DNA from: a virus
Length of the DNA: 44,085 nucleotides
IMG/VR virus record: IMGVR_UViG_3300028840_001346
Location: 1 to 44,085 of that record
Reading direction: 5' to 3' (one strand)
In this document: piece by piece, positions 1-44,085 of the stretch
Numbering within the stretch: position 1 is the first letter of the stretch
Layout: each line of letters begins with the position of its first letter
The notes under the pieces: generated by a model
Database searches by the model: none
Seen by the model: only the letters and a program-made list of their open reading frames with translations
Told to the model about the DNA's origin: nothing
Position numbers and translations under genes: made by a program

Positions 1-144
1 AAACGCGAGGCATGGATGAGCGCTGCAATCCACGGCGACCACCTCGCCATCGAGCCCAGCGTGGTCCAAGCCATCCGTCACCAAGCTCGCCAGTGTGCTC
101 GGGAGGTCCTCCTTGGCCGGTGGTTCGTCATTCCCAACAAGCCG
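1..144. repeat. terminal direct repeat, left copy
   Basis: These 144 bases are identical to 43942-44085. The repeat lies wholly inside a reading frame that is complete only when the ends are joined, so it marks a circular or circularly permuted genome, or an assembly overlap, rather than a gene-free packaging terminus. The non-redundant unit is 43,941 bp. Confidence 0.95.
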
Positions 145-300
145 CGGTTGCACCTGGGGACGGACGGGGGAAGCGAAAATGACAGGCTCTGGCATCATGG
201 TGGGGACGGACTCCTTCTGGGTCGCCGCCGGCTCCGCTCGATGCATCAAGCACACCAACCCCACACCCACGCCGCAGACCAGCGCAAAAATCCGCTTCAT
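1..300 (-). CDS. exported or membrane-anchored hypothetical protein, N-terminal part (gene crosses the map ends)
   Basis: The ATG at 300 is preceded by GGAAGGAACC, a good ribosome site, and overlaps the TGA of the upstream gene as ATGA. The frame is open to base 1 and continues in frame from 43941 down to a stop at 43672, giving a 189-residue protein once the duplicate 144 bases are counted once. It begins MKRIFALVCGVGVGLVCLM, a positively charged start and hydrophobic segment typical of a signal peptide or anchor, followed by a Pro-rich stretch. The cysteine at residue 17 is not in a good lipobox. No family recognised. It follows another exported protein and may belong to an envelope or lysis-related group, but that is inference. 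Confidence 0.8.
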   Translation of the reverse strand, partial: MKRIFALVCGVGVGLVCLMHRAEPAATQKESVPTMMPEPVIFASPVRPQVQPRLVGNDEPPAKEDLPSTLASLVTDGLDHAGLDGEVVAVDCSAHPCLAF

Positions 301-644
301 GGTTCCTTCCTTTTGACATCATTGGTCCCACAGTAGAACCCGCGTCGCCGTCCTCCGACGTAGGTCACACGGTACGAGACCGACCGGTAACGCCCACGGG
401 GGACATCCTCTAGCCTGTCCCAGCAATCCCAGACCCTATGATGACGGTCCACGATTCGATGGATGGGACGCGGATTGTGCAATGAGCCTCCCGAGTGTAG
501 CTCCCCGCCTTGGCCTATCCAGATTGCCGGAGGATCTCGCACCGCGCGGGCGGATGATGCAGCCATGACCGTCAGAAAAACGAGCCATCGCATGAGACTA
601 GTGGCAAGCGCCTCCGTGAATCGGCCGATACACTTGCTTGTCAT
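297..644 (-). CDS. small exported hypothetical protein
   Basis: 115 residues from the ATG at 644, which has AAGGA 8 nt upstream. An alternative ATG at 593 begins MRWLVFLTVMAASSARA, a near-ideal signal peptide with an A-R-A cleavage site, but its only GGAGG lies 17 nt away. The mature part is rich in Arg, His and Trp and has two cysteines (DCWD and FYCG) that could form a disulfide after export. The start at 644 overlaps the upstream gene by 47 nt. The stop overlaps the next start as ATGA, so the two exported proteins are probably translated together. Function unknown; an envelope-acting or superinfection-related role is possible but unsupported. Confidence 0.7.
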   Translation of the reverse strand: MTSKCIGRFTEALATSLMRWLVFLTVMAASSARAVRDPPAIWIGQGGELHSGGSLHNPRPIHRIVDRHHRVWDCWDRLEDVPRGRYRSVSYRVTYVGGRRRGFYCGTNDVKRKEP

Positions 645-1338
645 CGATAAATTCCTTTGTGATACCGTACGAGACTGTGGAGACCTCGCTCTCTCCGCCT
701 CCAACGCAAAGGCGTTCTAGATCAAAGTGATCCGGCGGCTCGCCGTCACGCGTCGGAACCTCCATCGTCGTTTCATTCTGGTCATGATCGATCAATACGC
801 ATTTCTGTTTACCGTAGACAGGCACCTTCGTCTGCGCTCTCGCCCTATCCTCCTCCGCTTTCGCCCCATCCCGCTTCGCCTGGCATTCGGAGCAAGTGCA
901 TTCTTCATCCGAGTCGCTCAATTCCTCGAAGAATGACGAGGCGATAGCAACGAACAGTTCAAGCCCGTCGCGAAAATTGTCCGAAAACTCCTCAAAACCC
1001 AATAGCAATGGGCTTTTCTTCGCCTCCTTGTCAAAGCGCTCATCTGCGGTCCAACCCGCTTTGGCCATAGCTCCAGATGCAAACTCAACCGCCGCATTAG
1101 CATCGCTGACGCACCCAATCATCGTGCCAACCGTGACGTTGATCAGGAAATCAGAATAGTCATCACGCTTCATTGCCCAAGGGCCACGATCAAGCTGATT
1201 CATGTGTTTTTCAACGGCAGACGCCGCAATAGTCGAAGCCACTGACACACGCCCAGACCATTTCTCTGGATCACGAATAAGCCTAGCGATACTCGAAATA
1301 TCACCCTCAAACCCATACAGCTTCGGCTTCAAATCCAT
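598..1338 (-). CDS. hypothetical protein with Cys cluster
   Basis: 246 residues. The ATG at 1338 follows GAGGGGAAGTG, so it is preferred to the GTG one codon upstream. The N-terminal 140 residues look helical and globular. A very acidic stretch (ELSDSDEECTCSECQ) then carries a C-x-C-x2-C group that could bind a metal with a distant ligand. Lys/Arg/Glu-rich helix follows. No relative recognised. It is the first of several small accessory proteins downstream of the coiled-coil genes. Confidence 0.7.
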   Translation of the reverse strand: MDLKPKLYGFEGDISSIARLIRDPEKWSGRVSVASTIAASAVEKHMNQLDRGPWAMKRDDYSDFLINVTVGTMIGCVSDANAAVEFASGAMAKAGWTADERFDKEAKKSPLLLGFEEFSDNFRDGLELFVAIASSFFEELSDSDEECTCSECQAKRDGAKAEEDRARAQTKVPVYGKQKCVLIDHDQNETTMEVPTRDGEPPDHFDLERLCVGGGESEVSTVSYGITKEFIDDKQVYRPIHGGACH

Positions 1339-1409
1339 CACTTCCCCTCTTTAGGCCGCCAGCCGGCCACAGAACCCCGAAACCAAAAACTACCGGCTGA
1401 CGGCGCGAT

Positions 1410-1709
1410 TCATAACGCCTCAACGGCTTCAATTTCTGCGATGGCCTGGTCATCGAGACGCTTCTCGATAGTCTCTAGCCGCTCTCTGATATTGCACATA
1501 GCCTCGTGATGGCTATCCATCCGGCCTCTTAGTATCACATCAAGATCATCAACCCTACGGCTTAGCCGCTCCTCAATCGAATCTGTACGGAACAGGACGG
1601 TTTCAATTTTTCGCGAGTTCTCCCGAACCCGGTCCAGTGTCTTCTCTAGTGCCGTGTTGACCTTGTCCAGGAGATGCGCCAGCTTGCAAATGACAATTTC
1701 TAGGTCCAT
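1410..1709 (-). CDS. coiled-coil hypothetical protein
   Basis: 99 residues starting MDLEIVICKLAHLLDKV. Heptad-like spacing of Leu/Ile/Val with many Glu, Arg and Asp runs through most of the chain (for example LDRVRENSRKIETVL and IRERLETIEKRLDD), so it is almost certainly a long coiled coil. The ATG follows the stop of the small membrane protein by 1 nt, so they are probably coupled. Such pairs of a small membrane protein and a coiled coil occur in phage lysis and superinfection genes, but the role here is a guess. Confidence 0.7.
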   Translation of the reverse strand: MDLEIVICKLAHLLDKVNTALEKTLDRVRENSRKIETVLFRTDSIEERLSRRVDDLDVILRGRMDSHHEAMCNIRERLETIEKRLDDQAIAEIEAVEAL

Positions 1710-1710
1710 T

Positions 1711-1821
1711 TCAATCCAAAATCAACGCATAGAGCGCAGCCCAATAGATTCCTATTGCCACGACAAAAAAAGCCGTTCTGTCCGCCAAACATAACAGCTG
1801 ATATTCAGCCGACCCTACCAT
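1711..1821 (-). CDS. 36-residue single-span membrane protein
   Basis: The ATG at 1821 is preceded by GGAGGCCG, a strong site at short spacing, and sits inside the last codons of the upstream gene. The protein is MVGSAEYQLLCLAD, then a hydrophobic segment (FFVVAIGIYWAALYALI) that reaches the C-terminus: one membrane helix. Very small single-span proteins in phages act as holin partners, antiholins or membrane anchors. No homologue recognised. Confidence 0.6.
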   Translation of the reverse strand: MVGSAEYQLLCLADRTAFFVVAIGIYWAALYALILD

Positions 1822-2113
1822 CGGCCTCCGCTTCCATCTCCTTGCACCTACGCTCTGCGGCCTTCGCCCGAGCCTCCGCCTCCTCGGCATAAGCAAGGCA
1901 AGCACCAGCCCTCGCCGATGCGTTCTCTACCCAGATTTTCGCATATGCCTCTCGCTCAAATGCCACACCAATGGCTTCGGTTCCCTTACACAAAGCATCA
2001 GAGGCATCACGGAAGGCACAAGCAGCAGCCTCAGCCGCTTGGTGCGCAAGTGACGCGTGGTCTCGGTAAGATTCGGCCTCAGCCTTCGCGATAGCAATGG
2101 CTTCGTCTGTCAT
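1805..2113 (-). CDS. Ala/Glu-rich helical hypothetical protein
   Basis: 102 residues starting MTDEAIAIAKAEAES. Nearly the whole chain is Ala, Glu, Arg and Lys with a regular hydrophobic pattern, predicting one long amphipathic helix or coiled coil. Start ATG at 2113, 3 nt after the upstream stop, in a tight series of small genes. No function can be assigned. Confidence 0.65.
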   Translation of the reverse strand: MTDEAIAIAKAEAESYRDHASLAHQAAEAAACAFRDASDALCKGTEAIGVAFEREAYAKIWVENASARAGACLAYAEEAEARAKAAERRCKEMEAEADGRVG

Positions 2114-2115
2114 GC

Positions 2116-2388
2116 CTATGCGCTTTCCTTCCCATACACTGGCCCATTTGGCCGATTATATTCGCCAGCAAGCCAGCCCGGATCGCGTTCCTCCGCGCAG
2201 TCTGGACACATGCTCCAAGCCTTGCCGTCTTTGGGCATAATCACCCAATCGCCAACCCATCGGCCAACGCCCACCCCAGGCTTTGGGTTTGAGAGATACG
2301 GCAGAGCGTGATCTGGCAGTAGCTGCGGTTTCCTTGGCTCGCCACACCAGCCGCAGTAGAACAGCCGCTTCTGGTCCACTTCGTTCAT
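2116..2388 (-). CDS. small zinc-ribbon protein
   Basis: 90 residues. The ATG at 2388 has GGAGGAGG 5 nt upstream, so the longer in-frame start at 2409 is rejected. Two CxxC knuckles, CGWC near residue 12 and CPDC near residue 62, are separated by about 50 residues and fit a zinc ribbon. Such small zinc proteins are common in phage early regions and may bind nucleic acid or a host protein. A palindrome resembling the repressor operator lies just upstream (2407-2421), suggesting its own controlled promoter. Confidence 0.7.
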   Translation of the reverse strand: MNEVDQKRLFYCGWCGEPRKPQLLPDHALPYLSNPKPGVGVGRWVGDWVIMPKDGKAWSMCPDCAEERDPGWLAGEYNRPNGPVYGKESA

Positions 2389-2405
2389 TTCAGCCTCCTC
2401 CAATA

Positions 2406-2819
2406 TCATACGGTCCGTATAGTACCCTTGCGCAGCCGTTGCAAGCGCTTGAGTCCCAGTTTTTTGAGCTGCACCAATGCGTCATCGGCACCCTTGGCCA
2501 ACACCACGGCCCAGCCACACGAGACCATTCGCAACAACACCACACGCTGTTCATCGCTGATCACGCTACCTTTCTGGCGTTTCATCTCGATTGCGACGGG
2601 CCTACCATCCGGAAGCCGGTCCATCAAGACGAGGTCCGGAGCGCCTGCAAGCATCCCCTCGCGCTTGAGCTTGGCGAGCTGGCCAAACCGATTCCGGCCC
2701 CCAACAATGGCCCCGTTGGGGACCGAAAAGCATTCGACGCCAAATGCCCGCAGGGTCTCGACTAGGGCTTGCTGCTCCTTGGTTTCAAGCGGTGGCGGGG
2801 TCGCCTTTTTCCTCGGCAT
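2406..2819 (-). CDS. VRR-NUC domain nuclease
   Basis: 137 residues from the ATG at 2819, which overlaps the stop of the replication gene as TGATG. The VRR-NUC (PD-(D/E)XK) fold is recognised from PDLVLM (Asp62), IEMK (Glu78, Lys80) and Gln91 in DEQR, preceded by the SVPNGA and LKREGMLAGAPD segments usual in stand-alone phage members. These proteins act as structure-specific or Holliday-junction-like nucleases. Placement directly after replication genes fits resolution of replication or recombination intermediates. The exact substrate is not shown by the sequence. Confidence 0.88.
   Translation of the reverse strand: MPRKKATPPPLETKEQQALVETLRAFGVECFSVPNGAIVGGRNRFGQLAKLKREGMLAGAPDLVLMDRLPDGRPVAIEMKRQKGSVISDEQRVVLLRMVSCGWAVVLAKGADDALVQLKKLGLKRLQRLRKGTIRTV
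2407..2421 (-). promoter_or_regulatory. operator-like palindrome with probable minus-strand promoter
   Basis: CATACGGTCCGTATA shares the CATAC/GTAT arms of the sites at 8067, 10786 and 11518. On the minus strand it is followed directly by TATGAT, a good -10, about 20 nt before the strong ribosome site of the 2388 gene. The -35 is weak (CGCAAG at 16 nt). It lies at the end of the VRR-NUC gene. Confidence 0.5.
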
Positions 2820-3925
2820 CACATAGCCGCGACTTCGCGGAAACAAGCCATCCCCGCGGGGGGAATGGCCTCTATCCCGGAGGACGCTTTTTCAATCAGA
2901 GCCCTGACGTGCGCTTCGTTCCGCGCCACTTGCTCCGCGTCTGGCGCATTGACCGCAACACGTCGCGGCTGTCCTCGGTCCTCGCGAGCCTGGAGTAACT
3001 TGACAAGCGTGAAACCGCCGTTGCCCTTGCCAGTCGCCTCTCTCTCTACCACCGGGACAATGGCAGCCAGCTCGGCAGTCCCAATGGGACCACGCGCTAA
3101 CAGCTCATTCAATCTTTCCCTGTTTTTAGCATTATCGCACCCTTGAGTCCATCCCAAACTAGCCACCCAGGCCCGGTAGTCGGCCTCGCTCCGAACATCG
3201 GCCCCAGGTTGCCATGCCCTGGCCTCTGTGTTGGCCCGTGTGGCCTGTTTCGGCTCCCGGGTTGGCTTGGGTGCCTCCTGCGCCTCGTGGCTCACAGGGG
3301 CAACCTCAGTGACCGCGTGGGTGGTTTCAGTTGCGGGTGGTTGCTCGGCCGAGAGAGGAGTGGAAACCAAATCAGCAACAACAAGCTCATCCGCGCCGCG
3401 TTCGTCTACCAGGCGTTGGATGGTAGCTTGTTGTTTGTGATTTTCACTCCCGTATTGTTGTTCTGTTATCTGTGCATCTGGAGTCACACCCGTTGTCACG
3501 CCGTGACATTTGGCCGATTTTGCTCGCCACTTTCGTTGCCTCAGAGTGTCTTTTTCCCTGCGTTTATGGACCTCTTCGCTGCTTTGCTGCCAGTCGAGAT
3601 AGTCGTGGATGTGGTAGCCACCGGGTACCACTTCGAGGACGCCAGCGCGCCACAAACGATCCAGTATGGCGCCACTTGAGAGCAAGTTGCGGTTGAGCTT
3701 AGCTAGCGGACGGCGTCCGAGATACTCCCCAAGCAACTCCCTGAAGGGCTCCATGTTCGCCAGTTCAAGCGCCGCATTGCGCGTGACAAACCCATCCGTA
3801 AGCTCTCTACCGCAATATGTAATGAGCTTAAGCAAGACTTCGCGAGCTATCGGGTCTAGTGCTTTGATTTTAGGGTTTTCGAAGAATGACAGATCGAGGC
3901 GACAAAACAGTCTTGATGTTTTCAC
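2819..3925 (-). CDS. phage replication initiation protein (DnaD/replisome-organizer type)
   Basis: 368 residues from a GTG at 3925 with GGAG 8 nt upstream. The first 110 residues (RLDLSFFENPKI... then GGYHIHDYLDWQ) form the winged-helix domain typical of phage replisome organizers, followed by the basic segment RREKDTLRQRKWRAK seen at the same position in many relatives. A long low-complexity linker rich in Thr, Glu, Pro and Ala (about 150-245) leads to a C-terminal helical domain that may recruit the host helicase. Adjacent genes are a related small N-domain protein and a nuclease, which supports the call. Origin binding is known for the family and inferred here. Confidence 0.8.
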   Translation of the reverse strand: MKTSRLFCRLDLSFFENPKIKALDPIAREVLLKLITYCGRELTDGFVTRNAALELANMEPFRELLGEYLGRRPLAKLNRNLLSSGAILDRLWRAGVLEVVPGGYHIHDYLDWQQSSEEVHKRREKDTLRQRKWRAKSAKCHGVTTGVTPDAQITEQQYGSENHKQQATIQRLVDERGADELVVADLVSTPLSAEQPPATETTHAVTEVAPVSHEAQEAPKPTREPKQATRANTEARAWQPGADVRSEADYRAWVASLGWTQGCDNAKNRERLNELLARGPIGTAELAAIVPVVEREATGKGNGGFTLVKLLQAREDRGQPRRVAVNAPDAEQVARNEAHVRALIEKASSGIEAIPPAGMACFREVAAM

Positions 3926-3926
3926 G

Positions 3927-4292
3927 CTAGTAGCTCCATTCCGTTTTATCGTCGCGATTCATGGGCTTCGGGTAAATGCTGGGATGCGGCCGGCCTTTCC
4001 AGTCGCAAAGCAGCAACTCGCCTTCCACACGGAGGAGGAGGCCCACCGTTTCGAGTCCCTCGACGAAGTACCCCGGAGGTCCAGACCACTGGGCCCAGCG
4101 CTCGATTTCCCAGTGCCGCATTCCGGTGAGATCACCGGTTGGCTTATGCTGATTGACTTGGGACCACAGGCAATGTAGATGGCCGACTGTCAGTGCTATG
4201 CTGCGCTTGATTTCCAATGCTAGCCGTTTGGTTAGCGGGTTTCCAGGCATATCGGCATAGCATTCGAACCATGGGCTGGATTTTGGGTCCAT
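3927..4292 (-). CDS. small replisome-organizer-like protein
   Basis: 121 residues from the ATG at 4292 with GAGAGG upstream. MDPKSSPWFECYADM, LALEIKRSIALTVGHLHCLW and the WAQWSGPPGYFVEGLE region match the N-terminal winged-helix part of phage replication initiators, in which a W-F/Y motif is followed by helices for DNA binding. It lacks the linker and C-terminal domain of its neighbour. It may be a paralogue that binds the same origin or a regulator of initiation. The frame is open upstream to 4454, but no convincing start or typical N-terminus lies there. Confidence 0.65.
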   Translation of the reverse strand: MDPKSSPWFECYADMPGNPLTKRLALEIKRSIALTVGHLHCLWSQVNQHKPTGDLTGMRHWEIERWAQWSGPPGYFVEGLETVGLLLRVEGELLLCDWKGRPHPSIYPKPMNRDDKTEWSY

Positions 4293-4713
4293 CGGGCAAA
4301 ACCTCTCACGTTTGTGCAATTTGGGGTTGCGATTGTTGGGGTGACGTGTGATGACAAACTCCTTCGTTGTTTGCGATTCCCTCAGGGTGGCCAAGCCCGG
4401 AATCCAAAGTTCAGTTCGGTTGCTGCTTTCCCGAGACCCATCTCGGGGAAGCACAGCCTCGTCTTGGCGGGGGGCAGCCTAGCTAGACCCCAAGGTCGAT
4501 GCAAGGCTCAAGTTGGTCAGAATCGGGTGTTCGGGATCTCGGATTTTGGGCCTTGAATCAGGCCCGGTGGTCGGCTATCAATCTGGTGTGGCTCTTTGGT
4601 TGGAGGCACGTACGTTCTAGGTGGCTTCGGTCACAACCCCGGCTGCATCTCTGCTTTAGCCTGTTGGGATGCAGCTATGTCCAGCGCTCAATGGGTAATC
4701 CCCTCAGTCCACA
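4293..4713. other. non-coding gap beside replication genes (candidate origin)
   Basis: No credible gene on either strand over 420 bp, the longest empty stretch of the early region. It contains an 8-bp inverted repeat (GCTGCATC 4642-4649 and GATGCAGC 4668-4675), a 6-bp one (GGGCCT 4548-4553 and AGGCCC 4560-4565), a CTAGCTAG palindrome and a possible minus-strand promoter. Position next to two initiator-like genes suggests an origin, but no clear iterons were found. Confidence 0.4.
4469..4504 (-). promoter_or_regulatory. possible promoter for replication genes
   Basis: On the minus strand TTGCAT (4504-4499) is separated by 17 nt from TAGGCT (4481-4476). A transcript would start near 4469, about 175 nt before the 4292 start. 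Matches to consensus are moderate and there is no operator palindrome. Confidence 0.3.
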
Positions 4714-5133
4714 TCAGATCGGCCTCGTTTCGCCCGTCTCCGGATTCAGCAGCATGCCAAAGCCGGCCGAACCACCACAGACATCGAGCCACCATTCGTA
4801 GGTCTGGGTCATGCCACCAAAGGCGCTGACCTTGTTGTCTGCGCACCACCGAGCAACCTCCTCGGGGGTTTCCATGACCGGTGAAATCGGCGTACCCTCC
4901 GATGTCGTTTGGTACATCTGGAAATGGGTCCGCTGATCACTAGGGACGTCAAGGAGCATATGCGTCTCGGAACTCGGCCGTGGTCCAACGTCATCCTCGC
5001 CATATTCTGCAACGTCTCTCTGCCATTCATCTATGGTATACCCAGGCCAGCCGTTGAGCAGAGGTTCGAATCTACCGTTTTCGTTTTTCGGATGTTTCCA
5101 GTCCTTCGGCACCCTGCGCATTTCACGACTCAT
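4714..5133 (-). CDS. conserved phage hypothetical protein
   Basis: 139 residues from the ATG at 5133 with GAGGAG upstream, overlapping the end of the upstream gene by 11 nt. The opening MSREMRRVPKDWKHP and the aromatic-rich middle are familiar from small proteins next to recombination genes in many phages. No catalytic motif can be seen. WCADNKVSAFGG and ETYEWW-like segments suggest a compact alpha/beta fold. Function unknown. It is the last gene of the recombination block before the non-coding gap. Confidence 0.7.
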   Translation of the reverse strand: MSREMRRVPKDWKHPKNENGRFEPLLNGWPGYTIDEWQRDVAEYGEDDVGPRPSSETHMLLDVPSDQRTHFQMYQTTSEGTPISPVMETPEEVARWCADNKVSAFGGMTQTYEWWLDVCGGSAGFGMLLNPETGETRPI

Positions 5134-6139
5134 CGCTTTTCTCCTCGAACAACTTGGCCTCAGCCGCAGCCTGGGCTGCATCCTCTTTAGATTCGGTCTC
5201 TTCTAGGACTTCCTCGACCACCTCCGCGGCCGGGCCTCCCGGGAGGTGTTTCACCCACGGGTCTTCCTCTGGCTCGGGCTCTGGCTCGGGCTCTGGCTTG
5301 GGACTTGGCCTCTGGGGCTCCGGCTTGGGCGTCTGAGCGGGTGCTCTGCGAAACCCGAATTGCTGAGTGCCTGGCTTGAGCGGAGCTGGGAACGCTTCGT
5401 CAAGGGTGAGCTGGCCTTCACTGAGGGCCGTATAGATTCCTTGCAGCGTGTTGATTTCAGCGATGCCCATATCCTCGACGCCGTGGACATCCAGCAATGC
5501 AAAAATCCGGCTCTCATCCACACCAAGACGAACGTAACGGCTGACCCAGTCTCGCCGGTTTTTGTCGATTCCACCGTTGCCCGTGGCCGCAATTTTTTTG
5601 CAATCCTCCGTTATCGGGTCAACAAAGCATCGAGGGACAACCCGAAAAATCGCATTGCGCAGGGCAATGGAACAAGCCGCGTTGCCTGTCGAGACGATCA
5701 CATGGTCTTTGTATCGCTTGCCATACTTGTCGACAATCTGCCTGGCGTTCTCGCAACTGATCAATACGTTGCGCTGCATGTCCCAGCAAGTGGCCTGGGC
5801 AGTTATAAGCCGATCACCTATGCTCGTGATTCTCGTCTCACAGCGCAGGTTCCCCCATGTACCGGCCACGATTTCGGCGAGCCGTATGCTTGGCCCTTCG
5901 ATGTCCTGACCACCCCGAGGAAGGACGTAGAAGCACGACTGCGCAATCTCTGGAGTCGCCAGAGCTAGCGTACGGGCTTCTTGCCCAAAACGCGATATCC
6001 TCCGCGGAAATCTTTTTGCAGTGGTCACCTGCATATCGACTTCGGATGACACGATTTGCTGTAAGGCCGTTTCCTTCTTTGGTTTGTCCGGCTCTATCAC
6101 CTCGGCCTCTATTGGCCTGTCTTTGTTGTCCTGATTCAT
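5123..6139 (-). CDS. probable phage recombination / ssDNA-annealing-type protein
   Basis: 338 residues, ATG at 6139 with AAGGGGACACC upstream. The core (about residues 35-215) contains RFPRRISRF, CFYVLPRGG, EGPSIRLAEIVAGTWGN and GNAACSIALRNAIFRVVP, a pattern I know from a conserved phage family usually found beside a nuclease and an SMC-like ATPase. By position it would anneal or protect single strands in recombination. The biochemical assignment is inference and the exact superfamily is unsure. The C-terminal third is a disordered linker with Pro/Lys/Glu repeats (EPEPEPEPEE, encoded by a short tandem repeat) ending in an acidic tail, as in single-strand DNA partners that recruit other proteins. 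Confidence 0.6.
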   Translation of the reverse strand: MNQDNKDRPIEAEVIEPDKPKKETALQQIVSSEVDMQVTTAKRFPRRISRFGQEARTLALATPEIAQSCFYVLPRGGQDIEGPSIRLAEIVAGTWGNLRCETRITSIGDRLITAQATCWDMQRNVLISCENARQIVDKYGKRYKDHVIVSTGNAACSIALRNAIFRVVPRCFVDPITEDCKKIAATGNGGIDKNRRDWVSRYVRLGVDESRIFALLDVHGVEDMGIAEINTLQGIYTALSEGQLTLDEAFPAPLKPGTQQFGFRRAPAQTPKPEPQRPSPKPEPEPEPEPEEDPWVKHLPGGPAAEVVEEVLEETESKEDAAQAAAEAKLFEEKSDES

Positions 6140-6173
6140 GGTGTCCCCTTGGTTGGATCGTTGGTTGCCTCAG

Positions 6174-6479
6174 CTAGCCCAAGTGACCGCGCTCCTTCAA
6201 ATAGCGGTACAATTCCCATTCAACATGGTTCCCAATATGCTTCAGCACAGCAGCTCTGTCCCTTGCAAATCCGATGGTGGCCCGGGTGACTCTTATCATG
6301 ACACAGATCTCTGGCAAGTGACTATCCGGCTCGATATCGACCGATGGGGCCCATTTTTTCAAGGTCCTCACACGGTGCTGCAATTCAGCACGTTCTTCTC
6401 TCATCGCACAGGCAAAAGCGCACCATTCACGCCAGCTCTTTGGCGGCTCCGGGATGCGCAGGAACTGCTCATCGCTCAT
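6174..6479 (-). CDS. hypothetical protein
   Basis: 101 residues, starting MSDEQFLRIPEPPKSWREW. The ATG at 6479 overlaps the previous stop as ATGA and GAGGAT lies upstream. Largely helical and basic, with no motif recognised. It is one of three coupled small genes between the nuclease and the annealing-type protein, so it may be an accessory of that block. Confidence 0.65.
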   Translation of the reverse strand: MSDEQFLRIPEPPKSWREWCAFACAMREERAELQHRVRTLKKWAPSVDIEPDSHLPEICVMIRVTRATIGFARDRAAVLKHIGNHVEWELYRYLKERGHLG

Positions 6480-6784
6480 GGTACATCCTCACATACGTTG
6501 ACCGTCCCATCAATTTTTCGCGGCCATTGGAGCCATACATAAACAGATTCTCCTGAAACGTAGTAGCAAGTCTCGCAGTCCCATATCGACTCAAAGAATC
6601 GGAAGTCCGGAATCGCTCGAAGCACGATCTTGTAGCCATCGAAAACAAAGCATTGCCGGGCCAAGAAGTCCCCCAGACCATCCATGATGTGCATGGCATC
6701 CTTTGCAGAGATGGCCTTGGCATGTTGAATCAGCCTCTGATATTCGCCTGCGTGGGTGCATTCAAAAGCATACTTGAATCTCAT
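6476..6784 (-). CDS. hypothetical protein
   Basis: 102 residues starting MRFKYAFECTHAGEYQRLIQ. Start and stop both overlap neighbours as ATGA. Four cysteines, including CETC near residue 70, but no paired knuckle clear enough for a zinc ribbon. Many aromatic residues suggest a small alpha/beta fold. Function unknown. Confidence 0.65.
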   Translation of the reverse strand: MRFKYAFECTHAGEYQRLIQHAKAISAKDAMHIMDGLGDFLARQCFVFDGYKIVLRAIPDFRFFESIWDCETCYYVSGESVYVWLQWPRKIDGTVNVCEDVP

Positions 6785-6987
6785 GGCGTCCCCATTTGTT
6801 CCGGAGCAAAGTCATCGCTCGCTAGCTCGTACCACGTCTCGTGAGCATTCCCGCATATTCGGAAATGCTTTCCTGGTCTCACTGGAGTCTTGACATATCT
6901 TTCGTTCCTGCAATCGACGCGCCATTGAGCCAGCGCCTCAAGCCATTCCACGACATCTGGATGGTCTTCGGTGTAGCGCCTTGTCAT
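6781..6987 (-). CDS. hypothetical protein
   Basis: 68 residues starting MTRRYTEDHPDVVEWLEAL. The ATG at 6987 overlaps the nuclease stop as ATGA, and AAGGGACGCC precedes it. No motif recognised. Translationally coupled to the nuclease. Confidence 0.65.
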   Translation of the reverse strand: MTRRYTEDHPDVVEWLEALAQWRVDCRNERYVKTPVRPGKHFRICGNAHETWYELASDDFAPEQMGTP

Positions 6988-8045
6988 GGCGTCCCTTTCC
7001 GCGCGCGAATCGAATCCGATACAACGCTAAGCACAGCGCCCCCATCCCGGAGCGTCTTGAGCAGCTCACCCTTGGCCTTGGCCTTGTGTCCGCGGCCATG
7101 CTTGCCGCCTACCACCTCCATAATTTTCGTCTTAGACATGCTAATGCAGTAGCCCAAATCCTCATCTGTGAACCCCGCGTCCATCAAGTGTGGCCATGCC
7201 GCGTGCCCTATGACCTTGTCTCGACTGGTCTGGGTCAGCTCCAGGATGAGGCCCTCGCCATCGTACTGCGGACCGTGCTCACGGAGGACCATCTTGAGTG
7301 CCTGGTCATATTGGGCGAGCGCTTTCTTGAGCGCCTTGGCCTTGCCATAGAGACGAGGCAACATCTCTGCAGTGACCTCGACTGACGCGAGCGGCATCAG
7401 CGCGTTGGCGGCCGACCGCAGATAATCTCTACGGGCCTCACAGTCCAGTTGGCGCCGGCAAAAAGTGCAAGCCTCACCCGGGCTGTATCTTGTCCCCGTG
7501 CCCTGCCAAGCCTCCTCGATTTCGGTGTAGAGACGGTTGACGTCATCGTCAGTAACGGTCCTGATTTCCATCTCGCCGAACCGGAGCCAGACCGTGATCA
7601 CCGTGATTTTGCCGTCCTCTGGAATGCCATATTGGTGCGCAACCGCAGCCGCATAGCCCGTGAGCTGGGCATCGTAGTCTCGCTTGATTCGGTTGCTTTT
7701 CCAGTCTAGGACCACGGGGCTGTCGCCAACCTGGAGCACATCAATGTGGCCCTCGATTCCGGAGCCAGAGACTTCGGCTTCGACCATCGGGCTCGGGAAA
7801 TGATGTTTGATCTGGTCCCACGCCTGGCACCCGTAGCGATGCAGCGGCCCCAACTCATCCACGCTCACGCTGTAGGATGCAGCAATTTCGTCGAGATCGA
7901 CCCATTCACCAATGGCATTTTTCGCGAGTCCGTAGTGAGCAGCCCGGCCAAGATCGGCCATATCGGACCGTGGGTCATAGGGGTATTTGGTTGGCAGAGT
8001 GCTCGAAGGGCACTCCAAAAAAGTCGGCAGTCCTGAGATTCGCAT
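6984..8045 (-). CDS. Cas4/RecB-like PD-(D/E)XK nuclease with Fe-S cysteines
   Basis: 353 residues, ATG at 8045 with AAGGACACC upstream. Nuclease motifs are His37 (GRAAHYG), Asp102 (GHID), Asp114 and Lys116 (LDWKSN) and Gln127/Tyr131 (QLTGYA). Cys12 together with Cys193, Cys196 and Cys202 (CTFCRRQLDC) reproduces the four-cysteine 4Fe-4S arrangement of the Cas4/AddB group. Members are single-strand DNA exonucleases or end processors. Here it sits between an SMC-like ATPase and a probable annealing protein, so it most likely prepares DNA ends for phage recombination. A dedicated promoter with the best operator palindrome lies just upstream (8065-8093). Confidence 0.88.
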   Translation of the reverse strand: MRISGLPTFLECPSSTLPTKYPYDPRSDMADLGRAAHYGLAKNAIGEWVDLDEIAASYSVSVDELGPLHRYGCQAWDQIKHHFPSPMVEAEVSGSGIEGHIDVLQVGDSPVVLDWKSNRIKRDYDAQLTGYAAAVAHQYGIPEDGKITVITVWLRFGEMEIRTVTDDDVNRLYTEIEEAWQGTGTRYSPGEACTFCRRQLDCEARRDYLRSAANALMPLASVEVTAEMLPRLYGKAKALKKALAQYDQALKMVLREHGPQYDGEGLILELTQTSRDKVIGHAAWPHLMDAGFTDEDLGYCISMSKTKIMEVVGGKHGRGHKAKAKGELLKTLRDGGAVLSVVSDSIRARKGTP

Positions 8046-8064
8046 GGTGTCCTTTTTTCGTTAG

Positions 8065-8093
8065 GCCATACCATTGGTATGACTCATGGTCAA
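8065..8093 (-). promoter_or_regulatory. promoter with repressor-type operator for the recombination nuclease
   Basis: Minus strand: TTGACC (8093-8088), 17 nt, TATGGC (8070-8065). The spacer and -10 contain CATACCATTGGTATG (8067-8081), a perfect palindrome about one central base and the best match to the operator consensus. RNA would start about 20 nt before the nuclease ATG, leaving room for its AAGGA ribosome site. Confidence 0.7.
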
Positions 8094-9328
8094 CCTTTCA
8101 CGGATCCATCCTCAATGATGACGGTACACTCCTCGCCCTCAGATACCCGCTCAATCCAGACCTGGGCATCGGCCTCATCTGCCATCTCCGCGAGGATGGC
8201 CAGACTGTCCGTGTCGAGGAGCGACCCATCGTAGATGACCATCACACGAAGCTCGGGGTTGAGCGCCAGCCCCATCGCCACCGAACACCGGAGTTGTTCA
8301 GCGGCACTCGCTTGCTCCAACGGTAGGCCGTTGAGGATGACCCGAAGATCGCCGTCTACAGACATCCCCGGGACCGGGTATTTGGCCCCCGAGATCATCG
8401 CAGCCCGGCGCTTGTCTACCTTGGCCATCTCTGCAGACAGCCGCTCGGCCTCAGCCCCGAGCGTGTCGGATTCGTCACTCAGCTGGTGCCAGCGTTGATT
8501 CTCCCGGATTTGACGGTTGCGAGTCTCAATCGTAGCGAGCTGATGCTTGACCGCATCGACATCCGCCGGTGATGTGGTGCGGACGTCCTCAGATATTGCG
8601 CTGCCCTCCTTTGCGAGCCGACTCAGCTTGTCTCGCTTGCCTTCAAGCCGCGCCTCATCTTCCAAAATTTCGGCTTGCAGTCGTGAGTAGCCCTTCCTGA
8701 TTTCGGCGAGGCGTCTCTTTTGCGCTTCCAACCGAGTGTTGGCCCCCTGGCGACGCTCCAGCTCTGCGGCCACCTCGGACAGCGATAACTCCTCGGTTCC
8801 AGCTTCGTCATCATAGGCGATTGATTCCAATTGCAGCTCGGCTTTCTTGTAGTCACGGTTCACCTGGGTCCGCTCGTCATAGAGCTTTTTCCGCTCGGCA
8901 TCGATGGCCGCAGTGTCGATGCCAACTAGCTCGCAGAGCATGGCGCCTTGCTCCTTTGGCCTCATGCGCGTGAACGCCAGCGGGTCAAATCCCAGCTCGC
9001 CCACGAGGCCATCGAGAAGCGCTTGCGGCGAAGTGTACCCGCGGCCGTCTCCGGCCTCAACCTTGAGCACCGAACCCGACGCCGTGAACGTCCTGGTGAC
9101 CACCATGCCGTTGGACAGAGTCACTTCGGCCTTTGCGTTTTTCTCGCCCTTGCGGATAGGGACATCTGGACACAGCCGCTTGCCACCGATGGCCATGGCG
9201 ATGCTGCCGATGGTGCTGGTTTTGCCGCTTGCATTTTTCCCTCCGACCACCACGAGGTTGCCGTTTGGCTCGATGGTCACGGCCTTTACTCGTTTGACGT
9301 TTTCCGTTGTCAGCTTCGTGATTTTCAT
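8090..9328 (-). CDS. SMC/RecF-like AAA ATPase (recombination)
   Basis: 412 residues, ATG at 9328 with GGAGGCATC upstream, overlapping the previous stop as ATGA. Walker A is GGKNASGKT (29-37). A coiled coil occupies about 150-310 (for example ELERRQGANTRLEAQKRRL). The ABC-type signature region is QASAAEQLR, followed by the Walker B-like RVMVIYDGS. It is a short Rad50/SbcC-like ATPase without a zinc hook. Such proteins accompany nucleases and annealing proteins in phages and probably clamp or bridge DNA ends. Walker B ends in Asp-Gly rather than Asp-Glu, so ATP hydrolysis could be weak. Its stop overlaps the promoter of the next gene. Confidence 0.85.
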   Translation of the reverse strand: MKITKLTTENVKRVKAVTIEPNGNLVVVGGKNASGKTSTIGSIAMAIGGKRLCPDVPIRKGEKNAKAEVTLSNGMVVTRTFTASGSVLKVEAGDGRGYTSPQALLDGLVGELGFDPLAFTRMRPKEQGAMLCELVGIDTAAIDAERKKLYDERTQVNRDYKKAELQLESIAYDDEAGTEELSLSEVAAELERRQGANTRLEAQKRRLAEIRKGYSRLQAEILEDEARLEGKRDKLSRLAKEGSAISEDVRTTSPADVDAVKHQLATIETRNRQIRENQRWHQLSDESDTLGAEAERLSAEMAKVDKRRAAMISGAKYPVPGMSVDGDLRVILNGLPLEQASAAEQLRCSVAMGLALNPELRVMVIYDGSLLDTDSLAILAEMADEADAQVWIERVSEGEECTVIIEDGSVKG

Positions 9329-9648
9329 GATGCCTCCGCAAATTCAAATGTCTCTCGCTCGTGGCCGTCGAAGAAAACGACGGTGACTGGATTCAGTCGG
9401 AAGAGGCCTCCTCCAGCGTAGTTGCATGGGCCTTTTTTCGCACCCAGCTCCTTCATTGATCCAAGATTGCGACCAATGCACGAGAATGCGATCTCTCCTT
9501 CTGTTGCGCCGGCATCCTTCCATTCACCAACAGATGCGATATGGCCACAGCTTGGACAAACGAACCGCCACAAATCCGGGTGCGGCCCAAACCGACACTC
9601 AGCTTCAGCCAACCACTCCTTGTTCGTTACCGTTCTTCTGTTGCTCAC
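9325..9648 (-). CDS. zinc-ribbon protein, VVA0879-like
   Basis: 107 residues from a GTG at 9648 with GGAGG 6 nt upstream; the longer frame upstream lacks a ribosome site. WLAEAECRFG, FVCPSCGHIA, FSCIGR and CNYAGGGLFRLNPV match a conserved small phage protein family that I recall as VVA0879. CPSC with the later cysteines (FSC, PCN) likely binds zinc. The role is unknown in the family. Its stop overlaps the ATPase start as ATGA. Confidence 0.7.
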   Translation of the reverse strand: MSNRRTVTNKEWLAEAECRFGPHPDLWRFVCPSCGHIASVGEWKDAGATEGEIAFSCIGRNLGSMKELGAKKGPCNYAGGGLFRLNPVTVVFFDGHERETFEFAEAS

Positions 9649-9649
9649 T

Positions 9650-9838
9650 TCATACCTCCACGACTTGTCGATTCGGGACCCTGATTCCATCGCGGACGTC
9701 ATAGCAGCCGCGAACCGCATCCTCGATAGCCTCGACTTGCCGATACAGCCCGGCTAGCCTGCGCTCAAGCCGATGCAGCTCCTTCAACGTGATTTTCTCA
9801 CCATCTACGAGCCTATCCACGATCTCCTTCGTCGTCAT
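9650..9838 (-). CDS. small helical hypothetical protein
   Basis: 62 residues starting MTTKEIVDRLVDGEKITLKE. GAGGTGACAC precedes the ATG. Helical with a coiled-coil-like middle (LHRLERRLAGLYRQVEAIEDAV). It ends 1 nt before the next GTG start. Function unknown. Confidence 0.65.
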   Translation of the reverse strand: MTTKEIVDRLVDGEKITLKELHRLERRLAGLYRQVEAIEDAVRGCYDVRDGIRVPNRQVVEV

Positions 9839-9846
9839 GTGTCACC

Positions 9847-10032
9847 TCAGTTGATGTTGTTTGGTTGTGTTTGCAAGGTTTCCAACTCGCGCTCATACTC
9901 GGCCAGCAATCTATCCATTCGCTCGTCTGTCCCGATAGTGACCCGCGCAAACTCGATCAACTCAATAGCGGTCACCACGAATCGAATCCGTTCCGATAGC
10001 GTCTGGTCAAGTAGCTCACCGGGCCACCTCAT
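9847..10032 (-). CDS. small helical hypothetical protein
   Basis: 61 residues from the ATG at 10032, which overlaps the previous stop as ATGA; earlier in-frame starts lie deep inside the upstream gene. Helical and charged (ERMDRLLAEYERELETLQ). No motif recognised. Confidence 0.6.
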   Translation of the reverse strand: MRWPGELLDQTLSERIRFVVTAIELIEFARVTIGTDERMDRLLAEYERELETLQTQPNNIN

Positions 10033-10502
10033 TTGATCAGCTCGCGCACCTCGTCGAGGCTCAAATCGTAGTTGGAGTGGTGGTAGCCGATGGTGTCGCC
10101 CAGGGCACATATCGGGCTCACATCGTAAGCCGTAACACCCTCATCACGGAGTTCGGCGGCCCTGGACGGCTCAAAACAACGGGCCAGCCACCAAAGGCCG
10201 GCCGATGCCGGAGTGAAACCACACTCGACCCATTCGGCCGCGATGGTCTCTGGCGCTACGTCGCCACAAAGATGATCCATGCTGAATGATGACATCGCCC
10301 GGAGCATCGCTTCCCTGGAACCATCCAGAGCGTAGACCCGCGAAATCGTGAAAAACACAAAGCCAGCCGGGTCAAGGTCATCCTCGGCAATCCACTTGCG
10401 GACCTGGTCTAATGCAGCCTGCGGTGTGTCATAGGGTCCGTTGACCGAATCGTCGGCCGCGCAAGTGAAGTAGTGTCCGGCGATAGGCGTTAGGCTGTTC
10501 AT
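10029..10502 (-). CDS. early hypothetical protein with GHY-DDS-GP domain
   Basis: 157 residues, ATG at 10502 after AAGGAGACAACG. Residues 8-56 (GHYFTCAADDSVNGPYDTPQAALDQVR ... ISRV in summary) parallel the small protein at 10855-11094, which has GHYVYDCNDDSLIGPW and ends ISDV; both likely share one small alpha/beta domain. The C-terminal 100 residues are unique, with WVECGFTPASAGLWWLARCF and a helical end. No function recognised. Immediate-early position suggests host takeover or regulation, by inference only. Confidence 0.65.
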   Translation of the reverse strand: MNSLTPIAGHYFTCAADDSVNGPYDTPQAALDQVRKWIAEDDLDPAGFVFFTISRVYALDGSREAMLRAMSSFSMDHLCGDVAPETIAAEWVECGFTPASAGLWWLARCFEPSRAAELRDEGVTAYDVSPICALGDTIGYHHSNYDLSLDEVRELIK

Positions 10503-10525
10503 CGTTGTCTCCTTTTTTGTTCCGG

Positions 10526-10744
10526 CTACACGTTGCGATAATCAGGATGATCCACTGCGGGGTTCAGAATGAGGCGGCCCGCCTCCGACACCAACAACCC
10601 CATCCTCACCAAGTCGCGAACCGCAGGGGCGGCAACGCGGGTGCCAGTCGACTTGGTAAGGTAGTAACCGCCGCTGGGTTTCCTGGTGATGCTTTCGTCT
10701 TCATCCTGCAAAACGATCAGAACCGAGCGGTGGTGGCCTTTCAT
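10526..10744 (-). CDS. early hypothetical protein with possible dual start
   Basis: 72 residues from the ATG at 10744 with AAGGGG 6 nt upstream (MKGHHRSVLIVLQDED). A second in-frame ATG at 10777, adding MTNANNTKGNT, lies exactly 6 nt after a -10 hexamer and could start a leaderless mRNA. The body has a short alpha/beta pattern with TKSTGTRVAAPAVRDLVRMGLLV, which resembles a small winged-helix region. Function unknown. Its control region is a near copy of that of the 11476 gene. Confidence 0.65.
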   Translation of the reverse strand: MKGHHRSVLIVLQDEDESITRKPSGGYYLTKSTGTRVAAPAVRDLVRMGLLVSEAGRLILNPAVDHPDYRNV

Positions 10745-10777
10745 TGTGTTCCCCTTGGTGTTGTTTGCGTTGGTCAT

Positions 10778-10811
10778 ACTCAGAGCATACCACCCGTATG
10801 CCCGATTGCAA
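10778..10811 (-). promoter_or_regulatory. early promoter with operator (second copy)
   Basis: Minus strand: TTGCAA (10811-10806), 16 nt, TATGCT (10789-10784). Operator CATACCACCCGTATG (10786-10800) fills the spacer and overlaps the -10. The -10 is 6 nt before the ATG at 10777. An A/T tract (about 10824-10840) upstream resembles an UP element and recurs at the 11516 promoter. Confidence 0.7.
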
Positions 10812-10854
10812 GAGAAAGCGCTATTTTTTTCGAAAAAAAGTGCAAGAAAAGTAC

Positions 10855-11094
10855 TTATCGACCGTCGCCAGGAAGGGTCTCGGACAGCACCGTGACGTCC
10901 GAGATGCAGATGATGGTAAGCTCCCACGGCTCTGCAATGGCAAGGTCAACCAGCCGACGGGCCTCCTTGTGGGCCTGGGCCTCGCTCCAAGGGCCAATGA
11001 GGCTGTCGTCATTGCAGTCATAGACGTAGTGACCGGGCTTGAGGTTGCCAGGCCCTAACATCGAGACGGCTTCAGATAGGCCTCGCACAGTCAC
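10855..11094 (-). CDS. small hypothetical protein with GHY-DDS-GP domain
   Basis: 79 residues from a GTG at 11094 that overlaps the previous TGA as GTGA, with GGGGG 5 nt upstream; an ATG at 11061 is the alternative. The segment GHYVYDCNDDSLIGPW, a following Ala/Arg helix and ISDV match the N-terminal domain of the 10502 gene, so these are probably paralogues. Function unknown. Confidence 0.6.
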   Translation of the reverse strand: MTVRGLSEAVSMLGPGNLKPGHYVYDCNDDSLIGPWSEAQAHKEARRLVDLAIAEPWELTIICISDVTVLSETLPGDGR

Positions 11095-11246
11095 ACCAGC
11101 ACCCCCGCGTTGGCAAGAAGGGTTGCCCAATGCTCGCGGCTCATGCGCGGGCACAGGGCCCGGCGGATGGCTTCGGGATCCTGGGTTCCCAGCTTGGTTG
11201 CGGTGTCTCGGATGGCTGCGATTGCTGTTTTGGTCAAGTGGCTCAT
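11091..11246 (-). CDS. 51-residue early hypothetical protein
   Basis: The ATG at 11246 has AAGGGGAAACACC upstream, the same leader type used by its neighbours. The protein begins MSHLTKTAIAAIRDTATKLG and ends ANAGVLV. It is helical, and TQDPEAIRRALCPRMSREHW may be a helix-turn-helix-like hairpin. Stop and next GTG overlap. A very stable hairpin with a UUCG loop precedes it (11262-11279). Confidence 0.6.
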   Translation of the reverse strand: MSHLTKTAIAAIRDTATKLGTQDPEAIRRALCPRMSREHWATLLANAGVLV

Positions 11247-11261
11247 GGTGTTTCCCCTTTC

Positions 11262-11279
11262 GGGCCCCCGAAGGGGCCC
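11262..11279 (-). promoter_or_regulatory. stable UUCG tetraloop hairpin between early genes
   Basis: On the minus-strand RNA a 7-bp GC-only stem (GGGCCCC/GGGGCCC) closes a UUCG loop, 6 nt before the AAGGGG ribosome site of the 51-residue gene. There is no U-run, so it is not a classical terminator. It could stabilise or mark processing of the early transcript. Confidence 0.5.
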
Positions 11280-11290
11280 ATGGCTCTGTG

Positions 11291-11476
11291 TTAGCCTCTG
11301 CTCAAAGTCCGGAGAACCATCCGGGCCACCGCCTCACGTGTGTCTGGGGAGGTCCCTTCAGCCCAGAATGACCGGGGCTTAGGGAGGGTTATGGGGTCTA
11401 GCTTGGCTGAACAGCGTCGGCAGAATTTGTCGTCGCTGTTGTTGGTGTTGCATCCGCAGCTTGTGCAATGGCTCAT
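11291..11476 (-). CDS. immediate-early zinc-ribbon protein with possible dual start
   Basis: 61 residues from the ATG at 11476 with AAGGGG 6 nt upstream. MSHCTSCGC and FCRRCSAKLD give two CxxC knuckles: a zinc-ribbon of the short 'zinc-ribbon domain' type followed by a helical tail. An in-frame ATG at 11509, adding MDNANNTKGNT, lies 6 nt after the -10 of the strongest promoter in the genome and may start a leaderless mRNA. It is the first gene of the leftward early operon, so it is likely the first phage protein made. Function unknown. Confidence 0.7.
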   Translation of the reverse strand: MSHCTSCGCNTNNSDDKFCRRCSAKLDPITLPKPRSFWAEGTSPDTREAVARMVLRTLSRG

Positions 11477-11509
11477 GGTGTTCCCCTTGGTGTTGTTTGC
11501 GTTGTCCAT

Positions 11510-11543
11510 ACTCCAATCATACCAAACGTATGCCTGCTGTCAA
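11510..11543 (-). promoter_or_regulatory. leftward early promoter with operator
   Basis: Minus strand: consensus TTGACA (11543-11538), 16 nt, TATGAT (11521-11516). Operator CATACCAAACGTATG (11518-11532) fills the spacer and overlaps the -10, so a bound repressor would block RNA polymerase. The -10 lies 6 nt before the ATG at 11509. An A/T tract lies directly upstream of the -35. Confidence 0.8.
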
Positions 11544-11614
11544 CTTTTTTTTGAAAAAAAGTCAGAAAAAAGTACGTGACGACTGTGCGATTTCGCACTT
11601 CTAGCCAGGCCTGG

Positions 11615-11652
11615 TTGCGGGCCTGCCCCGCCCGCGCTATACCTATTGTATG
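11615..11652 (+). promoter_or_regulatory. repressor promoter with overlapping operator
   Basis: TTGCGG (11615-11620), 17 nt, TATACC (11638-11643), then 6 nt to the repressor ATG at 11650. The operator variant TATACCTATTGTATG (11638-11652) covers the -10 and the start codon, which fits weaker self-repression. There is no ribosome site, so the mRNA would be leaderless, as for lambda cI from its maintenance promoter. Confidence 0.65.
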
Positions 11653-11892
11653 GAGACACGAGGACACCAGGAGATACGCCTATACCTCGCAGACAAGGGC
11701 CTCACCGGCCCTAAGCTAGCCGAGCTAGCTGGGCTCACTCCGATGCAGGTGGCCCACCTGCTCAAGGGCCGTCGACGGGCGAGCCTCGAAGTGGCTGTGG
11801 CTCTGGAGTTTGCCACTAAGGGGGCCGTGAGGCCCAGGGATTGGGTTGAGCCGCCTAAGCCAGGGCCCAGGCCCCATAGGCGTTCGCACTAG
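11650..11892 (+). CDS. Cro/CI-like helix-turn-helix repressor
   Basis: 80 residues and the only plus-strand gene. A helix-turn-helix of the Xre/Cro kind spans about 18-45 (GPKLAELAGLTPMQVAHLLK), followed by RRASLEVAVALEFATKGAV, the usual fourth and fifth helices. The Pro/Arg/His tail is short and there is no dimerisation or RecA-dependent cleavage domain, so it is Cro-sized rather than a full CI. It reads away from the leftward early promoter, with operator copies at both promoters. It is thus the best candidate for the protein that binds the 15-bp palindromes across the genome. The assignment of repressor rather than activator is inference. Confidence 0.8.
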   Translation: METRGHQEIRLYLADKGLTGPKLAELAGLTPMQVAHLLKGRRRASLEVAVALEFATKGAVRPRDWVEPPKPGPRPHRRSH

Positions 11893-11970
11893 ACAGCGCC
11901 GGATCAAGAGCGTAGCCTATCTCCGGGTCAGCCCATGGTCATCCCTCCCCCCCGATGATGGGCCAGGTCC

Positions 11971-12001
11971 GGCGAGCGCTCTTATCTCGGGGGCGCTCGC
12001 C
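11971..12001. terminator. terminator-like hairpin between converging operons
   Basis: Perfect 9-bp arms GGCGAGCGC (11971-11979) and GCGCTCGCC (11993-12001) with a 13-nt loop, directly after the stop of the late operon's last gene and about 80 bp after the repressor stop. No U-run, so it may work with Rho or in both directions. Confidence 0.5.
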
Positions 12002-12457
12002 TCAAGCAAACACCGTATACTTGCCGTCACGCATTGTGAGTGCCTGACGCCGTGGTATCTGGCTCCCCACAGGTCGCACCATGCCCAAGTGGACCCAGTT
12101 CGACGTTGAGGAGTACTCATCAATCACCTGGTCATACGGTATCCGCGAATCCATCTGGACCCATTCAACGATGCGTTGAGATGCAGTCCCATGTAGCGCG
12201 TAGAAATCGGCCGCACAGCCATACATGTGAGCCGAGGTCTTGCTTCCCCCGATACTCAGGTTCAGCTGTGGACTCCGGTAGCCGCTTGTCACGATCAACG
12301 GTCCAAAGATCATTCGCACGGGCTCCAGGTACTCAACGCATAGCTCCCGCAGCCGCTCAATCACCTCTGGTGATGGCGCATTGTCAAGGTAACGGTGGGC
12401 CGTGGTGACCATCTCCCCGAGCGTAAAGTGAGGCGACAGCTTACACTGCAGTATCAT
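12002..12457 (-). CDS. M15-family peptidase, probable endolysin
   Basis: 151 residues, ATG at 12457 overlapping the previous stop as ATGA. The M15 (Peptidase_M15_3-like) zinc site is visible: SGYRS near 58-62, SAHMYGCAAD with His77 and Asp84, and WVHLGM with His123. This fold cleaves D-Ala-containing peptide cross-bridges of peptidoglycan. There is no signal peptide, so release would need a holin, and a small membrane protein lies two genes upstream. It is the last gene of the late operon, usual for lysis. A virion-associated role cannot be excluded. Confidence 0.85.
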   Translation of the reverse strand: MILQCKLSPHFTLGEMVTTAHRYLDNAPSPEVIERLRELCVEYLEPVRMIFGPLIVTSGYRSPQLNLSIGGSKTSAHMYGCAADFYALHGTASQRIVEWVQMDSRIPYDQVIDEYSSTSNWVHLGMVRPVGSQIPRRQALTMRDGKYTVFA

Positions 12458-12771
12458 TTCATCCCCCTTTCAGCGCGACGAATCGTGTCAGTGAGGCCAC
12501 CAAGTGACGAGTTCATCCTCTGGGTTCGCTCCTTCGCAAGCCGCATCAGAGCGACAGCCCCAGAGCTAGCCGCTCGCTGCTTTGCCAGAGCAGCATCTCT
12601 AATCCATCGAGGCACAAAGCCAAGGAGGACGCATATCTCTCCGATTTTGAGGTTCTGATGCAACAACTGGAACCGCAGGGCCTCTTGCAGCTCCTTGGCC
12701 GACAGACCATAGCTCCGCATGATTGAGCCCATCGAATTCGGGCTTCGGTTGGTCCTGTAGCGTCGCCTCAC
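12454..12771 (-). CDS. small HTH-like hypothetical protein
   Basis: 105 residues from a GTG at 12771 that overlaps the previous stop as GTGA; ATG codons at 12732 and 12720 are alternatives. Residues 42-62 (KIGEICVLLGFVPRWIRDA) read like a helix-turn-helix. The remainder is helical and basic. It lies between a holin candidate and the peptidase, so it may be a regulator or a lysis accessory. Function unknown. Confidence 0.55.
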   Translation of the reverse strand: MRRRYRTNRSPNSMGSIMRSYGLSAKELQEALRFQLLHQNLKIGEICVLLGFVPRWIRDAALAKQRAASSGAVALMRLAKERTQRMNSSLGGLTDTIRRAERGMK

Positions 12772-12986
12772 CGGTCCAATAACCTTTCCATGATTCGCGT
12801 GTTGGCGTGGATCGCGGTCTCGTGTTTCACGGTCGCCTCGATTTGGGCGGTAGCCAACCCGAGTAGCTGGGTCGCCATATCCCGGTTTTGCCGACGCTCA
12901 TACCACCACGCGGACCACCCCATAATGCCGAGCGCGAACGGCCCACCTTGCGACAGAGCGCGGAACAGCACATCGATCGGGTCCAC
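12768..12986 (-). CDS. small membrane protein, holin candidate
   Basis: 72 residues from a GTG at 12986. One hydrophobic segment near the N-terminus (PFALGIMGWSAWWYE) is followed by a charged helical tail that could form a coiled coil (MATQLLGLATAQIEATVK). A single span and position before the M15 peptidase fit a class III-like holin or spanin-like partner. The hydrophobic stretch is short, so the call is tentative. Confidence 0.55.
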   Translation of the reverse strand: MDPIDVLFRALSQGGPFALGIMGWSAWWYERRQNRDMATQLLGLATAQIEATVKHETAIHANTRIMERLLDR

Positions 12987-13319
12987 TTAGCTTATGACCC
13001 CTGCCAGCTTCGGATGCTTTGCCTGGACGGCCTCATACAGACTTTGACGCAAATCCCGAAGCACGGCAGCATTGGCCACGACGAAAGCACGATACTCGCT
13101 TGTTCCGCCCTCCGGCGCATGATCATCTAGCTCAATGCGAAATCGACCGGTACGGCCAGAGACCCAGGTTCCATCCACGGTGTCGCCAGCGTCAACGATG
13201 ATGTCGATCGATTTGTGCTTCTCGACTCCGATTCGAAAGCCGATGATTTTGGCCTCCCCGTATTCGGCCATATCGTCAATACTGCCGGCTTTCCAGGTCT
13301 CGGTTAGTGTGATAGGCAT
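12987..13319 (-). CDS. hypothetical protein after the fibre gene
   Basis: 110 residues, ATG at 13319 with AGGAG upstream. Beta-rich N-terminus (MPITLTETWKAGSIDD, KSIDIIVDAGDTVDGTWVSG) and helical C-terminus (LRDLRQSLYEAVQAKHP). It may be a small virion or fibre-associated protein, but no family is recognised. Confidence 0.6.
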   Translation of the reverse strand: MPITLTETWKAGSIDDMAEYGEAKIIGFRIGVEKHKSIDIIVDAGDTVDGTWVSGRTGRFRIELDDHAPEGGTSEYRAFVVANAAVLRDLRQSLYEAVQAKHPKLAGVIS

Positions 13320-13340
13320 TGTGTGTCTCCTGTTTCCCGG

Positions 13341-16300
13341 TTACCCAATAAGGCCGGTGGCTTGCAGGTCTGCGATTAGCGTCCCGAGGACATCGGCAAT
13401 CTCGTCAAGTGTAGTTGAGTCGGCATCGTATGACCGATCTGTCGAGACATTGGTTGGCGTGTATGCTGCGCTTTGGGCCGTCGGAGCCGTGCCATAGAAA
13501 CCCACGTTGCTTCCGTCATGATTAAGATCGCCGTCGATTTCGACGTCAGCAACTAGCTGGATATCGCCTGTACTTAGGTCTCCCTTTATTGCATCTCCGA
13601 TGTTGAGCTCATCGTTAACAGTCGCGGAACTCGCATCCAGGCCGGTCCCAATTATGATGTTACGCGAGCCAGTCGTGAGGTTGTCACCACTCCGTGCGCC
13701 TCCGAGGATGTTGTCAGCACCAGAGGACAGCAGCTGTCCACTCGACACGCCCAGGCACGTATTGTCGTCGCCCCCGGTTTCGAGATTCTGGCCGGCCGCG
13801 CTGCCCAGGAGTAGGTTGCCAGAGATTGAGTGTCCCGAAACACCGCGGCCGGCCTCAAAGCCGATCGCTGTATTGTTAATTCCAGTCTGGTTGTACTTGA
13901 GCGACGCGCCACCCAAGGCGAAGTTGGTGCTTGCGGTCGAGTTGGAATAACCCGCTTCGTATCCTGCGAAAAAGCAGTTGCTTCCGGTCGTGTTTGAGTA
14001 TCCGCTATCTCGGCCGATGCAGACCATGCCTCCACCGGTCTGATTCGAGAAGCCAGCGTTTCGGCCTATAAACACTGCGTTTGAGAACGAGTTCCCGCTT
14101 GAGCCCTGGCCCGCGGCATCTCCCAAGCAGATATTGGAGCCCCCAACCTGGTTGTATCTGAGGGAGTTCATGCCCATCGCGAAGTTGTAGGCTCCGCTGG
14201 TATTTGAGAACACCGAATTGGTTCCGATGCCCACGATTCGGTCTGATTGATTGTTCTGACACGCGTTGAGCCCTATGGCTACTACGTTATCCGCGTCAGT
14301 CGCCAGGTAGGAAGACGTCCGGCCGATGGCCACAACGCCTTTGCCCGTCTGGTTGCTGTTGCCAGCAAGGTTGCCGACAAACACGTTGTTGACAGCCGTG
14401 GCGGTGTTAGATGCGCCGGCACCTATGCCGATAAACAAATTCGTGACGTCATCAGAACTCAAGCTACACAGTGAGGTCCCGATTGAGTCTTGTAGCTCAA
14501 GGAGCGGGTTGGCATTGGTCTGAGCGGAGTGGGCCTTGATGATTAGTTGCTCAGTGTCAGACCCTCCTGTGATAGTCAGCGCACCCGAAGCGCCAAACCG
14601 ACCACGCTCAACCCCAGCAGTCGCAAACCCGAGTTCATCCTCCGCGGCTCGAAACATGCCGGTGTCCACATCGTCAGCAGTCTTGAACGCATAGCCTGGA
14701 GCTGCCGCGGTACCGGCAGCGCTGAGAATCACGCCGCCGTTAGAGACCCATCGGTCAGATGGGTCGATACTCCATTTGAGTGAGCCGCCAACGCTGAAAT
14801 TGAGGTTGTTCGCGAAAGCGACGGTCATCCCGGTGCCGGTGTTGCCGTTGAACGAATAGGCTGGCGCAGACGTCCCCCCGGCCGCTGCAAGTATCTGGCC
14901 CGTGAATGCTCGCGTACCATCGGCTAGGATGTATTGGGTGTGGTCATCATCCAACAAGCCAGTCAGAGCGCCGTGTTGCGTAGTGGAAATGACCGCTCTG
15001 CTTACGGAGTCGCTCCTCCAATCGATGTAATCGTCGCCCTCGTCAGTGGTCCTGACACGGGCATTGATCGCGCTTGCGTAGGACAGGTTGGTCTGAAAGA
15101 TAACCGTGCCGACTGGGCGAATCTCGGGGAACGCGAGATCATTGAGCTGTAATGAATAAATCTCTTCCAACGCACCGTTACGTGCGGCGATCACAGTCGA
15201 GTAGTCGTTTTGGCCCATAATGGCAATCATGGGCGTGTCTTTTTCGGTCGTGGAGAAAATGTGGCACAAGACAAAATCGTTGTTGGCTACCTCAGTAAGC
15301 TGCCAAGCTCCCCCTGTGTACTCATTCCAAGCAAGCCGAGTCGCACTGGTGCCATCGTATGTCCTAGCAGAAAAACCAGATTCGATGTGGCGCTGCCATT
15401 CGGCGCTGGCCCCGAGCATGTAGTAGATAGGCAGTCCCGTGGTTGATGCGACCGGGGAAATCGGCGAATAGATATCCTCATCTGCAACAGAGCCAGCATC
15501 CACGCCAAACTGAGCATCCGCGGTAGCTCCGGCGCCATCTGCGCTGATTGTGTTGAGGGCCAGACCTGCTACCCAGCGCAGCCCATCGAGAAAGTGATGG
15601 TACGAATGGCTAGATGGCGACATAGATGATCCATGCCGCTCCTCGCCCACGTAGATTGCCGCTCCTGCGCTCGTATCCCAATAGACGTAGGAGACCAGAG
15701 CCTTTGTCCGGATTGCGCTGTCTACTTGAGCATCGGTCGGATTAGCGAGACTCGTCAACGTTGACCCATCGTAATAGATCAAGTGCATACCCTCGACATC
15801 CGTGATCTGGACCGTGTCTCCAGTGGACGTGTATCTGACGCCTTCCTGGTAGTAGACAAAGCTGGCGCCGGTCGGCTGGATGGACATGGTGCGGTCAGGC
15901 GACGAATCGGTCCACGTCAGAGTGCTATCAGATCGATTCGGGAAACCGTTCTGGTACCAGTCCTCCCTCAGCGTGTATTGGGTATGGTCATTATCCAACA
16001 GGCTTGCAGATGCGAGATTGCCGTGGTCGATGTTTGGCGCGAGGCTACTTCCGAGGCTCGCCAGAGTGGTACGGTCCCACCGTAGATTAGCAAGGTCCCA
16101 TGATATCAGGTCACCGTCCGTCAAGACCGTCGCGCCCACTGCGACATCAGACAAAAACGATAGGCGAGGGATTATTACGGGAACAAGCTGAACTGAGCCC
16201 ACGGTTGCGTCAGACCTAATCACGGTCCCTATCACCACCTGCCAAGTAGGTGACGGCGGTCTGGTGTCGGTAAATCCGCCAGAGGTGCCGAGCCACAAAG

Positions 16301-17330
16301 TGGCACCAGAAGCAAAACTGCTAGTGTCAACCCCGTTGACCTTGCCGGCGCTGGTGATGTATCCAAACCCACTATCTGCAATATCTTCGGTTGCCATCCC
16401 AGCGACGGCGACGGTGGTCATCGAGCCGTTGTCTGCAAGTTTGACCTCCGGAAAGTTGCCCGTTGCACCGCTAATGTAGACCAATTGCCCATTATCGATC
16501 TGAGCGCCTTCAGTATTCTTGACACGAAGAAAAAATTCCTGGCCGATTTGCTGATTGACGTTTCCGCCGCTCATACCGAGCGAGAGAGTCTTTTCTTCTG
16601 CATCCCAATACATCAATCCTTCTTGCGGAGATGCAATTGGCAATAACTCGAATTGGATAGAGTTGACGTTGTCGATGTGGTTATCCCACATATCCAAGGT
16701 GCCGCGAACATCCAGGTCATTGCACGCGAGATGGCCCCAGTCGCTATCATCCCCGAGGCGGACCTGTAGCGTTGTGCCAAGTCCCTTGAGCGCAGAATCC
16801 GTGGCAGCGAGCCCGCCAAACCCCAGGACCGTGCCATCCCAATAGAGGTCTGATCCGCCAAATGAGCCGCCGTCATTGATCTGAAGTTGGTTGTCTAAAC
16901 CTCCCGGTGGCGTGTTGATTGCACTGCCATCTACCTCGATGACGTCGCCATTCTCCGAGACTACGATGCCCCCCGTCCCCGATATGGTTCGCAGGTTGAG
17001 CGCCACACCGGTCTTGTCTTTGTAGACCTCGGCATCACCGCCGCCGATGTTGGCTCCTACGTTGTCCTCGCCAGCTCCGACGATCCCGCTACCATCGACT
17101 CGGACCACATCGCCATTGGTGTCAACGGTGATTCCACCGATGCCTGTGATGGTGCGGAGATTGACCGTCGTGGCCGTCTTATCGCGGTAGACCTCGCCGG
17201 CCCCCGTGCCAACGTTTGCGAAATTGACGACAGCGCTGTCAGGCAACCGGACAGCCGTCCCTACACAGATGGACCCACTGCCATTGGAGACAATGACCTT
17301 GTTGGCGCTTGCACAGACCTCAACTGCCAT
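13341..17330 (-). CDS. large tail fibre / adhesin-like protein
   Basis: 1329 residues, ATG at 17330 with AGGAG upstream. Two copies of a roughly 50-residue N-terminal repeat (VNLRTITGIGGITVD and LNLRTISGTGGIVVS) come first. A middle domain has FLRVKNTEGAQIDNGQLVYISG and LWLGTSGGFTDTRPPSPTW, typical of phage fibre and adhesin proteins. The C-terminal third carries many N-x-x-x-G-x-x-A/S repeats of about 24 residues (NNTAIGFEAG, NAVFIGRNAG, NFAMGMNSL), as in YadA-like beta-roll heads. The end (YTPTNVSTDRSYDADSTTLDE) is a common trimerising fibre terminus. It is probably the receptor-binding fibre. No chaperone domain was recognised. Confidence 0.8.
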   Translation of the reverse strand: MAVEVCASANKVIVSNGSGSICVGTAVRLPDSAVVNFANVGTGAGEVYRDKTATTVNLRTITGIGGITVDTNGDVVRVDGSGIVGAGEDNVGANIGGGDAEVYKDKTGVALNLRTISGTGGIVVSENGDVIEVDGSAINTPPGGLDNQLQINDGGSFGGSDLYWDGTVLGFGGLAATDSALKGLGTTLQVRLGDDSDWGHLACNDLDVRGTLDMWDNHIDNVNSIQFELLPIASPQEGLMYWDAEEKTLSLGMSGGNVNQQIGQEFFLRVKNTEGAQIDNGQLVYISGATGNFPEVKLADNGSMTTVAVAGMATEDIADSGFGYITSAGKVNGVDTSSFASGATLWLGTSGGFTDTRPPSPTWQVVIGTVIRSDATVGSVQLVPVIIPRLSFLSDVAVGATVLTDGDLISWDLANLRWDRTTLASLGSSLAPNIDHGNLASASLLDNDHTQYTLREDWYQNGFPNRSDSTLTWTDSSPDRTMSIQPTGASFVYYQEGVRYTSTGDTVQITDVEGMHLIYYDGSTLTSLANPTDAQVDSAIRTKALVSYVYWDTSAGAAIYVGEERHGSSMSPSSHSYHHFLDGLRWVAGLALNTISADGAGATADAQFGVDAGSVADEDIYSPISPVASTTGLPIYYMLGASAEWQRHIESGFSARTYDGTSATRLAWNEYTGGAWQLTEVANNDFVLCHIFSTTEKDTPMIAIMGQNDYSTVIAARNGALEEIYSLQLNDLAFPEIRPVGTVIFQTNLSYASAINARVRTTDEGDDYIDWRSDSVSRAVISTTQHGALTGLLDDDHTQYILADGTRAFTGQILAAAGGTSAPAYSFNGNTGTGMTVAFANNLNFSVGGSLKWSIDPSDRWVSNGGVILSAAGTAAAPGYAFKTADDVDTGMFRAAEDELGFATAGVERGRFGASGALTITGGSDTEQLIIKAHSAQTNANPLLELQDSIGTSLCSLSSDDVTNLFIGIGAGASNTATAVNNVFVGNLAGNSNQTGKGVVAIGRTSSYLATDADNVVAIGLNACQNNQSDRIVGIGTNSVFSNTSGAYNFAMGMNSLRYNQVGGSNICLGDAAGQGSSGNSFSNAVFIGRNAGFSNQTGGGMVCIGRDSGYSNTTGSNCFFAGYEAGYSNSTASTNFALGGASLKYNQTGINNTAIGFEAGRGVSGHSISGNLLLGSAAGQNLETGGDDNTCLGVSSGQLLSSGADNILGGARSGDNLTTGSRNIIIGTGLDASSATVNDELNIGDAIKGDLSTGDIQLVADVEIDGDLNHDGSNVGFYGTAPTAQSAAYTPTNVSTDRSYDADSTTLDEIADVLGTLIADLQATGLIG

Positions 17331-17346
17331 CCCTATCTCCTATGGT

Positions 17347-17410
17347 GGCGGCCCCCGAGGAGCGATACGCCTACCGTGACTAGGCGTGTGGGGAACCCAC
17401 GAGGGCCGCC
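17347..17410 (-). promoter_or_regulatory. structured leader (three-way junction) before the fibre gene
   Basis: On the minus-strand RNA an outer 8-bp stem (GGCGGCCC/GGGCCGCC) encloses two hairpins: GUGGG/CCCAC with a 3-nt loop, and ACGCCUA/UAGGCGU with a 7-nt loop. The outer stem begins at the upstream stop and ends about 9 nt before the AGGAG ribosome site of the fibre gene. No U-run follows. It may be a translational control element, processing site or attenuator. No known riboswitch class was recognised. Confidence 0.55.
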
Positions 17411-17731
17411 CTAAGCGATGTCCTCTTGCACATTAATCCGGAAATACTCGGTGCTTTTTCGCCTTGCGCCCGAGCGGTACAGTCTGGCTTTGACTAGCTG
17501 CGCCTCGCCAGCCACAAGATCCCCGGCTCGCCAAGGGTAGTTGTAGCTCCCCGTCGCAGCGTCAATCAAAACCCCTGGGATTGTGACCGATGCCGACGGA
17601 TCTGGCCTGTCGATGACAAGCTCCGAGGTCTCCGTCGTCAACGTCTCGCCCCATGACACATTGATGGGGTCCTCAAGATCGCCCTCAGTGTAGTGTCCCG
17701 GGAGCGTCTGGATTTCATCGTTGCAGCTCAT
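17411..17731 (-). CDS. probable fibre-associated structural protein
   Basis: 106 residues, ATG at 17731 with GGGAGG upstream. Mostly beta strands, with PSASVTIPGVLIDAATGSYNYPWRAGDL and KARLYRSGARRKSTEYF. The pattern (value ranges converted to a strand-rich domain) resembles small baseplate or fibre N-domain proteins between fibre genes. The family is not certain. Confidence 0.55.
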   Translation of the reverse strand: MSCNDEIQTLPGHYTEGDLEDPINVSWGETLTTETSELVIDRPDPSASVTIPGVLIDAATGSYNYPWRAGDLVAGEAQLVKARLYRSGARRKSTEYFRINVQEDIA

Positions 17732-17751
17732 GGGTCACTACCTCCCGGAGC

Positions 17752-18147
17752 CTAGTCCGCTTGCGCTTGCTGTGGCTCGCCTTGTTTTGGCTTTGGTTTT
17801 GGGCCTGGCTTGGCCTTTGGTGCCACCTTTGGCGTTGCGACCATGGTATTCCAATCTAGTGTCCAGCCTTTGACGAGGTACCCGGTCCGCTTTTGGATTG
17901 CAGCGAACATCTCTTGCTCGTCAGCGATCAGTCTTGTCATCTTGGCTTCGGCTTCTTGCTTCACAAGCTGTTCTTTGAGCATCAAATTCTCAAACCAACG
18001 TTTATCGTCTGCCGTCAGCTTGACCGCATCTCCTGGGGCCTTGAGCTTGGCGCCGTTGACCTTCTTGGTGGCCTTAGCAGCCTTGGCAGCCTTGGCCGTC
18101 TTGACGGCAGCGGCCAGTCCATTCCCCACTTTTTTCTTACGTCCCAC
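17752..18147 (-). CDS. Lys/Ala-rich basic hypothetical protein
   Basis: 131 residues from a GTG at 18147 with AGGAG upstream. The N-terminus is a Lys/Ala repeat tract (AKAAKAAKATKKV) and the C-terminus a Pro/Lys repeat (KPGPKPKPKQGEPQQ), with a helical middle (WFENLMLKEQLVKQEAEAKMTRL). Low-complexity basic tails suggest binding to nucleic acid or to an acidic surface. Position among fibre genes is odd for a DNA-binding protein. Confidence 0.6.
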   Translation of the reverse strand: MGRKKKVGNGLAAAVKTAKAAKAAKATKKVNGAKLKAPGDAVKLTADDKRWFENLMLKEQLVKQEAEAKMTRLIADEQEMFAAIQKRTGYLVKGWTLDWNTMVATPKVAPKAKPGPKPKPKQGEPQQAQAD

Positions 18148-18160
18148 GGTTTTCTCCTAC

Positions 18161-19582
18161 CTATGTCTGTGTTCCTACCTTAGTCCAGGTGGTTGTATAA
18201 ATCCAAAGCACTCCGCTTGAATCGACCCATATGTCGCCCATGAGCGCAGTGCTAGGTTCGGTATCTTGAGGTACAATCCGGAGCGCAGATCTAGTTGGGG
18301 TTGTGGTATCCGCTTCAATCCAAGCCCCATAACCAGTCCCATGCGCCAATGCCTTGATTCCGATACTGCTACTGGACACATGCGCTTCGCCGATTATTGC
18401 GGCCGGGCTGGTTGTTCCCCCAATTGCGCGGAGCCCATATCCGCCACCACTAGCGGTGGCATTGATCGCATCACCACTTGTGCCACTGGTAGCCAATACG
18501 CCATGGCCTATTCCAAGCCCTACGGCCCAGACGCCAACCGCGTTAGAGCCGGACCACGCTTCGCCCTTGACACCATATCCTGCATTGTACCCAATCCCGC
18601 GGACACCAACTGCGTTTGCTGCGCTATCTGCAAGGCCCAAGACGCCTTCTGCTCCGGTGCCATTGCTCCCCCCATCGCCCTTTACGCCACCGGTTCCGGC
18701 AGATCCGACGATCCCATAGACAGCATATGCTGCGGCACTAGTAGATGTGGCCGTCATCGTTAGTGCCGTTACCTGGTTGGCGTTGAGAACGTTGTTGCTG
18801 TGGCAATCAAGATCGTATTGACTGAACGTCCACTCCTCATTTCCGTCTAGCCAGAGCCCGAGGTCATTCGCCGTGTCGTCATGCTCCAAATAGTCATCAG
18901 ATGTAGTGTCACCGAACAGGATCTTTCGGCCCTCAATGGCCAAGTCCGTCCCTATGACAACCTCGCCGGATGGCTCAACCGTCAGTCTTCGGAGCCCTAC
19001 ACTGGCGCCGGTCGTGTCTTTGTCCTGGATTAGGTAAAACCGTCCAGCAACCCCAGCACTAGATGACCCTAGAGTGCCAAGTCGCCATGACCCTTTGACC
19101 GTGCCGCTGTCGTCACTTTCAAGTCTGAGTTCCGCGCGTGTGGTTGGGTCTGTGGTGTCAACTGCAAGGTCTGCGGCAAGCCCCACGGAAAAATGGAACG
19201 GATACGCAGGATCAGCCGTGCCAACACCAAAACGGCCAGGATTGACCGATGCCGCAGAGCCAGGCAGACAAATGACATCGCCACCGGCTCCGCTTGTCGC
19301 ACCACGATCGCCACCCTTGAGCGTGACCGAACCGCCACTTGTCGTGGAAGTCAACGCGTCTAGGCCCCGGAGAGTTAGATCGATCCCGGGAAATGTCCCA
19401 TCTTCGGAACGCTCCTGGAGCCATTCGAGCCAATCCCCAGCCCAGCCATGGAGGTAATTGACGTTGGACGCGGGGAGGAGATCATTGGTCGAATACCCAG
19501 CGGTAACCTTGCTACCTGCCGGAATGGTGCGATTCGTCTTGGTGGTATCGAGTTGCGGAATCGTTGTTGGTCTCGTCGCCAT
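18161..19582 (-). CDS. second tail fibre-like protein
   Basis: 473 residues, ATG at 19582 with GAGGTAACC upstream. The N-terminus (NYLHGWAGDWLEWLQERSEDGTF in part) is shared by phage fibre attachment regions. FGVGTADPAYPFHFSV marks the usual junction to a repeat region. About 280-430 contains Gly-rich repeats (GVKGEAWSGSN, GVRGIGYNAG) and the C-terminus is a small strand-rich cap (DIWVDSSGVLWIYT). It may be a shorter fibre or a tip that partners with the large fibre downstream. Confidence 0.75.
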   Translation of the reverse strand: MATRPTTIPQLDTTKTNRTIPAGSKVTAGYSTNDLLPASNVNYLHGWAGDWLEWLQERSEDGTFPGIDLTLRGLDALTSTTSGGSVTLKGGDRGATSGAGGDVICLPGSAASVNPGRFGVGTADPAYPFHFSVGLAADLAVDTTDPTTRAELRLESDDSGTVKGSWRLGTLGSSSAGVAGRFYLIQDKDTTGASVGLRRLTVEPSGEVVIGTDLAIEGRKILFGDTTSDDYLEHDDTANDLGLWLDGNEEWTFSQYDLDCHSNNVLNANQVTALTMTATSTSAAAYAVYGIVGSAGTGGVKGDGGSNGTGAEGVLGLADSAANAVGVRGIGYNAGYGVKGEAWSGSNAVGVWAVGLGIGHGVLATSGTSGDAINATASGGGYGLRAIGGTTSPAAIIGEAHVSSSSIGIKALAHGTGYGAWIEADTTTPTRSALRIVPQDTEPSTALMGDIWVDSSGVLWIYTTTWTKVGTQT

Positions 19583-19590
19583 TGGTTACC

Positions 19591-20142
19591 TCAATAATGC
19601 AGATGACCTACTAGATCGCCCTGGTCCAAACCGAGGCCCGCAGTGTCCAGGGTGAACGGAGTCGCAGTTTCATGCCAAGTCAGGTCCAATCCGACGGCTG
19701 CGGCGCGGGCCTTGTTGACCATCTCACCGGCGACGTCACCGAGAGTAAACGGATCATCAATCACGATCTCTACCTTGGCTGGGTAATTCTCGGTCAGAAC
19801 AATCGATGTGGCCCCGAGTGCATCGAGAACCCCGAGCAGCTCATTGATAGTCCCATCCGACGTGTTGGCTAGGACTTGCGCCTGTAGCTTCAACCGGTAT
19901 TCTGCATCAAGACTGCCACCACGTTCTACGCCAATCAGGGAGCCCAGTGAATCAAGTTGAATCCCAACGGCATTGGCTATTGTGGTCTCAGTCAAGACCT
20001 CAAACGCGGCGTCCTCTAGCTCCTGCGATTGCTGCGCCAAGGCGCCTATGACGGCCTCAATGTTGGTCCGGCCGCGGAATTGCTCAATCAGACGACCTTT
20101 AGCCTCCTCAACCAGATCGGTCTTGTGGGTCATCGTCGTCAT
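19591..20142 (-). CDS. baseplate protein (DUF2612-like)
   Basis: 183 residues, ATG at 20142 overlapping the J-protein stop as ATGA; a second ATG lies three codons in. The pattern QLDSLGSLIGVERGGSLDAEYRLKLQ, followed by INELLGVLDALGATS and a strand-rich end, fits the DUF2612 group found directly after baseplate J. It probably joins the wedge to the fibre at the edge of the baseplate. Confidence 0.75.
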   Translation of the reverse strand: MTTMTHKTDLVEEAKGRLIEQFRGRTNIEAVIGALAQQSQELEDAAFEVLTETTIANAVGIQLDSLGSLIGVERGGSLDAEYRLKLQAQVLANTSDGTINELLGVLDALGATSIVLTENYPAKVEIVIDDPFTLGDVAGEMVNKARAAAVGLDLTWHETATPFTLDTAGLGLDQGDLVGHLHY

Positions 20143-21785
20143 ATCGAGGTCACTGTCATCCGCGTGGTGTCAAACACTGCAATCTGTCGATTGCCTATCG
20201 CGATGTTGCTGGTCCCGGTTGGCGTATGCGATGTTGCGAATCCCAACGCAGCATTGGCTGTTCCTCCGGTGACCAGGATTGAACCTCCTGAATCGCTAGT
20301 GATGGTCACAGCTCCGCCGCTAGTCCCCCCGGTGGCCGACGGGCTCGCGAGGTCTGTCGAGATGACCGCCGCAACCTCCGCCGCAGTAGCCGCACCGATC
20401 GCCGCGAAATCCGCAGTATTGAAGGTAACCGTCTGTGCGGCGCTCTGGCCGTCCACTCGCACCGTGAGCGTCTGGCCATCGACTAGGGCGTAGGTCTGAG
20501 TATTGCCAGAGGTGACTGTGACAGGCTGTTTGTCGATCACGAACGCCTGGATGTCCACGACTCCGGCAACACCGCCTCCGCTGCAACTCTCGAGAGCAGC
20601 ACTCTCGAATTGCTTGTAGATGACATCTTCGCCCACCGTCAGCAAGTCGCCTTTCGCCTTGAGGAGAGCTGCGACTTGGGTGTCACCGTCCGGCGGATAG
20701 TCGCCTGTGGTGATCACGGTGATGGCCAGCCAAATCTCCATTTCGTCGGCACGGTCCCCGAGGATGGTGTGACTCTCGCCCTGGTCATCCACGACCACCT
20801 CGCTGATATCGGTTCCGTAGGTAGCGATGCCGGCCGCCTTCCGGAAAATCGCCTCGGCCACATCGGCATCGGCGCCTCCAACAACGGTTGCTTGGATTGA
20901 ATGTGGGGGCAGGCCGTTCGCGTCCGTGACGTCTGTCGTGTTCTCGAAGACAAAGGCAGCCGTGACTCCGCTGACTTCCAAGATGGCAGTTCTCACAGCG
21001 TTGACCGTCGCGTTGGTGCCAGTCGCTAGGCTTTCCTCGCGCCGGATGCGAAGCTCCTCGTCTGTTTCGATCTCGGTACCGGTGGACCCGTCAGCGAGAT
21101 TGTTGACTCCTTTCCAGCCAGAGACCGCGGTCACAATCTCGGTCACCTGGTAGGCCAGAGCCACAATCTCGCCAGTCTCCGTGGCCGTGGCGGCTACCGT
21201 GTTGTAGCCTTCCCCGAGGCCGATGTACCGCCAAGTCACCGTGCCATCAATAATCGCCGCGCCGGTCCCCGTAGGCCCTCCAGAGCCAGCTGAGGTCCCC
21301 GCTGTGACGCATTCGTAGATATTCAGGGGTGAGTCATTCGCCCGGAGGTCCCCCACGCTGTAAGCCGTGGTGGCGGCCCACGTAGTTGCGGTGTTGATGG
21401 TCACCCCAGCGTCGGTTGCGTAGATTCCGCCGGAGGGGACCCTTGCCTGTCTGCCAAGAGAGAGCACGGTCGCATTGTCGCCGGTGACAATGAGGGTCAC
21501 TGTCGAGGACGTCGCAGCTAGCCTGGTGACACCCGTGATCGACGAGACCGCATCAAGCGAGGCGTCGGCAGCGGAATCGGGGTATTGCGAATCATAGACG
21601 TCATTGAGGACATCCCAGCCCTGCGAGAGCTGGTCAGCCATGATGCCCACGATTTGACCGATGATTGACGTGCTCGTCAAGTTGAGGTTCGGCCCGATGT
21701 CAGCGAGGAGTGCCGCGTTGATCTCGTCGATGATGTCCTGCCTGGTTTTCTTCGCAAAGCCAGTGGTCAAAACCCCGAAAGCCAT
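20139..21785 (-). CDS. baseplate J-like wedge protein
   Basis: 548 residues, ATG at 21785 with GGAG upstream. The N-terminus (GFAKKTRQDIIDEINAALL, LNLTSTSIIGQIVGIMADQL) and the central EIETDEELRIRREESLAT with SGVTAAFVFENTTD are hallmarks of the gpJ/gp47 family. Insertions are strand-rich: one about 110-210 (YSVGDLRANDSPLNIYEC) and a C-terminal one about 420-530 (TLTVRVDGQSAAQTVTFN). It forms the inner wedge that links hub to periphery and triggers sheath contraction. Confidence 0.9.
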   Translation of the reverse strand: MAFGVLTTGFAKKTRQDIIDEINAALLADIGPNLNLTSTSIIGQIVGIMADQLSQGWDVLNDVYDSQYPDSAADASLDAVSSITGVTRLAATSSTVTLIVTGDNATVLSLGRQARVPSGGIYATDAGVTINTATTWAATTAYSVGDLRANDSPLNIYECVTAGTSAGSGGPTGTGAAIIDGTVTWRYIGLGEGYNTVAATATETGEIVALAYQVTEIVTAVSGWKGVNNLADGSTGTEIETDEELRIRREESLATGTNATVNAVRTAILEVSGVTAAFVFENTTDVTDANGLPPHSIQATVVGGADADVAEAIFRKAAGIATYGTDISEVVVDDQGESHTILGDRADEMEIWLAITVITTGDYPPDGDTQVAALLKAKGDLLTVGEDVIYKQFESAALESCSGGGVAGVVDIQAFVIDKQPVTVTSGNTQTYALVDGQTLTVRVDGQSAAQTVTFNTADFAAIGAATAAEVAAVISTDLASPSATGGTSGGAVTITSDSGGSILVTGGTANAALGFATSHTPTGTSNIAIGNRQIAVFDTTRMTVTSI

Positions 21786-22157
21786 CTATATCTCCACATC
21801 AATCACGAAGTCCTCATAGACGAGGCCCTCCGCTGTGGTAACGCCCAGCTGGAGCGTCACAGTCAGCAGTCGATTCGGGCCGTCCAAAACGGCGTTGTAG
21901 TATCGGACCTCCTCAACTCCTGGCGTGTCTTTGGCGACTCCCACAAGCACGGCCCGCACCTGGGCATCGTTGGCATTCTTTTTGATGACGTGCTCAAAGT
22001 ATGGCGTGCCCTCCTCTGGGTTCAAAAACCACTCGCCTAGGAAGTACCGATACCGGATTTGCAGCTCCTGACGAATGGCCACGATTCCCTCAATCACGAC
22101 AGCATCGTTGGTCGAGAAATCGAGGTCACCGGTGGTATCAAGCGCCAAGTCCGCCAT
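21786..22157 (-). CDS. gp25-like baseplate wedge protein
   Basis: 123 residues from the ATG at 22157 (TGATG overlap). DFSTNDAVVIEGIVAIRQEL, RYRYFLGEWFLNPEEG and YYNAVLDGPNRLLTVTLQL match the gpW/gp25 lysozyme-like family, which nucleates the sheath on the baseplate. Gene order gp25 then J is standard. Confidence 0.85.
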   Translation of the reverse strand: MADLALDTTGDLDFSTNDAVVIEGIVAIRQELQIRYRYFLGEWFLNPEEGTPYFEHVIKKNANDAQVRAVLVGVAKDTPGVEEVRYYNAVLDGPNRLLTVTLQLGVTTAEGLVYEDFVIDVEI

Positions 22158-22384
22158 CAATCAACCCCCCCAATCACAGTGTCCTCGCCCTCAGACACGC
22201 CAGTGACATCCGCATTGGTCTTGACCTCAACCAAGGCCAGCTCAATCGCCACAGCGATGACCTCAGCCATCGCGAGCGAAATGGTAGCCTCGGTATCGGG
22301 AGGATTGAGACCGCCGAACGCAGCGCTGAATTGAGCCGCTATGGCCGCTTTCATCTCTGTGGTTGGCGTCGTTGTGATGGCCAT
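22157..22384 (-). CDS. small baseplate-region hypothetical protein
   Basis: 75 residues from the ATG at 22384 (TGATG overlap with the spike gene). Helical, with TEMKAAIAAQFSAAFGGLNP and a membrane-poor but Ala-rich middle. Small acidic proteins at this place in related phages are of unknown function, perhaps a chaperone or hub accessory. Confidence 0.6.
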   Translation of the reverse strand: MAITTTPTTEMKAAIAAQFSAAFGGLNPPDTEATISLAMAEVIAVAIELALVEVKTNADVTGVSEGEDTVIGGVD

Positions 22385-23127
22385 CAATCAGCCTTCGTCT
22401 TGTCGGCCGCAACCGACTGCACAGGGGCCGGTGGACTCGACATTGCTACCGTTGGCGCAATGACCCCGGGGACCGCGCTAGGGCCCACTGTTGCGGTTGT
22501 GGTGTGTATGTGGGAATTATAGTTGGTGATGTGCGTATTGAGGGTATCCCTAACTGCCTTGATTTCATCGAGCGTTTTCTGGGCAAGGGCAACGAAATCG
22601 GCCGCGTCCTCGGAACCGATGTGGGTCTCGCCATTTGGCTTGATGTGGATTTGGGCGCCCCCATCGTAACCGAGAACTGCGTTTTCGGCGTGGGCATCGG
22701 CCAGGGATAGGCCTCTTGGGTAGTACCCCGGGTAAGCGACGGCGTCAGAGAGATTGTGCATGCGGAAATCGAGCGGCTTGGTGAGGTCTCCGTTCCCTCC
22801 CAGATATTGGTCAGTCGAACGCTCAACGAATATGACATGAACAAGGTCCCCTTCCTCAAGCGGCCAGCTCAGGAAGCAACCACCACCGCGCGGAAACGCT
22901 ATCGGCACGTCATGGAGGATCGGAAGCGTCTCCGCAGGTAGCTCGGTTCCGTCAGTATCAACCAAGACGCGCTGCAACAGTAGCTGGATATCGGCCTTTT
23001 GCTCCGCCACATCATAGCTCTCGATTCGACCCGGCAGCGACGTGTGAAGCTCCGACTGCTGTTGCCGGATGGCCATGCGGATTAGCTCCGCGAGCCCTGG
23101 GCTCTTGCTGTTCTCGCGAATCGTCAC
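22384..23127 (-). CDS. baseplate spike protein (gpV / gp138 N-domain type)
   Basis: 247 residues, ATG at 23127 overlapping the hub gene. An OB-fold region follows the N-terminal helix: LPGRIESYDVAEQKADIQLL, IAFPRGGGCFLSWPLEEGDLVHVIF and the DFRMHNLSDAVAYPGYYP turn are typical. Next comes a beta-helix-like segment (IHIKPNGETHIGSED) and a helix, ending in a His-containing tip (YNSHIHTTTATVG) that could bind a metal ion. It is the central membrane-puncturing spike. Confidence 0.87.
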   Translation of the reverse strand: MTIRENSKSPGLAELIRMAIRQQQSELHTSLPGRIESYDVAEQKADIQLLLQRVLVDTDGTELPAETLPILHDVPIAFPRGGGCFLSWPLEEGDLVHVIFVERSTDQYLGGNGDLTKPLDFRMHNLSDAVAYPGYYPRGLSLADAHAENAVLGYDGGAQIHIKPNGETHIGSEDAADFVALAQKTLDEIKAVRDTLNTHITNYNSHIHTTTATVGPSAVPGVIAPTVAMSSPPAPVQSVAADKTKAD

Positions 23128-23966
23128 GTCGGGTTCAGCTCCATTTCAGTGGTCCACTCGTTGCCCCAGGTGTCGCCCACGTGGTGGGCTTTTTGCACAA
23201 CGAACGTCCCCTTGATGACCTCCGATTCCACACGCACAAGCTGGCCCGGAACCATGCGCGGGTCAAGTAGGCTTGCGGCCGTAACACCCCCCTTTTCGCC
23301 GATTTGGGGTGAGCCAATGAGCCCGGTCTCTGCCGAGAGCTTGATGCTCGGGTTGGGCAACCAGCCACCCTTGGGGAGGACCTGGAGCTTCTTATCTTGG
23401 ACGCTGTAATTGAGGCCCATGCTTGACGCGATTTCATCCATGACGTCCGAGGCCTTGCCGCTCATCACATAGCCCGAAATCAGCTCCTTGAGCACCGAAC
23501 GGCTACCGTCTTTCTTGATCTGGTCTTCCAAATTGCCGATGTCGAGACCCAGGGCCTCGGCAGCCTTCTTGAGTATCTGTCCCGGCTTTTGGGGGCCCCG
23601 GAAACTTTCATTGATCCGCTTGCTCTTGAGTTCCTTGGTTCCATCCCCGAGTTCGATCGAGACAACCCAATCCACGGCCTCTTTTGCGATTACCGTGCGC
23701 TGGGTATCGCCCCGGAAAATCTGCTCAATGGAATCGACGTAGCCGGCCTCAATGATGACCTCTAGATCGCGTTCCTGGAGCTTGGTGCGGCTTGTCTCTT
23801 TGAGATTCCAGATGACCAGCTCGGCTTTGTTCGCCTCGCGATTGTTGGTCTTGGTGATGTCAAATCGCATCTTGAGGACTGGCTGGTCCTCGCCTTCGGC
23901 CGTCCGTGGCTCGATAATCAAGGGCCCAGCTGTGACCTTGATGTCTCGTTTCCACTTCGCGGTCAC
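23124..23966 (-). CDS. baseplate hub protein (late-control gpD / gp27-like)
   Basis: 280 residues from a GTG at 23966 with GAGGAGG 7 nt upstream, overlapping the previous stop as GTGA; the longer frame to 23999 is less likely. KMRFDITKTNNREANKAELVIWNL and the strand-rich end GQLVRVESEVIKGTFVVQ show a hub protein of the gp27/gpD group. It would form the ring under the tube and hold the spike encoded next. Confidence 0.8.
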   Translation of the reverse strand: MTAKWKRDIKVTAGPLIIEPRTAEGEDQPVLKMRFDITKTNNREANKAELVIWNLKETSRTKLQERDLEVIIEAGYVDSIEQIFRGDTQRTVIAKEAVDWVVSIELGDGTKELKSKRINESFRGPQKPGQILKKAAEALGLDIGNLEDQIKKDGSRSVLKELISGYVMSGKASDVMDEIASSMGLNYSVQDKKLQVLPKGGWLPNPSIKLSAETGLIGSPQIGEKGGVTAASLLDPRMVPGQLVRVESEVIKGTFVVQKAHHVGDTWGNEWTTEMELNPT

Positions 23967-24289
23967 CCGTCGGCCTCCTCGATATAGCGGAGTTGGCACT
24001 CTTGCCCGAGACTCGTCTCGGTCGGCTCGGTATGGGCACCTGTGGTATCGACCACCGTCAGCTCGCCGGGAGGCTTGGTTTCAAGGGCCACACGCTGAAG
24101 CAAGTCGATGCCAGTCACGAGCCGGACACCATGCCGCACGGGGACCTGCTCAACGTCCAGCACGGTCATATTCCAGCGGTCCGCGCGGGCATTGCGGTGG
24201 AATTCGAGGGTGAACGTCTCGCCGTCAAGCTGGATGTTGTACTTGTGATCGGGATCCGTCGCGAACGTCGGTAGCCGGTAGGTGGTCAT
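23963..24289 (-). CDS. baseplate plug protein (Pam3 gp18-like)
   Basis: 108 residues, ATG at 24289 overlapping the previous stop as ATGA. YNIQLDGETFTLEFHRNARADRWNM is followed by VRLVTGIDLL and PPGELTVVD, the pattern of the small plug family seen between Dit-like and hub genes. It seals or shapes the hub channel. Confidence 0.75.
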   Translation of the reverse strand: MTTYRLPTFATDPDHKYNIQLDGETFTLEFHRNARADRWNMTVLDVEQVPVRHGVRLVTGIDLLQRVALETKPPGELTVVDTTGAHTEPTETSLGQECQLRYIEEADG

Positions 24290-24783
24290 TGCGCTACCCC
24301 AACTTGAGTACCCTTGTCAACCGTGCCCTCTTTGACGAGTACCTCGACTGTCTTGACCTCGGTCAGCGTCAGGTTGAGTTCGACGGCGTTGCCCAGGCTG
24401 GCATTGCGAGGTACCGCAAGGGACTCGATGACCATGTTTTCGTACTCGCGCAAAGTAGTGACCACGGTGATGAGCTGGGCCTCGTCTAGCATGACCAGCG
24501 CGTCCTGATAGGCCTGGATTGAGCGCTTCGCAACTCCGCCACCACCAAACGTGATCGGGTGGTCGGTCACCAGGCCGCGAATAGTCACGCTCTCGGGCTG
24601 ACGCCGAACGTGGTCTGCTATGTCCACCCCTTTCTCGACCGGAAACCGGGTTACCTCGTTTTTGCTGGTATGGTTCTCTTGCAGGCTCGCATCGAGTTCG
24701 ATGGCGCCCACGGGGAGCGTCTCAAGGCTGGCGTTGACACCGAACCGGACGCGTTGCTTGAAAATGAGGCCTATCTGAGCCAT
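24286..24783 (-). CDS. Dit-like baseplate protein
   Basis: 165 residues, ATG at 24783 overlapping the tape-measure stop as TAATG. ELDASLQENHTSKNEVTRFPVEKG, DHVRRQPESVTIRGLVTDHP and the final strand-rich part match Dit-like/gp41-type proteins that connect tube and hub. Position right after the tape measure agrees. Confidence 0.8.
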   Translation of the reverse strand: MAQIGLIFKQRVRFGVNASLETLPVGAIELDASLQENHTSKNEVTRFPVEKGVDIADHVRRQPESVTIRGLVTDHPITFGGGGVAKRSIQAYQDALVMLDEAQLITVVTTLREYENMVIESLAVPRNASLGNAVELNLTLTEVKTVEVLVKEGTVDKGTQVGVAQ

Positions 24784-26666
24784 TAGGTAGCCCCCGCCGC
24801 GGCCACTTCGTAGTTGCGGGCCTCAGTGCGGTAGACCTTTTCCTGCTCCCTGGCAATCATGGGGGGCAGTATTTCAGCGAGCTTTTCGGCGTCCATATCT
24901 GGCCCTGCGGTAATGTCGATGTTCACCGTGCTTTGTTGGTTGTTGGCTATGCTCGCCCCGGTTCCAGATGGAGACGCAGCGGTCGCTGACGCCTCCTCGG
25001 CACCCTTGCCATCGCCAGAGAAAAACCGGCCGATTGCCCCCCCAATGCTACCGAGCGTCTCACCTATCGATACGAATGTGTCCACGAGTTGCTTGAGCAG
25101 ATACTTGCCTAGCCGGCCGATGAGCCCGGTCCAAAAGTCCCAGGTTGTCTTGGCCATAAGCTTGAACGCCTCGCCAAAGCTCCCGGTCTCTTTGACCGCA
25201 TCAGCAAACATCACGCCTATGGCTGTCGCCAGCCCAGCGATCAAGCCGACAGCAATACCAATGGGACCGAACGCTATCTTCCATCCCGCGCCCATTTTGA
25301 GCTGGGCTGCCGATGTGATCGCTGCGGTCTTGATGGCCTCAAGCCGCATCGACAGCCAAACGGCCGCACCAATGGCCTTGAGCTGCACAAACGTAGCAAT
25401 CGCCGCAGTATTGGCCGCGACAAGCTTGACGCCAACAGCCAGGGCGACGGAGGCGATGGCGCCACCCAAGGAAATCAGCGCCAGCTTGGCCTCGTCACTG
25501 AACGTGACCATATCCCTGAAGGTGGCCACCGCGGCCTCGCGATATGCCTCGACCGGCGCAAGTAGTTGCTTGAACCACCCGACAAGGTCTCCGATGACAG
25601 ACTCGCCACCGGCCGCGAAGGTCATGAAATCGTCAATAAGCAGCCCAAGCAAGGCCATCAAGAGCAGGATGGCGCCTCCTGGCAAGAGCAGAATCAAGGC
25701 CAGCCCGGCCACAATGGTACCTATCTTGATCAGCTGCTTGGCTAGTGGTCCAAGGCTGTCAATCCACTCCCGAGTCATCGAGATGACCTCGGAGAAAAAG
25801 TCCACCACGTTGCCAATCACCCGGCCCGTGCGCTCCAGGAACCGATCAACGCCTTGCTGGATTAGCTCCCGGTTGGCCGCTAGCCAGCTCTGGAATCCAT
25901 CGACTAGCTCGCGAGTCTTGTTGACGAGGCCCCCAACGGACTTGAGGAAGAACGTCCCGATGATGCCAGCGGTTTCCTTGATGGCCGAACCGAGGTTGCG
26001 GCTTGCGTTGGCAAAGCCCTTGGCCGTCCTGGTTGCGTCCCCCGTGGCCCCTTGCGAGCCGAGCTGGCGTTGGATGGCAGCATAGCGGAGCTGGACCCGC
26101 TCGCCCTCCGACATTTCCTTGAGACTCTTGCCGATGCCTTGGCGCATGGCCTCTAGTTCTAGGGCTGCGATCCGTGTGTCCACTCCGAACCGCTGCAATG
26201 GCTCGGCTGACCCAATCAAGCCAGAGCGCAAGGCGACAAGAGCATCGGCAGACGTCACGTTGTTAAAGCTGGCGATGTCCAGGGCCATCTCTGCGATGTT
26301 GGCCCCAAGCTTTCCGGCGGCCTCCGCACTGCCTAACGATGGCTTGACCAGGGCCCCGATGTTCGAGGCCATATCTTGGAGTTCCATGTTGGTGGCCCCG
26401 GTACGCTTGCGGATGTCATCCAGCTGCTTCTGGACGTCCGAACCGGCCTCACCAAACACGGCCCCAAACTTGTTCGCCGTCTCCTCGATGTCACTCGCGA
26501 CATCGATCATCTTCTTGAACCCGACAGCAAGGGCCCCGGTAGCCAGGACCCGGCCGAGGTTCATGGCGCTTTGCTTGACGTTTTCGATACCGCGATTGAT
26601 TTGCTGGAGCTTCTTGGGGTCTGACCGGATACCCAGCCGGATAAATATGTCTCTGACGCTGGCCAC
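24783..26666 (-). CDS. tail tape measure protein
   Basis: 627 residues from a GTG at 26666 with GAGGAGG upstream and a TAGTG overlap. N-terminal helices (RDIFIRLGIRSDPKKLQQIN, IENVKQSAMNLGRVLA) are typical. Several membrane-like segments lie at about 325-350 (GTIVAGLALILLLPGGAILL) and later ones near 385-490. The C-terminus is helical. It is short for a tape measure and thus predicts a short tail. It sets tail length and is ejected before the DNA. No peptidase or lysozyme domain was recognised. Confidence 0.9.
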   Translation of the reverse strand: MASVRDIFIRLGIRSDPKKLQQINRGIENVKQSAMNLGRVLATGALAVGFKKMIDVASDIEETANKFGAVFGEAGSDVQKQLDDIRKRTGATNMELQDMASNIGALVKPSLGSAEAAGKLGANIAEMALDIASFNNVTSADALVALRSGLIGSAEPLQRFGVDTRIAALELEAMRQGIGKSLKEMSEGERVQLRYAAIQRQLGSQGATGDATRTAKGFANASRNLGSAIKETAGIIGTFFLKSVGGLVNKTRELVDGFQSWLAANRELIQQGVDRFLERTGRVIGNVVDFFSEVISMTREWIDSLGPLAKQLIKIGTIVAGLALILLLPGGAILLLMALLGLLIDDFMTFAAGGESVIGDLVGWFKQLLAPVEAYREAAVATFRDMVTFSDEAKLALISLGGAIASVALAVGVKLVAANTAAIATFVQLKAIGAAVWLSMRLEAIKTAAITSAAQLKMGAGWKIAFGPIGIAVGLIAGLATAIGVMFADAVKETGSFGEAFKLMAKTTWDFWTGLIGRLGKYLLKQLVDTFVSIGETLGSIGGAIGRFFSGDGKGAEEASATAASPSGTGASIANNQQSTVNIDITAGPDMDAEKLAEILPPMIAREQEKVYRTEARNYEVAAAGAT

Positions 26667-26977
26667 TATGACCTCCTCGACCTAGCCGCGGCTTGGGCCT
26701 TGTGGTGGGCCCGTCTGTCTAGCTCCTCGTGCACATCAATCAGCTCATGACACTCCAGCAAATCGACGATGGACCACTCGCGGTCAATTTCAGCCTTCGT
26801 CACCCGCAGCTTTTCGCAGAATACGGGCCTCCAAACAAACCACTCAATCCCGGGCGGTATCGCTATGGACTCTGGCTTGTCCCCGCCTGGGTGACGCCTT
26901 CCCCGCTTGGCGGCTTCGAAGTCGTGAAGGCGTCGGCAAAAGTCGCAAACTGGACCTTGAGACCCCAGATCAACCAT
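26666..26977 (-). CDS. tape-measure chaperone extension or separate small protein (-1 frame)
   Basis: The open frame runs 103 codons from an ATG at 26977 and overlaps the end of the 26863 gene by 115 nt in the -1 frame. IEWFVWRPVFCEKLR and WSIVDLLECHELIDVHEELD look like the C-terminal extension of tail assembly chaperones, which is normally made by frameshifting. A CDFC motif near the first residues hints at an independent protein. No canonical slippery heptamer was found in the overlap. It ends in TAGTG with the tape measure. Confidence 0.6.
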   Translation of the reverse strand: MVDLGSQGPVCDFCRRLHDFEAAKRGRRHPGGDKPESIAIPPGIEWFVWRPVFCEKLRVTKAEIDREWSIVDLLECHELIDVHEELDRRAHHKAQAAARSRRS

Positions 26978-27336
26978 CGGCCAATGCCCATGACGTCCCC
27001 GGCAAAATGGGCTTCAAAGACACCAGAGAGCGGCACGGTCATTTCTGTTCCGCCGATGCCAACGTGCGTTTGGCCGCGGAGTTGTTCCACCAAGTGGTCG
27101 AGATCCGACTCTTTGACTTGCTCAGATAGGGTCCGGATGGCATCGACCACGACCTTCGACGAGAGATCGGTGTTCTCGACTCCGCCTGGCTGCCCCACCG
27201 CGTCCATGATGGCCCCGAACGAAGGGCCAACCATCTTGAACAAGCGATGAAACAGCCGATAGCCGGCCGTCGCTCCGAGCATGGTCATCTCGTACCGATG
27301 CCCATCGATTATGGTGCTTTGTCTATCGCGTGCCAC
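26863..27336 (-). CDS. tail assembly chaperone
   Basis: 157 residues from a GTG at 27336 with GGAGG 7 nt upstream (another GTG at 27342 sits on top of the site). YEMTMLGATAGYRLFHRLFKMVGP, then LVEQLRGQTHVGIGG and FEAHFAGDVMGIGRWLIWGLKVQF, fit chaperones between tube and tape measure. It would coat the tape measure before tube assembly. Confidence 0.75.
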   Translation of the reverse strand: MARDRQSTIIDGHRYEMTMLGATAGYRLFHRLFKMVGPSFGAIMDAVGQPGGVENTDLSSKVVVDAIRTLSEQVKESDLDHLVEQLRGQTHVGIGGTEMTVPLSGVFEAHFAGDVMGIGRWLIWGLKVQFATFADAFTTSKPPSGEGVTQAGTSQSP

Positions 27337-27358
27337 GGTCACGCCTCCTGTCTAGCTG

Positions 27359-27787
27359 CTAGTTCCCACCATGGTTGGCGTTGAGATTGTCGGTCCGGAA
27401 CACCCATTCACGGCTGGTTGCTTCGCGATTGAGTTCGGCGGTTGGCGCCTTCTGGATCCAAGCGGTCTCGCATTGGAACAGTGACGTCCCGGAGTTGTCT
27501 TTGATGATCAGCGGCTTTCCACCGGTCCCCCCTGGGGTGTTGATGTCTAGGTTTCGCTCTGCAGTAAGCAGGGCATTTGTGGCACTCGATTGCATCAGAG
27601 CCGCCGTGATGGTTGCCGACTTGTTGGAGGACTTCGAGCGCGTCCCCTCGCCATCGACTCCTACGGCAAGGGCCCAATCATCCTCATCATGCTCAACGGT
27701 GATTGCCGCATCCTCGGCAAAACCGGTGACTGCAATGCTCCCGTAGACCATTGACACATGCGCTGGATCGTACGTTTTTACGGCCAT
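27359..27787 (-). CDS. tail tube protein (DUF3277-like)
   Basis: 142 residues, ATG at 27787 with AAGGAGG upstream. YDPAHVSMVYGSIAVTGFAEDAAITV and DDWALAVGVDGEGTRSKSSNK followed by SATNALLTAERNLD are the DUF3277 pattern, a tube fold used by this contractile-tail type. Position after the sheath agrees. Confidence 0.88.
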   Translation of the reverse strand: MAVKTYDPAHVSMVYGSIAVTGFAEDAAITVEHDEDDWALAVGVDGEGTRSKSSNKSATITAALMQSSATNALLTAERNLDINTPGGTGGKPLIIKDNSGTSLFQCETAWIQKAPTAELNREATSREWVFRTDNLNANHGGN

Positions 27788-27799
27788 TGTGTTGCCTCC

Positions 27800-29104
27800 T
27801 TATGCGCTAACGGTGCCAGTTACGGTCACAGTGTGGATGGCGCCGGTGAGGGTTGCCGAGAAATCGATATCCCCGAGTGCCCGCGTCGCCTTGGTGGTCG
27901 AGGAAATCGTGGTGACATCGGGGACGGTGACCAGGTAGCCAGCGTTGATGACCCCTGCGGCGACAGCCTCGTCAAGCTGGCCGCGGACCTCGTTTTCAAG
28001 GGCCGTGATTCCGGCTTGCGTGTAGGGGATTTTGTCCGAGTTGGCGAGGAGGTTGATGATGCGCTCCTGGATGCGCACCGTCAGCCAGTCGATTCCGCGA
28101 GTGATGTCGAGGTACCGACCACTTGCAGCCCAGCCCTCCTGGGTCAGATTGAGCCCCTTCGTGGCCGTGTAGTAGTTGCCCTTGTCGCCCTCGATATTGC
28201 TGATTTGAGTGTCCGTCAGGATGTCTGCACTCACCCCGGCGAGAGTCTTGTATGCCCAAGTGGCCTCGCCAGGGTCCTTGGCAAACATCTTGCCCATCCA
28301 GGCTGCGTTTGCGAAGTCGAAATTGTCGCCGTTCCAAATGCCAGCGGTCCGCGCGTAGGCCGCGGTGTTGAGTGTCTCGAACAGGTTCCCCGCGGTCCCA
28401 GCCTGGACGTCTGAGTCCGAGGTTTGAGCCACATACAGCTTGCGGTCAGCCTCGACCACAGCGGCAAGCGCCACAATCTCAAGCGTTGCCGACGAAACGG
28501 CGAGCACCCCGTAGAAATCGTTGTCCTCTAGCTTGATGTTGGCGTAATCGGTCGCGATTGCAGCAGCCACCGTCGTGTCATCTTGGGTGAGGAGGTTCCG
28601 CGTGAGCGAGAGGCCGAACAGTACCCCATCGACGTCCTCGGTCAGCGTGATGGTGCCGTCCGCATTATCCACGGCGGTCACCGGCTCGGCTCCAGCGTTG
28701 ATAGCTGTAAACAGGGCTGTTGCGATGGTGAGGTTGGTTGCCGCGGCCCCAGAGTCGATTGTGAACGCAGTCCCGTTGATGGTCACCGTGTAGTCAGTGT
28801 CATCGACCACAGATGCCACGGTCACGACGCGAGTCATCGTTGACGGTGTCGAGGTCCGACGTCCAACCTTGATGCTTGCCACGCGAGGATTCTGAGCAAA
28901 GATGGCCGTGGCTGCCAGAACCGTCGCTCCAGCCGCAGCAAAGCCGTCTAGCACCATGGCCGCCGTGCTTGAGTAGGTCCGGACCAACTCCGGGCCCCAA
29001 GTCGCCTCGTGGGTCATGATGAGCGGCGTTCCGAACCCGGTCTGGGTAACAGAGGCGTCCTCAATCGTGATGGATACTGTGACGATGTTGTCAGGATTTG
29101 CCAT
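27800..29104 (-). CDS. tail sheath protein (DUF3383-like)
   Basis: 434 residues, ATG at 29104 with GGAGG upstream. The N-terminus (DNIVTVSITIEDASVTQTGFG) and the C-terminal half (WAYKTLAGVSADILTDTQ, VRIQERIINLLANSDKIP) match DUF3383 sheath proteins. An extra strand-rich domain at about 90-170 (DYTVTINGTAFTID, AINAGAEPVTAV) is also present in two neighbours (29994 and 33301). Contraction of this sheath drives the tube. Confidence 0.92.
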   Translation of the reverse strand: MANPDNIVTVSITIEDASVTQTGFGTPLIMTHEATWGPELVRTYSSTAAMVLDGFAAAGATVLAATAIFAQNPRVASIKVGRRTSTPSTMTRVVTVASVVDDTDYTVTINGTAFTIDSGAAATNLTIATALFTAINAGAEPVTAVDNADGTITLTEDVDGVLFGLSLTRNLLTQDDTTVAAAIATDYANIKLEDNDFYGVLAVSSATLEIVALAAVVEADRKLYVAQTSDSDVQAGTAGNLFETLNTAAYARTAGIWNGDNFDFANAAWMGKMFAKDPGEATWAYKTLAGVSADILTDTQISNIEGDKGNYYTATKGLNLTQEGWAASGRYLDITRGIDWLTVRIQERIINLLANSDKIPYTQAGITALENEVRGQLDEAVAAGVINAGYLVTVPDVTTISSTTKATRALGDIDFSATLTGAIHTVTVTGTVSA

Positions 29105-29106
29105 TG

Positions 29107-29994
29107 CTAGGCCTCCGCCTCATAGGGCTCGGTGATGGTTTCGTCGCCGGCATTGTAGGTGCCGGTACCGGTCACGGTATCGACGTATCCGAGGTATTCG
29201 GTAAGCTGCGAGATTGTTCGCATACGAACATCCATCGTGGCTCGATTTTCCATCGCGTCCTCGACCCGCTCCGAGATGTCCTGAATTGCCAGCTCCTCGA
29301 TGATGGCGATATCAACCGCCCGGAGCTGGGCCTGGACGGTAGGGAGCCCGAGGCTCGCTTGCAGGATTGAGAGCGTGTTGAACGCGTTTCTGTCTGGGTC
29401 GCTTCCGCGGTTGTCCGTGCGGGTGTTGCGGTCGAATGCCTGGACGTTGAGGGTGAACTCCCGGCGGCCGACTGCCGTGATTGCTACCTCGTTGCCGATG
29501 TCATTGTTGGCCCAGGTCATTTGGTCGCCATCGTAGTCATCGGTGACCACCACGGTGAACAACTGACGGATGGTCGGATTGACCGTCTCAAAGTCGCCTT
29601 GGACGTCGAGGTCCGTCACGTTGTCTGTGGTAGAGACTGGCTCGGAGCCCGCATCGATGGCAGCCTTGAGCCCGGCAGTGATTTCGGCAACCGTGGCATC
29701 CGCATCGGAATCGTAGACAAAGGCAGTCCCGTTGAGGGTCACCGTGTAGCGTGTCGAGTTTTGGGCCACAGGTGTGATCTTGATGTCGCGGGCCCGGGTC
29801 AAGTCGATGGACCTAGTGACCTCCTCGACCCCGCCTTCGCGCGGCATCGCAAGGACGTCGAGGAGGATATACGGGTAGTCTGGCCTTGCCTCGTCTTGAT
29901 CAGCCCAAACCGTGGTGATGCCTGTGGCGCCATAGGCCCACGAATAGAGGGCCGCGTAGATGTCACCCCAGGGGATAGGCTGCGCCAGCACCAT
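29107..29994 (-). CDS. tail terminator-like neck protein with inserted beta domain
   Basis: 295 residues from the ATG at 29994 (TGATG overlap, AAGGAG upstream). WGDIYAALYSWAYGATGITT and YPYILLDVLAM at the start, with RREFTLNVQAFDRNT and LQASLGLPTVQAQLRAV later, match the phage neck/terminator group called LIC_12616. The domain at about 68-165 (RYTVTLNGTAFVYD, AIDAGSEPVST) is closely similar to the one inserted in the sheath. It caps the tail tube for joining to the head. Confidence 0.75.
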   Translation of the reverse strand: MVLAQPIPWGDIYAALYSWAYGATGITTVWADQDEARPDYPYILLDVLAMPREGGVEEVTRSIDLTRARDIKITPVAQNSTRYTVTLNGTAFVYDSDADATVAEITAGLKAAIDAGSEPVSTTDNVTDLDVQGDFETVNPTIRQLFTVVVTDDYDGDQMTWANNDIGNEVAITAVGRREFTLNVQAFDRNTRTDNRGSDPDRNAFNTLSILQASLGLPTVQAQLRAVDIAIIEELAIQDISERVEDAMENRATMDVRMRTISQLTEYLGYVDTVTGTGTYNAGDETITEPYEAEA

Positions 29995-30350
29995 CAATCG
30001 TTCTCCTTGATGGCAATGACTTTGTAGTAGGCGCCATTGGGATCCCAGTCCTCGACGGTCTGAACCACGTACTCCTGGCCCCGATAATCGATTCTGTCTG
30101 CCCTAACCTTGCCTTCAATGTCAATACTGAGCAATGGGCACCGCGTGTAAAGCTTGATTAATGCCCTATCCCGGATTAGTTCCGGCATCAACTGGCGCTC
30201 GCGTCCAGTGAGGGGTTGGACGTTGACATGGGTCAGCTGGAAAGTCTCGACGTCCGCAACCGTGGCTATGCCGTTGACGAAGCTCGCCGGCTCGTTTGTG
30301 CGCCGCACCGTGATTGGCGTCTTGAAGTGGCTGATGATGCGACCAATCAC
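29994..30350 (-). CDS. head-tail connector protein
   Basis: 118 residues from a GTG at 30350 that overlaps the previous TGA as GTGA with GAGG upstream; the longer start at 30368 has no site. It contains ITVRRTNEPASFVNG, VQPLTGRERQLMPE and DRIDYRGQEYVVQTVEDW, as in small stopper/head-closure proteins with a beta-barrel. The exact stopper name is inferred from gene order. Confidence 0.65.
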   Translation of the reverse strand: MIGRIISHFKTPITVRRTNEPASFVNGIATVADVETFQLTHVNVQPLTGRERQLMPELIRDRALIKLYTRCPLLSIDIEGKVRADRIDYRGQEYVVQTVEDWDPNGAYYKVIAIKEND

Positions 30351-30823
30351 CAGCGCCTCACTTTCCACGTGATCGAGTTTTTTAGGATACCCAAATCAAT
30401 CAGAGGCTTAGTGCTTTTCTTTTTTCTGCGATCGATAGTTACTTGCTTCAGGGGTTTGAGGCCTATCGACCGGTCGAGGGTTTGCTTGACTTTGGAGACA
30501 CCTAATTCACCCACCTTGCCGAGCTCGGTCTTGACGTCGCTCTCGATGGCAGCTCGCTTCGCGCCTTTCGCTAATTCCCGCTGGAACAGGGCCACTTCGC
30601 GATCAGCCGTAGAACGGAGATAGGACCTCTGGGGTATGATGCCATCCCTAGACCCAAACTCGTGAACAGACGCAATGGCCAGATTCGACTCACCAAACTC
30701 CCGCTCATCGCTCGCCTCTGTGCCCTGGACACCGATGCGAACATGAGGGCCAGGGACCAAAGCTCGAACCCGTCTCAAGATACTCCGAAAACCTCGGTCG
30801 ATGTCTCGGACTGTCTTAGTCAC
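30347..30823 (-). CDS. neck/tail completion protein (HK97 gp10-like)
   Basis: 158 residues from a GTG at 30823. HVRIGVQGTEA, VHEFGSRDGIIPQRSYLRST and the C-terminal PLIDLGILKNSITWKV match the gp10/virion morphogenesis fold. It lies between two connectors, as in related phages. Confidence 0.8.
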   Translation of the reverse strand: MTKTVRDIDRGFRSILRRVRALVPGPHVRIGVQGTEASDEREFGESNLAIASVHEFGSRDGIIPQRSYLRSTADREVALFQRELAKGAKRAAIESDVKTELGKVGELGVSKVKQTLDRSIGLKPLKQVTIDRRKKKSTKPLIDLGILKNSITWKVRRW

Positions 30824-31187
30824 TGCAACAGGTCCCCAGCACTCGCGTCGGCCAGATGCCTGTTTTCAATTCAAGGTAGTACCTCCCGTAAGCGGTACTC
30901 GCCATGAACGAATTGCTTGCGGCTTCAGGGATCTTGTACGAGACCGTAAGGTCCCCCACCTTTTCCATCGACACGGGCCCGGCGGCGACGTCTCCACCGG
31001 ACCGCAGCTGGCACTCAATCTCAAGGAGATGAGCCGTCAGCCAGAGCGTTGCATCATCCGCTTTCTCCCCCCATTGGGTGCGGTTGACGCGACGCTCGGC
31101 TTGGGCAAGGAACCGCTCAATGAGCTGATCACTGCAGCTCGCAAACGCAGAAAACGTGTCTCTGACGTCTTGAGCAGTAACGGCCAT
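30816..31187 (-). CDS. head-tail adaptor (DUF4054-like)
   Basis: 123 residues, ATG at 31187 (TAATG overlap). The helical N-terminus (DVRDTFSAFASCSDQLIERFL), ADDATLWLTAHLLEIE and TAYGRYYLELKTG match DUF4054, which binds under the portal. Confidence 0.85.
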   Translation of the reverse strand: MAVTAQDVRDTFSAFASCSDQLIERFLAQAERRVNRTQWGEKADDATLWLTAHLLEIECQLRSGGDVAAGPVSMEKVGDLTVSYKIPEAASNSFMASTAYGRYYLELKTGIWPTRVLGTCCSD

Positions 31188-31588
31188 TAGTATTCACCAT
31201 CTCCGGCCACAGCCGCTTTCTTGAGGGCCTCTAATCTGGAGTGGATGGCAATTTGGACCGTGGTCCGATGCTCGCCCTCCAACAGCCCATGGAGATACTC
31301 GATATCCTCGCTTTCTTTGACGGCCACAACCAGGTCCTTCGCGCGCGTAGGCTCTGGAGCAACAGGGGTCTCCGGCTCGGTAGACACGGTATGCTTGGAC
31401 TGGCTTTCGGTTGATTCGTCAACCGGGCCAGAGACCACCTGTATCAGATGCGAGCTGAGGAACACGCGCGTCATCTTGTTTTCTAGGCACTCGCGCCACA
31501 ATGACGGTTCGACGTCATTGTGGCCCGGCTCAAGCTTGACACCAGCGGCCAGCTTGAGCCTAGGCCCGCTATTCTTGATCCGGACCAT
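31187..31588 (-). CDS. hypothetical head-region protein
   Basis: 133 residues, ATG at 31588. The N-terminal 50 residues (LKLAAGVKLEPGHNDVEPSLW, LSSHLIQVVSG) are a small strand-rich domain present in many head modules. A Thr/Glu/Pro linker leads to a C-terminal helical piece (IEYLHGLLEGEHRTTVQIAIHSR). Function unknown. Confidence 0.65.
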   Translation of the reverse strand: MVRIKNSGPRLKLAAGVKLEPGHNDVEPSLWRECLENKMTRVFLSSHLIQVVSGPVDESTESQSKHTVSTEPETPVAPEPTRAKDLVVAVKESEDIEYLHGLLEGEHRTTVQIAIHSRLEALKKAAVAGDGEY

Positions 31589-31591
31589 GGC

Positions 31592-32497
31592 CTACAGGCC
31601 GTCCAAGTACCGGCAAGCCACCGGGTAATAGACCGCAACGCCAGCGGTCCGACTGTGGCAGTTGACGACAAATTGGAAGTCCCGAGCCTGGACCGGGAGC
31701 TGCTCAAAGTCCAATGGGACCTCGTTTTGCATGATATCCGGTCGCCGCGGGTACATCATGGCTCTGGTCACGCCAGCCGCGCCAGCGTCATCGATGCGAT
31801 ACCAGGGCTCGATATTGACCAGCCCGGGGAACTTGGCCTTGATGAACTCCAGGATGGTTGTGTCCGCGGTGTCGGCCCGCGGAGTTGTGGCGATGTAGGC
31901 CCAGCGGGCCACCGGCAGAATCAGCGTGTCTGGACGCTCAATCTGGAGGGTGTCCGTGACGATGTCCTGATACATCGTAGAGACCTCACCGATGATGGTG
32001 GCAGCCGTAGCTGGCGCGAGCCACGAGCCAGCGGACGCGTTGATTGTCACGTTGGCATCGTTGAGCGCGCCGGTGGCAATCCCGACAAGCGGAGCACCAA
32101 CGGCCGCGATTTCATCCATCTCGCGCTCGATGGCCCGGCGGCAAGCCGCGCCGCGGCGCTGGTTGAGGTTCTTCCCAGCCATTTGGGCTGACTTAACGTC
32201 CTGGACCGTCCAGCCATAGGCGGCCTCAATGGGTCGCACCGGGCGGGTAAACTCCTCCCCAGCGATGTCGACGCGGGGAGCATGGTTGCTGTGATGCGAG
32301 CCGACGCGGGCCCGGCCTACCTCGCGATATTGCTCGTAGGTGACCGTGACCGCTCCGGGATCGGCCGCAGTGCTTTGCGGAATGAACTGCCTATACATCA
32401 AATCCGGGTATTTGATGTCGTAGGTGGTGGAATACACGAATTCGAGTTGCCTTGCGAAAAAGGCGCTCTCTGCGGCGTCGAGATTGTAGTATCGCAT
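31592..32497 (-). CDS. major capsid protein (DUF2184-like)
   Basis: 301 residues, ATG at 32497 with GAGAGG upstream. ARQLEFVYSTTYDIKYPDLMYRQ-like opening, YGWTVQDVKSAQMAGKNLNQR and the ARWAYIATTPR region agree with the DUF2184 capsid family (HK97 fold). It lacks a fused scaffold; that role lies in the protease gene upstream. Confidence 0.9.
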   Translation of the reverse strand: MRYYNLDAAESAFFARQLEFVYSTTYDIKYPDLMYRQFIPQSTAADPGAVTVTYEQYREVGRARVGSHHSNHAPRVDIAGEEFTRPVRPIEAAYGWTVQDVKSAQMAGKNLNQRRGAACRRAIEREMDEIAAVGAPLVGIATGALNDANVTINASAGSWLAPATAATIIGEVSTMYQDIVTDTLQIERPDTLILPVARWAYIATTPRADTADTTILEFIKAKFPGLVNIEPWYRIDDAGAAGVTRAMMYPRRPDIMQNEVPLDFEQLPVQARDFQFVVNCHSRTAGVAVYYPVACRYLDGL

Positions 32498-32512
32498 GTC
32501 TGCTACCTCTCT

Positions 32513-33301
32513 TTACGGGATGTTAAGCTCAAGCAAGGCGACTCCGGCCGCTGCGGAGCCTTGGAGCCATTGAGCGTTGGCGACGAGGTCACACGTCGGA
32601 GCAGACGCGGTTGTCTCGACGATGGTGAACAGGCCAGGGCCCGAGGAGACATAAGTCGCTCCGAGTCCGGCTTGCTGCGATGTCAGGATGAGCGTGGTGG
32701 TTCCAGTCGCCACGACGCGAGCCGTGAATTGAGCGTCCAGGGCCATGGCCGCTCGAATCCCATCACAGATCTCGGTAGCCGTCGCCGTGCCATCCGAGAG
32801 GTACTCAAAATGATAGTCCTCGTCGCCGATGTGGACGTCCACCGTGTAGTTCGTGTCGTTGGCCACCGTGGGGGTGAGCGTTGAGACCTCAGCAACGCCA
32901 TCGGCGTCATTTCGGAAGGCCCCAATCTCGGTCCCGGTCCCACTCGTGTGGCGGAAATAGACCGGATCGCCAACAGCGATTGCCTCCTCGACCCGAACCC
33001 AGATTCGACCGCGCCGCAGCACCGTGGCCATCTCAAGGAGCGTCACTCCCAGCGGATCTGCCAGCGTCGGGTCTTGCTGCTCATGGGTATGGATCAAAAC
33101 ACCCACCGGGGCCTGACCGGCCGCGGAAAAGATGTCGAATTGATCCCCGGGGTTGGTGGCATCACGCCGAACCATGATGCCGAATCCCTGGGCCGCAGCT
33201 GCGCCGTTGGCTAGCGGGATCCCGAACATGTCGCCATCGGGGTCAGCAAGCAGCCCGCGATACCCAACCGCAGGCTCTACCGTATATGCCGTTTGTGCCA
33301 T
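32513..33301 (-). CDS. capsid decoration / structural cement-like protein with inserted domain
   Basis: 262 residues, ATG at 33301 with AGGAG upstream. About 1-135 and 226-262 (VGYRGLLADPDGDMFGIPLA, APVGVLIHTHEQ, LRRGRIWVRVEEAIAVGDPVYF) have the pattern of the phage structural cement fold. Between them, about 138-226, lies a domain (NYTVDVHIGDEDYHFEY, EICDGIRAAMALDAQ) like the ones in the sheath and terminator. It would reinforce the capsid outside. Confidence 0.75.
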   Translation of the reverse strand: MAQTAYTVEPAVGYRGLLADPDGDMFGIPLANGAAAAQGFGIMVRRDATNPGDQFDIFSAAGQAPVGVLIHTHEQQDPTLADPLGVTLLEMATVLRRGRIWVRVEEAIAVGDPVYFRHTSGTGTEIGAFRNDADGVAEVSTLTPTVANDTNYTVDVHIGDEDYHFEYLSDGTATATEICDGIRAAMALDAQFTARVVATGTTTLILTSQQAGLGATYVSSGPGLFTIVETTASAPTCDLVANAQWLQGSAAAGVALLELNIP

Positions 33302-33314
33302 CTGAATCTCCTGG

Positions 33315-34658
33315 TTAGGTTGCGGGCTGGCTGGCCACGATCGGCGAGCGCCCCAGGCTTTGGTTGTGTTGGATCATCCGCTCACGGGCTGACATGCTGT
33401 CTGTCTTGACCGTGGTGACAGTTTTGGTCCGAGGCTTATCGGGCCCGGCTGGTAGACTGCCAGACTTTTTCCAGGCCTCAACTGCGGCATCGTAGCGAGC
33501 CGCAAGATAGCTCGAATCCGCAGCGTCAAGCTTGTCTTTGGCATCCGGGGACATCTTGAGAACGACCGCCTTGCGGATGTCGACTTCGGCCATGGTCGAG
33601 AGATCAAGGTCGTCTTCTTTGAGGACCTCGCCGGCAGCGGTCTCTAGAGCTACGCGAGCCCTGACCAGCTCCTGGACTTTGGTGTCCGAGGCGTCATCCG
33701 CGCGGGCCTTCTTTTCGGCTGCCAAGTCCTCCTCAGCTTTGTCCGCACGGGCCTCGGCTTTGGCCAACTGGGCTCGCAGCTCGGTCACAGACTTGTCTGC
33801 CGAGTCCAGCCTTTCGACCATCTTGGCCACCGCTTGCGCGGCCTGATCGCCCATCTCAAAGTCAATACCGTCGATCTTCATTTTCCGTCCTCCAACTGGA
33901 CCGGGCGCCGGCCCGGTTGGTTCGCTAGTTTCATCCACTTGTACCGCGTCATCTGCATCGAGATGCAATGTGGCGTCAGTCCCGGCCCTTCCACGGTCAA
34001 CTATTGCTACGTGGTTGCCGATGATGTTTCGCTGGATGGCATCGTATTTGAGGCCATCTGGAACCCCTTCGATTCCTCTCGTGGTGCCGGCTTCAAAATC
34101 CAAGTCGCATGTGTAGCCGCATGACAATTGGTTCTTCCCGGCTTTGGCGGCCTCGATGGTGTCCGCATCGGTAATGAGCACCCGAGCGGCCACATAACGG
34201 TCATCCTTCTGGACGCGCTTGACGTTGCCGGCTTGCCACTTCCTGGTATTTTTGGCGGTCAGTTTCTCGCGCGGATGGTTGTTTGTGAGAGGCACGTCCT
34301 CAAATGAGGACAGAGCGTCATCTCGAAAGACCTCCTCGGGGAGACGAAGCTCACGCCGGATGCTGCCATCCTTCAGCCGGTAAGGGAACACGCCCACCTT
34401 GGTGATGCGAGCATCACATCGGAGGTAACCGTTGGGCGTCTCGACTGGCCTTGAGAATTCTCCGGCATCGTACCGTAGCACATTGGTCCCCTTGTCTATT
34501 GCGTCGAGCTTCGGCGTGGGCTGTTGTGCTCTCCGGCAAGCATTGCGGAGAGTCTCGTGGGCGATTGCCGCTGCCTGGTCTGGGTCTCGCCCAGCCCGGA
34601 TCTCCTGGGCAACATTGCTCCGGTAGGCATCCAGGCTGCATCGCTCGTCTAGAGGCAT
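33315..34658 (-). CDS. prohead protease/scaffold fusion (DUF2213)
   Basis: 447 residues from the ATG at 34658 with GGGGTT upstream; a TTG six codons earlier is less likely. The protease part (about 60-250) shows GEFSRPVETPNGYLRC, NNHPREKL, QLSCGYTCD and NHVAIVDRGRAG, so a catalytic His and Ser are in place. The C-terminal half is a coiled coil (VTELRAQLAKAEARADKAEEDL) ending in a basic tail, usual for scaffolds that are removed after assembly. Upstream is the repeat region. Confidence 0.82.
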   Translation of the reverse strand: MPLDERCSLDAYRSNVAQEIRAGRDPDQAAAIAHETLRNACRRAQQPTPKLDAIDKGTNVLRYDAGEFSRPVETPNGYLRCDARITKVGVFPYRLKDGSIRRELRLPEEVFRDDALSSFEDVPLTNNHPREKLTAKNTRKWQAGNVKRVQKDDRYVAARVLITDADTIEAAKAGKNQLSCGYTCDLDFEAGTTRGIEGVPDGLKYDAIQRNIIGNHVAIVDRGRAGTDATLHLDADDAVQVDETSEPTGPAPGPVGGRKMKIDGIDFEMGDQAAQAVAKMVERLDSADKSVTELRAQLAKAEARADKAEEDLAAEKKARADDASDTKVQELVRARVALETAAGEVLKEDDLDLSTMAEVDIRKAVVLKMSPDAKDKLDAADSSYLAARYDAAVEAWKKSGSLPAGPDKPRTKTVTTVKTDSMSARERMIQHNQSLGRSPIVASQPAT

Positions 34659-34770
34659 CGACCAACCCCGTGCCAAAACAGTGAAAAACCGTCAATACCA
34701 GGAAGATATGCCACATCTCCGGTTTGAGCATACTTTGGAGCCTAGGTCAAGGATCTGTTTTGGATGGCGC

Positions 34771-34785
34771 CATACCAAACGTTTG
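34771..34785. promoter_or_regulatory. operator-like site at the edge of the repeat array
   Basis: CATACCAAACGTTTG differs by one base from the operator of the early promoter at 11518. On the minus strand TATGGC follows it, as at the 8067 site, but no good -35 is seen. The site overlaps the end of the first repeat copy. Confidence 0.4.
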
Positions 34786-34963
34786 GCCGAAGATTCGCCT
34801 CGGAGCAATCTTTCATCGTTTTGGCCGAAACGTTTTTTATCGGCATCGGCCTCGGTAAAAAACGTTTGGCCGAAGATTCGCCTCGGAGCAATCTTTCATC
34901 GTTTTGGCCGAAACGTTTTTTATCGGCATCGGCCTCGGTAAAAAACGTTTGGCCGAAGATTCA
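34777..34963. repeat. 83-bp tandem repeat with internal inverted arms
   Basis: Two complete identical copies (34777-34859 and 34860-34942) and a partial third of about 20 bp. Each copy contains AAACGTTTTTTA (34828-34839, 34911-34922), which pairs perfectly with TAAAAAACGTTT (34856-34867, 34939-34950) around a 16-nt loop. The array lies in a 317-bp stretch (34659-34975) with no gene on either strand, inside the otherwise gapless late operon. Confidence 0.9.
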
Positions 34964-34975
34964 GCGCGGAATTGA

Positions 34976-35134
34976 CTATTTGGTCTCTTTGGCGTGAGCG
35001 GCGGAGAACCCGTGGCTATCATCAACCTCGCCGGTGCGCATCCGGAGCTGGATTTCTAGCTCCTCTTCTGGCGTTTCCGGAAGCTCTAATTCAACCTCCT
35101 CGCCATCGACCGTCCTGTACTTGCGCTTTTTCAT
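34976..35134 (-). CDS. 52-residue acidic hypothetical protein
   Basis: The ATG at 35134 overlaps the stop of the head-morphogenesis gene as ATGA. It begins MKKRKYRTVDGEEVELELPE and has an acidic, helical rest (EEELEIQLRMRTGEVDDSHG). Translational coupling to the ADP-ribosyltransferase-like gene is notable, and an immunity or assembly role is possible but unproven. The non-coding repeat array follows its stop. Confidence 0.65.
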   Translation of the reverse strand: MKKRKYRTVDGEEVELELPETPEEELEIQLRMRTGEVDDSHGFSAAHAKETK

Positions 35135-37440
35135 GTCATGACCATCCATTCCGCCTCATTCCCAGCGGATCCATTGTGCCAATGCTTCATTTTGTGGCCA
35201 TTGAGAATCCTCTCAACTGGCACGTCCTCGACAAGCACCTTGCCACCGCGGGCAAATGACTCTGCGATGCTCTTGTCTGTGGTCCACGACTCGATGGCCC
35301 CCGGGTGCTTGTACTCTTGCACTATACCACGATAAAGCCGAATTGTCTTGACATTCTGCTTTTTGAATTCTGCCTGGGTTTTCTTCCACATTCTCCTTGC
35401 GGTTTGCCGTGCCCCACGGAGTTCCTGGGCTGAATATTGCCATGGATCACGCACAAATGGGATGCCATCTAGCCCAAACTCCTCTTTGGCGCCCCACTTG
35501 AGGGCCACCGAACTACGCGTGTTGGAACTCTCTACCCAGCTATCAACGGCATCAAACTCGATCCCATCTTTGGGGTCAATCGGCCTATTGCCTCGCCTCG
35601 ATACATCAAACGGCGACTTGGCCTGGCCCTTTTTTCTTGACTCGACCTTGGCAATCTCGAAGTCCTTCACGGCCTTTTGCAGCTTGGCTTTTTCGGCTGC
35701 GAGGGCTTTCTTTTCGGCGAGTTCAAATGCCGAAAGGGGCTTAGGCGATGGTTTTGGAGCAACCTTTGGCTTCTTGGCCTCGGCAGCCTTCTTGGCCGCT
35801 TTCTTGGCCTCAATCTCGGCTTTGACCTTTGCCTCCGCCGCTGCGAGTTTCGCCTTCTGTTCCTTGGCCGCTTTCTGCTCGGCAGCCTTCTTGGCCTTGG
35901 CCTCGGCCAGCTGCTTTTCTGCAGCTGCGAGTCTCGCTTTGGCCTCTGCTGCGGCTTTATCGTCTGCGGCCTTCTTGAGAGCGGTTCGCTTGGCTTTCGC
36001 CTCAGCCGCCTTTGCCTTGGCTTTGGCTGTCTTGGCTTCGAGGGCTGCTGTTCTAGCCTGGACCTCGGCCAGTGTCGGCTTAGGCTTTGCTTTCGGCTTC
36101 GGGGGTGGCTTCGGAGCAGCTTTGATCGGCTTGATGGGCCCGGCCTTTTTGGTGGGCACCTTGGCCGCAACGGGTTTGGGAACTGCAACAGCACCCTTCG
36201 GGGCGAATGGCGCTGGTTTTGGCGCTGGAGCCGGAGGCTTGGCCTTGCGCTTCAACAGCCGCTCCTCGGCAGCGCTCTCTCTGGCGACTCCGGCCTTGGC
36301 ACCATACCGCTTGCGCGCCGCAGCCCGCTTGGCTTTCATCTTCGCCAAGATGGCCTTTTTGTCCTCGGGTTGCGCAGGGATGCCTTCTAGCACGGGTTCG
36401 GCCGAACATCGGCAGTTGAAATCGTGCCCAGGGTGCCCAGTGTCTGCTGGAGGGTCATCCCAGCTGTAAACATTGCCTTCCTTGAGTCGATGCGTGGGCC
36501 GCACCCGTTCATCTCGGCTTGTGCGCCAAGTGTACTGCTCAACCCCTAGGCCGGTCTGACGCATTTGCGTCAGGGCACCGTTGAGCTTGTTCGTCTGGTC
36601 ACGAGCGATGAATCTAGCGCGCCACATTGAAACATCGAATTGCTTCTTGATGTCCTGCGCGATGACCTCCGGCCTTGCGCCGGCCTGAACATTGCGCCGC
36701 ACGCTATCCATCACCTTGCCGACGTAATCGCCGGAGAGCGACTTGATGAGCGAGACATTCTGCGAGAGATGCAGGTCCAGGATGGACTTCAGACCGGCCT
36801 CATTTGGGAACGCATCAAAGCCGATCATGCGCCGGATTTGCCGCGCTATCTGCATCCGATTGAACTTGCTTGTCTCACCAGAATAGCGCGAAACCAGCTG
36901 GTCAAGGGCCCGAAGATGCGTGTTGTCCATCCGCACCGTGACTTGATCCTGGATGCCCTGGATGACGGCAGAGACATCGGCCACATCCTTTTTCAGCGGA
37001 TCATTGTCCAAGCCTCGGCCGTGGACGGTCTCGTGACACAAACGACACAGCCACCGGACTTTGGTGGCCTTGTTGTAGTCACTATGGTGAGCATCAACCT
37101 TGCCGGCCTTCCCGCAGCGCTGGCATTTGCTGGGTCGCTTAACCTCGCCCCGTCGCATGGCGTTGCGCAGGAGGTCATTCTCACGGCGCTTGGTATCCTC
37201 GTGTAGCTCATCCCCACGCAAGCCGCTCTCTCGAGAGATGCGTCCCAGTTCCGGAACAAGCAATTCGTCGATGTCTGTCCGGATGGCCTTGATGATTCCC
37301 ACAAGTGCCGAGACGTAGCCGCGCTCTGCGGCGAGCGGAAATCGCTGGATGGTCGGCCGCTTGAGGCGGAACGGCTTTTGGCCCATCTCCCTGGCTAGGT
37401 TTTGGTGCGTCTCGACGAAATTGGGGAGAAATCCTGGCAT
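35131..37440 (-). CDS. head morphogenesis (gpF-like) protein with HNH-like insert and ADP-ribosyltransferase-like tail
   Basis: 769 residues, ATG at 37440 with AGGTG upstream. Parts: (1) residues 98-142, a zinc/HNH-like insert with Cys106, Cys109, His118, His119, Cys132, Cys135, His136 and His140 (CQRCG, AHHSDY, WLCRLCHETVH); (2) about 250-350, the Mu gpF/SPP1 gp7 core (RFIARDQTNKLNGALTQMRQ, GHPGHDFNCRCS); (3) about 370-610, a Lys/Ala/Pro coiled linker; (4) about 690-769, an ADP-ribosyltransferase-like domain with the R of LYRG, SWTT and the E-x-E of GNEAEW. The protein is probably packed in the virion and may be delivered into the cell. Enzyme activity is inference from motifs. Confidence 0.82.
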   Translation of the reverse strand: MPGFLPNFVETHQNLAREMGQKPFRLKRPTIQRFPLAAERGYVSALVGIIKAIRTDIDELLVPELGRISRESGLRGDELHEDTKRRENDLLRNAMRRGEVKRPSKCQRCGKAGKVDAHHSDYNKATKVRWLCRLCHETVHGRGLDNDPLKKDVADVSAVIQGIQDQVTVRMDNTHLRALDQLVSRYSGETSKFNRMQIARQIRRMIGFDAFPNEAGLKSILDLHLSQNVSLIKSLSGDYVGKVMDSVRRNVQAGARPEVIAQDIKKQFDVSMWRARFIARDQTNKLNGALTQMRQTGLGVEQYTWRTSRDERVRPTHRLKEGNVYSWDDPPADTGHPGHDFNCRCSAEPVLEGIPAQPEDKKAILAKMKAKRAAARKRYGAKAGVARESAAEERLLKRKAKPPAPAPKPAPFAPKGAVAVPKPVAAKVPTKKAGPIKPIKAAPKPPPKPKAKPKPTLAEVQARTAALEAKTAKAKAKAAEAKAKRTALKKAADDKAAAEAKARLAAAEKQLAEAKAKKAAEQKAAKEQKAKLAAAEAKVKAEIEAKKAAKKAAEAKKPKVAPKPSPKPLSAFELAEKKALAAEKAKLQKAVKDFEIAKVESRKKGQAKSPFDVSRRGNRPIDPKDGIEFDAVDSWVESSNTRSSVALKWGAKEEFGLDGIPFVRDPWQYSAQELRGARQTARRMWKKTQAEFKKQNVKTIRLYRGIVQEYKHPGAIESWTTDKSIAESFARGGKVLVEDVPVERILNGHKMKHWHNGSAGNEAEWMVMT

Positions 37441-37442
37441 CG

Positions 37443-37637
37443 TCAGTCACCTGCATCATCAGGCGCGTCGAGAAGGACGCTCACATCCCCGCAATCGCGG
37501 AACGGAAAGGCGTACAACCCTGGTCCACTGTGGGCCTCGACGCCAAGCCTGTCGACACCAATCGTAGTGATATCATCAGAGCCAAAAATCTCAAGCAATG
37601 CCTGGACCTGCTCTCGATTGAATTCAATCATCCCCAT
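37443..37637 (-). CDS. small acidic hypothetical protein
   Basis: 64 residues starting MGMIEFNREQVQALLEIFGS. ATG at 37637 with AAGG close by; an ATG at 37631 is the alternative. Overlaps the previous stop by 14 nt. No motif recognised; it may be a small alpha/beta protein. Confidence 0.6.
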   Translation of the reverse strand: MGMIEFNREQVQALLEIFGSDDITTIGVDRLGVEAHSGPGLYAFPFRDCGDVSVLLDAPDDAGD

Positions 37638-37821
37638 CTACCTTGAGCCATTCGGTGATAACCTCCATACCACATTGCAGAATGTGGCCATCAAGCCGCT
37701 TGAGTGGACACTCACCGCATGACGTCCCCCACGGCGAATCGGCGTTACACTTGGCCACCTTCAGGAACGCCTCAAGCCGAGCCTGAAGCGTTGGGTATTC
37801 CTTGGCCCATCGGACCGTCAT
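37624..37821 (-). CDS. small Cys-containing hypothetical protein
   Basis: 65 residues from the ATG at 37821 with GGGGGAG upstream, overlapping the previous stop as ATGA; the frame upstream to 37908 has no site. Cysteines at VAKCNADS, SCGECPLK and LQCGM could make a zinc or Fe-S site. Function unknown. Confidence 0.65.
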   Translation of the reverse strand: MTVRWAKEYPTLQARLEAFLKVAKCNADSPWGTSCGECPLKRLDGHILQCGMEVITEWLKVDGDD

Positions 37822-37997
37822 GGCTCCCCCAGGATGGATTGTTCCGCCCATTCCAGCGCGTGCCGCAGGAACATGAACGCCTTTATCTTCTCTGGGCTCT
37901 TTGGGCATGACGATTCAATGGTCATCGCAAACTCGCGGCCTTTTTGCTCAACCTTAAGCAAGGCAGCTTGCCTCGCATTTTTCTCCTTTGGTCCCAC
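37818..37997 (-). CDS. 59-residue hypothetical protein
   Basis: GTG at 37997 overlaps the TAG of the upstream gene (TAGTG) with GGGG 6 nt before it. The stop overlaps the next start as ATGA, so both ends are defined by coupling. It begins MGPKEKNARQAALLKVEQ and ends EWAEQSILGEP; helical. No family recognised. Confidence 0.62.
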   Translation of the reverse strand: MGPKEKNARQAALLKVEQKGREFAMTIESSCPKSPEKIKAFMFLRHALEWAEQSILGEP

Positions 37998-38221
37998 TAG
38001 AGCCCCGCAAGCGACTTGGCTGGAGCGCCGCGCAAGCGCATCTCGCTAGTGAGCGAATCGATCCATTCCAGACAAACCTTGATCGTGTCGGAGTCCCCCT
38101 TGCGCTTGGCAGAGACCAACACCACAATGTAATACTCGCGCGCGCGCAACAAGTCGGCCCCGTCCATCCCAGCGATGGCTACATGGTTGGGCTTGGCGAT
38201 GGGCGGTATCGGACTAGCCAT
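37997..38221 (-). CDS. hypothetical protein next to portal
   Basis: 74 residues, ATG at 38221 with GGAG 7 nt upstream, inside the last codons of the portal gene. VAIAGMDGADLLRAREYYIVVLVSA and a helical second half are visible. It may be a small portal-associated protein; no family recognised. Confidence 0.6.
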   Translation of the reverse strand: MASPIPPIAKPNHVAIAGMDGADLLRAREYYIVVLVSAKRKGDSDTIKVCLEWIDSLTSEMRLRGAPAKSLAGL

Positions 38222-39704
38222 TCTCGGGCTCCTCGGTTGGTGGGGCTTGTGGTACCTGTGGCACTTGTGGCACTTGCGGAATCAGTGGTTGCGGCTCCGG
38301 CTCGGGTTCCATCTCCTCCATCTTGGCAGCCTCGGCCCGTTTTTCCATGTCCAATACAGTGTCGGTCGAGTAGGCATCCCCGCCGAACCTAGACATTGCC
38401 ACTTCCTCGGGGTCCAGCACTCCGTCTGCAAGGTAGACAGCGTCGGCCTCGGCCTGGGTTTTGCGCGTCTCGGCCTTTTGCTTGTCGGTTTCCTGCCACA
38501 ACGGGTCGAAGCCGTAGCTCCAGTTTTCGGGCTCCTTGCCTTTGGTTGGACCATCCTTCGAAGCAAAGAGGATCTCCAGAATACGGTCGAGGGCCGGCCT
38601 CACCGTCTCTTCTTGCTTGGCTCGAATCTGATCGTAGAAGAACCGGATATCGCTCTCTCCGGTGGCATTGAGCCCGGCTGGGGACTGCCCAAACAGCAAC
38701 GTCGCAGGCATCTCCGCGGCCTCCGCGACTCGGAGCATCAAGCGATCGATGGTCTCTGGCAATCCGCCCATGGGGGTCTGGGCCCGGAAAAAATCCTCAT
38801 CCTCTGCATCGATCGGAATGGCGCGGGCCACCGAACGGCACAAATCCATTGCAACCATCCGGTCGAGGACCAGGTTTCCCTCGCTTTGCATGATGGCGTC
38901 CGCTAGGCCCTTCATTTTCATGACGGCCTGAGAGAAATCCTGGAGCAGATGGGTCACCGCAGACCACGAAATGCCGTAATCCTCCAGCGTTGTCCGCATC
39001 GCCGTGTAGATCGAATCAGCCCAGCCGCCGTTATATTGCATCCTCCGGTGGCTGGTTCGGACACCGTCAATTCGAATCACACGACTAGCGTGGACAGGCC
39101 AGCCATCTGTCACATCAGTGGCGTGTTGCGGCTCCGGCCGAATCTGGTACTCATCGGGCTCGCCGTTCTCCTCATCATCGAGGTCCCCGGTGACCACCTT
39201 GTTGATTTCGCATTCCCACCTGTCATAGACTTTCAAAAATTTGAGCTTTTTAATGTTGTCTAGATTGAGCGGCTCTGTCCGGTCGGAACCGTCGTCAACG
39301 GACATATAGATGAGCGCGCCACCGTGGACACGGGCCCAGGTGATGGCATCGGTGAGCCTAGCCTGGACGCTCAAGTCATCCAGAGCCTGCGAGACTTGCT
39401 TGGCCGTGATCAGCTTGTCGCCTGTGCTCGCCTCTGTCTTGACCTCCTCGCCCTCAACCGAGTCATCCACTTGAAGCGTTATCCACTCCCTGGTCATCTC
39501 GCGGGCCGGAAGCCTGGCGATTTTCTGGGCGGTGTGGTCGCTAGCATACCAGGAGTCAAACTCCTCGCGCGAGCCCTGGACTAGCGCCGGAGAAATCTGA
39601 GTCCCCGTGCGCTTGTCGCGAGATTGACCCAAGCCCGTGATGGTGCTTTTCCAACCATCTTGGCGCCTTGCTCTGGTCTCGGCTTTGTCTTCGGTGTCAA
39701 CCAT
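38214..39704 (-). CDS. portal protein (DUF1073-like)
   Basis: 496 residues, ATG at 39704 with TAGGAG 8 nt upstream. ARLPAREMTREWITLQ, ITWARVHGGALIYM, HASRVIRIDGVRTSH and MPATLLFGQSPAGLNATGESD are the DUF1073 portal pattern. The C-terminus has Glu/Pro and PQVPQVPQVPQ repeats. It forms the ring at the unique vertex, through which the DNA is packaged. Confidence 0.9.
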   Translation of the reverse strand: MVDTEDKAETRARRQDGWKSTITGLGQSRDKRTGTQISPALVQGSREEFDSWYASDHTAQKIARLPAREMTREWITLQVDDSVEGEEVKTEASTGDKLITAKQVSQALDDLSVQARLTDAITWARVHGGALIYMSVDDGSDRTEPLNLDNIKKLKFLKVYDRWECEINKVVTGDLDDEENGEPDEYQIRPEPQHATDVTDGWPVHASRVIRIDGVRTSHRRMQYNGGWADSIYTAMRTTLEDYGISWSAVTHLLQDFSQAVMKMKGLADAIMQSEGNLVLDRMVAMDLCRSVARAIPIDAEDEDFFRAQTPMGGLPETIDRLMLRVAEAAEMPATLLFGQSPAGLNATGESDIRFFYDQIRAKQEETVRPALDRILEILFASKDGPTKGKEPENWSYGFDPLWQETDKQKAETRKTQAEADAVYLADGVLDPEEVAMSRFGGDAYSTDTVLDMEKRAEAAKMEEMEPEPEPQPLIPQVPQVPQVPQAPPTEEPENG

Positions 39705-39715
39705 CTCGTCAGCTC

Positions 39716-41122
39716 CTACATCGTGGCCAGTTTTCGGAGTTTGGCCAGATTACTCGTAGAACACAACATGTGCGCGAGGGAAAGGGCATCCACGTCATCG
39801 TCGTGGCTCGCATCCGGAAAGCCTTCGAGGATGGCAAAAAACGCATCATTCCAAGGGCCCCTAACCACGCGCACGTTGCCAGCTTCGGCCTGCGAAGACA
39901 CCGGCCCTGCATAGGTCACCTTATCCTTGCTGGCCTTGCGGGTCTTGACCGTGTAGCGGGACAGCATCCGAACGAAATACTGCGCATCAGACTTGCCGGC
40001 CGCACCTGGGTCTTCCCAGAAGCCTATCTTGCATTTTTGGCCATCGTAGGCAGCCGTGTTGAGAATGGCCCTTTCGACCCCAAGCGGTCCTTCGCGAAGT
40101 CGCACCACATGCTCGATGACAAAGGAGTCATCTCGCATCCTGCAATAGCGGACTCCCACAGTCCAGTCTGGATCTTTGTTTTCGGGATTCGGCTTCGTTG
40201 CCGCCTTGTCCCAGCACCGATATCGGTCAACTACGTTGCGCGCTGGCGAGCGTTCAATCATCTCGAACATAGACCGGCGGAAATAGAGTCCAGCCGCAGG
40301 CTTGATCAGCCAGTTTCCGCCAAGAAGCCTGGCCCGCTCAACCCGGGGCATCGCGAGAAGCTTGCTCTTGTACTTCGGATCAGCGTCAGTGAGGGCTGGA
40401 TTATCATCGAGGCTTGAGGCGATGAACGTGATTGAATTGGGGGCCTCTGGGTCCTGTTCACAGATGTGGGGGGCCTTTTCCCGGAGTTCCTCCTTGCTGT
40501 CGGCCCAGATAAGCTCGTCATCCGAGTCACGAACGAACCACCGGATTACCCCAGAGCGCTCTGGTATCGGATAGCCGTCCTCGCCTATCCACCACGCAAT
40601 GAGACCAGTCCCGTTGCGATAAAGGAAGGAATCAGGGTCAGGATTGCACGCCGCGCGAACGTATGGCTGGACTCCGCAGGATGATCTAGCTCTAGCGAAC
40701 AGACCCCAAAATTGTTCCTCCTCAAATTGCTCCAGCTGATCGAAAATGATCAGCACATATTGCTTGGACAGATGAGTCGCGATGTCCTTAACGTATTGGA
40801 GATGTGAGAACTCGATGCGGGCCCCCGATGGAAACCGCCAGTCCATCTTGGGCGATTCGCGCGGGACACCGCCCACAGCGGGAAACAGATTGTGGGCCTC
40901 GCGCCAGATGGATCCCGGGCCTGTGAGCTGAGTCGACATGCGCCGGAAAACGACCGCGCCAAACTGCGGGTTGCCGACATGCCTCATTGCCTCCAGAGTA
41001 AGCGCAAAGGTTTTCCCTCCTCCAGCGGCTCCGCCGAAAATGACGATATCCGCAGAGCTGGAAAGGAAGGCCTCTTGTTTGGGCTGGGGCCGGATGACCC
41101 GGGCTGGGCTACTTTCGGCCAT
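39716..41122 (-). CDS. terL: terminase large subunit
   Basis: 468 residues from the ATG at 41122, overlapping the small subunit by 14 nt. Walker A is GAAGGGKT (31-38). Walker B is LIIFDQLEQF (124-133), where Gln129 stands in place of the usual catalytic Glu. Nuclease motifs are RCWDKAATK and HDDDVDALS near the C-terminus. It packages DNA into the prohead and cuts concatemers. The Walker B change is unusual and deserves a check against relatives. Confidence 0.92.
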   Translation of the reverse strand: MAESSPARVIRPQPKQEAFLSSSADIVIFGGAAGGGKTFALTLEAMRHVGNPQFGAVVFRRMSTQLTGPGSIWREAHNLFPAVGGVPRESPKMDWRFPSGARIEFSHLQYVKDIATHLSKQYVLIIFDQLEQFEEEQFWGLFARARSSCGVQPYVRAACNPDPDSFLYRNGTGLIAWWIGEDGYPIPERSGVIRWFVRDSDDELIWADSKEELREKAPHICEQDPEAPNSITFIASSLDDNPALTDADPKYKSKLLAMPRVERARLLGGNWLIKPAAGLYFRRSMFEMIERSPARNVVDRYRCWDKAATKPNPENKDPDWTVGVRYCRMRDDSFVIEHVVRLREGPLGVERAILNTAAYDGQKCKIGFWEDPGAAGKSDAQYFVRMLSRYTVKTRKASKDKVTYAGPVSSQAEAGNVRVVRGPWNDAFFAILEGFPDASHDDDVDALSLAHMLCSTSNLAKLRKLATM

Positions 41123-41492
41123 TGTCTGGCAGGTAGACCACGACATCCAGACCGCGCTCTCCCACTTGCTCAATCTTGTCGACTTGTCCAAGCCATTGCT
41201 TTCCGAGCCAGATCATCATGGTCTTGTCTCCGGCCTCGGCTGATTTCCATTGACGCCGTCGCAAACTGCATTTGCCACGGAGGCTCTTGCGGGCGATGTA
41301 GGCCTCTGCAGTCTCGCCGTGGACGCGCTTGCACGCTCGCGATAGTGTGTCGTCACTGATGCTAAGGACCTCCGCAATTTCGTCTCTGGTGCAATGAATG
41401 GCACAAAGGGCATCAACTTTTTCCCAGTCGATCTCCTTGAGTGGTCGGCCGCGGCCCCTTTTCGGGCCGGCTTTCTTCTTGGCTTTGGTCAT
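41109..41492 (-). CDS. terS: terminase small subunit
   Basis: 127 residues from the ATG at 41492, overlapping the methyltransferase stop as ATGA. A basic N-terminus (KAKKKAGPKRGRGRPLK) leads to a helix-turn-helix (ALCAIHCTRDEIAEVLSISDDTLSRAC), then RRRQWKSAEAGDKTMMIWLGKQWLG, typical of small terminases that recognise the packaging site. Confidence 0.85.
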   Translation of the reverse strand: MTKAKKKAGPKRGRGRPLKEIDWEKVDALCAIHCTRDEIAEVLSISDDTLSRACKRVHGETAEAYIARKSLRGKCSLRRRQWKSAEAGDKTMMIWLGKQWLGQVDKIEQVGERGLDVVVYLPDNGRK

Positions 41493-42718
41493 TTCCGGAC
41501 CGCCTGACCCCCGGTGAGCTGTTCCCAACGCTGAACGATGACGTCACAGTACCCCGGGTCAATTTCCAAGCCTCCGCAGCGACGGCCTAGCTTCTCGGCT
41601 GCGATGAGAGTGGTACCAGAACCGAGGAACGGGTCATAGACCGCGTCGCTTTTGTCGCCGTGGTTGCGTATCGGGCGGGCCATGCATTCTAGTGGCTTTT
41701 GGGTTGAGTGGTTGGACTTGAATTCGCCGCATCCTGTCCTATTGATTTCCCATACCGTGTTTTCTGATTTACCGCCTACCCATTTCGTATTCCCGCGCCT
41801 AACCACATACCAGCAAGCCTCGTGCTTCCAATTGTACTGGGAAAGGCTCATGTTGGCGTTATCTTTCGCCCAAACGATATGAGACCTCACCCACAGACCA
41901 GCCGTGTTCAGTTCTTCTTGGACCACAAGCGCTTCAGTCGGAGCGTGCCACACGTAGCCAACAAGGCCGTGGAACAAAATGAAAGCATCACCCCATCTGG
42001 CGCAATCGTCGTTTGTGACCGTTCCCCTACGCAACCCTTTTAAACGTTTTGTTGCGAAGCGGTCCGCCTCCTTTAGTTCCGGATCATACTCAACCCCATA
42101 GGGCGGGTCGGTCACCATAATGAACGGCTGAACCTGCAACGCAATGCTGGCCATCGCCTCATCCGTCGAGTCGCCACACACGAGAATATGGTCACCCAAA
42201 ATCCACACGTCCCCGGGCTTGGTCACGGGATCAGCCGGGGGCTCCGGTATCGCATCCTGATCCAAGTCGCCAGATGGTTCATCCAACGGGTCAAGGTCAA
42301 TTTTCAGGTCATCCGCCAACGCATCAAACCGAAGCTCCTCAAACTCGTCATCCGACATCCCGGCCCGAATCTCGCGAATGTACTCGTCAATGGTGTCATC
42401 CCAGTCCCCACCGATGTGCTTGTTGTTCGCCGCGAGGCTGGCCTCGTGCTCAAACGCTTCATCCCAGTCCACAATGCGGACCGGGTACTCCCGAGACCCG
42501 ACCCAAACCGAGCCGTCGCGGTACTCTCCGCCCATGGCCTTAAGCTCAACGAGACGCTGGTGACCGCACACAAGTCGCTCGGTCCGCGAGTTAAACGTGA
42601 TCCCGGACAAGTCCCCAAACTTCTCAAGTGAGCGGCTAAGGCCCTTCTTTTCGGCCAGGGTCAGCTTGCGCCGGGGATTCCTGGGGTTTGGCGCCAGGTC
42701 ATCGATGGTTAGTGACAT
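41489..42718 (-). CDS. ParB-like / DNA methyltransferase fusion
   Basis: 409 residues; ATG at 42718. Residues 1-110 are ParB/Srx-like (LAPNPRNPRRK, CGHQRLVELK). The methyltransferase part has DPPYG (204-208) before DPFLGSGTT (about 362-370), the beta-class order of N4-cytosine or N6-adenine enzymes. Fusions of this kind in phages protect packaged DNA from host restriction. The ATG lies 6 nt after the -10 of the late promoter and inside an operator-like palindrome, with no ribosome site, so the mRNA may be leaderless. Confidence 0.9.
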   Translation of the reverse strand: MSLTIDDLAPNPRNPRRKLTLAEKKGLSRSLEKFGDLSGITFNSRTERLVCGHQRLVELKAMGGEYRDGSVWVGSREYPVRIVDWDEAFEHEASLAANNKHIGGDWDDTIDEYIREIRAGMSDDEFEELRFDALADDLKIDLDPLDEPSGDLDQDAIPEPPADPVTKPGDVWILGDHILVCGDSTDEAMASIALQVQPFIMVTDPPYGVEYDPELKEADRFATKRLKGLRRGTVTNDDCARWGDAFILFHGLVGYVWHAPTEALVVQEELNTAGLWVRSHIVWAKDNANMSLSQYNWKHEACWYVVRRGNTKWVGGKSENTVWEINRTGCGEFKSNHSTQKPLECMARPIRNHGDKSDAVYDPFLGSGTTLIAAEKLGRRCGGLEIDPGYCDVIVQRWEQLTGGQAVRK

Positions 42719-42753
42719 ACCAATGGGATACCTTATCCCAGGCAGCGTGTCAA
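42719..42753 (-). promoter_or_regulatory. late promoter with operator-like sites
   Basis: Minus strand: TTGACA (42753-42748), 17 nt, TATCCC (42730-42725), then 6 nt to the ATG at 42718. CATACCAATGGGATA (42716-42730) matches the 8067 operator at 13 of 15 positions. GGGATACCTTATCCC (42725-42739) is an inverted repeat and its left half recurs at 42758-42767, exactly 33 bp away. Confidence 0.6.
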
Positions 42754-42971
42754 AACAGGGATACCTTTTTAGCCTCGGATGGGCCGCAAAAATGGACTAC
42801 CGAGCTACTTGCACTGCCCCCATACAAGCGGTACAGAAGCACAGCCCGGTCTGGAATAGGCAGCTCCCCCGACGAGGCATGCGATTTTCGTATGGCGTTT
42901 GGACTAGGACCTAGTCGATACAGGCCGGGTCTACCACCCGTATACCAGATTCGCCCAGGGAATTCAGACAA
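42754..42971. promoter_or_regulatory. palindrome-rich control region upstream of the late operon
   Basis: No convincing gene: a TTG-started minus frame (42750-42971) has no ribosome site. The region holds GGGATACCTT (42758-42767), CATGCGATTTTCGTATG (42878-42894, arms matching at 6 of 7), the perfect palindrome GACTAGGACCTAGTC (42902-42916) and the operator variant TCTACCACCCGTATA (42930-42944). It separates the end of the early operon from the late promoter. Confidence 0.5.
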
Positions 42972-43133
42972 TCACGACACGACGCGGTAAACGAAAGCAG
43001 CCCAAAGCAAAAGGATCAGGGCCGCGAAGCCAAGCGCCAACCCCTCGCGGATGGCTCGCCGGCGGCGTTGCTCCGCAACAGTCCGCTTTCTCAACCGTTC
43101 CATGATCCGGTCATTTTCGTAGAATCTACCCAC
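42972..43133 (-). CDS. 53-residue single-span membrane protein
   Basis: GTG at 43133 with AAGGAG 7 nt upstream, overlapping the previous stop by 8 nt. A basic N-terminal half (MERLRKRTVAEQRRRRAIRE) is followed by one membrane helix (ALGFAALILLLWAAFVYRVV). The topology is positive-inside with the C-terminus outward. It is the last gene of the early transcript; perhaps a superinfection or holin-like protein, but unproven. Confidence 0.6.
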   Translation of the reverse strand: MGRFYENDRIMERLRKRTVAEQRRRRAIREGLALGFAALILLLWAAFVYRVVS

Positions 43134-43308
43134 CGCGACGCTCCTTGGATTCTTCCTTGGCACAGTCCGCATGGAACCACCGCAGGATACCCCCGTCGTA
43201 GTAGCGGTCACCAGCCAAAATCAGTCCGCCGCATCGCCGGCAAGGGCACTCAGTCACGGCCGTCCGGAGCGGGTAGAGTGTCGGGTCTTTGCGCTTGCGC
43301 TCTCTCAA
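43126..43308 (-). CDS. small zinc-finger protein
   Basis: 60 residues from a TTG at 43308 that overlaps the previous TGA (TTGA) with GGGGA 6 nt upstream; longer in-frame starts lack a site. CPCRRCGGLI and WFHADC give a C-x2-C ... H-x2-C treble-clef-like site, with AGDRYYDGG between, known from small phage proteins. Function unknown; nucleic-acid binding is possible. Confidence 0.62.
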   Translation of the reverse strand: MRERKRKDPTLYPLRTAVTECPCRRCGGLILAGDRYYDGGILRWFHADCAKEESKERRGG

Positions 43309-43586
43309 TGCTTTTCCCCATGGATGACTTTTTCCAGCTCCTCGCCTATGAATATCCGCGTGTTTGGTCCAGGGAGCACTTCGGGGAGCATCGCAACAGC
43401 ACACTCCTCGCCCGCAGCCCTGATATTCATGTCACGGCCACAATGCTGGCAAGTGATGAGCGCCTCATAGTTGAGAGCCAGAGAGGCGATTGCTTTCCGA
43501 CTGACGCTCATGCCTACGCACCCGCATGAACATCTAACCGCGGCAATGAGCACTGCAACTGGCATTTGTTTGTTTTTGGTTGTCAC
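43305..43586 (-). CDS. small zinc-binding hypothetical protein
   Basis: 93 residues from a GTG at 43586 with GAAGG 6 nt upstream; the ATG at 43565 has no site. CSCGC near 19-23 and CQHCGRD near 46 suggest a zinc ribbon. The C-terminus is strand and helix (NTRIFIGEELEKVI). Coupled to the next gene. Function unknown. Confidence 0.65.
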   Translation of the reverse strand: MTTKNKQMPVAVLIAAVRCSCGCVGMSVSRKAIASLALNYEALITCQHCGRDMNIRAAGEECAVAMLPEVLPGPNTRIFIGEELEKVIHGEKH

Positions 43587-43671
43587 TGTTCACCTTCTTG
43601 CTCAAGGCCCGGCCCGGCGGGTCGCCTTCACCGGACCGAGCCAGCCGCCCGCCATGGGCGTTTTGTGGCTG

Positions 43672-44085
43672 TCACCAGACCCCCACCGCGACAGCCTCGC
43701 CAGCTTCGTTCAGATACACCTGTTCAGTGCCCGAGTATTCTTCCTCGCGAGCATCGCCAGGACCAACGTCCGCAGCGCCAAATTCGACCTGCCACAGCGC
43801 ATAGGGACGCCCGGGGTCCGATGGCTCAACCACGGCCTGCGACGCCCACGTCAGCCCAATGGGGCCATCCCAAGCATGGGCCATCCGCTCGACAGCCGTA
43901 GCCCCAGAGCGCAGCGGGGAACCGTCCAAAGCCACCCGAGCAAACGCGAGGCATGGATGAGCGCTGCAATCCACGGCGACCACCTCGCCATCGAGCCCAG
44001 CGTGGTCCAAGCCATCCGTCACCAAGCTCGCCAGTGTGCTCGGGAGGTCCTCCTTGGCCGGTGGTTCGTCATTCCCAACAAGCCG
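43672..44085 (-). CDS. exported or membrane-anchored hypothetical protein, C-terminal part (gene crosses the map ends)
   Basis: Continuation of the frame that starts at 300 on the other side of the join; base 44085 corresponds to 144. Residues after the Pro-rich linker form a compact domain: VAVDCSAHPCLAFARVAL has a CxxxxC pair that may be a disulfide outside the cytoplasm, and TEQVYLNEAGEAVAVGVW ends it in strands. No family recognised. An 85-bp gap without a gene follows. Confidence 0.8.
   Translation of the reverse strand, partial: RLVGNDEPPAKEDLPSTLASLVTDGLDHAGLDGEVVAVDCSAHPCLAFARVALDGSPLRSGATAVERMAHAWDGPIGLTWASQAVVEPSDPGRPYALWQVEFGAADVGPGDAREEEYSGTEQVYLNEAGEAVAVGVW
43942..44085. repeat. 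terminal direct repeat, right copy
   Basis: Identical to bases 1-144 over the full length. See the left copy; joining the two restores one open gene. Confidence 0.95.

What the first reader, a model, noticed from the sequence alone, without database searches (positions are those of the whole stretch)
35131..37440. Head-morphogenesis protein ending in an ADP-ribosyltransferase-like domain
The C-terminal 80 residues show the R / S-T-T / E-x-E arrangement (LYRG, SWTT, GNEAEW) of arginine-type ADP-ribosyltransferases, joined by a 240-residue Lys/Ala/Pro linker to a gpF-like core. A virion-borne copy could modify host targets on entry or capsid proteins during assembly. The coupled 52-residue gene just after it could be a partner or inhibitor.
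Basis: partly seen in the sequence, partly recalled or inferred. Interest (0 to 1): 0.75.

Follow-up and report, generated by a model that had tools for sequence, protein, structure and literature searches.

The report
Phage head protein carrying ADP-ribosyltransferase and partner
An uncultivated contractile-tailed phage makes a head protein whose tail end looks like an enzyme that tags target molecules with ADP-ribose, and the gene touching it encodes a small acidic protein that always accompanies this enzyme in the related phages found, which fits a toxin with its own antidote.

Summary
ORF 35131-37440(-) encodes a 769-aa MuF/gpF-like protein (PF04233 1.2e-25) with a Lys/Ala/Pro linker and a C-terminal domain carrying YRG / SWT / ExE. 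No Pfam or NCBIfam model recognises that domain; PHROG_4776 (function unknown) hits weakly. I found five other MuF proteins with the same ~135-aa C-terminal domain (31-39% identity), in four viral records and a Thioalkalivibrio MAG. R704, S718 and E764 are invariant in them. E762, which makes the motif 'arginine-type', is Gln in all five, so the family is [Q/E]xE and arginine specificity is uncertain. AlphaFold models and profile searches point consistently but weakly to the ADP-ribosyltransferase (ART) superfamily. In all six loci the next gene starts at an ATGA overlap and encodes a homologous 52-66-aa acidic protein, seen nowhere else in 154 fetched loci. The ART-partner pair sits behind divergent MuF cores. 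Best reading: a new ART family in the known MuF polymorphic-toxin class, packaged in the head and injected, with a co-translated immunity protein. Architecture, conservation and coupling are shown; activity, packaging and immunity are inferred.

The parts
35131..37440 (-). MuF/gpF-like minor head protein with C-terminal ART-like domain, 769 aa
   Evidence: ORF; PF04233 1.2e-25; PHROG_324 head morphogenesis 1.6e-64
37018..37197 (-). HNH/zinc endonuclease-like segment (residues 82-141) inserted in the N-terminal part of the MuF protein
   Evidence: PHROG_2340 endonuclease 1.3e-16; absent from a Klebsiella phage homologue; tblastn relatives are mostly annotated endonucleases or hypothetical proteins, including one at the phage K DNA polymerase gene
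36400..36717 (-). MuF core domain (residues 242-347)
   Evidence: PF04233; TIGR01641 SPP1 gp7 1.9e-24
35584..36387 (-). Lys/Ala/Pro-rich linker (residues 352-619)
   Evidence: Composition and pI 10.6
35134..35538 (-). ART-like domain (residues 635-769), shared with five other MuF proteins
   Evidence: Alignment A6; AF2 model; profile comparisons
35326..35334 (-). YRG (residues 703-705), putative region-1 Arg704
   Evidence: Invariant in A6 and A3; partly by construction of the DNA pattern
35281..35289 (-). SWT (residues 718-720), putative STS-like region 2
   Evidence: S718 and T720 invariant in A6, partly by construction; middle residue W or Y
35149..35157 (-). ExE (E762-A-E764), putative region 3; E764 candidate catalytic Glu
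   Evidence: E764 invariant in A6; position 762 is Gln in the other five
34976..35134 (-). Translationally coupled 52-aa acidic partner (pI 4.9), candidate immunity protein
   Evidence: ATGA overlap; homologues at the same place in 6/6 MuF-ART loci; leave-one-out HMM E 6e-7 to 1.4e-19; none elsewhere in 154 loci

Best explanation
The gene encodes a MuF-type minor head protein whose C-terminus is an NAD-using ADP-ribosyltransferase effector. The MuF part places the protein in the head near the portal (inferred from family knowledge), the long basic linker tethers the effector, and the enzyme enters the host with the DNA, as T4 Alt does. There it ADP-ribosylates a host macromolecule (inferred). 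The acidic 52-aa product is translated by ATGA coupling, probably binds the basic ART domain, and keeps it inactive in the producing cell (inferred). The pair behaves as a toxin-immunity cassette found behind divergent MuF backbones.
For: Shown: MuF core behind a portal/terminase module in a phage with tail sheath and baseplate genes. Same domain on five other MuF proteins. R704, S718, E764 invariant, plus W635 and a W-x2-G-x2-G stretch outside any search pattern. AF2 core pLDDT about 85-92; 9 of the top 11 PDB hits are KptA or CNFy. A relative's model, pLDDT 88.5, returns IcmQ, Vis ART and ParT in its top 5. Weak sequence hits fall on ART families: DRAT 0.011, 2kxi 0.081 with LYRG aligned, Lmo0066 0.6. 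Partner in 6/6 loci. ART local scores 208-286 with the window against 30-199 for MuF cores. L141/L142: ART dN/dS 0.31, so the domain is under purifying selection. MuF-ART fusions and small downstream genes are established (PMC9503650, PMC5576092, PMC11699363).
Against: No Foldseek match reaches E<=0.001 and TM-scores are low. No curated ART model reaches its cut-off. The window protein ends five residues after E764, shorter than its relatives. Partner function has no direct evidence; no complex was modelled. No integrase or resolvase was found in the window, while Jamet et al. tied MuF toxins to temperate phages. A neighbouring small gene evolves as fast as the partner, so its fast evolution does not prove immunity.
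Confidence: 0.7

Rival explanations
1. The ART is a T4 Alt-like takeover enzyme rather than a toxin: it modifies host transcription or translation on entry without killing competitors, and the small protein is a chaperone or packaging adaptor rather than an antidote.
For: Phage ARTs are enriched in myoviruses and often packaged (PMC9503650); the window phage has a tail sheath and no integrase was found.
Against: A dedicated, always-coupled small acidic protein next to a basic ART domain resembles the toxin-immunity layout of MuF toxins (PMC5576092). The shared pair behind divergent MuF cores also fits a toxin cassette.
Confidence: 0.22
2. The C-terminal domain is a degenerate, non-catalytic ART relative used as a structural or binding module.
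For: The middle residue of the STS-like motif is W or Y; the window copy is truncated after ExE; the first position of [QE]xE varies.
Against: R, S and the second E are invariant across six divergent copies; ART dN/dS is 0.31 between L141 and L142.
Confidence: 0.07
3. The motifs are chance similarity on an unrelated C-terminal extension.
For: No curated ART model passes its cut-off.
Against: A 135-residue homologous domain recurs on five other MuF proteins; hhalign score 34.9 against a best of 18.3 for 60 shuffles; structure hits favour the ART superfamily.
Confidence: 0.01

Closest known systems
MuF polymorphic toxins of temperate phages (Jamet et al. 2017, PMC5576092)
   Same: MuF core in the packaging module, C-terminal effector extension, small gene directly downstream
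   Different: Their toxins are mostly from Firmicutes and their phages; this ART domain matches no Pfam or NCBIfam model; host unknown; no integrase found in this record
Bxa, MuF-type ART of a Bacteroides stercoris prophage, with immunity proteins Bsi and BAH (PMC11699363)
   Same: MuF-type N-terminus, ART C-terminus, adjacent small immunity gene
   Different: Here one conserved ATGA-coupled 52-66-aa protein lies next to the ART; I did not compare the ART sequences directly
[quoted passage not shown] 2022, PMC9503650)
   Same: ART fused to MuF, expected head packaging, myovirus
   Different: I could not assign this domain to either family; membership not tested
PHROG_4776, standalone phage proteins (e.g. 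mycobacteriophage LeBron gp117)
   Same: YRG / SWT / A-x2-FA / ExE arrangement; hhalign E 6.8e-9 between the two families
   Different: Standalone, function unknown in PHROGs, not fused to MuF; the coupled partner was not found in those loci

Membership tests
MuF polymorphic toxins | MuF domain | tested here: met
   PF04233 1.2e-25, TIGR01641 1.9e-24
MuF polymorphic toxins | Gene next to the portal in the packaging module | tested here: met
   Terminase 39716-41191, portal 38214-39704, a few small ORFs, then MuF, then DUF2213 protease; not strictly the very next ORF
MuF polymorphic toxins | C-terminal toxin domain | tested here: inconclusive
   ART-like domain by motif, fold and homology; toxicity untested
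MuF polymorphic toxins | Small downstream gene (<150 aa) | tested here: met
   52 aa, ATGA overlap, homologues in 6/6 loci
MuF polymorphic toxins | Temperate phage | tested here: inconclusive
   No PF00589 or PF00239 match in the window; integrase present in the record of L083
ADP-ribosyltransferase superfamily (R-S-E group) | Conserved region-1 Arg, STS-type Ser, [QE]xE | tested here: met
   R704, S718, E764 invariant; 762 is E here and Q in five relatives; middle residue of the STS-like motif is W/Y
ADP-ribosyltransferase superfamily (R-S-E group) | ART fold (split beta-sheet) | tested here: inconclusive
   AF2 strand and helix order compatible; top PDB hits mostly ART superfamily but no E<=0.001
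ADP-ribosyltransferase superfamily (R-S-E group) | NAD binding and transferase activity | not testable with these tools
   Needs biochemistry
Arginine-specific (ExE) ARTs | ExE conserved in the family | tested here: not met
   ExE in the window only; QxE in L083, L141, L142, L143, L146
Alt/VIP2 or N4-ART | Sequence membership | not tested
   No family models for these were compared

The most novel reading that the evidence does not exclude
A previously undescribed MuF-linked ART family whose substrate-specificity position switches between Glu and Gln, paired with a new family of very small co-translated inhibitors. The pair moves as a cassette between divergent phage head proteins and acts on a host target not yet known for phage ARTs.
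Probability: 0.45. Interest if true: 0.7.

Novelty: new variant of a known kind. Interest (0 to 1): 0.58.

Why it matters
MuF-ART fusions are known, but very few have a tested activity or a tested antidote. This family offers a compact pair (about 135 aa enzyme, about 52 aa partner) that is easy to test. The natural difference (Glu or Gln) at the specificity position would let one ask directly how phage ARTs choose targets. The partner family, if an inhibitor, would be a marker for finding more such cassettes.

Tried and rejected
Direct searches with the C-terminal 150 aa found no relative in viral contigs, genome contigs or the phage records. Portal and terminase searches gave no close relative of this phage. 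A genomes search in 398 species of one phylum and 47 of one order found only the known Thioalkalivibrio locus; a plasmid search found none. Four of the seven records from the last DNA pattern scans encode this ART; L144, L145 and L147 are chance hits. The HNH insert was considered as an intron or intein remnant: a 60-76-residue in-frame insert looked too small for either, so I treat it as a domain insertion (inference). Fast evolution of the partner was considered as evidence for immunity and set aside, because a neighbouring gene shows the same.

Full report
Observation. The ORF 35131-37440 (minus) encodes 769 aa. Residues 242-347 match PF04233 (1.2e-25) and TIGR01641 (1.9e-24); PHROG_324 head morphogenesis covers 22-391 (1.6e-64). 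The linker 352-619 is 29% Ala, 24% Lys, 10% Pro. The C-terminus carries LYRG, SWTT and GNEAEW. The 52-aa gene starts at an ATGA overlap with the MuF stop. The phage has a contractile-tail module (tail sheath 3.8e-94, baseplate wedge 5.9e-48).

First searches for the C-terminal domain. Pfam and NCBIfam give nothing for the C-terminal 150 aa (DRAT, an ART, at 0.13 for the last 89 aa). PHROG_4776, function unknown, hits at 9.6e-4. Direct searches in viral contigs, genome contigs and phage records found no relative. A degenerate DNA pattern for YRG...SWT...ExEW found L020/L022, copies of one standalone ORF, with the three motifs in frame. tblastn with that protein found 71 Mycobacterium and Gordonia phage records; those listed are annotated as hypothetical proteins. 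A second pattern gave 25 stretches; most carry the motifs in an open frame. The motifs in pattern-fetched proteins are conserved partly by construction; the A-x2-FA segment and upstream tryptophans are not.

Independent homologues. From 80 loci holding terminase relatives, 17 MuF ORFs were recovered by iterated HMM. One, L083 9365-10921, carries a C-terminus homologous along its length to the window's. A pattern from these two (YRG-x8-G-x2-E-S-[WY]-T) gave L141, L142, L143 in viral contigs, all three true, and L146 in a Thioalkalivibrio MAG, the one true hit of four in genome contigs. All six proteins have a MuF core; L141's lies across the ends of its contig. In alignment A6 identity to the window is 31-39%. 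Invariant outside the search pattern are W635, K, E, G, G, R, TQ, D, A, F, R, W-x2-G-x2-G and E764.

The catalytic motif. R704, S718 and E764 never vary. Position 762 is Glu in the window and Gln in the other five (GQQWEY, GEQYEY, GEQFEY, GEQSEW, GAQSEY). The published rule links ExE to Arg acceptors and QxE to Asn, Gln or Cys (PMC3000352).

Fold. AF2 of the window domain has low confidence in the N-terminal helices and about 85-92 in the best core blocks (mean 66). Its PDB hits are led by CNFy and KptA (9 of the top 11), with IcmQ and SdeA mART further down, all at E>=0.27. KptA is an ART-superfamily member (PMC9503650); that CNFy and IcmQ contain ART-like domains is from my own knowledge. 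A relative (L039, pLDDT 88.5) returns IcmQ, Vis ADP-ribosyltransferase and ParT in its top 5, E>=0.11. By sequence, the A6 profile's best PDB hit is 2kxi at 0.081, with LYRG aligned; I believe from memory that this is NarE, whose R7 is needed for activity (PMC4440719). Two A6 members hit DRAT, best 0.011. Each item is weak; they agree.

The partner. In all six loci the next gene starts at the ATGA overlap and encodes 52-66 aa. Leave-one-out HMMs, each built from the other five, pick it as the best hit in its own locus at 6e-7 to 1.4e-19. Across 154 loci, 1.52 Mb and 26,466 ORFs, the partner profile finds only these loci and their duplicates (next 0.082). The partners are acidic (pI 4.8-5.3) and the ART domains basic (8.8-11.3). 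tblastn with the window's and L146's partner found nothing in 50,697 phage records. No Pfam family matches above cut-off.

Modularity and selection. Local alignment scores with the window are 208-286 for the ART but 30-199 for the MuF core (L146 30, L083 70), so the pair sits on divergent backbones. Between L141 and L142 the ART has dN/dS 0.31, the MuF part 0.16 and the partner 0.63; the next gene shows 0.72. The ART is under purifying selection; the partner's speed is not diagnostic.

Insert. Residues 82-141 match PHROG_2340 endonuclease (1.3e-16). A Klebsiella phage MuF homologue lacks this segment. tblastn relatives are mostly annotated endonucleases or hypothetical proteins, including a feature at the phage K DNA polymerase gene and one inside a baseplate wedge gene. 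None of the MuF-ART relatives was seen to carry it, by reading their sequences.

Known work. Jamet et al. define MuF toxins and report small ORFs after 89.4% of them (PMC5576092). Iyer et al. report ARTs of two families fused to MuF (PMC9503650). Bxa is a MuF-type ART with two immunity proteins (PMC11699363). The kind is known; this ART family and its small partner are not recognised by the libraries searched.

Limits. Host unknown. The record may be incomplete; no integrase or resolvase was found in it. Activity, packaging, injection and immunity are inference.

Noticed in passing
window:37018-37197 (-): HNH/zinc endonuclease-like segment inserted in frame in the N-terminal part of the MuF protein, related to phage homing-type endonucleases.
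   Followed up: partly
window:34777-34962: Exact 83-bp tandem repeat (2.2 copies) with hairpins just downstream of the partner gene; RNA fold z = -2.64; no match in phage records. Could be a terminator or an exchange site.
   Followed up: partly
L098:6508-7887: MuF protein with an intein-type segment at the conserved Cys motif (PF14890 5.9e-6, below its cut-off).
   Followed up: no
L093:11823-13433: MuF protein with a different C-terminal extension containing THNHPSG-x-SF, resembling a JAB-type metallopeptidase by eye; suggests polymorphic C-termini in this phage group.
   Followed up: no
mycobacteriophage LeBron gp117 (L030) and relatives: PHROG_4776 proteins, now 'hypothetical', carry the YRG/SWT/ExE arrangement; the model of a relative (L039) gives weak ART-superfamily fold hits.
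   Followed up: partly
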